Below are positions 1 to 64,000 of a DNA stretch of 64,000 nt, one piece after another. Below the pieces are notes generated by a model that had not been told where the DNA came from, made no database searches, and saw nothing but the letters and a program-made list of their open reading frames with translations. The DNA comes from an uncultured SAR116 cluster alpha proteobacterium (GTDB taxonomy: Bacteria > Pseudomonadota > Alphaproteobacteria > Puniceispirillales > Marisalimonadaceae), in the NCBI GenBank assembly GCA_902590245.1, contig CACIWG010000003.1:21602-85601 (forward strand). Reading direction: 5' to 3'. A program made the position numbers and the translations under genes. How positions within the stretch are numbered: the stretch's first letter is position 1; every line of letters begins with the position of its first letter.

Positions 1-454
1 TTATTTTAAAAATATTTGTTGAAAATAATAATATTAAGCTTTTCTTTTGATCTTTGTTTCGAAATATATTGTTCTTAAATGCTAATGCTAAAGAATTTTC
101 GTCATTATTTTTAAATGCCTTGATATAAATTTTCTGTCTCCCCATATATGAAGATATTAATTTCTTCATATTGTTAGCAACAGATACATCTCCAGCACCT
201 AGTTCTCTTAAGGAAAAATCTAAATCTCTAAAAATAATATCAAATAGTTTTTGAGATAATACTAAACCCTCATCTTTGATTTTTGATAATCTAAAAACAA
301 CTAAAATAGTTATTAATACAAGCATATCATATCTTCCATCAATTGTGTCTGGGACTTTATATTTAGTGTAAAAGATTTTATTTCTAGAAAACTTTACGAT
401 TTTCTGATAGATATCATTAGAAATTGTTTCATATTTTTTTTTTTTAAAAAACAT
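1..454 (-). CDS. Ubiquinol-cytochrome c chaperone (CBP3-like) family protein, partial (C-terminus runs off window)
   Basis: My translation of the minus strand from the ATG at 454: MFFKKKKYETISNDIYQKIVKFSRNKIFYTKYKVPDTIDGRYDMLVLITILVVFRLSK...; the 'FY..xxVPDTxDGRxDxLVL' N-terminal motif and the position divergent to bamE are typical of alphaproteobacteria. No in-frame stop before the window edge. Confidence 0.85.
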   Translation of the reverse strand, partial: MFFKKKKYETISNDIYQKIVKFSRNKIFYTKYKVPDTIDGRYDMLVLITILVVFRLSKIKDEGLVLSQKLFDIIFRDLDFSLRELGAGDVSVANNMKKLISSYMGRQKIYIKAFKNNDENSLALAFKNNIFRNKDQKKSLILLFSTNIFKI

Positions 455-462
455 ACAATAAA

Positions 463-909
463 ATGACCTTAAAACTAATTAAACTTAATATTTTGTTATT
501 TCTAGTATCATGTAGCATTTCATTTGACAAAGAAATTATAAATTATGGTCCAAATTTAAAATCTTTTAACACTATAAATATTAAAAAAGGTGAGACTAAA
601 AGATCTTTTATAATACAAAAACTTGGCCCACCTTCATTTACCAACCCATATGATCAGAATAATGTTTACTACATTTCACAAGAGATGAAAAGAGAAATTG
701 GAAAAGTTAACCAGTTTCAAAAAGTAAGCTTTTTAGAGATTATTTATGATAAAAAAGGTAAAGTCATTGAATTTTATTATAAAAAAGAAAATTTACCTAA
801 TGATGTAACTCTAAGTGAATTAGAAGAACAATCTATAGCTGAAGATAGAACTACATTTGAATTTTTAAGAAATATTTTAAGTAATTTAAGAAGAAGAAAT
901 GAAAATTAA
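463..909 (+). CDS. bamE: Outer membrane protein assembly factor BamE (SmpA/OmlA family lipoprotein)
   Basis: Lipobox-like N-terminus (LLFLVSC), 'KKGETKRSFIIQKLGPPSFTNPYDQNNVYYISQEM' SmpA/OmlA pattern. Confidence 0.85.
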   Translation: MTLKLIKLNILLFLVSCSISFDKEIINYGPNLKSFNTINIKKGETKRSFIIQKLGPPSFTNPYDQNNVYYISQEMKREIGKVNQFQKVSFLEIIYDKKGKVIEFYYKKENLPNDVTLSELEEQSIAEDRTTFEFLRNILSNLRRRNEN

Positions 910-1838
910 AAATGTTTGTATGCGTTTATATCTATTGGTTTATTACTAGACGTAACTTGTCCGTTTTTCCCACTTTTTACATAACCAATATTTGTTACTC
1001 TTAAATTATGTACTTTTGCTAATTTATTAATGTTTTCTTTATAAATTTTTGGTGCAGTAAATAATAGTTCATAATCGTCACCTCCAATTAATGCAGCATT
1101 CAGTCTTTGTTCATAAGATAACAAATCAATATTTGAGATTGGTAGATTTTTAAGATTAATTACAAACTCTAAATTTGATGAACGAGCTAAATGTCCACAA
1201 TCTTGAACAAATCCATCCGAAATGTCTATCATTGATGATACAAAATCTCTGATGGAAGAAGAAAAATCTATCCTAGGCTGTGGTAAATAATACTTTAATT
1301 TCGCTTTAGAAAATATTTTATCATTTTTATTTATATTTAATAATCCAATGTTTGATAAACCTAAATCTCCAGTTACATATAATAGATCGCTTACCTTTGC
1401 ATTTGATCTACTTATACATTTTCCACTTGGAACAGTGCCTATAATATTAATTGTTATTGTAATTATATCTATAGAAGCTGTTAAATCTCCACCAAGCAAT
1501 TTAATTTTATACTCTTTTTGATCTTCTTTTAATCCTTTTGCAAAAATTTTAATAAAATCATTCGCTTTTGCCTTAGGCAAACTTATCGATAAACTGTAAA
1601 ATTCAGGGTCAGCACACATTGCAGCTAAATCAGAAAGATTAGTTCTTAATGCTTTTTTTGCAATTAAATCAGGCGATTCATTACCTTTAAAATGTATTTT
1701 TTCAACAATCGTATCAGTTGAAACTACGTAATCTAATCCTATTTTTGGTCTAAAAATTGCCCCATCATTCGATAAAAATTGACTCTCGATTGATGAAATT
1801 GGTAATAAATACTTTTTGATTAATTCAAACTCATCCAT
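906..1838 (-). CDS. thiL: Thiamine-monophosphate kinase
   Basis: ThiL motifs: 'DGAIFRPKIGLDYVVSTDTIVEKIHF', 'NLSDLAAMCADP', 'LLGGDLTAS', 'MIDISDGFVQDCGHLA'. Confidence 0.95.
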   Translation of the reverse strand: MDEFELIKKYLLPISSIESQFLSNDGAIFRPKIGLDYVVSTDTIVEKIHFKGNESPDLIAKKALRTNLSDLAAMCADPEFYSLSISLPKAKANDFIKIFAKGLKEDQKEYKIKLLGGDLTASIDIITITINIIGTVPSGKCISRSNAKVSDLLYVTGDLGLSNIGLLNINKNDKIFSKAKLKYYLPQPRIDFSSSIRDFVSSMIDISDGFVQDCGHLARSSNLEFVINLKNLPISNIDLLSYEQRLNAALIGGDDYELLFTAPKIYKENINKLAKVHNLRVTNIGYVKSGKNGQVTSSNKPIDINAYKHF

Positions 1839-1845
1839 ATTTCAA

Positions 1846-2295
1846 TTATTCACTTTTTAATAGACTGTTCAAAAAACCATTTGCAAAATCTGGTTCACCA
1901 CAAAAGTTACTAAATAAGCTAACATACTCATTAATAATTGTTTTTTTATCAAATTTTTTAAAAAATCTAAGTTCAAAAACAGACAATCTTAAAATATTAA
2001 GTTCATTTGTCCCCAATCGTCCAATTTTCCAATCTTTAGACAAATATTTTTTTATAATTGAGTCATACACATTTTTGTTTTCATCAAAATTTTTTAACAA
2101 ATCAGATAATAATTTAGTGTCCAGTTCTTTAATTTCCAATTTTTCAAGCAAGAATTTTTTATAATGCATATCATAAGTTGATATTGATTCAAAAAGAGGT
2201 TGGTTATTATATTGGTGTAGGTATAAAATTTGTACAGCAGCAATTCTAGATGCAGTTTTTTTTCTAATAGATTTATGTCTAATATTATCAATCAA
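1846..2295 (-). CDS. nusB: Transcription antitermination factor NusB
   Basis: 'SRIAAVQILYLHQYNN...', 'ELRFFKKFDKKTIINEYVSLFSNFCGEPDFANGFLNSLL'; sits downstream of ribH as usual in alphaproteobacteria. Confidence 0.92.
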   Translation of the reverse strand: MIDNIRHKSIRKKTASRIAAVQILYLHQYNNQPLFESISTYDMHYKKFLLEKLEIKELDTKLLSDLLKNFDENKNVYDSIIKKYLSKDWKIGRLGTNELNILRLSVFELRFFKKFDKKTIINEYVSLFSNFCGEPDFANGFLNSLLKSE

Positions 2296-2738
2296 TTTTT
2301 AACAACATTATTATTATAATTTTTTATTTTCATTAATTCATAGCATGCTGAAGCAGCTTCATTGCCTTTATCAAAAGATCTTTTTAATGCCTGTTCATAG
2401 TTGTATGCTGTGATAATACCATTTCCTAATGGAAATGAATGTTTTAAGGCTAAATCCATCAAACCTCTATTAGTTTCATTACTGACAATCTCAAAATGAT
2501 AAGTTTCTCCTTTTATCACACAACCTAAAGCAACGTAACCTTCATACGAAAACCCAGTATTTTTAGAAGAATTTGCTTGTAAATTTAAAGCTTGAGGTAT
2601 TTCTAATGCACCAGGTACTTCAATTATATTAAAAAGAATTTGTTTTCCATCTAAAAAAGTTACTGCTGACTTTAGTAAATTTTCAGATATTTTTTCATAA
2701 TATTTTGATATAATTATCAATACTTCACCTTTAATCAA
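2292..2738 (-). CDS. ribH: 6,7-dimethyl-8-ribityllumazine synthase
   Basis: 'VPGALEIPQAL', 'YVALGCVIKGETYHFEIVSNETNRGLMDLAL', 'GIITAYNYEQALKRS'. Confidence 0.95.
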   Translation of the reverse strand: MIKGEVLIIISKYYEKISENLLKSAVTFLDGKQILFNIIEVPGALEIPQALNLQANSSKNTGFSYEGYVALGCVIKGETYHFEIVSNETNRGLMDLALKHSFPLGNGIITAYNYEQALKRSFDKGNEAASACYELMKIKNYNNNVVKN

Positions 2739-3832
2739 TCAAATCTCTCCCAACCAACAATTGACAAATTAAAACCTTTTAATCCAATAGCCTTTAATTT
2801 AGAATTAGATAATAAAATCATTTTTTTTACCCCTAAGTCAGAAAGTATTTGCGCACCTACACCATATTGACGAAGATTACTTTTATCTTTTATGTCAATT
2901 TCTTCGTCCATTTTCAATTTTTTACTTATAAAATCTTTATAAGAATCATTAATTATAATGATTATGCCATTTTTATTTCTGTCAATTTTTTTCATTGCCC
3001 TGAAAATTAAATTATTTTGGCCATTTGCATTTAAATCTTCTAAAACATCAACAATAGGATTAAATGAATGAACTCTGACCATGGTATCATTTTTTGAAGT
3101 CACTACTCCTTTAATTAAAGCTAAATGTTCGACTTCATCTATTAAACTTTTATAAACTATTATTCGCCAAGATCCAGTTGTTGAACTATCAAATGGTTTT
3201 TCATATACTCTAACTAATAAATTTTCATTCTTTCTTCTGTAAGCAATTAAATCTGCGATTGTACCAATTTTTATTTCATGCTTTTTTGCAAATTTTATTA
3301 AATCTGGTAATCTTGCCATTTCACCATTATCTTTCATTATTTCACAAATAACACCAGATGGATTTAATCCACAAATTTTTGCAATATCAACTACAGCTTC
3401 TGTATGTCCAGCTCTTATTAAAGTTCCTCCACTTCTAGCAATAATTGGAAAAACATGGCCAGGAGTAGTGATATGACTTTCATCATTTTGCTCATTAATA
3501 GCAGTTTTAATAGTAATTGATCTATCTGACGCTGAAATTCCAGTTGTAACGCCATGTGTCGCTTCAATTGACTGGGTAAAAGCAGTGTCGTATCTTGATT
3601 CGTTTCTTCTTTCCATCAAAGATAAACCTAATTTATCAGATTGTTGTTTAGTAATAGCCAAACAAATTAAGCCTCTACCATGTGTAGCCATAAAGTTTAT
3701 AACATTAGGATTTACAAAATCACCAAGAACACAAAGGTCACCTTCATTTTCCCTATTTTCATCATCAATTAATATAAAAATCTTACCTTGAGAAGCTTCC
3801 TTAATTACATCTTCAATACTAGATACTTCCAT
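2735..3832 (-). CDS. ribB: 3,4-dihydroxy-2-butanone-4-phosphate synthase with degenerate GTP cyclohydrolase II-like C-terminal domain (RibBX-type)
   Basis: N-terminal RibB motifs 'ILIDDENRENEGDL', 'TTPGHVFPIIARSGG', 'RAGHTEAVVDIAKICGL'. The C-terminal domain has no cysteine, so it cannot supply the RibA zinc ligands. Confidence 0.92.
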   Translation of the reverse strand: MEVSSIEDVIKEASQGKIFILIDDENRENEGDLCVLGDFVNPNVINFMATHGRGLICLAITKQQSDKLGLSLMERRNESRYDTAFTQSIEATHGVTTGISASDRSITIKTAINEQNDESHITTPGHVFPIIARSGGTLIRAGHTEAVVDIAKICGLNPSGVICEIMKDNGEMARLPDLIKFAKKHEIKIGTIADLIAYRRKNENLLVRVYEKPFDSSTTGSWRIIVYKSLIDEVEHLALIKGVVTSKNDTMVRVHSFNPIVDVLEDLNANGQNNLIFRAMKKIDRNKNGIIIIINDSYKDFISKKLKMDEEIDIKDKSNLRQYGVGAQILSDLGVKKMILLSNSKLKAIGLKGFNLSIVGWERFD

Positions 3833-3833
3833 A

Positions 3834-4451
3834 TTAATTTTCTTTCTTATTTTGATAATTAACTAAATATCTAGAAAGTAAATCAATTTCAACATTAACA
3901 AAATCATTAATTTGTATATTTCTTAAATTTGTATTATCCCATGTAAAAGGAATAACATTGACATTAAAGTAATCGTTTGTAACATCATTTACCGTAAGAG
4001 AGATACCTTCAATAGTAATTGAACCTTTTGAAGCTATGTAGGGTGATATTTCTTTATTTAATTTAATAAACATTATTTTTGAACCATCGTCCTCTAAAAT
4101 ATTTTGCAATTCTAGAACAGTATCAACATGACCAGTAACAAAATGCCCTCCTATCTCATCTCCAACTCTCAGTGCTCTTTCTAAATTTACAATAGTACCA
4201 ATTTTCCAATGTGACAGATTTGTTTTATCCATTGTTTCCTTACTTATATCAAATGTTAAAATATTTTTCCTTTTGTTTGTTAAAGTTAAACAGACACCTG
4301 AACATGCAATTGAACAACCAATTTTTATAAGATTCTCTGGCTTCTCAAAGTCCTCTAAATTAATTGTTAAAATTTCGATATCAACTGAATAGATGCCATT
4401 GTAAACTATATTTTTAACATTGCCCAAAGCTGAGATTATTCCTGAAAACAT
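3834..4451 (-). CDS. ribE: Riboflavin synthase (alpha subunit)
   Basis: 'MFSGIISALGNV', 'GCSIACSGVCLTL', 'GGHFVTGHVD', 'SLTVNDV' tandem lumazine-binding motifs. Confidence 0.95.
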   Translation of the reverse strand: MFSGIISALGNVKNIVYNGIYSVDIEILTINLEDFEKPENLIKIGCSIACSGVCLTLTNKRKNILTFDISKETMDKTNLSHWKIGTIVNLERALRVGDEIGGHFVTGHVDTVLELQNILEDDGSKIMFIKLNKEISPYIASKGSITIEGISLTVNDVTNDYFNVNVIPFTWDNTNLRNIQINDFVNVEIDLLSRYLVNYQNKKEN

Positions 4452-4454
4452 TTA

Positions 4455-5549
4455 TTAATTAAACCTCCTTAATTCATAAATATCGTCATCAAAAAATTTC
4501 AAATCAATAACTTTCATATTTTTACTATCTGATATTTTTCTTAAACTTAAATTGTTAATAAAGGGTAATCCATCATTTCCGATTATTTTATTAGATCTGA
4601 AAAAAACAATTTGATCAACAAGATTGGATTTAATCATTTCACTACAAAAAATTGTACCACTTTCAATCAACAAATTTTTTATTTTTCTATTTGCTAAATC
4701 GTTTAAAATTAGTTCGAGAAATTTTTTTTTATTATTAAAATAAACTAGTTCTATGTTTTTATGATAATTTTTTATTTTGTTTTTATCATTTGAACAATGA
4801 TATATTATTAAATTTTCTTTTTTTGTATTTTTGAATATTGAATAATCTCCATTTAATTTTAAACCTCTATCAACAATAATTTTCAATGGACTATATTTCT
4901 CTAACCCATTTAATCTACAAGTTAGTTTTGAATCATCTTCTATAATTGTGGAAGTAGTAGTCAAAATACCATCTGATTGAGCCCTTATCATATGTCCAAA
5001 ATTTCTAGACAACTTATTACTTATCCATTTGGAATTTTTATTATTAAGAGCAATTTTTCCATCTAAACTTATCGCCAATTTAATTGTCACAAATGGTCTA
5101 TTTGACAAACAGTTAGTAAGATATCCAATATTAAAATCAATACCCTTATTTGTTAAAAAATCAGGATAAATATTAATTTTAGATTTTCTTAAAATTTCTA
5201 AACCTTGTCCAGATGTTCTTAAATCTGGATCATAATTGCTAATAAAAACCTCCTTAATACCTGACTTCGAGATTAATTCTGCACATGAAGTTCCATTTAT
5301 GCCTTTGTGTGCGCATGGTTCTAGAGTTATGAATAAAGATGAATCTTTTAATTCTGTCTCCGTCATTAATGAGATTAAATTTTCTTCGGCATGCGGTCTT
5401 CCTCCTGGAGAAGTTCTTGCTCTGCCTATAATAAAATTGTTTTTAACAAGAATACAACCAACATTAGGATTCTTCCCAGTTGTACCCATTGCACGATACG
5501 CTTCAAGAAAAGCCTGCTCCATGAAAAATTTTTTTGATAAATCATTCAC
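4455..5549 (-). CDS. ribD: Bifunctional diaminohydroxyphosphoribosylaminopyrimidine deaminase / 5-amino-6-(5-phosphoribosylamino)uracil reductase
   Basis: 'GKTxxNPNVGCILVKNN', 'RPHAEENLI', 'LEPCAHKG', 'RPFVTIKLAISLDGKIA'. Confidence 0.95.
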   Translation of the reverse strand: MNDLSKKFFMEQAFLEAYRAMGTTGKNPNVGCILVKNNFIIGRARTSPGGRPHAEENLISLMTETELKDSSLFITLEPCAHKGINGTSCAELISKSGIKEVFISNYDPDLRTSGQGLEILRKSKINIYPDFLTNKGIDFNIGYLTNCLSNRPFVTIKLAISLDGKIALNNKNSKWISNKLSRNFGHMIRAQSDGILTTTSTIIEDDSKLTCRLNGLEKYSPLKIIVDRGLKLNGDYSIFKNTKKENLIIYHCSNDKNKIKNYHKNIELVYFNNKKKFLELILNDLANRKIKNLLIESGTIFCSEMIKSNLVDQIVFFRSNKIIGNDGLPFINNLSLRKISDSKNMKVIDLKFFDDDIYELRRFN

Positions 5550-5563
5550 AATTTAAAAAACTA

Positions 5564-6019
5564 TCAATTATCTTCAATTTGATCTTTTACAAATTTTCCA
5601 AAATCACTTGCTTCTCTAAAATTTCTATAAACAGAAGCGTATCTGATGTAAGCAACATGGTCAATTTGCCCAAGAGCATTCATTACTAATTCACCGATTA
5701 GATCTGATGGTATTTCAGCTTCTCCAGACGACTCTAACTGTCTAACAATACCATTTTGTGCTCTTTCAACAACGTCATTATCAACTTTTCTTTTTCTTAA
5801 TGCTATTTCCATTGATTTTACAATTTTTTCTCTATCAAAAATATTTTTTTTCCCATTTCTTTTAACTACAACAAGTTCTCTTAATTGTATTCTTTCAAAT
5901 GTTGTAAATCGTGATCCACAGCTTGAACATAGTCTTCTTCTTCTTATAGAAGCGCCATCTTCACTAGCTCTTGAATCTTTAACTTGAGTGTCATCAGTCC
6001 CACAAAATGGACAGCGCAT
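5564..6019 (-). CDS. nrdR: Transcriptional repressor NrdR
   Basis: '[17 protein letters not shown]', '[17 protein letters not shown]' zinc ribbon, ATP-cone '[16 protein letters not shown]'. Confidence 0.97.
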
Positions 6020-6038
6020 AAATAATCTCCAATTTCAA

Positions 6039-7331
6039 TTAGTAAATAGGATATTTTTTACAAATATCAATTATCTTTAAATTTACTTCTTTTTCAATTT
6101 CATAATCAGAAATATTATTTTTAAAACCACAAATTACATCTGAAATAAGATTACCTAAAATTTTAAAATCATTCTCTCTTAATCCTCTTGTTGTCGCTGC
6201 TGATGACCCTAATCTTACACCAGAAGTAATGGATGGTGGAGTTTCGTCAAATGGCACCCCATTTTTGTTGCAAGTAACACCAGCTCTTTCAAGAGCCTGT
6301 TCGCATTTATTTCCAGTAATACCTTTGTTTCTAAGATCTACTAATACGATATGATTATCAGTTCCTCCTGAAACGATGTTTATTCCTCTTTCAATAAGTG
6401 TATTTGATAAGATTTTTGCATTTTTTACAACATTTTGAGTATAAACTTTAAATTCGTCTTTAAGTGCTTCACCAAAGCCTGCAGCTTTACCAGCAATAAC
6501 ATGCATCAAAGGACCACCTTGAAGACCAGGAAAAACTGCAGAATTAATTTTTTTAAATAAGTTTTCATTATTTGTTAAAATCATTCCTCCTCTTCCAGAT
6601 CTCAGAGTCTTATGAGTTGTTGTTGTTACAATGTCTGCGTAATCAATGGGATTTGGGTGAACATTACCGGCAACTAATCCTGAAAAATGAGCCATATCAA
6701 CTAAAAGATAAGAATTGTATTTAGTCGCAATTTCTCTAAATTTTTTAAAATCAATAAATCTAGAGTAAGCTGATCCACCGGCAATAATTATTTTGGGTTT
6801 ATGGATTTTACTTAATTGATCAATTTGATCAAAGTTAATCAATGAATCGTCTTTATTTAATCCATATTGTATTGAATTAAACCACTTACCAGACAGATTA
6901 GGCTTGGCGCCATGAGTTAAGTGTCCACCAGCATCTAAACTCATTCCTAAAATTGTGTCGCCTGGATTTAACAACGCTAAAAAAACTGCCTGATTGGCCT
7001 GAGCACCGGAATGAGGCTGAACATTTACAAATTTTGCATTAAATAATTTTTGAGCTCTCTTAATTGCTAAATCTTCGACTTTATCTACAACTTCACAGCC
7101 ACCATAGTATCTTTTACTAGGGTAGCCCTCAGCATATTTATTTGTTAATACAGAACCTTGTGCTTCCAATACAGATTTTGAAACAAAGTTTTCAGAAGCA
7201 ATCATTTCAATTTGATTTTGTTGCCTTTTTTTTTCTTCATCTAAATACAAACTTAAAATAGGATCATATTCACTTATACTTTTCTCAAAAAAACCTTCCT
7301 CGTAAAATAATATTTTTTTTTGTTCATTCAT
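6039..7331 (-). CDS. glyA: Serine hydroxymethyltransferase
   Basis: '[40 protein letters not shown]', '[17 protein letters not shown]'. Confidence 0.98.
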
Positions 7332-7340
7332 TTTTTTCTC

Positions 7341-7772
7341 TTAACTAATTTTTTTTAATCTTTTTATATGTCTGCCTTTTTCAAACTCAGTAGAGAGAAA
7401 TACATCTATAATTTTCTTTGCTGAGTTTAAGGAAGTGGTTCTTCCACCTATAACTAATACATTAGCATCGTTGTGCTGTCTACTTAGTCTAGCCATATCT
7501 TTGTCTGAACATAAAGCTGCTCTTATATGGGAATGCCTATTCGAAGCTATTGACATACCTATTCCAGTTCCACAAAGTAATATTCCAATATAGTCTATAT
7601 TTTTCCTCATTTTATCAACCAAAATATTAGAGTAATCAGGATAATCTACTGAAGAAGGATCTTTGGGACCAAGATCTATTATTTTAAATGATTTTTTTAA
7701 TAGATACTCTACTATTTGTTCTTTTAAGTAGAAGCCACCATGGTCACAAGATATTAATATATTTTTTTTCAT
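7341..7772 (-). CDS. rpiB: Ribose-5-phosphate isomerase B
   Basis: 'ISCDHGGFYLKEQIVEYL', 'DYPDYS', 'GILLCGTGIGMSIASNR', 'NDANVLVIGGR'. Confidence 0.95.
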   Translation of the reverse strand: MKKNILISCDHGGFYLKEQIVEYLLKKSFKIIDLGPKDPSSVDYPDYSNILVDKMRKNIDYIGILLCGTGIGMSIASNRHSHIRAALCSDKDMARLSRQHNDANVLVIGGRTTSLNSAKKIIDVFLSTEFEKGRHIKRLKKIS

Positions 7773-7811
7773 AAATTTTTACTTATTAATTGTTTAACAT
7801 AATTTAATAAC

Positions 7812-8039
7812 TTAAACATTATTAAAATGAAAATTTAATAAATAATAAAATATTAAGGATGTAATAAAAGAACTTAAAAAGGATAGAGTTATCTTCAAAA
7901 TTAAATAGGTTTTTTTTGGTGATGAATTAGCATGACCAAATTCGTGTTTCTCAGGTATTTCCAAACCTAATGGCAAAAAAATAAAAAAAAATATTAACCA
8001 AAGTATAAAAACAACTACTAAAAAAGAAATTATACTCAT
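7812..8039 (-). CDS. Small membrane protein, DUF1467-like
   Basis: 75 aa, two predicted TM segments, 'LPLGLEIPEKHEFGHANSSP' pattern; adjacent to rnj as commonly seen in alphaproteobacteria. Confidence 0.65.
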   Translation of the reverse strand: MSIISFLVVVFILWLIFFFIFLPLGLEIPEKHEFGHANSSPKKTYLILKITLSFLSSFITSLIFYYLLNFHFNNV

Positions 8040-9697
8040 TGAATCCTGCTAATATGAATGTTTATAATAGGTCTTATTGAAAATAATATTTTAATTTCTT
8101 TAGAAATGATTTTTTTTAATATATCACTCAAATCATCATCATCCGAAGTTTCCGATTCATTTAATCCTTCTATAAAATCTTCAATTTTTAAGCTTATCTC
8201 AAGAAGTGTATTTTTCATTTTTTCAGTCTTAGATATACCTATTTCAGACAATATTGGAACTGATATTAAATTACCTTTATTGTCTAAAACTATTGAAGCC
8301 ATCAAAATACCATTCCAAAGAGCTTGCTTTCTTAAAGAAAATTTATCATCCTTTAATGAAATAACTTTTTCTCCATCGAAAACTTTTGTGTCCATTTGAA
8401 TTCTATCAACACAGGTTGGATTATCATCTACAAATTCAAAAACATCACCATTTTTAGGAATTAAAATTTTTTTTACTTTACAAGAATTAGCAATTTCGGC
8501 GTTGGCTTTTAATTGATCAAAATTTCCATGAACAGGAATAACAGATTTTGGCTTTAGTAAAGTGTACATATCAATAATTTCATCCTTGCATGGATGGCCT
8601 GAAACGTGAATTGATTGATCATTATCTTCATTAAAAATATTTACATTTTTTTCCATAAACAAATATTCAACTTTTGAAATTTTTCTTTCATTTCCAGGTA
8701 TTTTTTTACTTGAAAATACAATCGAATCTTGATCATCTAGTTTAATTTTATCAATCTTACCAGATGCGATTCTAGTTAAAGATGAATTAGGTTCTCCTTG
8801 CGAACCAGAAGATATAATTAATAAATTTTTTTTAGGAAACTTTTCAATTTCATTAATAGCGTAAAAAGTGTAGTTTTTTTCAATAAGCCCAACATCGATA
8901 GCGGCTTCAATTGATCTTTTTATAGCTCTACCTAAAATGCATACTTTTTTTTTATTGATTTTTGCAATTTCTAGAATAGATTTAATTCTACTAATATTTG
9001 ATGAAAAGCATGTAATTATTATCAAGCCTTTACTTTTAGAAATTATTTTTCTTAGACCGTTGTAAGCATGATTTTCTGATAAAGTTGAACCATCAATTAA
9101 TGAATTTGTAGAATCACTAATAATAGTTGAAATTTTTAAATCCTTTAAACCTTTTAATTCATTGATAAATGGCTTTTCTCTTAAATTTTTAGCTCCATTA
9201 AGTTTCCAATCCCCTGTATGTAAAATGATATTTTTTTTTGTTTTGATTAACAAACTTACTGATTGAGGTACAGAATGAGAATTTTGAATAGCATTAATTT
9301 CAAATTCTTTTAAACGTATACTAGATTTCTTAGGATAATGCTTTAAGGTTAATTTGTTTTTGCTGCCATTATCTAATAATTTCTTTTTTAACATTGCTAA
9401 AGTAAATTCCGAACCCCAAATTGGACAATTAATTTCATCAACAAAATACTGTATAGCTCCATAATGGTCTTCATGAGCATGGGTTAAAAAAATTCCTAAA
9501 AGTTTATTTTTAATTTTTTTAATAAAATCAAAATCAGGCAAAAGTATATCAACTCCAATTTGAGTTTCATCAGGAAAAGCTATTCCAAGATCAACTAAGA
9601 TCCATTGATCATTAAATTGGTATAGGTTTGCATTCATCCCAATTTGTTCAGAACCACCTACAGGGATAAAGCCTAGATTATCTCTTTTAAATTTCAT
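8036..9697 (-). CDS. rnj: Ribonuclease J
   Basis: Metallo-beta-lactamase/beta-CASP motifs 'THAHEDHYGAIQY', 'NSHSVPQSVSL', 'HTGDWKL', 'HVSGHPCKDEI', 'IPVHGNFDQL'. Confidence 0.95.
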   Translation of the reverse strand: MKFKRDNLGFIPVGGSEQIGMNANLYQFNDQWILVDLGIAFPDETQIGVDILLPDFDFIKKIKNKLLGIFLTHAHEDHYGAIQYFVDEINCPIWGSEFTLAMLKKKLLDNGSKNKLTLKHYPKKSSIRLKEFEINAIQNSHSVPQSVSLLIKTKKNIILHTGDWKLNGAKNLREKPFINELKGLKDLKISTIISDSTNSLIDGSTLSENHAYNGLRKIISKSKGLIIITCFSSNISRIKSILEIAKINKKKVCILGRAIKRSIEAAIDVGLIEKNYTFYAINEIEKFPKKNLLIISSGSQGEPNSSLTRIASGKIDKIKLDDQDSIVFSSKKIPGNERKISKVEYLFMEKNVNIFNEDNDQSIHVSGHPCKDEIIDMYTLLKPKSVIPVHGNFDQLKANAEIANSCKVKKILIPKNGDVFEFVDDNPTCVDRIQMDTKVFDGEKVISLKDDKFSLRKQALWNGILMASIVLDNKGNLISVPILSEIGISKTEKMKNTLLEISLKIEDFIEGLNESETSDDDDLSDILKKIISKEIKILFSIRPIINIHISRIQ

Positions 9698-10484
9698 GTA
9701 ATTTCTCTTGTGATAAATAATAATATGCTAAACCGTTTATTGTTAAATTTTGTTCAATTAGGTCAATAGATTTTATATTGTTTTTAAAAACCTGGCTTAA
9801 ACCACCTGTTGCAATTACTTTAGAGTTCGAATGATATTTTTTAAGTTTATTAATTAAACCTTCTATCATACATACATACCCCCAAAAAACACCTGACTCA
9901 ATAGCAGATATAGTACTTTTTCCTAATAAAGTATTTTTTTCATTATCAAGTGATTTTAGAGAAATTTTAGGTAACCTGGATGTTGATTTGTAAAGAGATT
10001 CAATTGATAAATTAACTCCTGGAGAAATTATACCACCTAAGTATGCTCCTTCTTTTCCAATAACATCAAAAGTCGTTGCAGTTCCAAAATCAATAATAAT
10101 TGCTGGATCAAATTTCATTTTCTTAACAGCAAACGCATTAATAAGTCTATCTTGTCCGGCTTCATTTGGGTTTTGTAAATTAATTTTAATATTTAATTTA
10201 TCTGGTTCTACTTTAAATATAGGCAGATCTAAATTATTTCGAAAATAAATTTCTATATTATATAATATCTCAGGAACAACAGAGGCAATTGCAACACCTT
10301 CTATTTTTTTTAAATTATAATTGTTAAATTTAAAACATTGATTTATTATTAAAGAATATTCATCAGGAGTTTTTTTTAAATCTGAAAATATTCTAAAAGA
10401 TTTAAGTAATTTGAATTTAAAGTCTGACCTTTCATAAATAGCAAAAACTGTATTTGTATTGCCAATATCAATAACTAAGAACAT
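9687..10484 (-). CDS. coaX: Type III pantothenate kinase
   Basis: 'MFLVIDIGNTNTVFA', 'AGQDRLINAFA', 'AIIIDFGTATTFDVI', 'GGIISPGVNLS'. Confidence 0.95.
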   Translation of the reverse strand: MFLVIDIGNTNTVFAIYERSDFKFKLLKSFRIFSDLKKTPDEYSLIINQCFKFNNYNLKKIEGVAIASVVPEILYNIEIYFRNNLDLPIFKVEPDKLNIKINLQNPNEAGQDRLINAFAVKKMKFDPAIIIDFGTATTFDVIGKEGAYLGGIISPGVNLSIESLYKSTSRLPKISLKSLDNEKNTLLGKSTISAIESGVFWGYVCMIEGLINKLKKYHSNSKVIATGGLSQVFKNNIKSIDLIEQNLTINGLAYYYLSQEKLHEI

Positions 10485-11218
10485 ATATTACCTGTTTTAA
10501 GGATAGTTTCACTAGATGTAAGATATAAATAATTATTATCATTTAACAATATTTTTAAATTTCCATCAGAATTAATGCCGATTATTTTACCAGATTTGAT
10601 CATTTTACCATGGTTAAAATTTATTTTCTTATTTAAAAAAGCTAAGTTTGAATTTATTTGATTCAAAAATGGATTAAGAAAATTTGATAACCAAATATTA
10701 TAATTTTTATAAAAAAATTCTAATAATTGTGTAGATAAAATTGATAGTTTAAGCTCACTTGTATTTATATGATTACTAAGGCAAGTGCTATTTATACCTG
10801 AAGTATACTCACCAGGATGTGAGTTTATATTTAATCCCACCCCAATTACGCAAAATTTTTCATACCTCTCCACAAGAATCCCCGAAACTTTTTTTGATTC
10901 AATTAAAATATCATTAGGCCATTTTATTTTAATTTGTTTTTTATTTAAACCTAATGATTTTATGAATTGTAATAAACTTAAACCAAAAATAATAGAAATC
11001 TGACTCAATTTGATAATTTCTACATTTGGTCTAATTAAAGTTGATAAAAAAAGGTTGCCAGGAATAGATGTCCATTTTTTTTTTCTAGTTCCCCTACCAC
11101 AAGTTTGGTTAATACTTAATAGAGAGTATCCCTCGGGGTAACCTTCGTTTGCTAATTTAATTAACGAAGAATTTGTACTTTTACATTCCTCAATTATCTG
11201 AAGGTTAATATTTATCAT
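10475..11218 (-). CDS. birA: Biotin--[acetyl-CoA-carboxylase] ligase
   Basis: 'TCGRGTRKKKWTSIPGNLFLSTLIRP', 'IKWPNDILIESKKVSGILVE', 'VIGVGLNI'. Confidence 0.93.
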   Translation of the reverse strand: MININLQIIEECKSTNSSLIKLANEGYPEGYSLLSINQTCGRGTRKKKWTSIPGNLFLSTLIRPNVEIIKLSQISIIFGLSLLQFIKSLGLNKKQIKIKWPNDILIESKKVSGILVERYEKFCVIGVGLNINSHPGEYTSGINSTCLSNHINTSELKLSILSTQLLEFFYKNYNIWLSNFLNPFLNQINSNLAFLNKKINFNHGKMIKSGKIIGINSDGNLKILLNDNNYLYLTSSETILKTGNICS

Positions 11219-11222
11219 AATC

Positions 11223-12212
11223 TTAAATTTTAATATTTGATATCATGTAATCAAATATAGGAAATAAAGCAAAAAACAAAACACTTACAAATAATGACAA
11301 ATTGATTAAAAAACTGATTTCTCTATTCCCATCAAAAATAAGTGGGGTATCTGAATTTTCAAAAAACATTACTCTTATAATTTTTAAATAATAAAATGCA
11401 GAAACAACTGAAAATAAAACACCTAAAGTAGCTAATATATAAAATCCACTATCTATTGCTGAAAAGAAAACTAGCCATTTGCCAAAAAAACCTGATAGTG
11501 GTGGAATTCCTGCTAAAGAAAACATGAAAATTAATAAACAAATTGACATAAATGGATGATCATTATATAGACCTTTTAAGTCTAATATTAATTCTATCGG
11601 TTTATCGTCTTTTTGAAGACTTAAAATAATAGCAAAGACACCAGTTAAAAGAAATAAGTAAATAATCAAGTAATACATTATTGCATGCAGACCTTTTTCA
11701 GAAAATGCAACCATACCAACTAAAATAAAACCCATATGGGCAATACTTGAATAAGCAATTAGCCTTTTTAAATTTTTTTGAACAATCGCTCCAATAGATC
11801 CAACTAACATAGATGATAAAGATAAAACGATAATCAAATCAGAAAGATTACCATGAATGCCAGAAAAAACTCTATAAATTAAATAGATAAAAATACCAAG
11901 AATTGAAATTTTTGGAGCTGTAGCAATAAAAAAAGTAATTGGAGAAGGAGTGCCCTCATAGACATCAGGAGCCCACTCATAAAACTCTGAAAATTGATAT
12001 TGTTTTTCAGTGTAATTAAATTTTAAACACAAGAGTAATGTCATCAGAAGTGTCATTATACTTGTCCATAAAGATACCAATTTAATATTAGTAATTGAAT
12101 TTTTTAAAATTTTACCTTCTTGATCAATTTTATTAGGTATTAAAAGTACTAAGAAAGCCCCAAATATTGGAAGGAAAATTAAAATACTTAATATTGGCCA
12201 ATTTTCAATCAT
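11223..12212 (-). CDS. nuoN: Chimeric NuoM(N-term)-NuoN(C-term) ORF; apparent in-frame deletion fusion
   Basis: 329 aa, far shorter than a typical NuoM or NuoN. Residues 1-80 (MIENWPILSILIFLPIFGAFLVLLI...YQFSEFYEW) look like a NuoM N-terminus; residues 81-329 (APDVYEGTPSPITFF...LKRLIAYSSIAHMGFILVG...SLAGIPPLSGFFGKW...) look like the NuoN C-terminal half. It occupies the nuoM-nuoN position between nuoL and birA. Confidence 0.85.
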   Translation of the reverse strand: MIENWPILSILIFLPIFGAFLVLLIPNKIDQEGKILKNSITNIKLVSLWTSIMTLLMTLLLCLKFNYTEKQYQFSEFYEWAPDVYEGTPSPITFFIATAPKISILGIFIYLIYRVFSGIHGNLSDLIIVLSLSSMLVGSIGAIVQKNLKRLIAYSSIAHMGFILVGMVAFSEKGLHAIMYYLIIYLFLLTGVFAIILSLQKDDKPIELILDLKGLYNDHPFMSICLLIFMFSLAGIPPLSGFFGKWLVFFSAIDSGFYILATLGVLFSVVSAFYYLKIIRVMFFENSDTPLIFDGNREISFLINLSLFVSVLFFALFPIFDYMISNIKI

Positions 12213-12213
12213 T

Positions 12214-14148
12214 TTAATTTACTTGTAAATTATATAAAAGAATTAACGTTAATAATGCTAATCCAATAAACATACTAAATGAATAGTGATAAACATAACC
12301 TGTATGGATTTTTGAACTAATCTTAGAAAGGGAAAACACTTTTGAACTAATACCATTGGGGCCTAAGCCATCAATGATTTTTTTATCAATAATATTCCAA
12401 CAAAATATACTTATCATTTTTATTGGTTTAACAAACATATAATTATAAATTTCATCAAAAAACCACTTGTTATAAAATAAAGTATGTAAAATTTTAAATG
12501 TATTAGATACTTTACTCGGCAAATCTGGGATTAAAACGTAAAAAACTGTGGCAATTGAAATTCCAACAATTGCCAAAACTATTGGTAATAATTTTACCCA
12601 TTTTGGAACATTGTGAGCATTATAAATTGCGTCATTTCCAGTCAAGATGAAGATAGAGTTTGACCAAAAATAATCCCAATTAACACCAATAAACATTTCC
12701 TTAAAAAACCAACCGGAAAAAACGGCTCCAAAAGCAAGTATAAATAAAGGCAATAACATTACTAAAGGACTTTCGTGAATTTTGTCATATGTAGATTTAC
12801 TACCTTTAAAATTACCATGAAAAGTTAAATAGATAAGTCTCCATGAGTAAAAAGCTGTTAAAACTGCCGCTAAACATCCACAAATAAACGCGAAATAACC
12901 TATTTGAGAATCTGATGCAAAAGCTACTTCTAGTATCATATCTTTTGAATAATAACCTGCAAAAAAAGGTATTCCAGCTAATGCAAGCGAACCTATCCAA
13001 ATCAAAATATAAGTAACAGGTAATTTTTTGAAGCAACCACCCATTTTTCTCATATCTTGTTCATTTGATAAGCCATGAATAACTGAACCTGCTCCTAAAA
13101 ATAAAAGAGCTTTAAAAAATGCATGTGTAGTTAAATGAAACATAGCTGCTGGATAAGCTGACAAACCGACAGCGAAAAACATATATCCTAATTGAGAACA
13201 GGTTGAATATGCTATAACTCTTTTTATATCAAATTGAGTTAAAGCAATTGTAGATGCAAACAAAGCAGTCAAAGCTCCAATTAATGTTATAAAAGTAAGA
13301 ACACCTGGGGCATATTCAAAAAGAGGTGATAATTTACACACCATAAAAACACCAGCTGTAACCATTGTTGCAGCATGTATTAATGCTGAAACTGGAGTTG
13401 GACCTTCCATGGCATCAGGTAACCATGTATGTAAAAAAAGTTGAGCAGATTTTCCCATTGCCCCGATAAAAAGTAAAAAACATGACAATTCAATAACGTT
13501 TAATTTATTATCAAAAAAAACGATACTTACATCCATCATAGAGGGAGCTAACTCAAAAATTCTTTCAAACATTATTGTATCAAAATAAGTATAAACAAAA
13601 ATCAAACCCAAAATAAAACCTAGATCTCCTACCCTATTCACTAAGAAAGCTTTTACTGCAGCTGATGTAGCACTTTTTTTATTATACCAAAATCCAATCA
13701 GCAAATATGATGCAACACCTACACCCTCCCAACCAAAAAATAGTTGTAAAAGATTATTTGATGAAACAAGCATTAACATTGCAAATGTAAAAAATGATAA
13801 ATATGCCATAAACCTAGCTTTTGATTTATCATGCGACATATAACCTACAGAATATAAATGAACCATTGCAGAAACAGTGTTAACGACCAAAAACATAACA
13901 CAACTTAAAGTATCAAAATTAAACTCCCATAGAGCTCTAAATTCTCCAGAATTTATCCATGAAAGACTTGCACCTTCAAAATCGTTTTTCAAAATAGCTA
14001 TATCATAAAAGGCGATCCAAGAAATTATCATTGATAAAAACAAACAAGAAATTGAAACGATATATGTAGGTATTGAAGAAAATCTATTTCCTAAACTCCA
14101 GGAAAGGATAGCTCCAATTAAGGGAAGAAATATAATTAAATTATACAT
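12214..14148 (-). CDS. nuoL: NADH-quinone oxidoreductase subunit L
   Basis: 'FFGWEGVGVASYLLIGFWY', 'WLPDAMEGPTPVSALIHAATMVTAGVFMV', 'DIKRVIAYSTCSQLGYM'; full-length 644 aa. Confidence 0.98.
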   Translation of the reverse strand: MYNLIIFLPLIGAILSWSLGNRFSSIPTYIVSISCLFLSMIISWIAFYDIAILKNDFEGASLSWINSGEFRALWEFNFDTLSCVMFLVVNTVSAMVHLYSVGYMSHDKSKARFMAYLSFFTFAMLMLVSSNNLLQLFFGWEGVGVASYLLIGFWYNKKSATSAAVKAFLVNRVGDLGFILGLIFVYTYFDTIMFERIFELAPSMMDVSIVFFDNKLNVIELSCFLLFIGAMGKSAQLFLHTWLPDAMEGPTPVSALIHAATMVTAGVFMVCKLSPLFEYAPGVLTFITLIGALTALFASTIALTQFDIKRVIAYSTCSQLGYMFFAVGLSAYPAAMFHLTTHAFFKALLFLGAGSVIHGLSNEQDMRKMGGCFKKLPVTYILIWIGSLALAGIPFFAGYYSKDMILEVAFASDSQIGYFAFICGCLAAVLTAFYSWRLIYLTFHGNFKGSKSTYDKIHESPLVMLLPLFILAFGAVFSGWFFKEMFIGVNWDYFWSNSIFILTGNDAIYNAHNVPKWVKLLPIVLAIVGISIATVFYVLIPDLPSKVSNTFKILHTLFYNKWFFDEIYNYMFVKPIKMISIFCWNIIDKKIIDGLGPNGISSKVFSLSKISSKIHTGYVYHYSFSMFIGLALLTLILLYNLQVN

Positions 14149-14149
14149 A

Positions 14150-14476
14150 TCATCCTTTCAAAGTATTGATTTCTTTTACATCAATGGAGCCTTTATTTCT
14201 AAAATACACTACTAGAATTGCAAGCCCAATGGCAGCCTCTGCCGCAGCTACAGTTAATATAAACAATGAAAAGATTTGGCCTGTTAAATCATTTGAAAAG
14301 TATGAAAAAGCAATAAAATTTATGTTAACTCCTAATAAAATCAATTCAATCGACATCAAAATGCTTATAACATTTTTTCTATTTAAAAAAATACCAATAA
14401 CACCTAATAAGAAAATTAATGAAGAAAGAATTAAGTAGTGATTAATTAATATTGGAAGATTAAAAAATTCAAGCAT
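14150..14476 (-). CDS. nuoK: NADH-quinone oxidoreductase subunit K
   Basis: '[34 protein letters not shown]', '[16 protein letters not shown]'. Confidence 0.97.
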
Positions 14477-15075
14477 TACGCACCTTCATTATTTTTTACG
14501 CTAACTACTTCAATAACATCCTCTTTTTTGGTGTCAACTTGGTTCTTTATGATTTGCTTTTTTATACCTTGTCTTTTTCTAAGAGTTAAAACGATTGCCC
14601 CAATCATGGCTACAAGAAGAATAACTCCACACATTTGAAATAATAACGCAAAATCAGTGTACAAAATGTTACCAAGAGAAATTGTATTATTTTTTTGTTC
14701 TAAATTCTGAGTATTTGATAATTTTTCAAGAGTTGAATTGTCTATAATCAAAAAGTACAGAAATTCTACTAATATAATAGAACCTAAAATTACTGAAAGT
14801 GGTTTAAATTTTAAAAATTTTGATTTTTTTTCTTCAATAGTAATATTTAGCATCATAACTACAAACAAAAATAAAACAGCTACTGCACCAACATAGACTA
14901 CTATCAATAGCATTGCTAAAAACTCAGCATTTAGAAATAAAAATAAAATAGCAGAATTAATAAATGCAAGAATTAAATAAAGAACACAATATACTGGATT
15001 TTTAGACGTAATTACACCAATTGATGACAATATTACAAAAAAAGAAAAAATATAAAATAATATTGAATAGTACAT
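14476..15075 (-). CDS. nuoJ: NADH-quinone oxidoreductase subunit J
   Basis: '[51 protein letters not shown]'. Confidence 0.97.
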
Positions 15076-15081
15076 AAAATT

Positions 15082-15576
15082 CTACTTATAAGGCGAATCT
15101 ATTTTCTGAGCTAATGCAATCTGTTCTTCCCATCTATCTCCATTGGCTAACAATTTTTCTTTATCATAAAAAAGTTCTTCCCTAGTTTCCGTAGCGAACT
15201 CAAAATTTGGCCCTTCAACAATAGCGTCAACAGGACAAGCCTCAGCACAAAATCCACAATATATACACTTTGTCATATCTATATCATACCTAGTTGTTCT
15301 TCGACTACCATCTTCTCTTGGCTCTGCTTCAATTTTAATGGCTTGCGCAGGACATATAGCTTCACATAATTTACATGCAATACATCTTTCCTCACCATTT
15401 GGGTACCTTCTTAAAGCATGTTCACCTCTAAAACGAGGAGAAAGCTTACCTTTTTCATAAGGATAATTAATTGTAACCTTCTTCTTAAATAAATATTTGA
15501 AAGTAAGAAAAAGACCTTTAAATATTTCTATAAGAAAATATTTTTTTAAGTCATCTATTATATTTTTAAATTTCAT
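15082..15576 (-). CDS. nuoI: NADH-quinone oxidoreductase subunit I (start reassigned to the internal ATG at 15576)
   Basis: Two 4Fe-4S motifs '[16 protein letters not shown]' and '[16 protein letters not shown]'. The ORF-track start at 15609 adds 11 residues that do not look like NuoI. Confidence 0.96.
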
Positions 15577-15583
15577 AACAACC

Positions 15584-16624
15584 TCATATGCTTTTTGGCA
15601 AAATGTCAAAAAAAACTAAAAATCCTGCAGTAAGTACAACCCAAATAAGAGAAAAAGGAAGAAAAATTTTCCAACCTAATCTCATCAATTGGTCATATCT
15701 GTATCTTGGTGTAGACGCTCTGACCCACAAAAAGATAAATAAAATAAAAATAATTTTTATAATGAACCAAATTACACCAGGAACTTCATTTAGAGGATAT
15801 ACATCAATTATTGGCAACCAACCACCTAAAAACAAAGTAACTGTCAATGCACTCATTAGAATCATATTTGCGTATTCTCCTAGAAAAAACAAAGCAAATG
15901 ACATTGAAGAATATTCTACAAAGTATCCAGCCACTAATTCAGATTCTCCTTCTGGCAGATCAAAAGGTGCTCTATTAGTTTCGGCAAGTACAGATATAAA
16001 AAACATTACAAACATTGGAAGAAGAGGTATTGCAAACCAAACATTTTTTTGTGCATTTACAATATCGGTTAAGTTTAAAGATCCAGCGCATAATAAAACT
16101 GTTATAATAATTAAACCAATTGAAACTTCATATGAAACCATTTGCGCAGCAGATCTTAAAGCACCTAAAAAAGCATATTTAGAATTGCTAGCCCAACCGG
16201 CAATAATAATTCCATAAACAGCTAATGAAGAAACTGCAAATAAATAAAGTATTCCAACATTTATATCTGCTAATACGTTATTTTCATCAAAAGGAATAAC
16301 GGCCCAAGCAATTAGAGCTAAAATAAATGTAATCATTGGTGCTAATAAGAATAAAAATTTATTAGCCTCTCTTGGAATAATAGTCTCTTTGGACATTAAT
16401 TTAAGGGCATCAGCAAAAGGTTGAAATAAACCAAATGGACCAACTACATTAGGGCCTTTTCTCAATTGCATTAATCCGATAACTCTTCTTTCAGCAAGTG
16501 TCAAATAAGCAACACTAATTAACAAAGGCAAAACGATAGCAAGTAATTTTAAGATAATAATAATAAAATAAGAAAAGTCACTATGTCCAAAAACACTAAT
16601 TCCAAAATCGTTTATAAAATTCAT
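15584..16624 (-). CDS. nuoH: NADH-quinone oxidoreductase subunit H
   Basis: '[33 protein letters not shown]', '[26 protein letters not shown]'. Confidence 0.98.
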
Positions 16625-16626
16625 AA

Positions 16627-18663
16627 TTAATCTTTAACCTGACTGCATTCAGCCATAGTGCTTGAGCATCTAGAAATAGGACATGTCATAAAGAAATTTT
16701 TATTTTCATAATTTAATTTTGAAGATTTAAAGTCTGATTTTGTTATTATTTTTGGTTCTGAAGAATAAATATTTTCATCAAATTTTAACATTTTTTTTGA
16801 ATTAAACATTTTTTCACGAAGTTGAAGTAAATTATCAAAATCTAATTTTTTTCCTAGCTTTTCTGACAATGCTCTTAAAATTGTCCAATCTTCTTTCGCG
16901 TCTCCCGGTGGAAAAGTTGCTCTTTGAGCATATTGTAACCTTCCTTCTAAATTAGTATAAGACCCATCTTTTTCAGTATAAGCAGCTCCAGGCAGAATTA
17001 CATCAGCTAATTGAGCACCTTTATCTCCATGATGTCCTTGATAAATTACGAAACAACTACTTATATCAAAATCAAAATCATCTGCATTAAGTAAATAGAC
17101 AAATTTAATTAAATTATTATTAATATCATTTTTGAGAGCTGAATGGTTATAGTCAGAATACTCACTTAATATATCAATTGCACCAACTGTACTTGCATAA
17201 TTATGTAATATATTAAAACCATTCCATTTTTTATTAAATCCACCAAATTTTTTTAGAATAGAAATAGAAACTTTTTGAACATCTAAACTACAATCATTTT
17301 GCAATACTTCATCTCCAATGATTATCATTGGAAAATTAGCTTTTTTAAAATCATTTGAAATTTTATTTTTCCCTTCTAAGATTAAATTTAATATTTTTAC
17401 ATCAGACCCTAAGTAATCATAATTAAATTTTAGATCAAAATGTTGGGATGAAATAGATGATATTTTCAAATCTCTATGAATATAATTTTTTCTAATTCTT
17501 GCGTTCAAGATAGCGCTATCAACTCTAGGATTTGCTCCAATTAACAGAAGGTAATCGCATTTATCAAGTCCCTTGATTTTACTATTAAATAAATAATTTG
17601 ACCTATTTTCATTTGAAAATATTAATTTTTTTTGAAATGGTAAAATTTTGTTTAAATTAAGTTTTTTAAATAATTCTTTAAAAGCAAATATTGCTTCATT
17701 CTCAACTTGATTACCAACAACACCTACACAGTTTTCACTTGAAATTTTACTAATTTTAGAATTAATAACTTCAAAAGCTTCATCCCATGAAACTTTTTGC
17801 AATTTATTTTTTATTTTAATAAAAGGAGTATCTAAACGTTGTTTTGACAAGCCATCAATTGCATATCTTGATTTATCAGATATCCATTCTTCATTAATAC
17901 TTTCATTATTCTTAGGCAATATTCTTAAAACTTTTCCATCACGACTATCAATTCTTATATTTGAGCCTATAGCATCCATTACATCAACAGATTCTGTTTT
18001 TGTAAGCTCCCAAGGTCGAGCTACAAATTGATAAGGTTTAGAAGTTAAAGCACCAACAGGGCATAGATCAACCAAATTTCCTGATAGTTCTGAAGTCACA
18101 GCTTTTTCAAGGTATGTTGAAATTTCAACATTTTCTCCTCTTCCAGTTGCTCCAAGATCTTCTACCCCTGCCACTTCATTTGCAAATCTTACACATCTTG
18201 TACAATGAATACACCTTGTCATCGTTGTTTTGATTAAAGGACCCATATTTTTATCAGAAACTGCTCTTTTAGAATTTTCAAAACGAGTTTCACCTTTACC
18301 AAAATAAAGTGCTTGATCTTGAAGATCACATTCACCACCTTGGTCACATATTGGGCAATCTAAAGGATGATTAATTAACAGAAATTCCATAACACCTTTT
18401 CTTGCTTTATCAACCATTTCAGATGATGTTTTAATAACCATTCCTTCAGAAGCTGGCATTGCACATGACGCAATAGGTTTTGGAGCTCTCTCCATCTCCA
18501 CCAAACACATTCTACAATTTCCTGCCACTGATAGTTTTTCATGATAACAAAATCTTGGAATTTCAACACCTGCTGCTTCACACGCTTGTAAAACTGTAGA
18601 TCCTTGTGGCACTGATATTTCAATACCATCGATTTTAATATTAATATTTCTTAATTCGTCCAT
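16627..18663 (-). CDS. nuoG: NADH-quinone oxidoreductase subunit G
   Basis: 2Fe-2S '[27 protein letters not shown]', '[15 protein letters not shown]', '[13 protein letters not shown]', molybdopterin-type domain. Confidence 0.97.
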
Positions 18664-18683
18664 ATTATTTCACTTATATTAAC

Positions 18684-19961
18684 TTATTCTGCTGCTATTT
18701 TTTTTAGTTTCAAGCCCATTTCAATTTCATCTCTAAAGTTTTTAAATAATCCTTGAATAGGCCATGCTGCCGCATCCCCAAGAGCACATATCGTATGTCC
18801 TTCTACTTGTTTTGTAAGTTCTAAAAGATTGTCAATATCTCTAGGACTTGCGTCTTTAGAAGCTATTTTTTTAAGCAATCTCCACATCCAGCCAGTACCT
18901 TCTCTACATGGTGTACATTGTCCACAACTTTCATGTTTATAAAAAAAGGCTAATCTAACTATTGCTTCAACAATATCTGTAGTTTTATCCATTACAATAA
19001 CTCCTGCTGTGCCTAAACCAGTTCCAGCATTTTTAAGTGAATCAAAGTCCATTGTAATTGTATCACAAATTTGTTTAGGCAACATCGGCGTTGAACTTCC
19101 ACCAGGAATGATAGCTAGCAAGTTATTCCAACCACCAATAACTCCTCCAGCGTGTTTTTCTATTAATTCTCTTAAAGGTATACCCATTTCTTCTTCTACA
19201 TTACATGGTTTATTAACATGTCCTGATATACAAAATAATTTTGTTCCAGTATTATTTTCTTTTCCTAACTTTGAAAACCAATTTTCACCTCTTCTAAGGA
19301 TAGTTGGGACAACGGCAATTGATTCGACATTATTTACAGTTGTTGGGCAACCATAAAGTCCAACCCCAGCTGGAAAAGGTGGCTTTAATCTTGGCTGGCC
19401 TTTCTTTCCCTCAAGCGATTCTAATAAAGCAGTTTCTTCTCCACAAATGTAAGCACCTGCACCTCTGTGAAGATACAAATCAAAATCCCATCCACTTTTA
19501 CAAGCATTTTTTCCAATCAACTTATTTTCATATGCTTCATCTATTGCTGATTGTAAAATTTTAGCTTCGTTTGCAAACTCACCTCTAATATAAATATAAC
19601 ACTTGTGTGCCCTCATTGCATAAGATGCTATTAAACATCCCTCTATCAGCTTATGCGGTTCATGCCTGATAATATCTCTATCCTTACATGTCCCAGGTTC
19701 AGATTCGTCTGCATTTACTACTAAGTAATGTGGACGCTCTCCAAGAGTTTTTGGCATAAATGACCATTTAAGACCTGTCGAAAACCCAGCACCACCTCTT
19801 CCTCGTAGACCAGAGTTTTTAATTTTTTCAATTATCACATCATGATCCAAAGATAAAATTTTCTTAGTTTTATCCCAATCTCCTCTTTTTAAAGCATAAG
19901 ATAGTTTATTGCTTTGAAAACCAAATATATTATTAAATATTTTATCCTTATTTTGTAACAT
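18684..19961 (-). CDS. nuoF: NADH-quinone oxidoreductase subunit F
   Basis: '[21 protein letters not shown]', '[15 protein letters not shown]', '[20 protein letters not shown]', '[15 protein letters not shown]'. Confidence 0.98.
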
Positions 19962-20541
19962 TTATATTTCCATTTTTATCATATGGTTCAGATGACTTTC
20001 TTCCAATAACTGAACCAGGTTTAATATTTTTCTTTGTTTTAATTTTATTTAATAACTGTTTTGTAGATTTATAATCTAAATCTTCATAATAATCGTCATT
20101 AATTTGAAGTATTGGTGCATTTACACAGGCTCCAAGACATTCTACTTTCATTAAAGTAAACATGTTATCAGGAGTAGTCTCACCATCTTTAATTTTAAGT
20201 GTGTCAAATATTGATTTTTCTATTTGATCTGATCCTCTCAACCAACATGGTGTAGTATGACAAAGTTGAAGTAATTTTTTACCAATTGGCTTTAAATTAA
20301 ACATAGTATAAAAAGAAGCAACTTCATAAACTTTCATATATGGCATGTCTAACATCTCAGCTACCCTTTCAATTTCAGGCACTGGCAACCAACCATTTGA
20401 TTTTTTTTGAACATAATGAAGTAAAGGTATTACCGCACTTGCCTTTCTATTTGATGGGTATTTATCTAAAATCTCATCAACTTTAACTTGATCAATATTA
20501 CAAAGCTTATAGTTGTCTGTTTTTAATTGTTTTTTTTTCAT
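19948..20541 (-). CDS. nuoE: NADH-quinone oxidoreductase subunit E
   Basis: '[35 protein letters not shown]', '[17 protein letters not shown]'. Confidence 0.97.
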
Positions 20542-21716
20542 CTGTCTATTTCACCAAAAACAATATCTAATGATCCAATGATTGCCACAGAGTCAGCAAG
20601 CATATGCCCTTTAGACATATAATCTAATGATGATAAAAAGTAAAACCCTGGTGCTCTAATTTTACACCTATAAGGCTTATTAGATCCATCAGACTCTAAC
20701 ATAACGCCAAATTCACCTTTTGGTGCCTCTACAGAGGTATATGTCCGTCCCTTGGGAGGTCTAAAACCTTCAGTATAAAGCTTAAAATGATGGATCAAGG
20801 CTTCCATAGAACCTTTCATTTCACTTCTTTTTGGTGGTGCTATTTTTTTATCTTCCGTAATGTAATCACCGTTTGGTATTTCATTAATTACTTGCTTAAT
20901 TAACTTTAGAGACTGTCTCATTTCCTCCATTCTAACCAGATATCTTGCATAACAATCTCCTGTTTTACCAACAGGAATATCAAAGTCTAATTTATCATAT
21001 ACTTCATAAGGCTGTGATTTTCTTAAATCCCATTTTACCCCAGATGCTCTTAAACAGGGACCTGAAAAACCTAAAGAGAGAGCTTCATCTCTAGACACTT
21101 TTCCAATACCGACAGTCCTTTGCTTAAAAATTCGATTTTCAGTTAATAATGTTTCAACATCATTAATAAATCCTTCGAATTGATCTGCCCATAAATCAAT
21201 GTCTTCAAGTAAACCATCTGGTAAATCTTGATGAACTCCACCAGGTCTTATATATGAAGCATGCAATCTAGCACCTGAAACTCTTTCGTAAAACTCCATG
21301 AGTTTTTCCCGTTCTTCAAAACCCCACAACAAAGGGGTCATAGCACCTACGTCAATAGCAAAAGTCGTAATATTTAAAATATGATTTAAAATTCTTCCAA
21401 TTTCACAAAATAATACTCTTATATATTGACCTCTTAATGGCACATTTACATTTAATAATTTTTCGATTGCTAAAGCATAAGCATGTTCTTGATTCATTGG
21501 AGATACATAGTCCAATCTATCAAAATAAGGTAAAGCCTGAACATAAGTTTTATTTTCAATAAGTTTTTCAGTACCTCTATGAAGCAATCCAATATGCGGA
21601 TCAGCTCTTGTAATTATTTCTCCATCCATCTCCATAACTAGTCTTAATACTCCGTGAGCAGCAGGATGCTGGGGACCGAAATTCATGGTAATTGGCTTGA
21701 TCTTTGTATCAGTCAT
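20538..21716 (-). CDS. nuoD: NADH-quinone oxidoreductase subunit D
   Basis: '[23 protein letters not shown]', '[12 protein letters not shown]', '[35 protein letters not shown]'. Confidence 0.98.
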
Positions 21717-22290
21717 TATTTTTCTTATCCTTTATTTTATCTTCCACGCCCCACGGTGAATTAAAGTCGAAATCTCTATAGTCCTGAGTAAGTTTAACTT
21801 TATCATAAACTACTCTTCTACTTTCTGTTTCATAAGACACTTCATCAAATCCAGTTAGTGGAAAATCTTTTCTTAATGGATGACCTTGAAAACCATAATC
21901 TGTCAATAATCTTCTTAAATCTGGATGACCATCTACATAAATTCCAAACATATCCCAAAGTTCTCTTTCAGCCCACAGAGCAGAAAAATATAACTTCGAT
22001 ATAGATGGAATTACTTCATTTGCACTTATAGAACATAATACTCTAACTCTTTGGTTATTGGTAATTGATAAAAATTGATAAATTATTAAAAATCTATCTT
22101 TTTTATTTGGATAATCAACTGCTGTTATATCAGACAATTGATCAAACAAGCATGAGGGATCATCTTTCAAAAATTGTATTAATTTTAAGAGATTATCTTT
22201 CTCTACCGAAATTTCAAGTTGATCAAGAACAACTTTAATTGATCTATATTTTACTTTGCAATATTCTTTTATTTGACTTGATAAAGACAT
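21709..22290 (-). CDS. nuoC: NADH-quinone oxidoreductase subunit C
   Basis: '[44 protein letters not shown]'. Confidence 0.97.
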
Positions 22291-22298
22291 TAAATCGA

Positions 22299-22853
22299 CT
22301 AAACTCTTGAAATTGTTGAGGTACGTCTAATTTTTTTTTGTAGTTGGAGCAATCCATAAATCAAAGCTTCTGCAGTTGGAGGACATCCTGGGACATAAAT
22401 ATCAACTGGAACTATCCTGTCACAACCCCTAACAACAGAATAAGAATAATGATAATAGCCTCCACCGTTAGCGCATGAACCCATGGAAATGACCCATCTT
22501 GGTTCAGCCATCTGATCATAAACTCTTCTTAAAGCTGGAGCCATTTTGTTTGTAAGAGTTCCAGCAACAATCATAACGTCTGATTGTCTTGGACTAGGTC
22601 TAAAAAGCATACCATATCTATCCATATCATAACGTGATGCAGCACTATGCATCATTTCAACTGCACAGCATGCCAAACCAAAAGTCATTGGCCATAAAGA
22701 TCCAGATTTAGCCCAATTAAATAATTTATCTGCCTGACCTATAATAAAGCCTCTATTAGAGATTTCATCAGTAACAGCATTTAAAATATCGTCTTGACCA
22801 GAAAATTTTGGGTCTTCAGTTAACTGCTTGCCTAAAAAATCATCTACTCCCAT
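22299..22853 (-). CDS. nuoB: NADH-quinone oxidoreductase subunit B (probable start ATG at 22853)
   Basis: '[26 protein letters not shown]', '[43 protein letters not shown]'. Confidence 0.97.
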
Positions 22854-23209
22854 TCTAAAGCACCTTTTTTCCATTCATATATAAAACCAAAAGTTAAAAC
22901 TAATAAAAAAAACATCATTGACCAAAAACCAAACAATCCAATATTCCCTAATGAGACTGCCCAAGGAAATAGAAAAGCAATTTCCAAGTCAAATATTATA
23001 AATAAAATAGCAACTAAATAAAATCTGACATCAAAATTTACTCTAGTATCTTCAAACACATCAAAACCACATTCAAAAGGCATGTTTTTTTCTGGATCTG
23101 GATTTTGATTACCGACAACAAAAGCTGAGGCTACAAAAGCAACACATATAGCAATTGCAAACATAATAAATATAAGTATAGGTAAATAATTTATTAAATT
23201 TTCGTTCAA
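22844..23209 (-). CDS. nuoA: NADH-quinone oxidoreductase subunit A
   Basis: '[42 protein letters not shown]'. Confidence 0.97.
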
Positions 23210-23299
23210 GATAATCCTTAATTTAAACCTTATATAAATGAGTTAACATTATATAGAATAATGTCAATATCAGTTTAAAAAAAATTAATATTATATCAA

Positions 23300-24187
23300 T
23301 TATATTTTTTTTCTGTCAAAAATGTAAATGCCCAAGAATATTACAATTAATGAAATTAAATGATAAATATGAAAATCCTCATCTAAGACTATTATTGCTA
23401 GCACAGAGGTAAATAGTGGAACTAAATTTGTATAAAGACCAGATAAAGATGGTCCGATAATTTTAACTCCTTTCATAAATAAAATTTGTGCTAGTAATGA
23501 GGGAAATATTATTATAACTGATAAAATAATTAATCCTTTAACAGTTGGAAAAAAGAATGAATGATTAGTTATTTCAATGATTAACCCGGGTAAAGAACCT
23601 ACAAACGCAATATATGAAAAAATTGTCATCAACAAAATGTCATTTATTTCAGGCCTTTTTCTTAAACCAACAGCATAAATTGCATAAAAAATACATGCAA
23701 AAATCATTAATAAATCCCCATTATTTAATTTAAGTCTTAATAATGATACAAGGTCACCATTAGAAATAACAATTGACACACCTACAAATGTAACTAACAA
23801 ACCAGCAACTTGTTTGAAATTAATTATAGTTTTAAGCCAAAACATAGATATTATCATTATGAAAGCAGGCATGGTTGATTGAACTATACCTAAGTTGATC
23901 GCAACTGTATGATGTGCAGAGATATAATAAATAGAGTTAAATGTTGTAAACCCACATAATCCCATTATAACCATCCATTTAAAATGAGATTTAAAAACTT
24001 GAAACCCTAAGCTTAATTGGTGCCTGCATATGATTGATAAAATAATCATAACACCTAGCCATCTACCTGTAACAATTAACATTGGAGAAATCTCATCAAC
24101 GGCCAGTCTGCCAGCTATAGCGTTGAATCCCCAAAATAATGAAGCTAGGGTGAGGAACAAGTGTGGGTTATAAAGTTTTTCTTTCAC
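23300..24187 (-). CDS. EamA/DMT superfamily transporter
   Basis: Ten-TM-like hydrophobic pattern, 'LASLFWGFNAIAGRLAVDEISPM', 'LYTNLVPLFTSVLAIIVLDEDFHIYHLISLIVIFLGIYI'. Confidence 0.88.
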   Translation of the reverse strand: MKEKLYNPHLFLTLASLFWGFNAIAGRLAVDEISPMLIVTGRWLGVMIILSIICRHQLSLGFQVFKSHFKWMVIMGLCGFTTFNSIYYISAHHTVAINLGIVQSTMPAFIMIISMFWLKTIINFKQVAGLLVTFVGVSIVISNGDLVSLLRLKLNNGDLLMIFACIFYAIYAVGLRKRPEINDILLMTIFSYIAFVGSLPGLIIEITNHSFFFPTVKGLIILSVIIIFPSLLAQILFMKGVKIIGPSLSGLYTNLVPLFTSVLAIIVLDEDFHIYHLISLIVIFLGIYIFDRKKI

Positions 24188-24241
24188 AAATTTAAGTTAA
24201 GGATATAATCAAAGCACTAAATATTTAAACGTTTTTTTTAA

Positions 24242-25507
24242 ATGAACAAGCAAAATATGTTGTATGAAAGATTTAGAAATACCAAACCGTCAAGTACACT
24301 TAGAATTAATGAAATATCTAACAAACTTCTTGATGAAGGAAAAAATGTTTATAAATTTGGGCTTGGTCAGTCACCTTTCCCAGTGCCAGAAATTCTGATT
24401 GAAACGTTAAAAAAAAATGCACCTCAAAAAGATTATTTAAATGTATCAGGCCTATTAAAACTTCGAGAGGTTGTTGCTAAATATCACTCCAAAAAAAATC
24501 TTTATAATTATTCAGAAGATAATGTGATAATAGGCCCAGGGTCTAAAGAACTTATTTTTCAGTGTCAAATGGTTACAGAAATGCCCTTGTTGCTTCCCAA
24601 ACCAAGTTGGGTTTCTTATGAACCACAAGCAAAGATTTTAAAAAAAGATGTAAATTGGATTGACACATCAAAAAACACAAATTGGCATTTGAGTGCAAAT
24701 GCACTTAGAGATTATTGCAAAAATAACAAATATAAATATCAACTATTAATACTTAATTCACCTAATAATCCGACTGGAACAAATAATGAAGATTTAGAAG
24801 AATTGTCGAAAATTTGTAAAGAAAATAACATTATAGTTATTTCAGATGAAATTTATACTGAATTAGATTTTAATGGAAATTATCATTCAATTAGTCATTT
24901 TTATCCTGAAGGGACTATCATTTCTTCTGGATTAAGTAAGTGGTGCGGTGCTGGTGGATGGAGACTAGGAACCTTAATATTTCCGAAAGAATTAAAAATA
25001 ATTCATGATAGTGTTAGATCATTAGCTAGTGAGACATTTACATCAGTTAGTGCGCCCATTCAATATGCAGCTGTAAAGGCTTACACAGAAGATCATTCAG
25101 AATATTTGAACAACTCAAGAACAATTTTAAAAAAAGTAGCTGATTTTGTTTATGATCAACTATCAGAAATAAGAATAGAATGCATAAGACCTCAAGGAGG
25201 ATTTTATATATTATGTGATTTTTCAAAAATAATTAAACACAATAACATAATTAACAATTCAACAACTCTATGCGAACAAGTACTTCAGAATACTGGATTT
25301 GCAATGCTTCCAGGAAAAAACTTTGGAATTGAAGATGAAAAACTTATTACTAGAATGGCATTTGTAGATTTTGATGGAAACAAAGCATTATCTTTTATGA
25401 AAGATAATACTTCTATAAAAGATGATGATTTTAATGAGCTCTTTCCAAAAATAAATGAAGGCATTCTAAATTTAAAATCTTGGTTAAAAAGTGAATTTTT
25501 AAGTTAA
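24242..25507 (+). CDS. Class I/II pyridoxal-phosphate-dependent aminotransferase
   Basis: 'LILNSPNNPTGTNNEDLEEL', 'VISDEIYTELDF', 'SSGLSKWCGAGGWRLGT'. Confidence 0.9.
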   Translation: MNKQNMLYERFRNTKPSSTLRINEISNKLLDEGKNVYKFGLGQSPFPVPEILIETLKKNAPQKDYLNVSGLLKLREVVAKYHSKKNLYNYSEDNVIIGPGSKELIFQCQMVTEMPLLLPKPSWVSYEPQAKILKKDVNWIDTSKNTNWHLSANALRDYCKNNKYKYQLLILNSPNNPTGTNNEDLEELSKICKENNIIVISDEIYTELDFNGNYHSISHFYPEGTIISSGLSKWCGAGGWRLGTLIFPKELKIIHDSVRSLASETFTSVSAPIQYAAVKAYTEDHSEYLNNSRTILKKVADFVYDQLSEIRIECIRPQGGFYILCDFSKIIKHNNIINNSTTLCEQVLQNTGFAMLPGKNFGIEDEKLITRMAFVDFDGNKALSFMKDNTSIKDDDFNELFPKINEGILNLKSWLKSEFLS

Positions 25508-25699
25508 TTTAATATTAACAGCACTACTTTTACCTTTATTTACTGCCACTTCAAAAGTAACTTTTTGGCCTTCAGTAAGAGTTCTTATGCCATTTTTTTC
25601 TAAAGAAGTCTTATGAACAAAAACATCTTTTTCATCCCCTGTAGGTGTAATAAAACCATATCCTTTTTGAAAATTAAACCACTTAACAACACCTTCCAT
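25499..25699 (-). CDS. Cold-shock domain protein (CspA-like), start reassigned to the internal ATG
   Basis: 'MEGVVKWFNFQKGYGFITPTGDEKDVFVHKTSLEKNGIRTLTEGQKVTFEV'. The ORF-track start at 25765 adds a 22-aa tail that is not CSP-like; AAGGAG lies upstream of the ATG at 25699. Confidence 0.95.
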   Translation of the reverse strand: MEGVVKWFNFQKGYGFITPTGDEKDVFVHKTSLEKNGIRTLTEGQKVTFEVAVNKGKSSAVNIKLT

Positions 25700-25801
25700 A
25701 ACCGACTCCTTAACTTTGTTGATCAAATGAATTAAAGTTAGTTCAATCAAATTATAGAAATACATTAATTCAATTTATACATTATCAATAATATTATTTA
25801 A

Positions 25802-27631
25802 CTACAATTTATTTTTTTGTAAATCTAACTCCAACCATCTTGTTTCTAATTCATCTAATTTCTTTTTAGACATTTCTAAAGTTTTTGAAGATTCTAAAAA
25901 TTTATCAATATTTTTTGTATATAAATCTGCATCTGATAAGATATTGTTCATCTGCGATATAATAGTTTCTAATTTTTTAATCTCACTTGGTATGATGGAC
26001 AATTCATGTTCTAATTTATAGGTTAATTTATTATTATTTGATATTTTACTTTGATTATCTTTTTTTACTTTATTTAAATCATGTCTTATTAAATTTTTAT
26101 TTTTAAAACTATTTTTTTTTAATTTTAAATAATCTGAATATCCTCCTATACAGTCTATAACCATACCATCACCTTGAAATGCTAAAATTCTAGTAACTGT
26201 CTGGTCTAAGAAATCTCTATCATGTGAAACTATAATTAATGTGCCTTTATAATTAATGAGAATTTCTTCTAACAAATCAAGAGTATCCATATCAAGGTCA
26301 TTTGTTGGTTCATCAAGAATTAAACAGGATTTAGGGTTTGCAAGTATCTTTGCAAGCATTAATCTGTTTTTTTGTCCTCCGGACAAAGTAAACACGTAAT
26401 CATTTAATATCTTTGGATCAAATTGAAATTCTTTCAAATATCCATATACATGTCTATCTTTTCCCATAACATTTATATAGTCACCTCCTGAGGGACACAT
26501 GTTTTTTTTTATAGTTTCTTTCAAAAATAAATCTGATCTTTTTTGATCAAAATATGAAAATTCTATATTTTTAAAATTTTTAATTGTTCCTATGTCTGGA
26601 ATTTCTTCTTTTAATAAAAGTTTTAAGAAGGTTGTTTTACCAGATCCATTTCCACCAAGTATTCCAATTCTATCCCCCTTATTAATTTTAAAATTGAAGT
26701 TTTCTAAAATTTTAATTTCTTCAGAATTTGTCTTAAATGATTTTGAAACATTGAAAAACTCTGAAATTGATTTTGCGTGATCTTTAAATTTAATATTAGT
26801 GTTTACTTTAATTTTTGAAATTGCACGTCTATAAGATGATTCATCTTCTTCTAGTTTTTTTTGCATTAATTTAATTTGCTCAAGCCTTCTAACGTTCCGT
26901 TTTACTCTTGCTTTAACACCCTTAGAGGCCCATTCAATATCAACCGACAAACTTTGTTTTCTATTTTTTAATTCTTTTTCCTCTTGTTCTAATAGAGATT
27001 GTGACCATTTATCAAAAAACTTAAATCCTTTTGGACTTATTTTTAAATTACCTCTATCTATCCAAAAAACTTTATTAGTTACATTTGATAAAAAAGTCCT
27101 ATCATGTGAAACACAAATTATAGTCCCATTATATTTATTCAAATAATTTTCTAACCATTCAATAACCTCAAGATCAAGATGATTGGTAGGTTCATCTAAT
27201 AATAAAATGTCTGGCTCATTTATAAGAGCTTTCGCCAAACCTACTTTTCTTAGTTGACCACCTGATAAATCAATAAGTTTGCTCTTTAAGTTTATATTTA
27301 ATGCTTCTGTTATAATATCAATTTTAAACTTTTTTTCTTCATCATCATTAATCGTTGATATTAATTCCTGTAAAATATTTTTATTAGAAAGATTAATAAA
27401 CTCCTGATTCAGATATCCAATTTCTATCTTGTTTTCCAACCATCTTTTGCCTTCTTCTAGTTCAATTTCTCCAGCAATCATTTTCATCAAAGTTGTTTTA
27501 CCAGAACCATTTTTACCAACTAGAGCAATCCTGGATTTTTGATGAAGGTTGAAATTTAGATCTTCAAATATTGGCTTATCTTTAAACCTAAACATTGCTT
27601 CTTTAATTGATAAAATTAATTGTGAACTCAT
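25802..27631 (-). CDS. ABC-F family ATPase (Uup-like)
   Basis: Two Walker A/ABC signatures: 'GKNGSGKTTLMK', 'LSGGQLRKVGLAKAL', 'GGNGSGKTTFLK', 'LSGGQKNRLMLAKIL'; coiled-coil C-terminus. Confidence 0.93.
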   Translation of the reverse strand: MSSQLILSIKEAMFRFKDKPIFEDLNFNLHQKSRIALVGKNGSGKTTLMKMIAGEIELEEGKRWLENKIEIGYLNQEFINLSNKNILQELISTINDDEEKKFKIDIITEALNINLKSKLIDLSGGQLRKVGLAKALINEPDILLLDEPTNHLDLEVIEWLENYLNKYNGTIICVSHDRTFLSNVTNKVFWIDRGNLKISPKGFKFFDKWSQSLLEQEEKELKNRKQSLSVDIEWASKGVKARVKRNVRRLEQIKLMQKKLEEDESSYRRAISKIKVNTNIKFKDHAKSISEFFNVSKSFKTNSEEIKILENFNFKINKGDRIGILGGNGSGKTTFLKLLLKEEIPDIGTIKNFKNIEFSYFDQKRSDLFLKETIKKNMCPSGGDYINVMGKDRHVYGYLKEFQFDPKILNDYVFTLSGGQKNRLMLAKILANPKSCLILDEPTNDLDMDTLDLLEEILINYKGTLIIVSHDRDFLDQTVTRILAFQGDGMVIDCIGGYSDYLKLKKNSFKNKNLIRHDLNKVKKDNQSKISNNNKLTYKLEHELSIIPSEIKKLETIISQMNNILSDADLYTKNIDKFLESSKTLEMSKKKLDELETRWLELDLQKNKL

Positions 27632-27646
27632 GATTTAAATCTAAAA

Positions 27647-28447
27647 TTAATTTAAACTAATTTGAAAATTACCTAAATCTGAATAATCTGCTTTTACAAT
27701 ATCACCTTTTTTTATTGGAATTGGCTTTGTAACAGTACCAGTAGAAACAAAATGACCTTTCTTTAAAGGAATTTTAAATTCTAATAATTCATTTAATAAC
27801 CACTTAAGTGCCAATATTGGACTTCCTAATACATTTTCTCCCAAACCATGTTCACTAATTTCATCATTAACTGAAATACAAACTTTTTGATCTTTTAAGT
27901 TTTTATTTTTCCAATCATCAGATAATTTTGGTCCAAGAATAAATTGATTTGCACATGCATTATCAGCTATCAAATTAGCCTCACCTACTTTGGTAAAATT
28001 TAAAAATCTAGAATCTGGTAGCTCAATGCCAGCATATAAACTTTCAATTATTAAGAGTGTTTCTTGCTCTGAGTAATTAGATTTGTTGAAATCTAAATCA
28101 TGTTTCATTTTAAAAATAAATTCCACTTCAGCTACTAACATTTGATTTGGTAATAATTTAATACTTTCATTATAATTATTTTTTTTTTCTTCGAGCAAAA
28201 CTCCAGCGAGTGGCGACTGAGCTCCTATATGTTCCTGACCAGCTTTATTACTTGCAGCAATCTTCCAACCAAAAATATCCTTGCTTGAAAATTTATTAAA
28301 ATACTTTTGAACTTCATAACCATCAGTTCTATCTTTTGGTGCGATATCATCAATAACAGTAATGTCATCAATTAAAGTTCCATTTTGCCAATGGTTCCAA
28401 ATGATATTTGCTAATTTAAATTCATTATCTTTTTTCATATTCAACAA
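27647..28447 (-). CDS. 2-keto-4-pentenoate hydratase-like (MhpD/fumarylacetoacetase-fold) protein
   Basis: 'GWKIAASNKAGQEHIGAQSPLAGVLLE', 'AEVEFIFKM', 'GIELPDSRF', 'GSPILALKWLLNEL', 'KKGHFVSTGTVTKPIPIKKGDIVKADYSDLG'. Confidence 0.85.
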   Translation of the reverse strand: MLNMKKDNEFKLANIIWNHWQNGTLIDDITVIDDIAPKDRTDGYEVQKYFNKFSSKDIFGWKIAASNKAGQEHIGAQSPLAGVLLEEKKNNYNESIKLLPNQMLVAEVEFIFKMKHDLDFNKSNYSEQETLLIIESLYAGIELPDSRFLNFTKVGEANLIADNACANQFILGPKLSDDWKNKNLKDQKVCISVNDEISEHGLGENVLGSPILALKWLLNELLEFKIPLKKGHFVSTGTVTKPIPIKKGDIVKADYSDLGNFQISLN

Positions 28448-28631
28448 TTCATAAAAAATTTTTAAATTTACAATATCAACAAATTATACATAGATAAAAT
28501 AATTTAAAGTTATTTTTAAAAATTTTAAATTTAGTTGCCTAGTAAACTATTTAAATGGTTCAGGATTTTTTACATTCAAGGTTTGTGGTTTATATAAATT
28601 TGGTTATAAAAAACAAAATTGATTAAAGATA

Positions 28632-29264
28632 TTAATAAGTTATAGGATCAATTTTTTGACTACTTGGTTTAGTGTTTGCAAATGAATCTCTAGTATTGTG
28701 AAATTTCCAGTAATTATCTAAATTAGGGAATTCTCTTCTCCAATCAAATTCTTTAAATCTAATGTCTACATATTCTAGAGTTGTGAAAGCAGAAATGTCA
28801 GCAATATTGAAATAATCATCTACAAAATAATTTTTGGAACCAAGATCTTTAGATAAGTATTTAAGTCCATTAAAAATTTTCTCTTCCTGTCTTTCAATCC
28901 ATTGTTTACTAATTAAATTATTAACTCTTACATTTTCCAGACGAATTAGAACAACTGCATCACAAATACCATCGGAAATTGCTTCAATAGATAGTGTAGA
29001 TAATTCATTCTTATAATCACAAGGGTACAATTTTGGGCTAGGAGCGATTTGATCTAAATATCGAATAATTACTTTGCTATCGAAAATGTGTTGTTTATCT
29101 TTAGTAATTAGAATTGGTACTTTTCCTAATGGGTTTTTATCTTTAGTTAAAGTATTTTTATTCCAAGGAATATCAATAATAACTTCATGATCTATTTTCT
29201 TTTCTTGAAGTGATACTCGTACTTTTCTTGCATATGGACTTGGTGCCGCAATTATTAGTTTCAT
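28632..29264 (-). CDS. Glutathione S-transferase family protein
   Basis: 'SPYARKVRVSLQEKKIDHEVI', 'NPLGKVPILITKDKQHIFDSKVIIRYLD', 'FNIADISAFTTLEYV'. Confidence 0.9.
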   Translation of the reverse strand: MKLIIAAPSPYARKVRVSLQEKKIDHEVIIDIPWNKNTLTKDKNPLGKVPILITKDKQHIFDSKVIIRYLDQIAPSPKLYPCDYKNELSTLSIEAISDGICDAVVLIRLENVRVNNLISKQWIERQEEKIFNGLKYLSKDLGSKNYFVDDYFNIADISAFTTLEYVDIRFKEFDWRREFPNLDNYWKFHNTRDSFANTKPSSQKIDPITY

Positions 29265-29326
29265 GCCAGTAATCTAATCAAAATATAAACTTTAGGTTAA
29301 TAATAATTAATATTTTTGAATTTTAA

Positions 29327-29402
29327 TGGTGACCCCTACGGGATTCGAACCCGTGTTGCCGCCGTGAAAGGGCGATGTCCTAAACCACTAGACGAAGGGG
29401 CC
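29327..29402 (-). tRNA. tRNA-Glu (anticodon UUC), CCA encoded
   Basis: Reverse complement GGCCCCTTCGTCTAGTGGTTTAGGACATCGCCCTTTCACGGCGGCAACACGGGTTCGAATCCCGTAGGGGTCACCA folds as a cloverleaf: anticodon loop CTTTCAC, T-loop GGGTTCGAATCCC, acceptor GGCCCCT/AGGGGTC. Confidence 0.97.
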
Positions 29403-29414
29403 ATTATTTTTTAA

Positions 29415-29443
29415 TTCATAAATTAAAAATCAAAAGTTATCAA
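29415..29443 (-). promoter_or_regulatory. Candidate sigma70-like promoter for tRNA-Glu (TTGATA-N17-TATGAA)
   Basis: Minus strand TTGATA (29443..29438), 17-nt spacer, TATGAA (29420..29415), just upstream of the tRNA 5' end. Confidence 0.35.
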
Positions 29444-31227
29444 GTCATTATATCAATTAAATTAAATTCCACTTTGTTCTTATTATTCCATTCATTTGAA
29501 ACTAAATTACCTAAAAAATGTAAGGACTTATTTTTTTCTAAAACTGATAAAAAGGTAGTTTCATTAATATTAAAAATTTTACAATCTATTTCACCTGAAT
29601 TATCATAAACTTTAACAAGAAGATGTTGTTTTTCTTTTCCAAAAAAGACTAATTTATTAATTATTACATCTTTTAGTAGAAATATTGGCATTGGATTCCC
29701 CTGTCCCCATGGCCCAAGTTTTTTAATCCAATCCATTAAGTCACTATTCAAAGATGAGATTGATAATTCACTAGTAACTAATATTTCTGAAATTAATTTA
29801 TTTTCTTGGAAGGCATGTTCAACCTTAGAAATCAAAAAATCTTTAAACATTTGTATTTTATTATTTTCAATTGTAAGACCAGCAGCTAAGTCATGTCCTC
29901 CACCTTTAACAAGTAATTTCTTATCTAAAGCCTCCAAAAAATATTCCCCTATTGGAATATTAGCAATAGATCTAGCTGATCCTTTAGAATGATTATGACC
30001 TAATGATATTGCACAACAAGGTCTGTTGTACTTTTCTTTAATTTTACCAGCCAAGATACCAACAATTCCTTCATTCCAATTTTCACCAACTAAAAATAAA
30101 AAATCAGGTAATTTTCCTATCTTATTTTTTTCACTCTCAACCATGCCTATTGCTTCTAAAGTAGAGTTGTTAGTTAATTTCTTTCTTTTCTCATTAAGTT
30201 GATAAAGTTTTGATGCAAGCTCATTTGCTTTACTAATATCTTTTGATATCAATAAACTTACACCTATGTCGCTTGAACCAATTCTTCCAGCTGCATTAAT
30301 TTTTGGCCCTAGTTTATAACCCAAAGTTTCTTCATCTGGTATTTTATTTAGATCCGATATATCGCATAAAGCATTTATACCTAGATTTTTTCTCTGAGAA
30401 ATAATATTTAAACCAGCTTTAACAAAACATCTATTAAGGCCTTTTAAAGGGACTACATCACAAACTGTTCCTAAAGCAACTAAATCTAAAAATCTAAATA
30501 AATTTGGTTCTTTTATTTTTTCAAAAACACCTCTTTGTCTTAACTCTCTAGTTAAACCAACAATCATTATAAAAGTTACCCCAACAGCACTTAAATAATG
30601 ATATTCATTTCCATTTTCTTTACGCTTAGGATTTACTATTGAAAAAGCAGGAGGCAAATCATCATCGGGTGTATGATGATCAATGATAATACAATCTATG
30701 TCTGTCTTATTTAATTCTTTTAATGGTTCATGAGAATTAATTCCACAATCAACTGTTATAATTAAATTTGAGCCTTTTGAAATTAAACTATTCAAAGCAG
30801 AAATATTTGGGCCATAACCTTCTAAAAATCTATCTGGTATATGAATGTGAACTTCAATCTCAAAATATTGTAAAAATAATTTTAACAATGCTGCAGAAGT
30901 TGCACCATCGACATCATAATCACCAAAAATCCCTATAGGATTTTTATTTTCTATTTCATTTGCAATACGCTTAACTGTTTTATCCATATCTATAAAAATA
31001 TTTGGGTCAGGGAGAAAGTTTTTTATCTTTGGGTCTATGAAAAGTTCAAAATTATCTTTAGAAACCTTATTATCAATTAGGATTGGCACTAATACAGAAG
31101 GAAAATTAAACCTTTGAGAAAAGAACAATTCAAAATGTGTTTCTAATTCTGTTTTAGTTGATAATTTCCAGTAATTTTGATTTATTGATTTTTTATTTTG
31201 GTAATAGCTATTTTGATTATCATTCAT
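29440..31227 (-). CDS. recJ: Single-stranded-DNA-specific exonuclease RecJ
   Basis: 'IGIFGDYDVDGATSAALL', 'IIDHHTPDDDLPPAFSIVNPKR', 'GPKINAAGRIG', 'VKGGGHDLAAGLTI'. Confidence 0.96.
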   Translation of the reverse strand: MNDNQNSYYQNKKSINQNYWKLSTKTELETHFELFFSQRFNFPSVLVPILIDNKVSKDNFELFIDPKIKNFLPDPNIFIDMDKTVKRIANEIENKNPIGIFGDYDVDGATSAALLKLFLQYFEIEVHIHIPDRFLEGYGPNISALNSLISKGSNLIITVDCGINSHEPLKELNKTDIDCIIIDHHTPDDDLPPAFSIVNPKRKENGNEYHYLSAVGVTFIMIVGLTRELRQRGVFEKIKEPNLFRFLDLVALGTVCDVVPLKGLNRCFVKAGLNIISQRKNLGINALCDISDLNKIPDEETLGYKLGPKINAAGRIGSSDIGVSLLISKDISKANELASKLYQLNEKRKKLTNNSTLEAIGMVESEKNKIGKLPDFLFLVGENWNEGIVGILAGKIKEKYNRPCCAISLGHNHSKGSARSIANIPIGEYFLEALDKKLLVKGGGHDLAAGLTIENNKIQMFKDFLISKVEHAFQENKLISEILVTSELSISSLNSDLMDWIKKLGPWGQGNPMPIFLLKDVIINKLVFFGKEKQHLLVKVYDNSGEIDCKIFNINETTFLSVLEKNKSLHFLGNLVSNEWNNKNKVEFNLIDIMT

Positions 31228-31233
31228 TTTATT

Positions 31234-32508
31234 TTAATTATATATACAAAAAGCTAATGCGTTACCGACTGTACCTTTTAATTTATTAATTTTTAAAACA
31301 GCTTTTCCCATCTGAGTACGTTTAACAGTATGAGTAAATATAATTAGATTTGCAACTTGATTACCTTTCTGTAAATCTTGATAAATAGTTTCAATAGAAA
31401 TTTTGAAGGTTTTAAAAATACTAGTTAAATCAGATAAAATTCCAACTTTATCTACAACACTTACTCTTAAATAAAATTTGACTTCAGACTTAAACGATTT
31501 TGAATTTGATACTTGATTAATTTTATCACTGTTTCTTAATATTCCAGTTCTATTTCCTCCAGCTAAACAATCAAATATATCAGACATAACTGCTGAAGCA
31601 GTTGGCTTTGACCCAGCTCCAGCGCCAGTCAAAAGTAGTGGTCCTGCTAAATTAGAATTAATTTCAATTGCATTTAAAACGCCTTCAATTTTAGCAAGAC
31701 TATGATCTTTAGAAATCAGCCATGGTTCTACTGAACATTCAAAAGAATTTTCATTTGAACATATTGCAAGCAATTTTATTTTGTAACCAAAATTACGAGC
31801 AGTTTTAATATCATATAAGGTTACTTCTGACACACCTCTCACATGCATTCCAGATAATCTTGGTAACTTTTTAAATACTAAAAGAGATAAAATTGCTAAT
31901 TTATGTGCAGCATCAATTCCTTCAACATCAAAAGTTGGGTCTTTTTCTGCATAACCAAGTTTTTGAGCAGTTTTAAGAACTTTTTCAAAATCTATAGATT
32001 TCTTCTCAATTTCATCCATAAGATAATTTGATGTTCCATTCATAATACCTGTAATTTGAGAAATTTTATTAGAGACTAAACTTTCTTTTATTACCTTAAT
32101 GACTGGCACTCCTCCAGCAACCGACGCTTCAAATCCAAAATAAACTGAATTTTTATTTGATAATTCTGACAGATCCTTGCCATGTTCTGCAATTAAAGCT
32201 TTATTAGCGGTTATCAGATGTTTGTTGTTTTTAATAGCTATAAAACAAACATCCTTAGCAATGCCTTCCGAACCTCCTATTAATTCAATAATTAAATCTA
32301 TATTTTTATCCTGAGCTAACTTCTTGGCATCTGAAAAATAAGCAATACCTTTTGGTATAAAATTACGTTTCTTTTTTTTATTTCTGTACGAAACTGCTTT
32401 AATAATAAAAGATTTTTTATATTCTTTATGTTTAGTTAATTGACTAACGACTTCACTGCCAACATTTCCAATACCAGCTATTCCAATTGAAACAGGTAAT
32501 GATGTCAT
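31234..32508 (-). CDS. hom: Homoserine dehydrogenase
   Basis: 'IGIAGIGNVGSEVV', 'TANKALIAEHGKDL', 'EASVAGGVPVIKVIKESL', 'ITGIMNGTSNYLMDEIE', C-terminal ACT domain. Confidence 0.96.
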   Translation of the reverse strand: MTSLPVSIGIAGIGNVGSEVVSQLTKHKEYKKSFIIKAVSYRNKKKKRNFIPKGIAYFSDAKKLAQDKNIDLIIELIGGSEGIAKDVCFIAIKNNKHLITANKALIAEHGKDLSELSNKNSVYFGFEASVAGGVPVIKVIKESLVSNKISQITGIMNGTSNYLMDEIEKKSIDFEKVLKTAQKLGYAEKDPTFDVEGIDAAHKLAILSLLVFKKLPRLSGMHVRGVSEVTLYDIKTARNFGYKIKLLAICSNENSFECSVEPWLISKDHSLAKIEGVLNAIEINSNLAGPLLLTGAGAGSKPTASAVMSDIFDCLAGGNRTGILRNSDKINQVSNSKSFKSEVKFYLRVSVVDKVGILSDLTSIFKTFKISIETIYQDLQKGNQVANLIIFTHTVKRTQMGKAVLKINKLKGTVGNALAFCIYN

Positions 32509-32513
32509 AAAAC

Positions 32514-32990
32514 TTATCTTTTAGAGAATTGAAAACTTTTTCTAGCTTTTGCTTTGCCGTATTTTTTTCTTTCAACTGTACGGGAATCTCTTGTCAAAAG
32601 TCCAGCTGATTTTAAAGTTGTTCTTAATTCAGGTTCGAATAAAGAGAGGGCTTTACTTATTCCATGTTTAACAGCACCTGCCTGACCAGAAAGGCCACCA
32701 CCTTTGACAGTTGCCATTACATCAAATTCTTTAACTCTATTAGCTATCTCAAAGACATGGTTGAGTTGCATTTGTAAGACTGGTCTATCAAAATAAATTG
32801 GCATTTCCTTGCCGTTTACAGTCATGACACCAGATCCTCGTTTTACCCAAACTCTGGCAGTAGAATCTTTCCTTCTGCCAGTAGCATAAGATCTACCCAA
32901 TTTATCAATTTTAGGTTCAGTTGGCTGCATTGATTGATCTGCATTAGCATTACTTTCTAATTCATTCATATTATTTACTTCTTCATTCAT
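32514..32990 (-). CDS. rpsI: 30S ribosomal protein S9
   Basis: '[27 protein letters not shown]', '[19 protein letters not shown]', '[28 protein letters not shown]'. Confidence 0.98.
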
Positions 32991-32997
32991 ATATGAC

Positions 32998-33462
32998 CTA
33001 ACTATTTTTTCTATTTAAAGATTTAATATCAATTGCCTCAGGTTTCTGAGCTTGGTAAGGATGTTCGCTTCCACTGTAAATATGAAGTTGTTTTAAAACT
33101 TTTCTTCCTAAGGGACCTTTTGGTATCATTCTTTTAACAGCAAGTTGAATTACCTTAGAAGGAGTTTTACCAGTTAGTATTTTTTCTGGTGTAGTAGATT
33201 TAATACCTCCAGGATAACCAGTATGCCAATAATAATTTTTGTTAAATCTTTTTTGGCCTTTTAAAAGAACTTTTTCAGAATTGATGATAATTATGTTATC
33301 TCCACATTGCATATTCGGAGTAAAATATACTTTATCTTTACCTCTTAATTTATTTGCAACAATTGCTGCTAATCTACCTAACACTAGGCCTTCAGCATCT
33401 ATGATGTACCAACTTCTCTTCAAATCAGCAACTTTGGGTATAAAAGTTTTATTTGGTCTCAT
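32998..33462 (-). CDS. rplM: 50S ribosomal protein L13 (start reassigned to the internal ATG)
   Basis: '[32 protein letters not shown]', '[20 protein letters not shown]', '[35 protein letters not shown]'. Confidence 0.97.
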
Positions 33463-33484
33463 AATATCCTCTAAATATACTGTG

Positions 33485-33513
33485 CTTATATAAGTAATGA
33501 TTTGATTAGTCAA
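33485..33513 (-). promoter_or_regulatory. Candidate sigma70-like promoter for rplM-rpsI (TTGACT-N17-TATAAG)
   Basis: Minus strand TTGACT (33513..33508), 17-nt spacer, TATAAG (33490..33485), about 23 nt upstream of the reassigned rplM ATG. Confidence 0.6.
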
Positions 33514-33580
33514 CAAATCAAAACAATAAATAGTAAGTTTTATAATTTACATATTAAAAGATTTTTTTTATGTTTACTAA

Positions 33581-34615
33581 ATGTTAACAACTGAAGATTT
33601 TAAGAAACAGATTGAAGTCTTATCTAACGGCAAATATTTGTCCTATGATGAAGGTAAGTCTGCATTTGAGTATATAATGACTGGCAATGCAACTGATATA
33701 TTAATTTCATCATTTCTAACATCCTTGAAAATCATATTTATAAATAGTGGCATTTCTCACGATATCATTGCAGCTGGTGCGGATATCATGCGAGAAAAAG
33801 CTATTAAGATTAATGCCCCAGACGATACAATTGATGTTGTAGGAACAGGTGGAGATGGTCATAATACTTTAAATATTTCAACTGCTACAGCTCTAGTAAT
33901 ATCAGGAGCTGGAATAAAAGTCGCTAAACATGGCAATTATTCAGCAAGCTCTATGTCAGGATCAGCTGATGTATTAATTTCATTGGGTATAAACATTAAA
34001 AATGATATTTCTAATGTTCAAAAATGTTTAGATGAATGTGGAATATGTTTTCTTTTTGCACCAAAACACCATAGTGCGATGAAACACGTTATGAATGTTA
34101 GAAAAGAACTTCATTTTAGAACAATATTTAACTTACTAGGCCCCTTATCCAACCCTGCATTTGTAAAAAAACAATTAGTTGGTGTTTATGATAAAAGTCT
34201 TTTAATGCCCTTTGCTAAAGCCCTAAAAAAACTCGGATCTACTAATGCTTGGATTGTGTCTAGCGACAATGGAATGGATGAAGTTACCACAACAGGTAAA
34301 ACTTTTGGAGTGAAGCTATTAAATGGAAAGTTATCAGAATTTGAGCTTAAACCAGAAACTTTTGAAATTGAAAAAGTTTCAATTGAAAAACTTAAAGGTG
34401 GGGATTCGAATTATAATGCCAAAGAAATAATACAACTGTTAAATGGAGAAAAAGGACCATTTAGAGATATAGTTAAAGTCAATGCGATTTGTTCAATTTT
34501 AGCCTCTGGACTAACAAATGATGTCAAAGAAGCATCTGAAATGGTAACTAAGTCTATAGACTCCAAATCTGCATTGGAAAAACTTAATTTATTAAAACAA
34601 GTTTCAAATGCTTAA
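33581..34615 (+). CDS. trpD: Anthranilate phosphoribosyltransferase
   Basis: 'DVVGTGGDGHNTLNISTATALVISGAGIKVAKHGNYSASSMSGSADVLISLGI', 'FNLLGPLSNPA'. Confidence 0.97.
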   Translation: MLTTEDFKKQIEVLSNGKYLSYDEGKSAFEYIMTGNATDILISSFLTSLKIIFINSGISHDIIAAGADIMREKAIKINAPDDTIDVVGTGGDGHNTLNISTATALVISGAGIKVAKHGNYSASSMSGSADVLISLGINIKNDISNVQKCLDECGICFLFAPKHHSAMKHVMNVRKELHFRTIFNLLGPLSNPAFVKKQLVGVYDKSLLMPFAKALKKLGSTNAWIVSSDNGMDEVTTTGKTFGVKLLNGKLSEFELKPETFEIEKVSIEKLKGGDSNYNAKEIIQLLNGEKGPFRDIVKVNAICSILASGLTNDVKEASEMVTKSIDSKSALEKLNLLKQVSNA

Positions 34616-35405
34616 AATGAAAACATTATCTGATATTGTTGAGTATAAAAAAGAAGAAGTTAATATAAAAAAAAAGCTTTTGACTTTGACTCAAATAAAA
34701 GAAGAAAGCTCCAATTATATTCCAACAAGACCCTTTTTAAAACAAATAGAAAGCAACAAATCTAGGATAAGTATTATCTCTGAAATAAAAAAAGCATCAC
34801 CAAGCAAAGGTGTTATTAGAAGTGATTTTAATCCTGTAGAGATTGGTCAAATTTATGAGAAAAATGGAGCAACATGTCTTTCGATTCTAACTGATAGAAA
34901 ATTTTTTCAAGGTGATGACAAATTCATTAAAGCTGTAAAAAGTAAAGTTTCGCTCCCTGTTTTAAGAAAAGACTTTATTGTTGATGAATGGCAAATTGAA
35001 GAATCAAGATATTTGGGTGCTGATTGTATATTGTTGATTTTATCATGTTTATCATTTGATCAAGCAAAAGAATATGAAGAATATGCTTTTAGTTTAGGTA
35101 TGAACGTAATAGTTGAAGTTCATAATTTACAAGAATTAGAACTTGCTAACAAACTTAAAGCCAAACTAATTGGAATCAATAATAGAAATTTAAAAACAAT
35201 GGATGTTAACATTAACACCTCAATAAATTTGATAAATTATGTAGAGAAAAGTAAAATAGCAATTTCGGAAAGTGGCATCTCTAACTCAAAAGATTTAGAA
35301 AATTTAGTTCAATCTGGGTTCAATACTTTCTTAATTGGTGAAGCTTTGATGAAAGAAAATAATATAGCTAAAATGTTTAAGAGATTAAAGGCAATAGATG
35401 TCTAA
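34608..35405 (+). CDS. trpC: Indole-3-glycerol phosphate synthase
   Basis: 'ISEIKKASPSKGVIRSDFNPVEIGQIYEKNGATCLSILTD', 'LPVLRKDFIVDEWQI', 'IGINNRNLKTMDVN', 'ISESGI'. Confidence 0.97.
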   Translation: MLKMKTLSDIVEYKKEEVNIKKKLLTLTQIKEESSNYIPTRPFLKQIESNKSRISIISEIKKASPSKGVIRSDFNPVEIGQIYEKNGATCLSILTDRKFFQGDDKFIKAVKSKVSLPVLRKDFIVDEWQIEESRYLGADCILLILSCLSFDQAKEYEEYAFSLGMNVIVEVHNLQELELANKLKAKLIGINNRNLKTMDVNINTSINLINYVEKSKIAISESGISNSKDLENLVQSGFNTFLIGEALMKENNIAKMFKRLKAIDV

Positions 35406-35874
35406 AAAATTATCACATTTAGATCATAATAACAACCCAAGTATGGTGGATATAAGTTCAAAATCAGAAAGCAAAAGAATTGCAAAGGCTTATGCGAAAG
35501 TAATGTTAAATAATGAAATACTCAAGCTTATTTCTGAAAATAAAATACTTAAAGGTAACGTCCTTGAAGTTGCAAATATAGCTGGAATTCAAGCGGTAAA
35601 GAAAACTCACGAATTAATTCCTCTTTGTCATCCCTTATCACTTTCATATGTAAAAATACAATTTGAAGTTTCTAAAAATAAAAACTTAATTGAAATTACT
35701 TCAGAAGTATGCAGTGTAGGGAAGACTGGTGTTGAAATGGAAGCACTTACTGCAGTTTCGGCTGCTGCTTTAACAATATATGATATGTGTAAATCTTTAG
35801 ATAAAAAAATAACAATTACTGATATTAAATTAAAACATAAATCAGGCGGTAAATCTGGTATCTTCAATGCCTAA
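35398..35874 (+). CDS. moaC: Cyclic pyranopterin monophosphate synthase accessory protein MoaC
   Basis: 'MVDISSKSESKRIAKAYA', 'AGIQAVKKTHELIPLCHPL', 'GVEMEALTAVSAAALTIYDMCK'. Confidence 0.97.
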   Translation: MSKKLSHLDHNNNPSMVDISSKSESKRIAKAYAKVMLNNEILKLISENKILKGNVLEVANIAGIQAVKKTHELIPLCHPLSLSYVKIQFEVSKNKNLIEITSEVCSVGKTGVEMEALTAVSAAALTIYDMCKSLDKKITITDIKLKHKSGGKSGIFNA

Positions 35875-37084
35875 AACGGATCTTCTATCAGTTGATCAAG
35901 CAATATCAGCTATAGTTAAAAAAATTTTACCATTAAAAAAAGAAGAGAAAATAAAACTATCAGATAGTCTTGGAAGAATATTATCTAAAAATATCATATC
36001 GAAACGTAATAATCCTAGTGAAGATACTTCTGCAATGGATGGTTTTGCTATAAATTCAAAAAAAAGTACTAATAAATTTAAAATTATTGGAGAGTCATCT
36101 GCAGGAAATCCTTTCAAAGGTAAAGTAGGTAAAAATGAAACTGTTCAAATTTTTACAGGATCATTTCTCCCCAAAGGTACTAATACTGTAATTATTCAAG
36201 AAAATATTAAATATGTAACTCCAAATATCATTACTAACACTGTAACATTTAAAAAAAATCAAAATGTAAGAAAAAAGGGTGTGGATTTAAAAATTGGAGA
36301 ATTAGTTGTTAAAAAAAATACTTTAATCAATTCAAGAATTATTTCATCTATAGCAATGTCTAATAACGATTACGTTTATGTAAAAAAAAAACCATTAATA
36401 GGAATTTTGTCAACAGGAAATGAAATTGTTGATATCGGGAAAAAAGTTGGAAAAAATCAAATACCTAGTGGAAATAATTTGATGATTTCCTCAATGATTA
36501 GAGTTTTTGGTGGAAGTCCAAAAATTTTACCTATTGCAAAAGACAAAGCTAAAGATATTGAAAATATCTTAAATAGAAATTTAGACTGTGATTTTTTTGT
36601 ATCTTCTGGTGGTGCTTCTGTAGGAAAATATGACCTTTTAAAAAGTATTTTGGATAAAAAAAACAATACTACCAATTTACATTTTTGGAAGATAGCTATG
36701 AGGCCTGGAAAACCCCTTATATTTGCAAAATATAAAAATATACCTTTTTTAGGATTGCCTGGAAACCCCGTTTCTGCGGGGGTTTGTTCATTAATTTTCT
36801 TAAGAGCATCAATTAATAAAATTTTAGGAGTTAATGAATTCTTTCCTGATTTACAAGTTGGAATCCTTAATGGCGAATTAAAAAAAAATGATCAAAGACT
36901 TGATTTTGTTAGAGCATATTTTGATAAAAATGATAAAAATACAATAATACCATTTTCAAAACAGGATAGTTCAATGATTAATTTATTTTCTAAATGTGAC
37001 TGTCTTATTTTAAGAAAACCTTTTGAGAAAAAAGCTTTAAAAAATACTAAAATTAATTTTATAAAATTTCCTGATTTAATATAA
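35867..37084 (+). CDS. moeA: Molybdopterin molybdenumtransferase
   Basis: 'DTSAMDGFAINS', 'IIGESSAGNPFKGKV', 'IGILSTGNEIVDIG', 'SSGGASVGKYD', 'FLGLPGNPVSAGVC'. Confidence 0.95.
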   Translation: MPKTDLLSVDQAISAIVKKILPLKKEEKIKLSDSLGRILSKNIISKRNNPSEDTSAMDGFAINSKKSTNKFKIIGESSAGNPFKGKVGKNETVQIFTGSFLPKGTNTVIIQENIKYVTPNIITNTVTFKKNQNVRKKGVDLKIGELVVKKNTLINSRIISSIAMSNNDYVYVKKKPLIGILSTGNEIVDIGKKVGKNQIPSGNNLMISSMIRVFGGSPKILPIAKDKAKDIENILNRNLDCDFFVSSGGASVGKYDLLKSILDKKNNTTNLHFWKIAMRPGKPLIFAKYKNIPFLGLPGNPVSAGVCSLIFLRASINKILGVNEFFPDLQVGILNGELKKNDQRLDFVRAYFDKNDKNTIIPFSKQDSSMINLFSKCDCLILRKPFEKKALKNTKINFIKFPDLI

Positions 37085-37113
37085 TTTATTGACTTAATCA
37101 ACAATTTATGTAA

Positions 37114-37128
37114 GAACAAAAGGTGAAT
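37114..37128 (+). promoter_or_regulatory. Candidate SOS box (GAACaaaaggtGAAT) at the lexA start
   Basis: One mismatch to the alphaproteobacterial LexA consensus GAAC-N7-GAAC; overlaps the lexA RBS/start region. Confidence 0.3.
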
Positions 37129-37782
37129 ATGCTTACTATTAAACAATCACAATTACTAAATTACTTAATTAAAAAGATTGAGGAGAGTGGTACATCTCCG
37201 TCATATGAAGAAATTTGTAATTACTTAAATTTAAAATCAAAATCAGGTATTCACAGAATAGTTCAAGGTCTTTTAGAACGCGATTATATTATAAAGCTTA
37301 ATAATAAAGCTAGGTCTATATATCCAAAAAAATATCCAAATGGTAAAATTTATTCTACATTAAAACAAGATCAAGACAATGAAGAAACCGATAACATCAA
37401 TACCTTGAGTATACCACTTTTAGGTAAAATTGCTGCTGGATTACCCATAGAGGCAATTGAAACTGCTAATGAAAATATAGAAGTTCCTATTTCCTTCTTA
37501 GGGAAAGGTAAATGCTATGCATTAAAAGTTGATGGTGACTCAATGATTGAAGCTGGTATCTTACAAGATGATATAGCTATAATTGATACAGAAAGAAATC
37601 CCGTAAACGGAGACATAGTAGTTGCATTGATTGATGAAGAAGATGTAACTTTAAAGCGCTTTAGAAAAAATGGAGAAAGCATTGCCCTTGAGCCAGCAAA
37701 CATAAATTATAAGACATACATATACGGGCCAAATAGAATAAAAGTTCAAGGCGTATTAACTTCTTTATATAGACACTACTAA
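37123..37782 (+). CDS. lexA: LexA repressor (start GTG 37123 or ATG 37129)
   Basis: N-terminal HTH 'MLTIKQSQLLNYLIKKIEESGTSPSYEEI', Ala-Gly cleavage site 'GKIAAGLPIEAIE', catalytic 'VDGDSMIEAGI' and 'VTLKRF'. Confidence 0.97.
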   Translation: MNMLTIKQSQLLNYLIKKIEESGTSPSYEEICNYLNLKSKSGIHRIVQGLLERDYIIKLNNKARSIYPKKYPNGKIYSTLKQDQDNEETDNINTLSIPLLGKIAAGLPIEAIETANENIEVPISFLGKGKCYALKVDGDSMIEAGILQDDIAIIDTERNPVNGDIVVALIDEEDVTLKRFRKNGESIALEPANINYKTYIYGPNRIKVQGVLTSLYRHY

Positions 37783-37793
37783 AATTTTAAATC

Positions 37794-39137
37794 ATGATAA
37801 GAACTAGGTTTGCACCATCGCCAACAGGTAAACTTCATATTGGAGGAGCAAGAACTGCATTATTTAATTACCTTTTTGCAAAAAGTAATGGTGGCAAATT
37901 TTTGCTTAGAATTGAAGATACAGATATCAAAAGATCTTCTAAAGAAAATATAGATGTAATTTTGAATGGGTTAAATTGGCTTAAATTAATTCCTTCAGAA
38001 AAAGAAAAATATCAATCTAACGAAACCCAACAACATATAGATATTGCCTATAAATTACTAAAAAATGGATTTGCATATAAATGTTATCTATCTACTGAAG
38101 AATTAAATGAAATGAGAAATCAATCTCGTAAAAAAGGTGAAGTCATTAAATCACCTTATAGAGATAATTTAGTCAATATAAAAAATAAAGATTTTGTTAT
38201 TAGATTAAAAATGCCTCTAAAGGGACAAACAACCATTAATGACAAAGTTCAAGGTAAAGTCATTATAGATAATTCAATACTAGATGATATGGTTTTGTTA
38301 AGAAAGGACAATTCACCAACCTATATGTTGGCATCGGTTGTAGATGATTATAACATGGAAATAACCAACATTATTAGAGGAGATGACCATTTTAATAATG
38401 CCTTTAGGCAAATTCAAATAATTAAATATATGAATTGGCCAATACCAACTTATGCTCATATTCCATTAATACATGGAGAAGATGGAACTAAATTATCAAA
38501 AAGACATGGAGCAGAAAATGTCATGGATTATAAAAAAGATGGCTACGAGGTGGAAGTATTGAAAAATTACCTATTAAGATTAGGTTACTCAGTAAATGAC
38601 GATAAAATATATGATTTAGAGAATAATACGTTTAATTTTAAATTAGATAAAATTAATAAAAGTCCATCAAGATTTGATTTAAAAAAATTATCCAATATGA
38701 ATGCGTTGTATTTGAGAACACAACCTTTAAATAATTTACTCAATAGAATTAAAACAAAATTTAACTTGAATGAAGAAATTTTAGATAGACTTGATTTTTT
38801 ATTACCAGATTTAATTCAAAGATATACTTACTTAAATGAAATTGAGAATGACTTTCTTTGGTTGTCAAATGATTTTACTAATAATGTATCAGATCTAAAT
38901 CAAGAAAACTTAAATCTTGTATTTGAAGTATTAAGTATATTAAAATCAACTGAATGGAATTTAATTGAATTAAAAGAAAATATAGAAAAATGTTTAGTTG
39001 AAAATAATTTAAAAATGAAAGACCTTGGCCCAATTTTAAGAATTGTTTTAACAGGAAAGACAAATACTCCAGATATTTTTAAAGTTATATTTATTATTGG
39101 TAGAAATGAGTGTATAAAAAGATTAACTAAAGTTTAA
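37794..39137 (+). CDS. gltX: Glutamyl-tRNA synthetase
   Basis: '[27 protein letters not shown]', '[12 protein letters not shown]', '[10 protein letters not shown]'. Confidence 0.97.
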
Positions 39138-39150
39138 TGAAAGCAAAAAT

Positions 39151-40443
39151 ATGAATGATAATAAGAATGCAAAATTAATTTTAAATAATAAAGAGGTTGA
39201 GCTAGATGTATTGCATGGTTCAGTTGGACCGTCTGTAATAGATATTAGAAAACTTTATGGGGAGATAGGTTGTTTTACTTACGACCCTGGCTATGGTGCA
39301 ACTGGTTCGTGTGAATCTGCTATAACTTATATTGATGGTGAAGAAGGAATATTGTTACATCGAGGATATTCTATTGATGACCTTGCCAATAAAAGTTCTT
39401 TTCTAGAGGTTGCTTACTTATTGTTAAATGGCGAACTACCAAAAAAAGAAGAAAAAGAAGAATTTGAAAATGCTATCACACTCCATACCATGGTTCATGA
39501 ACAATTAATAAACTTCTATAGAGGTTTTCGAAGAGATGCTCATCCTATGGCAATTATGGTTGGAGTTGTTGGAGCTCTTTCAGCTTTTTACCCTGACTCA
39601 ACAAATATTGATGACCCTTATGAAAGAATGGTTTCGTCACGAAGATTAATTGCAAAAATTCCAACCATTGCTGCTATGGCATATAAATATGCTCTAGGAC
39701 AACCATTCAATTATCCATTAAATGATTTAAATTATTCTGAAAACTTTTTGAATATGTGTTTTTCTGTTCCAGCTGAAAAATACAAACTTAACAAAACTAT
39801 TTCTGATGCATTAGATAAAATACTAATATTACATGCAGATCATGAACAAAATGCGTCAACTTCTACTGTAAGAATAGCAGGTTCTTCTGGAGCAAATCCG
39901 TTTGCTTGTATTGCATCAGGTATAGCTTCTTTATGGGGCCCATCTCATGGTGGAGCCAACGAAGCAGTACTGAATATGTTATCAGAGATTGGATCGAAAG
40001 ATAAAATAATGGAATATGTCAATAAAGCTAAAGATAAAGACGATCCTTTTAGACTTTTTGGATTTGGTCACAGAGTTTATAAAAACTATGATCCAAGAGC
40101 TTCAGTAATGCGAAAAACATGTCATGAAGTCTTAGATTTGTTAGGTGTCAAAAATGAGCCTTTGTTAGATATAGCTATGGAATTAGAGAAAATTGCTCTA
40201 AAAGATGAATATTTTATTGAAAAAAAACTATATCCTAATGTTGATTTTTATTCTGGGATCATCTTAAAAGCTATGGGATTTCCAACAGACATGTTCACAG
40301 TATTATTTGCAGTAGCTAGAACAGTTGGTTGGGTTGCTCAATGGAATGAAATGATAACTGACCCAGTTCAACGAATAGGAAGACCAAGACAGTTATATAC
40401 TGGAAAAGTTTCAAGAAAATTTGTGCCATTAGAAAAAAGATAA
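39151..40443 (+). CDS. gltA: Citrate synthase
   Basis: '[29 protein letters not shown]', '[48 protein letters not shown]', '[14 protein letters not shown]'. Confidence 0.98.
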
Positions 40444-41610
40444 TTAAGATAAAACATTTAAAATTGTTTTAGTTAAATTATAATTAAAGCCATTTTTATC
40501 CCGAATTATTTCTTTTTTAAGATCATTAGACAACTTTTGAAATTTATTTTTATGAACCTTATAATTATCATAATATTCACAAAATAATTTAAATAAATTT
40601 TCTATGTTACATTTTTCTTGAAATAAAAGAGGTAAAATTTTTTTTCCTGAAATAAAATTAGGTAAAACTACATTATCAATATTTACAAACAACCTTCCAA
40701 AAATTGCATTCATAAAACTTGTTTTATAAATTACTATAGTTGGAATTGATAACAACGACAATTGTAGTGTAGCTGTTCCACTACAACTAATAGCAACTTT
40801 AGATTCAGCAATTTCTTGAAATGATTTATCGAAATTTACTATATCAATAGAGTGTTGAAGATTATAAAATTTAATTTTATGCAGTATTGTTTTTTGAAAA
40901 CGATCTAATGTAGGAAGCAACCACTTTATTTTATTTTTATAATGGTAATTAATTTTTAATACAGTTTTTAATAATACATCAATATTATATTTAATTTCAC
41001 TTTCTCTACTGCCTGGTAAGATTAAGCAGTTTGTAAGATTTTTGGGTTTTAAATATTTTAAAGTATTTACTCTATTTAAAAACTTCTCAAAAATTGGATT
41101 TCCTAAATAAACTGTTTTGATATCATAACTTGCGAAATAGTTATCTTCATTTGGAATAATTGAAACCAGAATATCAAAAACTTTTTTCCACTTGTATGCT
41201 CTTGATGGACTATGTGCCCATATTGTAGGTAAAACAATGTGTATTAACTTAATTTCATTTGATACATTCTGTTTTTTTAAACCTTGTGCAAGCGAAAGTG
41301 AAAATAATTTTGCATCAACGGTTACTAAGATATCAGGGTTAATGAACTTAATTTTTTTAATTAGTTTATTTAATTTAATTTTTAATGAAAAAAAATTCAA
41401 AACTATCTCTGAAACCCCAAAATAGTTTATTTCAGTAAAATCAAATATAGTGGAAACACCATATGATTTCATTCTTGGACCGGTTACACCATAAAAATTT
41501 AAATCAAATTTATCTTTATTTTGTATTTTTATTTCATGAATTAAATCTGATGCAATAATATCACCTGATTCCTCTCCTACTAAAACAAAAATTTTTTTTG
41601 ATTTTTTCAA
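40444..41610 (-). CDS. lpxB: Lipid-A-disaccharide synthase
   Basis: 'VLVGEESGDIIASDLI', 'FYGVTGPRMKSYGV', 'LPGSRESEIKYNIDVLL', 'AISCSGTATLQLSLLSIPTIVIYKTS'. Confidence 0.95.
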   Translation of the reverse strand: MKKSKKIFVLVGEESGDIIASDLIHEIKIQNKDKFDLNFYGVTGPRMKSYGVSTIFDFTEINYFGVSEIVLNFFSLKIKLNKLIKKIKFINPDILVTVDAKLFSLSLAQGLKKQNVSNEIKLIHIVLPTIWAHSPSRAYKWKKVFDILVSIIPNEDNYFASYDIKTVYLGNPIFEKFLNRVNTLKYLKPKNLTNCLILPGSRESEIKYNIDVLLKTVLKINYHYKNKIKWLLPTLDRFQKTILHKIKFYNLQHSIDIVNFDKSFQEIAESKVAISCSGTATLQLSLLSIPTIVIYKTSFMNAIFGRLFVNIDNVVLPNFISGKKILPLLFQEKCNIENLFKLFCEYYDNYKVHKNKFQKLSNDLKKEIIRDKNGFNYNLTKTILNVLS

Positions 41611-41617
41611 ATTAAAC

Positions 41618-42439
41618 TTAATTTCCTATACAATATAAATAAAAATTTTTACTCTTACAAAAAGATCTAATTTCAGTTTCATTAAGAATAAGAACTCCTG
41701 TTTGCAAAAACCCAATGCCAAAAAAATTGTACTTATGAGCTAATTTTATCGTATCAATCCCTACTACAGGCATATCTAAATCTAATGTCTGATTTAACTT
41801 AGGTAGTTTAATTAAAACAGGACCAAATGAATTATTTTCATTTAATTGTTTATTATAGAATTTTCCACATCTCTTAATTAATTCATTAGTTCCCTCAATA
41901 CCCTCAATACCTAAGATGTGATTTTTTCGAGCAACGATTGATTGTCCAATATCAAATTTTGAAATTAAATCTAGTATATTTTTACCAATTTTAATTGTAT
42001 TTTTAAAATATTTTAAGTTTTCATCATTATGAAATTTATTATTAAAAATAATTTCATTTGCTTTAAAATTATGTTTTATAAGAGTTTTAGGTGAAACTAC
42101 TACAAAGCCATTGTTTTCAAAAAAATTTTTAATTTTTTTCAAAGTTGTATCGTCACCAAAAAATTTAGTTTCATCAAGTATTTCTTTAACTTCTTTAGAA
42201 ATTTTTATTCTATAATTTTTTTTTCGATAAAATTTACCAGCAAAAATTATTTTTTTTATATCATGAGTTTTAAATATTTTAATCATTTCATTAAAATCAT
42301 GCATATCGACCATATATGCTTTATTTTCAAAACTACTTAAAACTGCAAGACTTTTTATTGCAATCACAAAAAAATCTTTATTCTTTTCTGCTAATAATAT
42401 TGGTAAATTACCCTCGCCTGCAATAATACAACTTTTCAC
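41618..42439 (-). CDS. lpxI: UDP-2,3-diacylglucosamine pyrophosphatase LpxI
   Basis: 'IAGEGNLPILLAEK', 'DIGQSIVARKNHILGIEGIEGTNELIKRCG', 'VLIKLPKLNQTLDLDMPVVGIDTI'; lies between lpxA and lpxB. Confidence 0.93.
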   Translation of the reverse strand: MKSCIIAGEGNLPILLAEKNKDFFVIAIKSLAVLSSFENKAYMVDMHDFNEMIKIFKTHDIKKIIFAGKFYRKKNYRIKISKEVKEILDETKFFGDDTTLKKIKNFFENNGFVVVSPKTLIKHNFKANEIIFNNKFHNDENLKYFKNTIKIGKNILDLISKFDIGQSIVARKNHILGIEGIEGTNELIKRCGKFYNKQLNENNSFGPVLIKLPKLNQTLDLDMPVVGIDTIKLAHKYNFFGIGFLQTGVLILNETEIRSFCKSKNFYLYCIGN

Positions 42440-43239
42440 GAATTATTTGACCCTGGGTGCACAATTGATCTATGTGTATTATTATTTAAAAAATTCAAAA
42501 TTTCATTAGCTAGTGGTTTATTACCAAAAACTTCTTTAACCTCACGTAACCTTTCAGTGAAAGTACCTTCTGGCGCAAATAGCAATCTATATACTTGTCT
42601 AAGTAATTTTATATCATCTCGTTTAAAAGATCTTCTCTTTAATCCTACTAAGTTTAATCCGCTCAGTTTACCTCTAGCTCCTACAACTGAAGAAAATGGA
42701 ATGACATCACCTTCAACCATTGTACTTGCTCCAATTATAGCATGTTTTCCAATTCTACAAAATTGATGAATAGCTGAATAACCTCCTAAATAGCAATAAT
42801 CACCAATTTCAACATGCCCACCAATAACTGCTCCATTAACAAAAATTACATTATTACCAACTATACAATCATGCGCAACGTGACATCCAACCATGAACAA
42901 ACCATTATTTCCAATAGTTGTTATTTTTGATCCAATTTCTGTTCCTGGATGAATTGTAACATACTCTCTAAAAATGTTATTATCACCAATAATTAATTTT
43001 GACGTTCCACCAGTAAATTTAATATGCTGAGGAAGTGAACCTATAGCTGTAAATGCAGAGAATTCATTATTCTTACCTATTACTGTATCCCCTTCAATTA
43101 CACAATGAGAACGTATTTTAGAGTTATTACCAATAATAACATTAGGACCAATAATTGAGTAGGGTCCAATTTCTATTTCATCACCATCTAATGTTGAACC
43201 ATCAGAAACAATTGCAGTAGGGTGAATTTTATTTGGCAT
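42436..43239 (-). CDS. lpxA: UDP-N-acetylglucosamine acyltransferase
   Basis: 'MPNKIHPTAIVSDGSTLDGDEIEIGPYSIIGPNV' hexapeptide repeats, 'IGSLPQHIKF', 'FREYVTIHPGT', 'CHVAHDCIVGNNVIFVNGAVIGGHVEI'. Confidence 0.97.
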   Translation of the reverse strand: MPNKIHPTAIVSDGSTLDGDEIEIGPYSIIGPNVIIGNNSKIRSHCVIEGDTVIGKNNEFSAFTAIGSLPQHIKFTGGTSKLIIGDNNIFREYVTIHPGTEIGSKITTIGNNGLFMVGCHVAHDCIVGNNVIFVNGAVIGGHVEIGDYCYLGGYSAIHQFCRIGKHAIIGASTMVEGDVIPFSSVVGARGKLSGLNLVGLKRRSFKRDDIKLLRQVYRLLFAPEGTFTERLREVKEVFGNKPLANEILNFLNNNTHRSIVHPGSNNS

Positions 43240-43244
43240 AATGA

Positions 43245-43697
43245 TTAACTCTGTAGCATTGCTGAAAAATTAGATGAAGCCACCAAAACATCTTCTACAT
43301 GAGCAGTTGCAGAAAATTTATAAAAATTTTTTCTATTACTTATTACTTTTACTTTTAGTCTTAATATATCACCTGGAGTAGTCATTTTTTTAAATTTTGT
43401 ATTCTCAATACCTGTTAAGAAAACAGCTTTTCTCTTTTGAAGACTTTTATTCGAATAAGACATAAGACATGCGGCGGTTTGAGCCATAGCTTCTACAACC
43501 AAAACACCTGGCATAACTGGAAAATCAGGGAAATGACCATTAAAAAAATTTTCATTAATTGTAACATTTTTTATGCCTGTAGCACTTTCATTTACAATTA
43601 TTTCTTCAACTCTATCAATTAGTAAAAAAGGGTATCTATGAGGTATTAAATCAATAATTTCATGATAGTTTAAGGTAATAGTTTTAGAGTTATTCAT
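43245..43697 (-). CDS. fabZ: 3-hydroxyacyl-ACP dehydratase FabZ
   Basis: 'IIDLIPHRYPFLLIDRV', 'VTINENFFNGHFPDFPVMPGVLVVEAMAQTAACLM'. Confidence 0.97.
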   Translation of the reverse strand: MNNSKTITLNYHEIIDLIPHRYPFLLIDRVEEIIVNESATGIKNVTINENFFNGHFPDFPVMPGVLVVEAMAQTAACLMSYSNKSLQKRKAVFLTGIENTKFKKMTTPGDILRLKVKVISNRKNFYKFSATAHVEDVLVASSNFSAMLQS

Positions 43698-44734
43698 CTT
43701 ATTTTACTCAACATTTTATTTAATTTTACCTGAATTTTTTGCCAATCATATAAACTTCTTGCTGGATATCCGCCAATCTTACTATTTTCAGGAAAGTTTT
43801 TAAATACTTTTGTTCCAGCAGAAATAAGGGAGTTACTTCCTATAAATATATTATCTGCAATACCCACGTCACCAGCAAGAATTACATTATTACCTAATTC
43901 AACTGACCCAGAAATTGCAGATTTTCCAGCTAGAATTGAATTTTTTCCAATTTTACAATTGTGAGCTATATGTACTTGATTATCTATTCTCACAAAATCA
44001 CCTATAACTGTGTCATCAATGTGCCCTCTATCAACATTACAGTTCGAGCCAATAAATACATTATCACCAATTACAACAGCACCAATATGAAAATAAATAT
44101 CACTATTAGGGGTGCCTGAATGAAATCCAAAGCCATTTTTTCCTATTACTGTATTTTGTGAAATCGTAACATTGTCTCCAATTATAGAACAATCTATGCA
44201 AACACCATCCATAATATGTACATTGTTTCCAATCAAACAGTTACAAGATATTGAGACATTATTTCCAATAATAACATCATTACCGATTTTAACATTCGCT
44301 TCAATCTTAGAAAAATCACCTATAGTAAAATTAGAACCAACAATAGATTTATCAGAAATTAATGAATTATTAATATTTAGCATTTTGGAAGTTTTTTGTT
44401 TTTTTGTACAAAATTTATTTATCAAATTACAGAAATCTAATTTAGGGTTTTCTGAAGGAATTACTAAATTATTATAAAAATTGTATTCATTTAAAGGTAT
44501 TTTTATTAAACTAACACCCTTAATATCTCTTTTATCATTCAAATTAGATTTATTTACAAAAACTAAACTATCTTCTGAGGAAGTTGATAACGATGAAAAC
44601 TGATTAATTTTAAAATCAAGTAAATTAGTATCTTCATTATTATATTTTAAAAATAACTCTTCTGATATATTTAAATATACTAAAATAGATTTTATATAAA
44701 GGTCAGTTTCAAGCTTAAAAAAAAGTTTATTCAA
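43694..44734 (-). CDS. lpxD: UDP-3-O-(3-hydroxyacyl)glucosamine N-acyltransferase (probable TTG start at 44734)
   Basis: Hexapeptide repeats, 'IGKNGFGFHSGTP', 'VDRGHIDDTVIGDFVRIDNQVHIAHNCKIGKNSILAGKSAISGS'. The ORF-track ATG at 44788 would overlap ompH by 62 nt; a TTG start gives MNKLFFKLETDLYI and an 8-nt overlap. Confidence 0.92.
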   Translation of the reverse strand: MNKLFFKLETDLYIKSILVYLNISEELFLKYNNEDTNLLDFKINQFSSLSTSSEDSLVFVNKSNLNDKRDIKGVSLIKIPLNEYNFYNNLVIPSENPKLDFCNLINKFCTKKQKTSKMLNINNSLISDKSIVGSNFTIGDFSKIEANVKIGNDVIIGNNVSISCNCLIGNNVHIMDGVCIDCSIIGDNVTISQNTVIGKNGFGFHSGTPNSDIYFHIGAVVIGDNVFIGSNCNVDRGHIDDTVIGDFVRIDNQVHIAHNCKIGKNSILAGKSAISGSVELGNNVILAGDVGIADNIFIGSNSLISAGTKVFKNFPENSKIGGYPARSLYDWQKIQVKLNKMLSKIR

Positions 44735-45347
44735 TTTTTTTGCCTTTTTTAACAAATTGTATTTTAAGATTAGATGTTTTTTTATCAAACTCTTTTAACG
44801 CTTCATTAGTTAAATCTAAATCAAAATTATTTATTAAAAAAATATTTTCTCTTAATACAACAAAATCAATGTTCTTATCTTTAGAAATTTTTTTGATTAC
44901 AGATGCTAACACATCTCTAAGCTTTTTTTGAATTAATTGGAATGATAAATTTAACTCTTTTTTTTCAGCAAAAGAAAACTTCTGAAAATTAGTTATTTCT
45001 TTCTTTAAATTATTTTTTTCAATATTATACTGTTTATCTGAAATTTTATTTTTATTTGATGATAGTTTTAATTCCTTATTCCTTAAGATTTTTTCTTGTT
45101 TTTTTATTTTATCATTAAGTCTTTTCTCAAACTTAATAAATTCTTTACCAAGTTTTTTCATAGTTAAAGATTCTTTTAAAATATTCCTAAAATCTACAAT
45201 TCCAATTTTTGGATCATTTATTAAATTCACATTATTACTGATATACTTTTTTATAAAAATATTTTGAGGAAAAATTAACGCCTTACTTGTACTAATATTA
45301 ATTAATAGAAAAAAAAACAAAGTAATGAAGTTAAAAGATAATCTCAT
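44727..45347 (-). CDS. OmpH/Skp family periplasmic chaperone
   Basis: Signal peptide, 'KIGIVDFRNILKESLTMKKLGKEF', Lys/Glu-rich coiled coil; between bamA and lpxD. Confidence 0.9.
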   Translation of the reverse strand: MRLSFNFITLFFFLLINISTSKALIFPQNIFIKKYISNNVNLINDPKIGIVDFRNILKESLTMKKLGKEFIKFEKRLNDKIKKQEKILRNKELKLSSNKNKISDKQYNIEKNNLKKEITNFQKFSFAEKKELNLSFQLIQKKLRDVLASVIKKISKDKNIDFVVLRENIFLINNFDLDLTNEALKEFDKKTSNLKIQFVKKGKKIE

Positions 45348-45353
45348 AAATAT

Positions 45354-47618
45354 TTAGAATGAAGTTCCTATAGAAAATTTAAAATTATTATCTTTATCGT
45401 AGCTTTCTTCACTTATTGGCCAACCCCAAATAAAGCTAAGAGGACCAACAGCAGTGTTCCAGTAAACAGCTACTCCAGCAGAAACTCTAGGGCTAGAATC
45501 GTTTATACCTTTTACATTACTAGGATAATCTGTATCCCACAATGATCCAATGTCAGAAAACATAGACACATCAATGCCTAAATCACCAGGTATTAGTTTT
45601 GTTGCCTTAATCTCAACTTGGCCTGTATAAAACTTATTACCTCCAACAGCATTATCATTTCCATTATCTCGAGGGCCAATACCATTTAAATCAAAACCTC
45701 TTACAGAATTGGAATTAAAATAAAATCTATTAGAACTTGTAACTTTTTCATCCTCCAATGAAGAAATGGCACCGAGTTTAGTTCCATAACTAAATATGTA
45801 ATCACCATAACTAAATGGTATATACTGTTTAAATGCAGCTTCTGTTTTTAAAAATTTAGCGTCACCGCCTACACCAGCCATAGATATTTTTACTGATTTC
45901 TTTTCTCCTTTTGTTGGATTTAGAAAACTATCAGTATTGTTAGAAGAGATTGAATAATTGATTAGAGACGTTTCTATTTCAATTCCTTCTTCACCAGAAG
46001 TGGAAGTTCCTGTAAAGTTATCATCAGTAGTTGTTTTACTGGTTGTATATCTATATCCAAACCTATTACGATAATCACTTAATCTAAAACCTAAACCAAT
46101 TTCAATACCAGTCAAATCAATATCTTTTTGACCAACCTCTCTTTGTTGATCAAATATATCTCCAGATAAAGATAAAGGAGTGTCTTGATAATATGGTTCA
46201 GTAATTCCTATATTATATTTGGTAGATTTTTCAGAAGAATTAATTGATATTCTTGTCTTTATGCCTTTTCCCAAAAAATTTTTTTCTTCTAAACCTATTG
46301 TAAAAGAAGTTTTTTCAACAGAATCATATCCAATTCCAAATGAAAAGGATCCTGTTAGATTTTCTACTACTTTTAGTTCAATGTCTATGACACCAGGAGT
46401 ATCTGTTTTTAAAATGTTAACACCTACTGATTTAAAATAGCCCAATCTTTTAAGAGAATTTATAGATTCTCTTAGGTTTTGACCATTAAATGGATCACCT
46501 TCTAAAATCAATAATTCCCGTCTTATAACTTTGTCAAGTGTTCTAGTATTTCCAGTAATATTTATTCGTCTGACATAACTTTTGACAGCCTCTGTAATCA
46601 CAAATTTTAAATCTAATGTAGCATTTTTATTATCTTTATTTAAAATTTGATGATTTATTTTAATGAAAGTAAAACCATCTTTTTCAAAAAAGTTATTTAA
46701 TTGTTTTTTACTTTCTTCAACTGCTCTTTCATCAAATGAATCTCCTGTTTTAAAAAAAACTTGTTTCAAAATCTCATTTTTACTTGTATCAGAAAGTTCA
46801 TTTTGAATTAAAACATTATTAACAACAAAAGATTTCCCCTCATTTAAAATAATATTTATATTGTAACCTGAGTAATCTGGTAGTAACTCTCTTTTGTATG
46901 ACATTACTTTAAAATCCACAAAACCTCTTCTAAAATAAAATTTCTTTAATAAATTTTTATCTAAAGTGATATTTTCTTCTTTAAAAACGCTGCTACCAAA
47001 CAATCTATAAAACGAGCTTTCTTTTGTTAGAATTACAGATTTTAACTTATTATTACTGAATACTTTATTTCCAAAAAAATTAATCTTATTAACTTTAACT
47101 AATTCGCCTTCTGATATTTCAAATAGCAGGTTTACCCTTGATTGAGATAGATCTTTCTTAGAAACTTCTACTTTTGCAAAGTTTCTCCCAGTTTTTGAAT
47201 AAAGTAGCTTAATATTTTCGATAGCTTGATTTAATTTGTTTTTGCTAAATGTATCTCTTTTATTTATTTTAACTATATCTTTAAGTTGTTCATCTGTAAG
47301 AAAACTATTGCCAAAAAAATATATTTCATTAATTATCGGGGTTTCAATAACTTCAACAAAAAGTGTATCATTATCAACTTTAACTGATATATCATCAAAA
47401 AAATCAGACTGGTACAAATCTTTAGTAATTAGATTAATTTCTTCATCAGTGATTTTTTTATTTATATATCTATTTGTAATGTTGGTAATATAAGATTCAG
47501 GGATTCTTTTGTTTCCTTTTATTTCTACTTTTTTAATTAAATAATCATTTGAAAAAGAGATACTTGTTTTTAAAAATAATATTATTAAGAAAATTAAAAA
47601 AGAGTTTGTTTTTTTCAT
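45354..47618 (-). CDS. bamA: Outer membrane protein assembly factor BamA
   Basis: POTRA repeats 'IKKVEIKGNKRIPESYI', 'VRRINITGNTRTLDKVIRREL...GDPFN', barrel 'FYFNSNSVRGFDLNGIGPRD'. Confidence 0.97.
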   Translation of the reverse strand: MKKTNSFLIFLIILFLKTSISFSNDYLIKKVEIKGNKRIPESYITNITNRYINKKITDEEINLITKDLYQSDFFDDISVKVDNDTLFVEVIETPIINEIYFFGNSFLTDEQLKDIVKINKRDTFSKNKLNQAIENIKLLYSKTGRNFAKVEVSKKDLSQSRVNLLFEISEGELVKVNKINFFGNKVFSNNKLKSVILTKESSFYRLFGSSVFKEENITLDKNLLKKFYFRRGFVDFKVMSYKRELLPDYSGYNINIILNEGKSFVVNNVLIQNELSDTSKNEILKQVFFKTGDSFDERAVEESKKQLNNFFEKDGFTFIKINHQILNKDNKNATLDLKFVITEAVKSYVRRINITGNTRTLDKVIRRELLILEGDPFNGQNLRESINSLKRLGYFKSVGVNILKTDTPGVIDIELKVVENLTGSFSFGIGYDSVEKTSFTIGLEEKNFLGKGIKTRISINSSEKSTKYNIGITEPYYQDTPLSLSGDIFDQQREVGQKDIDLTGIEIGLGFRLSDYRNRFGYRYTTSKTTTDDNFTGTSTSGEEGIEIETSLINYSISSNNTDSFLNPTKGEKKSVKISMAGVGGDAKFLKTEAAFKQYIPFSYGDYIFSYGTKLGAISSLEDEKVTSSNRFYFNSNSVRGFDLNGIGPRDNGNDNAVGGNKFYTGQVEIKATKLIPGDLGIDVSMFSDIGSLWDTDYPSNVKGINDSSPRVSAGVAVYWNTAVGPLSFIWGWPISEESYDKDNNFKFSIGTSF

Positions 47619-47641
47619 AATGGCCTCTTGGTTAATTCATC

Positions 47642-47650
47642 ATTATATCA
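47642..47650 (-). promoter_or_regulatory. Candidate extended -10 promoter for bamA (TGATATAAT)
   Basis: Minus strand TGATATAAT matches the TGnTATAAT extended -10, about 24 nt upstream of the bamA ATG in the rseP-bamA gap. Confidence 0.45.
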
Positions 47651-47663
47651 ATTTTAATCCAAA

Positions 47664-48734
47664 TCAAACAAATAATTTTTGAATATCAAAAAATGTAATA
47701 ACTATCATTAGAAACATTAGTAAAAATACTCCCATTTGAATTAATTTATATTGTATTTTTTGGTTAATTGGCCGACCTAATATAAATTCTGTAAAATACA
47801 TTAAAATATATCCACCATCTAGAGCAGGTATAGGTAATAAGTTTATTAGTCCAAGATTAATTGATAACAAGGCCATTAAAAAAAGAAAGTTAGGAATTCC
47901 TGAGGAAATAGCATTACCTGAAATTTTTGCAATTCCAATTGGGCCTGCAATGTCTTTTTTATCTATTTTAAAGCTAATTAATTTTATAAATCCTTTAATC
48001 CATTCATAAGTTAATAGTAATGTATCTTTTAGCCCATAGTAAATTGAAGAAATGAAATCATGTTGAATTAAAACAGGACTTGATGCAATTATCCCAATTT
48101 TATATGTTTTTATTTCCAAATCTTTTGTATCTAATATTTCTGGTTTTATGTTAAAAAATAATATTTTTTTATTTCTTAAAACTTCAAAACTTAATGATTT
48201 TTTGTTGTTAGCAACTATTTTTCTAATATCTTCAAAATTATACACTTTTTTGTTATCAATGCTTATAATCAAATCATTTGGTTTTAAACCTGATCTATCA
48301 GCTGGGGAATTTTTTACCACTTGATTAACTTCAGGCTTTACTTCATATCTTCCATGAAATGAATATAGTGTTGTAATTATTAAGACTCCTAAAACTATAT
48401 TTGCTAATGGACCTGAGAAAACAATTGAAAAACGAGCAAACAAACTTGCATTATTAAAATATCCTTTATTATTTTTTTGATGATTTTTATCATTAACAAG
48501 TAATTCCCCTTTCATTTTTACATATCCCCCAAAAGGGATTAAACATATCTTCCACCTTGTTTTATATTTATCAGTAAAACCAATTAATTCCGGACCAAAT
48601 CCAACAGAAAATTGTTCTACTATTACGCCATTTTTTTTTGCAGCCAAATAATGCCCTAGTTCATGAATAAAAACTAATGGTGTAAGAACTATCAAAAAAC
48701 CAATTAGCGAAACAAAAAATGCATTCTCAAACAT
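47664..48734 (-). CDS. rseP: RIP metalloprotease RseP (probable start ATG at 48734)
   Basis: 'FIHELGHYLAAKKNGV', 'VEQFSVGFGPEL', PDZ 'SPADRSGLKPNDLIISIDN', 'NLLPIPALDGG'. Confidence 0.95.
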   Translation of the reverse strand: MFENAFFVSLIGFLIVLTPLVFIHELGHYLAAKKNGVIVEQFSVGFGPELIGFTDKYKTRWKICLIPFGGYVKMKGELLVNDKNHQKNNKGYFNNASLFARFSIVFSGPLANIVLGVLIITTLYSFHGRYEVKPEVNQVVKNSPADRSGLKPNDLIISIDNKKVYNFEDIRKIVANNKKSLSFEVLRNKKILFFNIKPEILDTKDLEIKTYKIGIIASSPVLIQHDFISSIYYGLKDTLLLTYEWIKGFIKLISFKIDKKDIAGPIGIAKISGNAISSGIPNFLFLMALLSINLGLINLLPIPALDGGYILMYFTEFILGRPINQKIQYKLIQMGVFLLMFLMIVITFFDIQKLFV

Positions 48735-49875
48735 AAAATTTCTCCGATATATTTTTAGCAAAAATACGAGATTTTTTATCAATATCTAAAACTTCTTCAA
48801 GGCTGTATGCAGAATTAAAGTTTTGCTCATTTAGACATTCATCAATTATTTGTACTATATCTGTAAATTGTATCCTTTTTTTTAGAAATAAATCTACAGC
48901 TATCTCATTTGCTGCATTTAAGATTATAGAAAAATAATTTGGTCCATTTAATGCATCCCAACCAAAATTTAATCCAGGAAACTTTTTAAAATCAGGTTTT
49001 AAAAAATTTAGCTGCGAGACTTCAACAAGATTTAATTTAGGCAAGTTAAGATTATATCTTTCAGGATAACCAATAGCTACTGATAATGGACTTATCATAT
49101 CAGGTAATGCTAAATTTGCTAAAACTGATCCATCTTTATAATGTACAAGACCATGAACTATAGATTCAGGGTGAATTACAACATTGATTTGACTTGATTT
49201 TAATCCAAAAAGAAGCCCAGCCTCTATAACCTCTAGAGCTTTATTAATTAATGTTGCACTATCAATTGATATTTTTTTACCCATTTCCCACTTAGGATGT
49301 TTTAAAGCTTCTTCAATTGTAATTTTTTCAAAACTTCTTAGAGGCCTATTTAAAAATGGACCACCAGAAGCTGTTAAAGTGATATGGCTAATATTGTCTC
49401 TATGATTATTGTCCAAGCATTGAAATATTGAATTGTGCTCAGAATCTACAGGTAATATTTTTACATTATTTTTTTTTGCGCATTCAATTAATATATTACC
49501 AGCAACTACGAGCGGCTCTTTATTTGCTATTGCAATATTATTACCATTACTTAATGCAACGTAAGCAGGCATTAAACCAGCTAATCCTGATATACCTGAA
49601 ACAACTATATCACAATTTAAAGAAGCTAATTCAAGAAGACCTTCAACACCTTTCAAAACATTTTTGTTTCTATTAAATGTTACATCTTTATCATTACGAA
49701 AAAAACAGATATTTTTAACATTAAATTCTTCTGAAATTAATTTTAATTGTTCAGTATTTTTATAAGCTGAAATCCCAATGAGATTAAATTTTTCTCTCAT
49801 CTGCCTAATTAAATTTAAAGTCGATGTTCCAATTGAACCAGTAGCTCCTAATAAAATTATATTTTTTAAAGTCAT
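48727..49875 (-). CDS. dxr: 1-deoxy-D-xylulose 5-phosphate reductoisomerase
   Basis: 'ILLGATGSIGTSTLNLI', 'IANKEPLVVAG', 'LPVDSEHNSIFQCL', 'LTASGGPFL', 'HPKWEMGKKISIDSATLINKALEVIEA'. Confidence 0.97.
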   Translation of the reverse strand: MTLKNIILLGATGSIGTSTLNLIRQMREKFNLIGISAYKNTEQLKLISEEFNVKNICFFRNDKDVTFNRNKNVLKGVEGLLELASLNCDIVVSGISGLAGLMPAYVALSNGNNIAIANKEPLVVAGNILIECAKKNNVKILPVDSEHNSIFQCLDNNHRDNISHITLTASGGPFLNRPLRSFEKITIEEALKHPKWEMGKKISIDSATLINKALEVIEAGLLFGLKSSQINVVIHPESIVHGLVHYKDGSVLANLALPDMISPLSVAIGYPERYNLNLPKLNLVEVSQLNFLKPDFKKFPGLNFGWDALNGPNYFSIILNAANEIAVDLFLKKRIQFTDIVQIIDECLNEQNFNSAYSLEEVLDIDKKSRIFAKNISEKFYV

Positions 49876-50681
49876 AGATTAGATCTCGCATCACTAAAGT
49901 ATAAAATTAAAAATGATACAGGAAAGGAAAATAACCAACTATCGATCCTATCTAAAACACCACCATGACCAGGAAAAAGTTTTCCTAAATCTTTAATTTT
50001 TAACTTTCTTTTAAAAAAAGAAACGTACAAATCACCAATGAATGATGAAATTATTATTATAATTGTGTATAAAATCAAATTTAAATTCTTTAAATCGAAA
50101 TATATAAAAATTGTTGTAAACAAAAATAATGAGCAAAATGTGCTACCAATATAACCTTCTATTGTTTTATTAGGACTAATTTTTGGAAAAATTTTAAATT
50201 TCCCAAATTTCTTTCCTATTAAGTAAGCAAAAATATCACAAAGCGAAATTATGGTAACAATAATAAAAATTAATTTAAATGATAAATCTTGATTTGTAAT
50301 TATGTAAATAATAGAAAAAAAAGTAGAGTTTATTAAAAATCCAAGAATTGAAAAGTGAATGTTAGATTTTTTAAATAGGCTTAAAATTACTAATAAAGAA
50401 CTTAAAGTATAAAAGGTTATTAATAGATATAGATCAACTAGATTAAATATTTCACTTTTTGAAATCAGAAAATATAGAATTACAACAAACGGCATATATA
50501 TATGCAATTTTACTTTACTATGATTTAAGTTATAAATTTCTAAAAAAGAAAAAAAACTAATAACAACTATCATTGAATAGATGCCAATATTTCCAATTAA
50601 AAATAATCCCATTAGTAAAATTATTAAAATTAATGAAGTTGTAATTCTTTTGAAAAAATTACTATTAAAATCAATTCTCAC
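49872..50681 (-). CDS. cdsA: Phosphatidate cytidylyltransferase
   Basis: 'CDIFAYLIGKKFGKFKIFPKISPNKTIEGYIGS', 'SFFKRKLKIKDLGKLFPGHGGVLDRIDS'. Confidence 0.95.
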   Translation of the reverse strand: MRIDFNSNFFKRITTSLILIILLMGLFLIGNIGIYSMIVVISFFSFLEIYNLNHSKVKLHIYMPFVVILYFLISKSEIFNLVDLYLLITFYTLSSLLVILSLFKKSNIHFSILGFLINSTFFSIIYIITNQDLSFKLIFIIVTIISLCDIFAYLIGKKFGKFKIFPKISPNKTIEGYIGSTFCSLFLFTTIFIYFDLKNLNLILYTIIIIISSFIGDLYVSFFKRKLKIKDLGKLFPGHGGVLDRIDSWLFSFPVSFLILYFSDARSNL

Positions 50682-51379
50682 ATTCCACCAAATTTTCTTT
50701 TTCTAGATATAAATTCGTTTATAGCATCATCTAATAAATTAAAGTTAAAATCTGGCCACATTTCATTTAAAAAAATCAATTCTGTATACGCAAGATGCCA
50801 AAGCATAAAGTTTGATAATCTTTTTTCACCACCAGTTCTTATTAAAAGATCAATATTTGGAAAATTATAGTTAAACAGATATTTTTCAAAATCAGTTAAT
50901 TTTTTTAAAGTTCTAATATTTTTATCTAATAAATCAACTAAATATTTTTTCACAGCAGTCAAAATTTCTTGCTGACCACCATAATTAACAGCGATTGTTA
51001 ATGTAAGCGTGTTTTTCTTATTTGTTAAGTTAGTTAATAAAGAAGTTTTTTCTTTTATTTGTTTACCAAAAACATCTAAATCGCCAATAAATTTTATACT
51101 AATTTCATTAGATTCTGCCTCTGAAATTGCTTTATCTAAAAAATCATTAAACAATTTCATTAAATAAGAAATTTCTTTTTTTGATCTACTCCAGTTTTCT
51201 GTAGAAAATCCAAAAACAGTTAAATAATAAATTTTTAGCTTAATACAATTATGAATAGTATCTTGTAAAGTTTCTAATCCTTTTTCGTAAGCTTTTAGAA
51301 GAGAGTAATTATTTATTTTAGCCCACCTTCTGTTACCATCCATAATTATTGCAACATGTTTAGGATGATTTATTGTCAT
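50678..51379 (-). CDS. uppS: Isoprenyl (undecaprenyl) diphosphate synthase
   Basis: 'HVAIIMDGNRRWA', 'VFGFSTENWSRSKKEI', 'AVNYGGQQEI', 'LLIRTGGEKRLSNFMLWHLAYTEL'. Confidence 0.96.
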   Translation of the reverse strand: MTINHPKHVAIIMDGNRRWAKINNYSLLKAYEKGLETLQDTIHNCIKLKIYYLTVFGFSTENWSRSKKEISYLMKLFNDFLDKAISEAESNEISIKFIGDLDVFGKQIKEKTSLLTNLTNKKNTLTLTIAVNYGGQQEILTAVKKYLVDLLDKNIRTLKKLTDFEKYLFNYNFPNIDLLIRTGGEKRLSNFMLWHLAYTELIFLNEMWPDFNFNLLDDAINEFISRKRKFGGM

Positions 51380-51940
51380 TTAGTTAGTATCTAAGATTTC
51401 GGATTGTTTTTTTTGAAAAATTTTTTCAATATTATTTATATAATCATCAGTAACTTTTTGAACAATATTTTCATTTTTATGTTTTTCATCGTCGCTTATT
51501 TCATTGTTTTTATGAGTTTTTCTAATATCTTCTATAATGTCTCTTCGGATATTTCTGATTGAAATCTTTGAATTTTCTGCAATTTGAGCTGCAACTTTTA
51601 ATAATTCTTTTCTTCTTTCTTCTGATAATGCAGGAATTGGTATTCTTATTAAATTACCTTCCGTCATTGGGTTAAGACCTAGATTACTTTCTCTGATAGC
51701 TTTTTCTACAATTGATACATTGTTTGCATCCCAGATTGAAATAGTTATTAATCTTGCCTCAGGAACACTTACATTACCAACTTGATTAAGAGAAGTTTTA
51801 TTACCATAAACATCAACTTTGATGGTATCTAACATATTTATTGAGGCTCGCCCTGCTCTAATACCATTTAGATCATTTTGATAAGAAATTATAGCCTTAT
51901 CCATTTTTTGATTAATTAAATTTTCATTAAAATCATTCAT
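51380..51940 (-). CDS. frr: Ribosome recycling factor
   Basis: 'LNGIRAGRASINMLDTIKVDVYGNKTSLNQVGNVSVPEARLITI', 'IRIPIPALSEERRKELLK'. Confidence 0.97.
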   Translation of the reverse strand: MNDFNENLINQKMDKAIISYQNDLNGIRAGRASINMLDTIKVDVYGNKTSLNQVGNVSVPEARLITISIWDANNVSIVEKAIRESNLGLNPMTEGNLIRIPIPALSEERRKELLKVAAQIAENSKISIRNIRRDIIEDIRKTHKNNEISDDEKHKNENIVQKVTDDYINNIEKIFQKKQSEILDTN

Positions 51941-51953
51941 TTTTAATCCTATT

Positions 51954-52676
51954 TTAATTTACAATTGTATAAATACCCTCATTACTTTTGCAAATTTTCA
52001 AGAGGTTACCATTTTCAAAAATTGAGCTAATAATAATAGGAATATTGTTTTCTCTTGCCAATGATACAGCAGATGCATCAATAACTTTTAGATCTTTTGA
52101 CAAGACATCCATATATGTCAATGAATCAAATCTTTTTGCATCATTATCAATTTTAGGGTCAGCTGAATAAATGCCATCAACTAATGTTGATTTTATTAAA
52201 ACATTGCAGTTCATTTCTGATGCCCTTAATGCTGCTGCCGTGTCTGTTGTAAAATATGGATTGCCTGTACCAGCTGCAAAAATTACGACTCTATTTTTTT
52301 CTAAATGTCTGAAAGCTTTTCTTCTAATATATGGTTCACAAACTGCTGATATAGGTAAAGCTGATTGTACTCTTGTAGGAATTCCTAATTTTTCTAGAGA
52401 ATTTTGAAGCGCTAAAGAATTCATTACAGTTGCCAACATACCCATATTGTCACCAGTTGTTCTGTCCATACCTTGTGAAACACCTGTAACACCTCTGTAA
52501 ATATTTCCTCCACCAATGACCAGACAAATTTCAGTGCCAAGATTTACAACATCTTTAATTTCATTAGATACTGTGTTGATCATTTCTGGACAAATTCCAA
52601 AATCATTATTTCCCATCAATGCCTCGCCAGATAACTTTAATAGAACTCTTTTCCAATATATATTTTTCAAAACCAA
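51954..52676 (-). CDS. pyrH: Uridylate kinase
   Basis: '[13 protein letters not shown]', '[10 protein letters not shown]', '[20 protein letters not shown]', '[20 protein letters not shown]'. Confidence 0.97.
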
Positions 52677-52681
52677 ACTTT

Positions 52682-53608
52682 CTATTGATTTACAGTAGCT
52701 GCAACTTCAGCTGCAAAATCTTTTTGTTCAACTTCAATGCCTTGACCTAAAATCAACATTTTAAATGAGTCAATTGTAACCTCAGTCCCTAACTCAATTG
52801 AATATTGTTTTAATACATCTTTAATTTTAGTTTTCCCATCAATGACAAAAGTTTGCTCTAACAAAACAACTTCTTCACAAAATTTTCTAATCCTTCCTTC
52901 AACCATTTTTTCTGCAATATTTTTAGGTTTGCCAGTAGAAATTGCCTGTTCTATTAGAACTTGTCTTTCTTTATCAATTATTTTAGGGTCCAAACTTTCA
53001 AGATTTAAAGAAATTGGGTTTGAAGCAGCGATATGCATTGCAATTTTTTTCCCAATATCTTCTAAACTACTTTTATCAGCATTTGATTTTAAAGATAATA
53101 TGACTGCTATTTTTCCTAAATTTTCAGAAACGGAATTGTGAACATAAGAAATAATTGAACCAGGTCCAGTCAACACAATTTTCTCAATTCTTCTTATATT
53201 TAAATTTTCTCCAATAGTAGCAACATTTTTTGTTAATTCTTCTTCAACAGAGTTTTCACCTTTAATAAATTTAGATTTAAGCAAATTATTTAAATTTCCG
53301 TCAGTAGTTAAAGCAATTTTTGAACAATCAGTTACAAACTTTTGAAATTTCTCATTTCTTGAAACAAAATCAGTTTCAGAATTAATTTCAATTAAACATG
53401 CTTCATTTTCAGAGATATATGCTCCTACCAAACCTTCGGCAGCAACTCTTCCACTTTTTTTTGCGGCAACGGATAATCCTTTTTTTCTGAGCCAATCGAT
53501 TGACTTATCTACATCATTATCGTTTTGCATCAAAGCATTCTTGCAATCAACTATTCCAGCTCCTGACTTCTCTCTCAATTCTTTTATTAAATTAGCATTT
53601 AAACTCAT
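52682..53608 (-). CDS. tsf: Elongation factor Ts
   Basis: '[38 protein letters not shown]', '[14 protein letters not shown]', '[11 protein letters not shown]'. Confidence 0.97.
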
Positions 53609-53636
53609 ATTAGTACCTACTCCATAAAATAAATTT

Positions 53637-54497
53637 TTACTCCGTATTAGATGTATTTTCTAAATCCATATTAAGGTTTTGATCATTTACATTTTCAAAT
53701 GAATCTTTTTTATCAGCATCATGTATTGTATCTATTTCTTTATCACTTGGGATCTCTTCGTCAATATTAACTTCAGCTTTTCCAATATCAACTCCTGATT
53801 CTGTAAGATTTTCTTCCATTCCACTTAGAATTGCAGATCCAATAAGATCGCAGTATAAGGAAATCGACCTAACAGCGTCATCATTACCAGGAATAGGATA
53901 ATCAATGTTACTAGGATCAGTATTAGTATCACAGACTGCAATAACTGGAATATTTAATTTTTTTGCTTCTTGTACAGCTATAGCTTCTTTATTGATGTCT
54001 ATTACAAAAATTGCGTCAGGCAAATCAGGCATATTTTTAATTCCACCTAAATTTAATTCTAATTTTTCTTTAGATCTTTCGATATTTAGTTTTTCTTTTT
54101 TTGTGAGGCTATTTATTTCACCTGATTCAATTTTACTTTCTAGATCTTTAAGTCTTTTAATAGATTTTGAAACAGTTTCCCAATTTGTTAACATTCCACC
54201 GAGCCATCTGTGATTTACATAAAATTGACCACAATTTATTGCTGACGATGCAATTATATCTGAAGCAGATCTCTTAGTTCCAACAAATAATATTTTACCT
54301 CCTTTTTTTGCAATCTCATGAATAATCTCTAATGCACTATAAAGCATTGGGACTGTTTTTTCTAAATCAATTATATGTATCTTATTTCTATCTCCAAAAA
54401 TAAATTCTTCCATTTTTGGATTCCACCTTCTTGTATGGTGGCCAAAGTGTATCCCAGCCTCTAAGAGCTGTCTCATAGTAAATGTAGGTATAGTCAT
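53637..54497 (-). CDS. rpsB: 30S ribosomal protein S2 with acidic C-terminal tail
   Basis: '[41 protein letters not shown]', '[13 protein letters not shown]', '[23 protein letters not shown]'. Confidence 0.98.
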
Positions 54498-54507
54498 TTT
54501 TTTTCCT

Positions 54508-54572
54508 TTACCGGTTAATGTTAATTAATACTTTATAAGATGCACCGGATGGTTTTTTAACCAAAGTATTAA
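54508..54572 (-). promoter_or_regulatory. Candidate structured rpsB (S2) leader RNA
   Basis: Minus strand: TTAATACTTT (54572..54563) pairs perfectly with AAAGTATTAA (54534..54525), a 10-bp stem enclosing hairpin GGTT-AAAA-AACC (54562..54551); loop CCGGT (54548..54544) can pair with ACCGG (54515..54511) beside the AAAGGA Shine-Dalgarno. Confidence 0.5.
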
Positions 54573-54584
54573 ACAAGTTAATCT

Positions 54585-54613
54585 CTAATAGTTTATTTTT
54601 AATAAATTATCAA
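54585..54613 (-). promoter_or_regulatory. Candidate sigma70-like promoter for rpsB-tsf (TTGATA-N17-TATTAG)
   Basis: Minus strand TTGATA (54613..54608), 17-nt spacer, TATTAG (54590..54585); the expected TSS falls a few nt before the leader stem. Confidence 0.5.
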
Positions 54614-54617
54614 CAAT

Positions 54618-57600
54618 TTATTTAAGTATAATTTTTTCCAAATAAGGTATCTTTGAAATATTATTTATGAACAAGTCATTAACTTTAACATTTTCATTTA
54701 AAATAATCCTTACTACATTATTATTGGTTTTTAAAATAATGTTAACATCTGAATTACCCGTCTCTATATTACAAATTTCGTCTTTGAGACTTTTTAAGCA
54801 ATTTCTATCAGTTATGAACAAATCTAAAGATTTAATATTTTTTGAAATGTAATCAAAAAGTTTATGAATGCTTTGACAGATTATTCTGATGTTAGAATTT
54901 TTATCTGATCTTATTTCAAGATTGAAAATAAAAATTTGATTTTTATTAAAATTTTCTTCTAGAAAATATATATCTCTTATATCCACAAAAATCTCAACAA
55001 TTCCATTGGTGTCCGATACTTCAATAACTCCATAAATATTACCACTCTGAGATCTTCTTTTAAAAATTTGCTTAACAATGCCAATAAATTTATAGCTTGT
55101 AGATGCTTTTGTTAAGTCATGATTGGTATAAAAAAAATTAGATTTTTTTAACTCAAATTTGTCATAAATAGATTCAACCTTTTTTATTGGATGTTGATCC
55201 AAGTAAAAACCAAGCGAGTTTAATTCATTTTCTTCATTTTCAAAAATTGAAAATTCTGGCACCATTTTAAATGATTTTGTTAATGATAATTCACTTATAT
55301 TTTTGAATAAATTATTTTGATTACTTAATTTATCATTTTCTATCCTTTGTGAAAAAATTAAAACATTAGATATGGAACTGAACAATTTATTTCTAGATAT
55401 GTTTAAATTATCAAAAGAACCAGATATGGTTAAACTTTCTAATCCTCTTTTACCAAATATATTTTGAGGTACTACATCTACAAAATGATCAAAACTTTTA
55501 AAATTTCCTAATTTATTTCTGATAGAAATCATTTTTTTAACTGCTTCATTTCCAACATTTTTAAGAGAAGACAAGCTATATCGTATACATTTTTGATCAT
55601 TTAATTCTTCAACAGTAAATTTATCAAAGCTAAAATTAATACATGGAGGATGAATTTTAATTTTCATTTTATTCAATTCATTAACAAAAATTGACAGTTT
55701 TTCAACATTATCTGAGTCATATGTCATTAATGAAGCAAAAAATTCATGTGGGTGATAAGCTTTTAACCAAGCGCATTGATAAGCAATAAGCGCATAAGCC
55801 GCGGCATGAGATTTATTAAAACCATAACCTGCAAAAGCAGAAATTTTATCAAAAATTTCCTCAGCTTTAGATTTTTTTATATCAATTTTCTTTGCACCAT
55901 TAATAAACTTTTCTTTTTGCATTGCCATTTCTTTTTTATCTTTTTTTCCCATAGCTCTTCTAAGGATATCTGCTGAAGCTAAACTATAATTAGCTAAGAC
56001 TTGAGCTGCTTGCATCACTTGTTCTTGATAAATAAATATTCCATATGTCTCTGAAAGTATGTTCGACAAACTTTCATGCATATATTCAATCTTTTCAATG
56101 CCATGTTTTCTATTGATATAATTTGGAATATTTTCCATTGGACCTGGTCTATATAGAGCTACAACAGCAATAATATCCTCAAATCTATCTGGTTTTAATC
56201 CTCTAAGAGCACTTTGCATCCCTTTTGACTCAAGTTGAAAAACTCCAATAGTTTGTCCCTCTGACAACATGGAATATACTTTTTTATCATCTAAATTTAT
56301 GTTTGAAATTTTAAAGTTTTTGTTATTTTTTTTTATTAATTTTTCAGCAAAAGCTATAATTGTTAGTGTTTTTAATCCAAGAATATCAAATTTAACTAAA
56401 CCAGCTTTTTCAATGTATTTAAGGTTGAATTGTGTAGCTGGTATCTCACCTTGATTTTCACTATAAAGTGGAATTATATTATGAAGTTTTTTCTCAGCAA
56501 TTACAATTCCAGCTGCATGAGTTGAAACATGCCTATTTAAGCCTTCAATTGCTAAAGAAAGATCAATTAATTTTGATACTTCTTCGTTTTCTTGTTTTGA
56601 TTTTAATAACTCTTCTTGTGTTTCTAGGGCTTTTGATAAAGTAACTGGATTAGATGGGGTCGCTGGAATAAGTTTAGCAATTTGATCAACTTGACTATAT
56701 GGCATCTCTAAAACTCTTCCTACATCTCTAATTGCTGCTCTTGCTTGCAAACTTCCAAATGTAATAATCTGTGCTACATTTTCATGCCCATATCTATTTT
56801 TAATATAATTTATTACTTCATCTCTTCGATCCTGACAAAAATCAATATCAAAATCAGGCATTGAGACTCTGTCAGGATTTAAAAATCTTTCAAATAAGAG
56901 ACCCCATTTTATAGGATCTAATTCTGTAATTTTAATACACCAAGCAACAATTGAACCTGCTCCCGAACCTCTTCCAGGCCCAACTGGTATATCATTATCT
57001 TTTGACCATCTTACAAAATCAGAAACAATTAAAAAATAACCAGAAAAGCCCATTTTTGAAATAATATCTAATTCTTCATTAAGGCGATTTTTATATAGTT
57101 GACATTGATCCGAATCTTGAAAAAGTTTATTTTCTTTTAACCTTTTTTCTAAACCAGCCTCAGATATTTGTTTTAAAACAGTAAATTCGTCATCTGATTT
57201 TGAAGCTACAAACTTTGGCAAAGATAACTCTTTAGGCTTTAAGCAAAAAGAACATTTTTGAGCAATAATAATTGTATTTTGAAGCGCTTCTGGCAAATCT
57301 TTAAACAAAGAAAACATTTCAGATTTAGTTTTAAAATAGTTTTCGTTAGAAAATGAACTTTGTTTTTTTGAAGAAATTGTTTTGCTTTGCTCTATCAATG
57401 ATAACATTTCAAAAGCTTCAAAATGATTTTTATCTTTAAAATAAGCATCGTTTGTTGCTACAATAGGAATGTCTAACTCTAATGCTAAAGATAAAAGTTC
57501 GTTTTCAGCTGAAGTTGTTTCTATAACATTAGACCTTTGCAACTCAATATAAAAATCATTACCAAGGATGGATTTAATATTTTTAGCACGATCAAAAGAA

Positions 57601-58052
57601 ATATTTTTTTCTCCTAGAAATGTTGGATTACCAATATATCCATTTTGATACCCACCACTTAAAAAAATTAATCCGTGACTATGTTTAATTAGAAAATCAA
57701 TATTAATTTTTTTATTAATATTTAAGTTGATGTCTTTATTAATTTTATTTGCTATTACAACTAAATTTTTATAACCATCATTTGATTTTGCTAACAAAAC
57801 TAATTCAAAATGCTTGCTGTCAAAGTATTTATCATATACATTTACTTGCATTCCAATTATCGGCTGAATACCCGAAGAAAAAAGCTTTTCAGAGAACTCA
57901 AATGCACCAAAAAGATTAGATGTATCTGTAATAGCGCAAGCAGGCTGCATGTCATTAACACAAAAGTTTGCAATATAATTTGCAGTCAACATTCCTTCAG
58001 ATAATGAATAATTTGTATGAGTTCTTAAATTAATAAAGTTTTGACAGTACAT
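54618..58052 (-). CDS. dnaE: DNA polymerase III subunit alpha
   Basis: 'FINLRTHTNYSLSEGML', 'PVGPGRGSGAGSIVAWC', 'PDFDIDFCQDRRDEVI', 'YGIFIYQEQVMQAAQ', 'FNKSHAAAYALIAYQCAWLKAYHPHEF'. Confidence 0.98.
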   Translation of the reverse strand: MYCQNFINLRTHTNYSLSEGMLTANYIANFCVNDMQPACAITDTSNLFGAFEFSEKLFSSGIQPIIGMQVNVYDKYFDSKHFELVLLAKSNDGYKNLVVIANKINKDINLNINKKINIDFLIKHSHGLIFLSGGYQNGYIGNPTFLGEKNISFDRAKNIKSILGNDFYIELQRSNVIETTSAENELLSLALELDIPIVATNDAYFKDKNHFEAFEMLSLIEQSKTISSKKQSSFSNENYFKTKSEMFSLFKDLPEALQNTIIIAQKCSFCLKPKELSLPKFVASKSDDEFTVLKQISEAGLEKRLKENKLFQDSDQCQLYKNRLNEELDIISKMGFSGYFLIVSDFVRWSKDNDIPVGPGRGSGAGSIVAWCIKITELDPIKWGLLFERFLNPDRVSMPDFDIDFCQDRRDEVINYIKNRYGHENVAQIITFGSLQARAAIRDVGRVLEMPYSQVDQIAKLIPATPSNPVTLSKALETQEELLKSKQENEEVSKLIDLSLAIEGLNRHVSTHAAGIVIAEKKLHNIIPLYSENQGEIPATQFNLKYIEKAGLVKFDILGLKTLTIIAFAEKLIKKNNKNFKISNINLDDKKVYSMLSEGQTIGVFQLESKGMQSALRGLKPDRFEDIIAVVALYRPGPMENIPNYINRKHGIEKIEYMHESLSNILSETYGIFIYQEQVMQAAQVLANYSLASADILRRAMGKKDKKEMAMQKEKFINGAKKIDIKKSKAEEIFDKISAFAGYGFNKSHAAAYALIAYQCAWLKAYHPHEFFASLMTYDSDNVEKLSIFVNELNKMKIKIHPPCINFSFDKFTVEELNDQKCIRYSLSSLKNVGNEAVKKMISIRNKLGNFKSFDHFVDVVPQNIFGKRGLESLTISGSFDNLNISRNKLFSSISNVLIFSQRIENDKLSNQNNLFKNISELSLTKSFKMVPEFSIFENEENELNSLGFYLDQHPIKKVESIYDKFELKKSNFFYTNHDLTKASTSYKFIGIVKQIFKRRSQSGNIYGVIEVSDTNGIVEIFVDIRDIYFLEENFNKNQIFIFNLEIRSDKNSNIRIICQSIHKLFDYISKNIKSLDLFITDRNCLKSLKDEICNIETGNSDVNIILKTNNNVVRIILNENVKVNDLFINNISKIPYLEKIILK

Positions 58053-58059
58053 AAAAAAA

Positions 58060-58752
58060 TCATTTTAAAATTTTAATATTTTTGTTTTCAATTAAAAAAA
58101 TTTTATCCATCTTTTCCGCTAAAAAATTGTTGTGGGTAGCTATAATACAGCTTTTTTCTGTATCTAAAGTTATTTTCTTTAAAATGTTGAAAATTAATAA
58201 AGTGTTATCTTTATCTAAGTTTCCAGTTGGTTCATCAGCTAATATAAATTTTGGATTATTTGATAAAGCTCTTCCAATAGCAACTCTTTGAGACTCACCG
58301 CCAGATAATTTAGCAGGTCTATGATACATCCTATGTTCTAGATTTAAATAAGTCAAAATTTGTATTGCCTTTTTTTTTGCTTCATCAAAAGAAATTTTTT
58401 TAATCAAAGATGGAATGATAATATTTTCTAGAGCAGAAAATTCTGGGAAAAGTCTATGATTTTGAAACACAAAGCCAATATCGTTTAGCCGAATCTTATT
58501 AATTTCACTTTCAGTCAATAAAGAATAATCTTGATTTAAAATTTTAAACTGACCCGAAATAAATTTATCTAATAATCCAATACAATTTAATAATGTAGAT
58601 TTTCCTGAACCACTTGGACCTAATAAAGCTACCATTTCTCCAGGATAGATTGTTATATTTAAGTTTTTAAAAATTTCTACGTTTTCAAACTTGTTTTTAT
58701 AATGATAACTTACATCAAATAATTCTAAATATTTTGGAAAAACTTTATTCAT
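58060..58752 (-). CDS. lolD: Lipoprotein-releasing system ATP-binding protein LolD
   Basis: 'ALLGPSGSGKSTLLNCIGLLDKF', 'LSGGESQRVAIGRALSNNPKFILADEPTGNLD'; paired with LolC/E. Confidence 0.95.
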   Translation of the reverse strand: MNKVFPKYLELFDVSYHYKNKFENVEIFKNLNITIYPGEMVALLGPSGSGKSTLLNCIGLLDKFISGQFKILNQDYSLLTESEINKIRLNDIGFVFQNHRLFPEFSALENIIIPSLIKKISFDEAKKKAIQILTYLNLEHRMYHRPAKLSGGESQRVAIGRALSNNPKFILADEPTGNLDKDNTLLIFNILKKITLDTEKSCIIATHNNFLAEKMDKIFLIENKNIKILK

Positions 58753-60001
58753 ATCTCAGAACTTCAGCAGGCAAAATTTTAGCCGCTTTCCAAGATGGAA
58801 AAATACTTGCTAAAATAGATAAAGATATTGAAGTTAAAATAATATAAGAAACTTCAGAAAAATCAATTTTTGATGGCAAATTTGTCAGAAAGTATATTTC
58901 TGGAGAAAAAAGTTCTTGATTTAGAATTATTGACAGAATTTTTTTTAAATATTCAATATTAATACTAAAAAAAATACCTAGCATTGCTCCAAAAAACGTC
59001 CCCAAAAGGCCAATAAATGTACCTATAAACAAAAATATTTTTAAAATAGATTTTCTTGATGATCCAATTGTTCTAAGTAAAGCAATATCTCCTGACTTGG
59101 CATTAACGAGCATAATCATAGAGGATATAATATTAAAAGCTGCTACTAAAATTATTAAAGTCAGAATTAAAAACATTACATTTTTTTCAACATTTAAAGC
59201 ATTAATAAATGTATTATTTTGTTTTTTCCAATCTATAATTTCAAAGCTATCATTTAAGGCATTTTTAATAATTAAATATGAAGTGTCTGATGATTTGTAA
59301 TCTTTTAGAAAGATTTCAATATTATTTGCAACATCTCCTAATTGTAAAAAATTTTGTGCGGATTTCCATGGCATAAAAATAAAATTATTATCATATTCAT
59401 ACATTCCTACATTAAACAAACCTCCAATTTTAAAAATTTGTTTTTGGGGGATTATACCTAAAGCTGTTTTGATACCATTAGCTGAAATTATGCTTATTTT
59501 ATCACCAATCATGACATTTAATCTTTTAGCTAATCTTGTGCCTATAATTATTTCATTTTTTGTTTTAAAATTACTTTTTGTTAATTTGTTTAAATTATCC
59601 CATAGTAATTTTTTGGCTGGAAGGTCTGTCCATCTTATACCTTTTATCATGACACCGGTTACGAAATCTTTTGACCTTGCTAATCCTTGACCGTCAATTT
59701 GAGGTATAACAGAGAAAACATTACTATCATCACTTATCTTTTTAGAAATATCATTATAATCAGATATTAGTTTTCCATTATTAGCATAAACTACTAAATG
59801 GCCATTTATTCCAAGTATTCTATTAACTAATTCTTCTCTAAAACCATTCATTACTGACATAACGATAATTAATGTCGCCACACCAAGAGCAATGCCAACA
59901 AATGAGAACCATGTAGATAAAGATATAAAACCTTCAGTTTTTTTTGATCTTAAATATCTAAAAGCTAAATATAATTCAAAGGATTTAAAAAACATAAACA
60001 T
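58745..60001 (-). CDS. Lipoprotein-releasing system permease LolC/LolE
   Basis: 'LAFRYLRSKKTEGFISLSTWFSFVGIALGVATLIIVMSVMNGFREEL', 'ILVAAFNIISSMIMLVNAKSGDIALLRTIGSSRKSI'. Confidence 0.94.
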   Translation of the reverse strand: MFMFFKSFELYLAFRYLRSKKTEGFISLSTWFSFVGIALGVATLIIVMSVMNGFREELVNRILGINGHLVVYANNGKLISDYNDISKKISDDSNVFSVIPQIDGQGLARSKDFVTGVMIKGIRWTDLPAKKLLWDNLNKLTKSNFKTKNEIIIGTRLAKRLNVMIGDKISIISANGIKTALGIIPQKQIFKIGGLFNVGMYEYDNNFIFMPWKSAQNFLQLGDVANNIEIFLKDYKSSDTSYLIIKNALNDSFEIIDWKKQNNTFINALNVEKNVMFLILTLIILVAAFNIISSMIMLVNAKSGDIALLRTIGSSRKSILKIFLFIGTFIGLLGTFFGAMLGIFFSINIEYLKKILSIILNQELFSPEIYFLTNLPSKIDFSEVSYIILTSISLSILASIFPSWKAAKILPAEVLRYE

Positions 60002-61323
60002 TAAACCATATTTTTATTAATAAAATTAAAGATTTCATTTAAACTTAGATTTGTTATTTCATTCGTTTTTCTAGTTTTGATCTCAAAGCTATCTTTTTTT
60101 ATACCTTTTGGCCCAATTATAACTTGGTAAGGGAAACCTATTAAATCTGCTGTTGCTAACTTTGAACCAATACTTTCTTTAGTGTCATCAAATAAAACAT
60201 CTATCATTTTTTCATTACAATAATTATAAATTTGATTTGAAATCTTCAAACATTCCACACTATCAGAACTCAAATTTATTAAACTACACATAAACGGTGA
60301 AACCTCTTTAGGCCAAATAATTCCATTTTCATCATGATTAGCCTCTATTATGCCTCCAACTAATCTTGAAACTCCTACACCATATGAACCCATGAAAACA
60401 GGTAAGTTTTGTCCCTTTTCATCAGTAATAGTTGCGTTCATTGGTTTTGAGTATTTTTGCCCAAAATGAAAAATATGCCCTACTTCAATACCTTTAGTTT
60501 TAATTAATTTACCAGATATATTTTGTGTTTGTTTAGGATCATACATTTCATCAGTAGCAGCATAAAATGACGTATATTTATTAATACATTCTTGCAAATT
60601 TTCATTATAATCAATTTCATCAAAAAGTTTTTGCATATGCAATAAACTCTCATCAAAAAAAACATCACTTTCGCCAGTTTGTGAAATTATAATAAACTCG
60701 TGACTTAAATCACCACCAATAGGACCAGTTTCTGCTTTCATTGCAATTGGACTAAGACCCATCTTTTTAAATAATTTCATGTAAGCTACAAACATTTTAT
60801 TGTAAGATTTTTTTGCATCTTCTTGACTAACATCAAATGAGTAGGCATCTTTCATTAAAAATTCACGTCCTCTCATAACTCCAAACCTTGGTCTAACCTC
60901 GTCCCTAAATTTCCATTGAACATGATACAAATTTAATGGAAGATTCTTATAGCTTTGTACATTATTTCTAAAAATATCCGTAATCAATTCTTCATTAGTA
61001 GGCCCATACAATAACTCTTTATTATTTCTGTCTTTAATTCTAAGCATTTCTTTTCCGTAATCTTGATATCTATTTGATTCGATCCAAAGCTCAGCAGGTT
61101 GAATTGTTGGCATCAAAATTTCAATTGCTCCAGAGGCATTCATTTCTTTTTTTGTAATCTTTTCTATTTTATCTAAAACTTTTCTTCCAAGAGGTAGCCA
61201 AGAATAAATACCTGAAGAGGACTGTTGGCACATTCCAGATCTAAGCATTAGGATATGTGAAGTTATTTCAGCTTCTTTTGGTTTGTCCTTCTTAAAGGGT
61301 AAAAAATAATCTGTTAATTTCAT
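60001..61323 (-). CDS. proS: Prolyl-tRNA synthetase (short alphaproteobacterial type)
   Basis: 'SGIYSWLPLGRKVLDKIEKI', 'LLYGPTNEELITDIFR', 'FRDEVRPRFGVMRGREFLMKDAYSFD', 'GSYGVGVSRLVGGIIEANHD'. Confidence 0.96.
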   Translation of the reverse strand: MKLTDYFLPFKKDKPKEAEITSHILMLRSGMCQQSSSGIYSWLPLGRKVLDKIEKITKKEMNASGAIEILMPTIQPAELWIESNRYQDYGKEMLRIKDRNNKELLYGPTNEELITDIFRNNVQSYKNLPLNLYHVQWKFRDEVRPRFGVMRGREFLMKDAYSFDVSQEDAKKSYNKMFVAYMKLFKKMGLSPIAMKAETGPIGGDLSHEFIIISQTGESDVFFDESLLHMQKLFDEIDYNENLQECINKYTSFYAATDEMYDPKQTQNISGKLIKTKGIEVGHIFHFGQKYSKPMNATITDEKGQNLPVFMGSYGVGVSRLVGGIIEANHDENGIIWPKEVSPFMCSLINLSSDSVECLKISNQIYNYCNEKMIDVLFDDTKESIGSKLATADLIGFPYQVIIGPKGIKKDSFEIKTRKTNEITNLSLNEIFNFINKNMV

Positions 61324-61434
61324 AAGTAATCTCCAGTTTAATCTAATCTAAATTATTTAAAATTTAAAGGTAGATTGTAAATAAATAATCAATTAAATTA
61401 ATAAAAAAAAAAGATAAAGATAAGTGATTAATTT

Positions 61435-62433
61435 ATGACTTCATATAGCTTCCCTTTCACTAGAATGAGAAGAACAAGAGCAAAAAAATATATTAGAAAT
61501 CTTGTTAAAGAAAATAGTTTAACAGTAAATGATTTTATTTACCCCATATTTATAGTTGATGGAACTGACAAAAAAGAACCCATACCAGAAATGCCAGGTC
61601 TTTACAGATATTCATTAGATAATCTAAAAAAAGAGCTTCTAAATATATCACATTTAAATATTCCTGCAGTTGCTATTTTCCCTAATATATCAAATAATTT
61701 AAAAAACTCCTCAGGTTCTGAAGCTCTCAATAAAAATAATATTGTTTGTAACGCTATTAAATTAATTAAAGATACTAATAATGAATTGGGTATAGTATGT
61801 GATGTAGCATTAGACCCTTACACTGACCATGGACATGATGGTATAATCATAAATAACTATGTAGATAATGATGAAACTGTAAAAATATTATGTGAACAAG
61901 CTCTTATTCAAACTGAAGCCGGATGTGATATCATTGCACCTAGTGATATGATGGATGGGAGAATTCGAAAAATCAGAGAAACACTTGAAAATAATAATCA
62001 TAAAAATACCTTAATCATGTCTTACTCTGCTAAGTATTCCTCATCATTTTATAGTCCATTCAGACATGCAGTTGGATCATCTAAAAATTTTGGACTTAAA
62101 GATAAATCAACATATCAAATGGATTACAGTAATTCAAAAGAAGCTATTAGAGAAGCTGATTTAGATATTTCAGAGGGTGCAGATATGATTATGGTAAAGC
62201 CGGGATTGCCATACTTAGATATCATAAGTAAATTAAATCAAAAATTTGATATACCAATCTTCGCTTATCAGGTTTCTGGAGAATATTCAATGATTATGAC
62301 AGCAATCAATAATGGACTATTGGACAAATCAGTAATTATAGAAACTTTAACAAGCTTTAAGAGAGCTGGTTGTTCAGGTATTTTAACTTATTTTGCTCCA
62401 ATAGCCTCTAAAATTTTAAATGAAGATAAATAA
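61435..62433 (+). CDS. hemB: Delta-aminolevulinic acid dehydratase (porphobilinogen synthase)
   Basis: 'RMRRTRAKKYIRNLVKEN', 'DVALDPYTDHGHDGII', 'DIIAPSDMMDGRI', 'MSYSAKYSSSFYSPFRHA', 'MVKPGLPYLDII'. Confidence 0.98.
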   Translation: MTSYSFPFTRMRRTRAKKYIRNLVKENSLTVNDFIYPIFIVDGTDKKEPIPEMPGLYRYSLDNLKKELLNISHLNIPAVAIFPNISNNLKNSSGSEALNKNNIVCNAIKLIKDTNNELGIVCDVALDPYTDHGHDGIIINNYVDNDETVKILCEQALIQTEAGCDIIAPSDMMDGRIRKIRETLENNNHKNTLIMSYSAKYSSSFYSPFRHAVGSSKNFGLKDKSTYQMDYSNSKEAIREADLDISEGADMIMVKPGLPYLDIISKLNQKFDIPIFAYQVSGEYSMIMTAINNGLLDKSVIIETLTSFKRAGCSGILTYFAPIASKILNEDK

Positions 62434-64000
62434 ATGAATAAAAAAAAATGGTCTTTTTGGATTGATAGGGGTGGTACATTTACAGATATTGTTGCAAAAA
62501 ATCCTAAAAATGAAATTATTGTTAAAAAATTTCTTTCACAAAATGATAAAGTATATAAGGATGCTGCATCTTTTGGTATTATAAATATATTAAATAAAAA
62601 TAATCAATTAAATTATAACCATATATCATCAAGTATTGATGAAATTAAAATGGGAACTACTGTTGCTACTAATGCATTACTTGAACGAAAAGGAGAAAGT
62701 ACATTATTAGTAATAACAAAAGGATTTAAAGATGCCTTAGAAATTGCATATCAAGATCGTTCAAATATTTTTACAAAAAAGCCAATTAAACCACAAAACC
62801 TCTATAAAAAAGTAATAGAAGTCGATGAAAGAATTGATAGTGATGGAAATATTTTAAAAAAGTTAAATCTTAATAAGGTAAAAGATGATTTAATTAAATT
62901 TAAATCTAAAGGATTTAAAAGTTTAGCTGTTGTTCTCATGCATGGCTATAAATTTAAAAAGCATGAAGAGTTAATTGAAAAAATAGCTTTGAAAATTGGG
63001 TTTGAACAAATTTCAATAAGCTCAAAAGTATCACCATTAGTAAAAATTGTCTGTAGAGGAGATACTACTGTTGCAGATGCATATTTGTCACCTGTATTAA
63101 ATAAATATATACATAACTTTACTTCAAACTTAACTGATAGTTTAAAAAATAATAATAAAGTAAAACAAAGTGTTTACTTTATGATGTCTTCCGGTGGCTT
63201 AACATCAGCTTTAAATTTTAAAGGAAAAGATTCTATTTTGTCAGGGCCAGCTGGTGGAGTAGTAGGTTCAGTTGAAACTATAAAAACTTTAGGTATAAAT
63301 AAAATAATAAACTTTGATATGGGAGGGACTTCGACTGATGTTTCGCATTTTAATAAAGATTACGAAAGAAAAAATGAAAATTTAGTCGCTGGAACCAGAA
63401 TTACCTCACCAATGCTTGATATTCATACAGTAGCTGCAGGCGGAGGTTCAATCTTAAAATTTGAAGATGATAGGTTTCAGGTAGGTCCTCAATCAGCAGG
63501 TTCAAACCCAGGCCCAACATGCTATGATAATAATGGACCTTTAACGATTACTGATGCAAATTTGATTGTTGGGAAAATATCACCAAAATATTTTCCAAAA
63601 ATATTTGGCAAAAATCAAGATAAACCACTTAACAAGAAAAAGGTAATTACAAAATTCAACCAATTAAAAAATAAAAATAAGATTACTAAAAGTATTGAAA
63701 AAATTGCCTCTGGATATTTGCAAATTGCCTCCGAAAACATGGCAAATGCAATAAAAAAAATATCCATACAAAGAGGTCATGATATAACAAAATATACATT
63801 ATCTTGTTACGGAGGTGCAAGTGGTCAACACGCTTGTTCAGTAGCTAATTCTCTTGGTATTAAAAAAATTGTTTTTAATAAATACTCTGGTGTTTTGTCT
63901 GCTTATGGAATGGGAATTTCAAATGTAAGAAGTTATCGACAAAAAAATGTAAATGAAAGACTTAATTATAAAAATTTAAAAAATTTAGACAAAGCATTTA
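62434..64000 (+). CDS. Hydantoinase/5-oxoprolinase family protein, N-terminal part (runs off window)
   Basis: Direct translation from the ATG at 62434: MNKKKWSFWIDRGGTFTDIVAKNPKNEIIVKKFLSQND...; 'KMGTTVATNALLERKGE', 'INFDMGGTSTDVSHF' signatures. Absent from the ORF track because no stop lies in the window. Confidence 0.9.
   Translation, partial: MNKKKWSFWIDRGGTFTDIVAKNPKNEIIVKKFLSQNDKVYKDAASFGIINILNKNNQLNYNHISSSIDEIKMGTTVATNALLERKGESTLLVITKGFKDALEIAYQDRSNIFTKKPIKPQNLYKKVIEVDERIDSDGNILKKLNLNKVKDDLIKFKSKGFKSLAVVLMHGYKFKKHEELIEKIALKIGFEQISISSKVSPLVKIVCRGDTTVADAYLSPVLNKYIHNFTSNLTDSLKNNNKVKQSVYFMMSSGGLTSALNFKGKDSILSGPAGGVVGSVETIKTLGINKIINFDMGGTSTDVSHFNKDYERKNENLVAGTRITSPMLDIHTVAAGGGSILKFEDDRFQVGPQSAGSNPGPTCYDNNGPLTITDANLIVGKISPKYFPKIFGKNQDKPLNKKKVITKFNQLKNKNKITKSIEKIASGYLQIASENMANAIKKISIQRGHDITKYTLSCYGGASGQHACSVANSLGIKKIVFNKYSGVLSAYGMGISNVRSYRQKNVNERLNYKNLKNLDKAF

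Follow-up and report, generated by a model that had tools for sequence, protein, structure and literature searches.

In the genome analysed here, the nuo operon (minus strand) raises the question of why a single ORF of 329 aa lies 3' of nuoL, at the position where relatives carry both nuoM (498 aa) and nuoN (486 aa). The window, the whole 64,000-nucleotide stretch of DNA that was analysed, is part of contig C3 (85,601 bp) of a 1.56-Mb genome, which consists of 72 contigs, is 75% complete and has SAR116-cluster alphaproteobacteria as its nearest named relatives. An earlier note on this DNA had described the ORF as a NuoM-NuoN chimera and had left three options: a recent deletion, an assembly or amplification artefact, or a viable shortened membrane arm of complex I. 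The features of the locus are listed in Table 1.

Table 1. Features of the nuo locus and its downstream flank, in window coordinates
Feature	Position	Strand	Basis
Fused ORF NuoM(1-80)::NuoN(237-486), 329 aa	11223..12212	-	ORF list, NCBIfam, BLASTN vs relatives
nuoM 5' end, 80 codons, two predicted transmembrane helices	11973..12212	-	collinear with L037:3804 onward, ~93% nucleotide identity
nuoN 3' half from WAPDVYEG motif, seven predicted transmembrane helices	11223..11975	-	collinear with L037:6015-6768; NCBIfam NuoN match
GTGGG 5-bp microhomology at join; 1,975 bp absent vs intact relatives	11972..11976	-	BLASTN
nuoL, intact, 644 aa	12214..14148	-	ORF list, profile search
nuoK, nuoJ, nuoI, nuoH, nuoG, intact ORFs	14150..18663	-	ORF list; dN/dS 0.02-0.11
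birA, intact, downstream flank, gene order as in relatives	10475..11218	-	ORF list and relatives

BLASTN of positions 13600-10401 against four relatives gave two gap-free blocks of 91-94% identity, which met at 11972-11976. In these closest SAR116 relatives, the spacing of the two blocks was exactly 1,975 bp wider than in the window. Residues 1-80 of the fused ORF corresponded to NuoM 1-80 of the relative L037, and residues 80-329 to NuoN 237-486, so that 418 of the 498 residues of NuoM and 236 of the 486 residues of NuoN are gone, with equal identity to L037 on either side of the join (93.2 and 93.1%). These results bore out the proposal of a NuoM N-terminus fused to the C-terminal half of NuoN, and the earlier estimates of the join position and of about 2 kb of missing sequence proved correct. 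At the join, the relatives read GAGTGGGTTCC or GAATGGGTTCC on the left flank and ATGTGGGCACC on the right, and the window reads GAGTGGGCTCC. The 5 bp GTGGG are common to the flanks and the window (TGGG in two of the four relatives), in agreement with the microhomology that had been suspected from a shared tryptophan. Since random breakpoint pairs in this region share at least 5 bp with P ~0.015, the join looks microhomology-driven. The fusion is also in frame, as previously claimed, because the deletion length (1,975) and the frame offset from nuoM to nuoN (1,504) are both 1 mod 3; the chance of an in-frame join is 1 in 3.

Comparison of the 85.6-kb contig with three relatives showed that this deletion is the sole structural difference unique to the window's genome, the rest being collinear. 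When the missing 1,975 bp were sought in the whole assembly, they were not found, and only matches of chance size appeared. Homologous exchange between nuoM and nuoN could be rejected, as NuoM residue 80 meets NuoN residue 237 at non-equivalent positions with 5 bp shared. A pure repeat-driven assembler error is unlikely, since 5 bp is far below assembly k-mers; for the same reason, we infer that joined molecules must have existed. Another apparent deletion, located at 18.5 kb on contig C3 and upstream of the window (G000:C3:18533-18661), turned out to be a variable site at which MED-G100 (G006) alone carries an extra segment of ~1 kb compared with this genome, G007 and G009.

We next determined what the fused ORF is by profile search. 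The comparison with NuoN profiles, which the earlier note had proposed as a check, showed that the NCBIfam NuoN models match residues 77-319 only (profile positions 223-465 of 477). The scores lay far below the NuoN cut-offs (275.7 bits vs 519 for NF004440 and 253.5 vs 332.6 for TIGR01770), and with matching only from about profile position 222 on, the product is not a full-length NuoN. Nor is it a NuoM of ~500 aa with a central antiporter domain, as it holds NuoM residues 1-80 only; the NuoM model TIGR01972 gave 130.6 bits vs a cut-off of 263.8, mostly on the NuoN part (residues 78-318). Annotation would label the fused ORF simply as a short NuoN.

An antiporter-like subunit has 14 transmembrane helices in two inverted-repeat halves, and in intact NuoN seven helices lie ahead of the WAPDVYEG motif. 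Hydropathy of the fused ORF predicted nine helices instead, two from NuoM followed by seven from NuoN, with NuoN helices 1-7 gone. Judging from the established 14-helix topology, the membrane orientation of the NuoN half would be inverted in the fusion, because two helices precede it instead of seven and the parity is changed. The nuoN half retains its APK, LKRLIAYSS and GKW lysine motifs, and by motif comparison the fusion keeps the equivalents of E. coli NuoN K247 and K395 and loses those of E133 and K217.

The locus was then compared with that of relatives. The SAR116 genomes MED-G100, AG-903-E20, AG-919-E16 and AG-919-I04 share with the window the order nuoL, nuoM, nuoN, birA, coaX and RNase J and, to the left and right of the join alike, ~93% nucleotide identity, but they have two genes where the window has one fused ORF and 1,975 bp fewer. 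Among the 12 other genomes of the same genus, intact nuoN was found in five, intact nuoM in six and the fusion in none; the remaining members lack the locus, these genomes being 54-78% complete. In the closest same-genus genomes with the locus assembled (n = 5), nuoM was ~500 aa and the nuoN ORFs were 486-505 aa, with nuoM in a sixth. Thus, in the close relatives, both genes are full-length wherever assembled. Searching 289 alphaproteobacterial genomes with 115 aa across the join revealed no second join-spanning ORF among the matches listed; the homologues there matched one half only, as separate ORFs of usual NuoM or NuoN size with a few exceptions.

To assess selection, dN/dS was compared across the locus. 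The genes nuoG-L, whose ORFs are intact as the earlier note had it, gave 0.02-0.11, the nuoN part of the fusion 0.08-0.11 and its short nuoM part 0.08-0.21. Neighbouring genes span a range that includes these values, and comparisons between relatives gave similar ones. By dN/dS, the nuo genes and both fragments are under normal purifying selection, with neither decay nor relaxation seen, and nothing pointed to a complex I adapted to a shorter form. With identity and purifying selection both normal, the deletion is either very recent or not in the cell.

Substitutes for the lost genes were sought as well. A second nuoM or nuoN elsewhere in the genome was ruled out, as the other three antiporter-like genes, on contig C9, sit in an Mrp operon. 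This Mrp-type cation/proton antiporter operon (L118:284-7124, G000:C9) includes mrpF, mrpG, mnhB and mnhC-like genes, and its antiporter-like subunits of 499, 483 and 568 aa are the genome's only PF00361 genes besides nuoL and the fusion. NqrA was not found in this genome (75% complete) or its genus, and complex I is therefore probably needed here. A generic Pyr_redox_2 search for an NDH-2 substitute gave 13 matches in this genome, in a family that is not specific to NDH-2. Within family f1, genera g2 and g3 (G013, G014, G016, G017, G019-type genomes) showed no NuoH match and carried NqrA in nearly all genomes, and no NqrA was found in genera g1 and g4. The pattern in g2 and g3 matches the published finding that nqr took the place of nuo in the SAR116 genera LGC2-C and LGC2-D (PMC8547437). 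Complex I was lost wholesale there, within the same family, but the operon was swapped for nqr, whereas the window's genome keeps the rest of nuo intact with no nqr found.

Taken together, we consider it most likely, with a probability of about 0.7, that the join is a template-switch artefact of multiple displacement amplification (MDA) and absent from the organism. The points in favour are the intact relatives, the sole unique structural change, the normal selection, which left no time for decay, the absence of nqr, the contig sizes and the benchmark error rate. The contig-size profile suggests a single amplified genome: the 72 contigs are sorted by size, and the smallest is 2,047 bp, close to the smallest sampled contigs of the SAG relatives AG-903-E20 (2,089), AG-919-I04 (2,324) and AG-919-E16 (2,207) and unlike the MAG MED-G100. 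In the SCGC pipeline, contig ends are trimmed and contigs >2,000 bp retained (PMC5519541), and its workflow benchmark gave 1.5 misassemblies per 100 kb (PMC11247762), so that more than one would be expected in 85.6 kb. In MDA chimeras, the joined ends typically share matches of 2-21 nt, and complementarity of this kind is present in 90.9% of direct joins <10 kb (Lasken and Stockwell 2007, PMC1855051). The window join resembles them in its 5-bp complementary stretch (chance ~0.015), its segments <10 kb apart, its probable single-cell-type assembly and its absence from the relatives.

During phi29 amplification, which presumably took place for this genome, a growing 3' end probably switched template at the GTGGG match and skipped 1,975 bp of the nuoMN segment. 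As single-cell coverage is very uneven, the chimeric copy would then have outweighed the true copy in the assembly. The 1,975-bp piece, if assembled alone, would fall below the 2-kb contig cut-off and would have been dropped; in the cell, nuoM and nuoN would both be full-length and ordinary. Against an amplification origin, direct-orientation joins <10 kb, the type seen here, make up only a small share of MDA chimeras (11 of 475; PMC1855051), and the join is in frame. In addition, the genome is not riddled with artefacts: ~204 kb of contigs C1 and C2 showed whole-gene differences and one other gene-cutting deletion, which looks genuine.

A genuine and very recent loss-of-function deletion, arising in this cell or its immediate lineage through slippage or end joining at the microhomology, is possible but clearly less probable. 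NuoM and half of NuoN would be lost, complex I would be unassembled or inactive and NADH would be oxidised by other routes; the mutation would either be about to disappear or mark the beginning of complex I loss. Microhomology deletions occur in vivo too, no contig of the assembly contains the missing segment, and another gene of this genome has a genuine-looking internal deletion. Members of the family also tolerate complex I loss if something replaces it, since the sister genera have lost nuo and nearly all carry NQR (PMC8547437). However, NqrA was not detected here, no nuo gene showed decay or relaxed selection, and the deletion is shared by none of the relatives examined. Moreover, sampling a single genome seldom catches a strongly harmful mutation, whereas pipelines of this kind make about 1.5 assembly errors per 100 kb.

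The remaining reading, that the fused protein replaces NuoM and NuoN, two of the three antiporter-like subunits, in a viable shortened complex I that still couples pumping, is very improbable: the ORF is in frame with start and stop kept, the flanking nuo genes are intact and the retained lysines include the counterparts of K247 and K395, both essential to NuoN of E. coli (PMC13073174), but relatives are intact, no homologue joins both halves among the matches listed, the NuoN-half topology would be inverted, the pieces diverge no more than the rest of the operon, unlike what a new role would lead one to expect, and E. coli without NuoN has no fully assembled complex I (PMC13073174), and here NuoM is missing as well. 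A real and functional fusion would mean that complex I can do with one or two pumping modules fewer, which would bear directly on its proton stoichiometry and coupling. For now, the locus is a caution that microhomology joins in single-cell assemblies can yield clean in-frame fusions resembling biology.

Outside the window, the other gene-cutting deletion lies at G000:C1:16880 (L083:16880), where a luciferase-like monooxygenase gene (PF00296) has lost 811 bp internally; the locus is undeleted in eight other members of the genus. The remnant to the left of the join has degenerated (84% identity), and exactly at the join the identity to G009 rises abruptly to 97%, a pattern that points to a real deletion accompanied by recombination and away from an artefact of amplification. 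Along C1 as a whole, identity between this genome and contig C1 of G009 alternates between ~87% and 95-97% in sharp-edged blocks; such mosaicism suggests that SAR116 lineages have exchanged DNA by homologous recombination.
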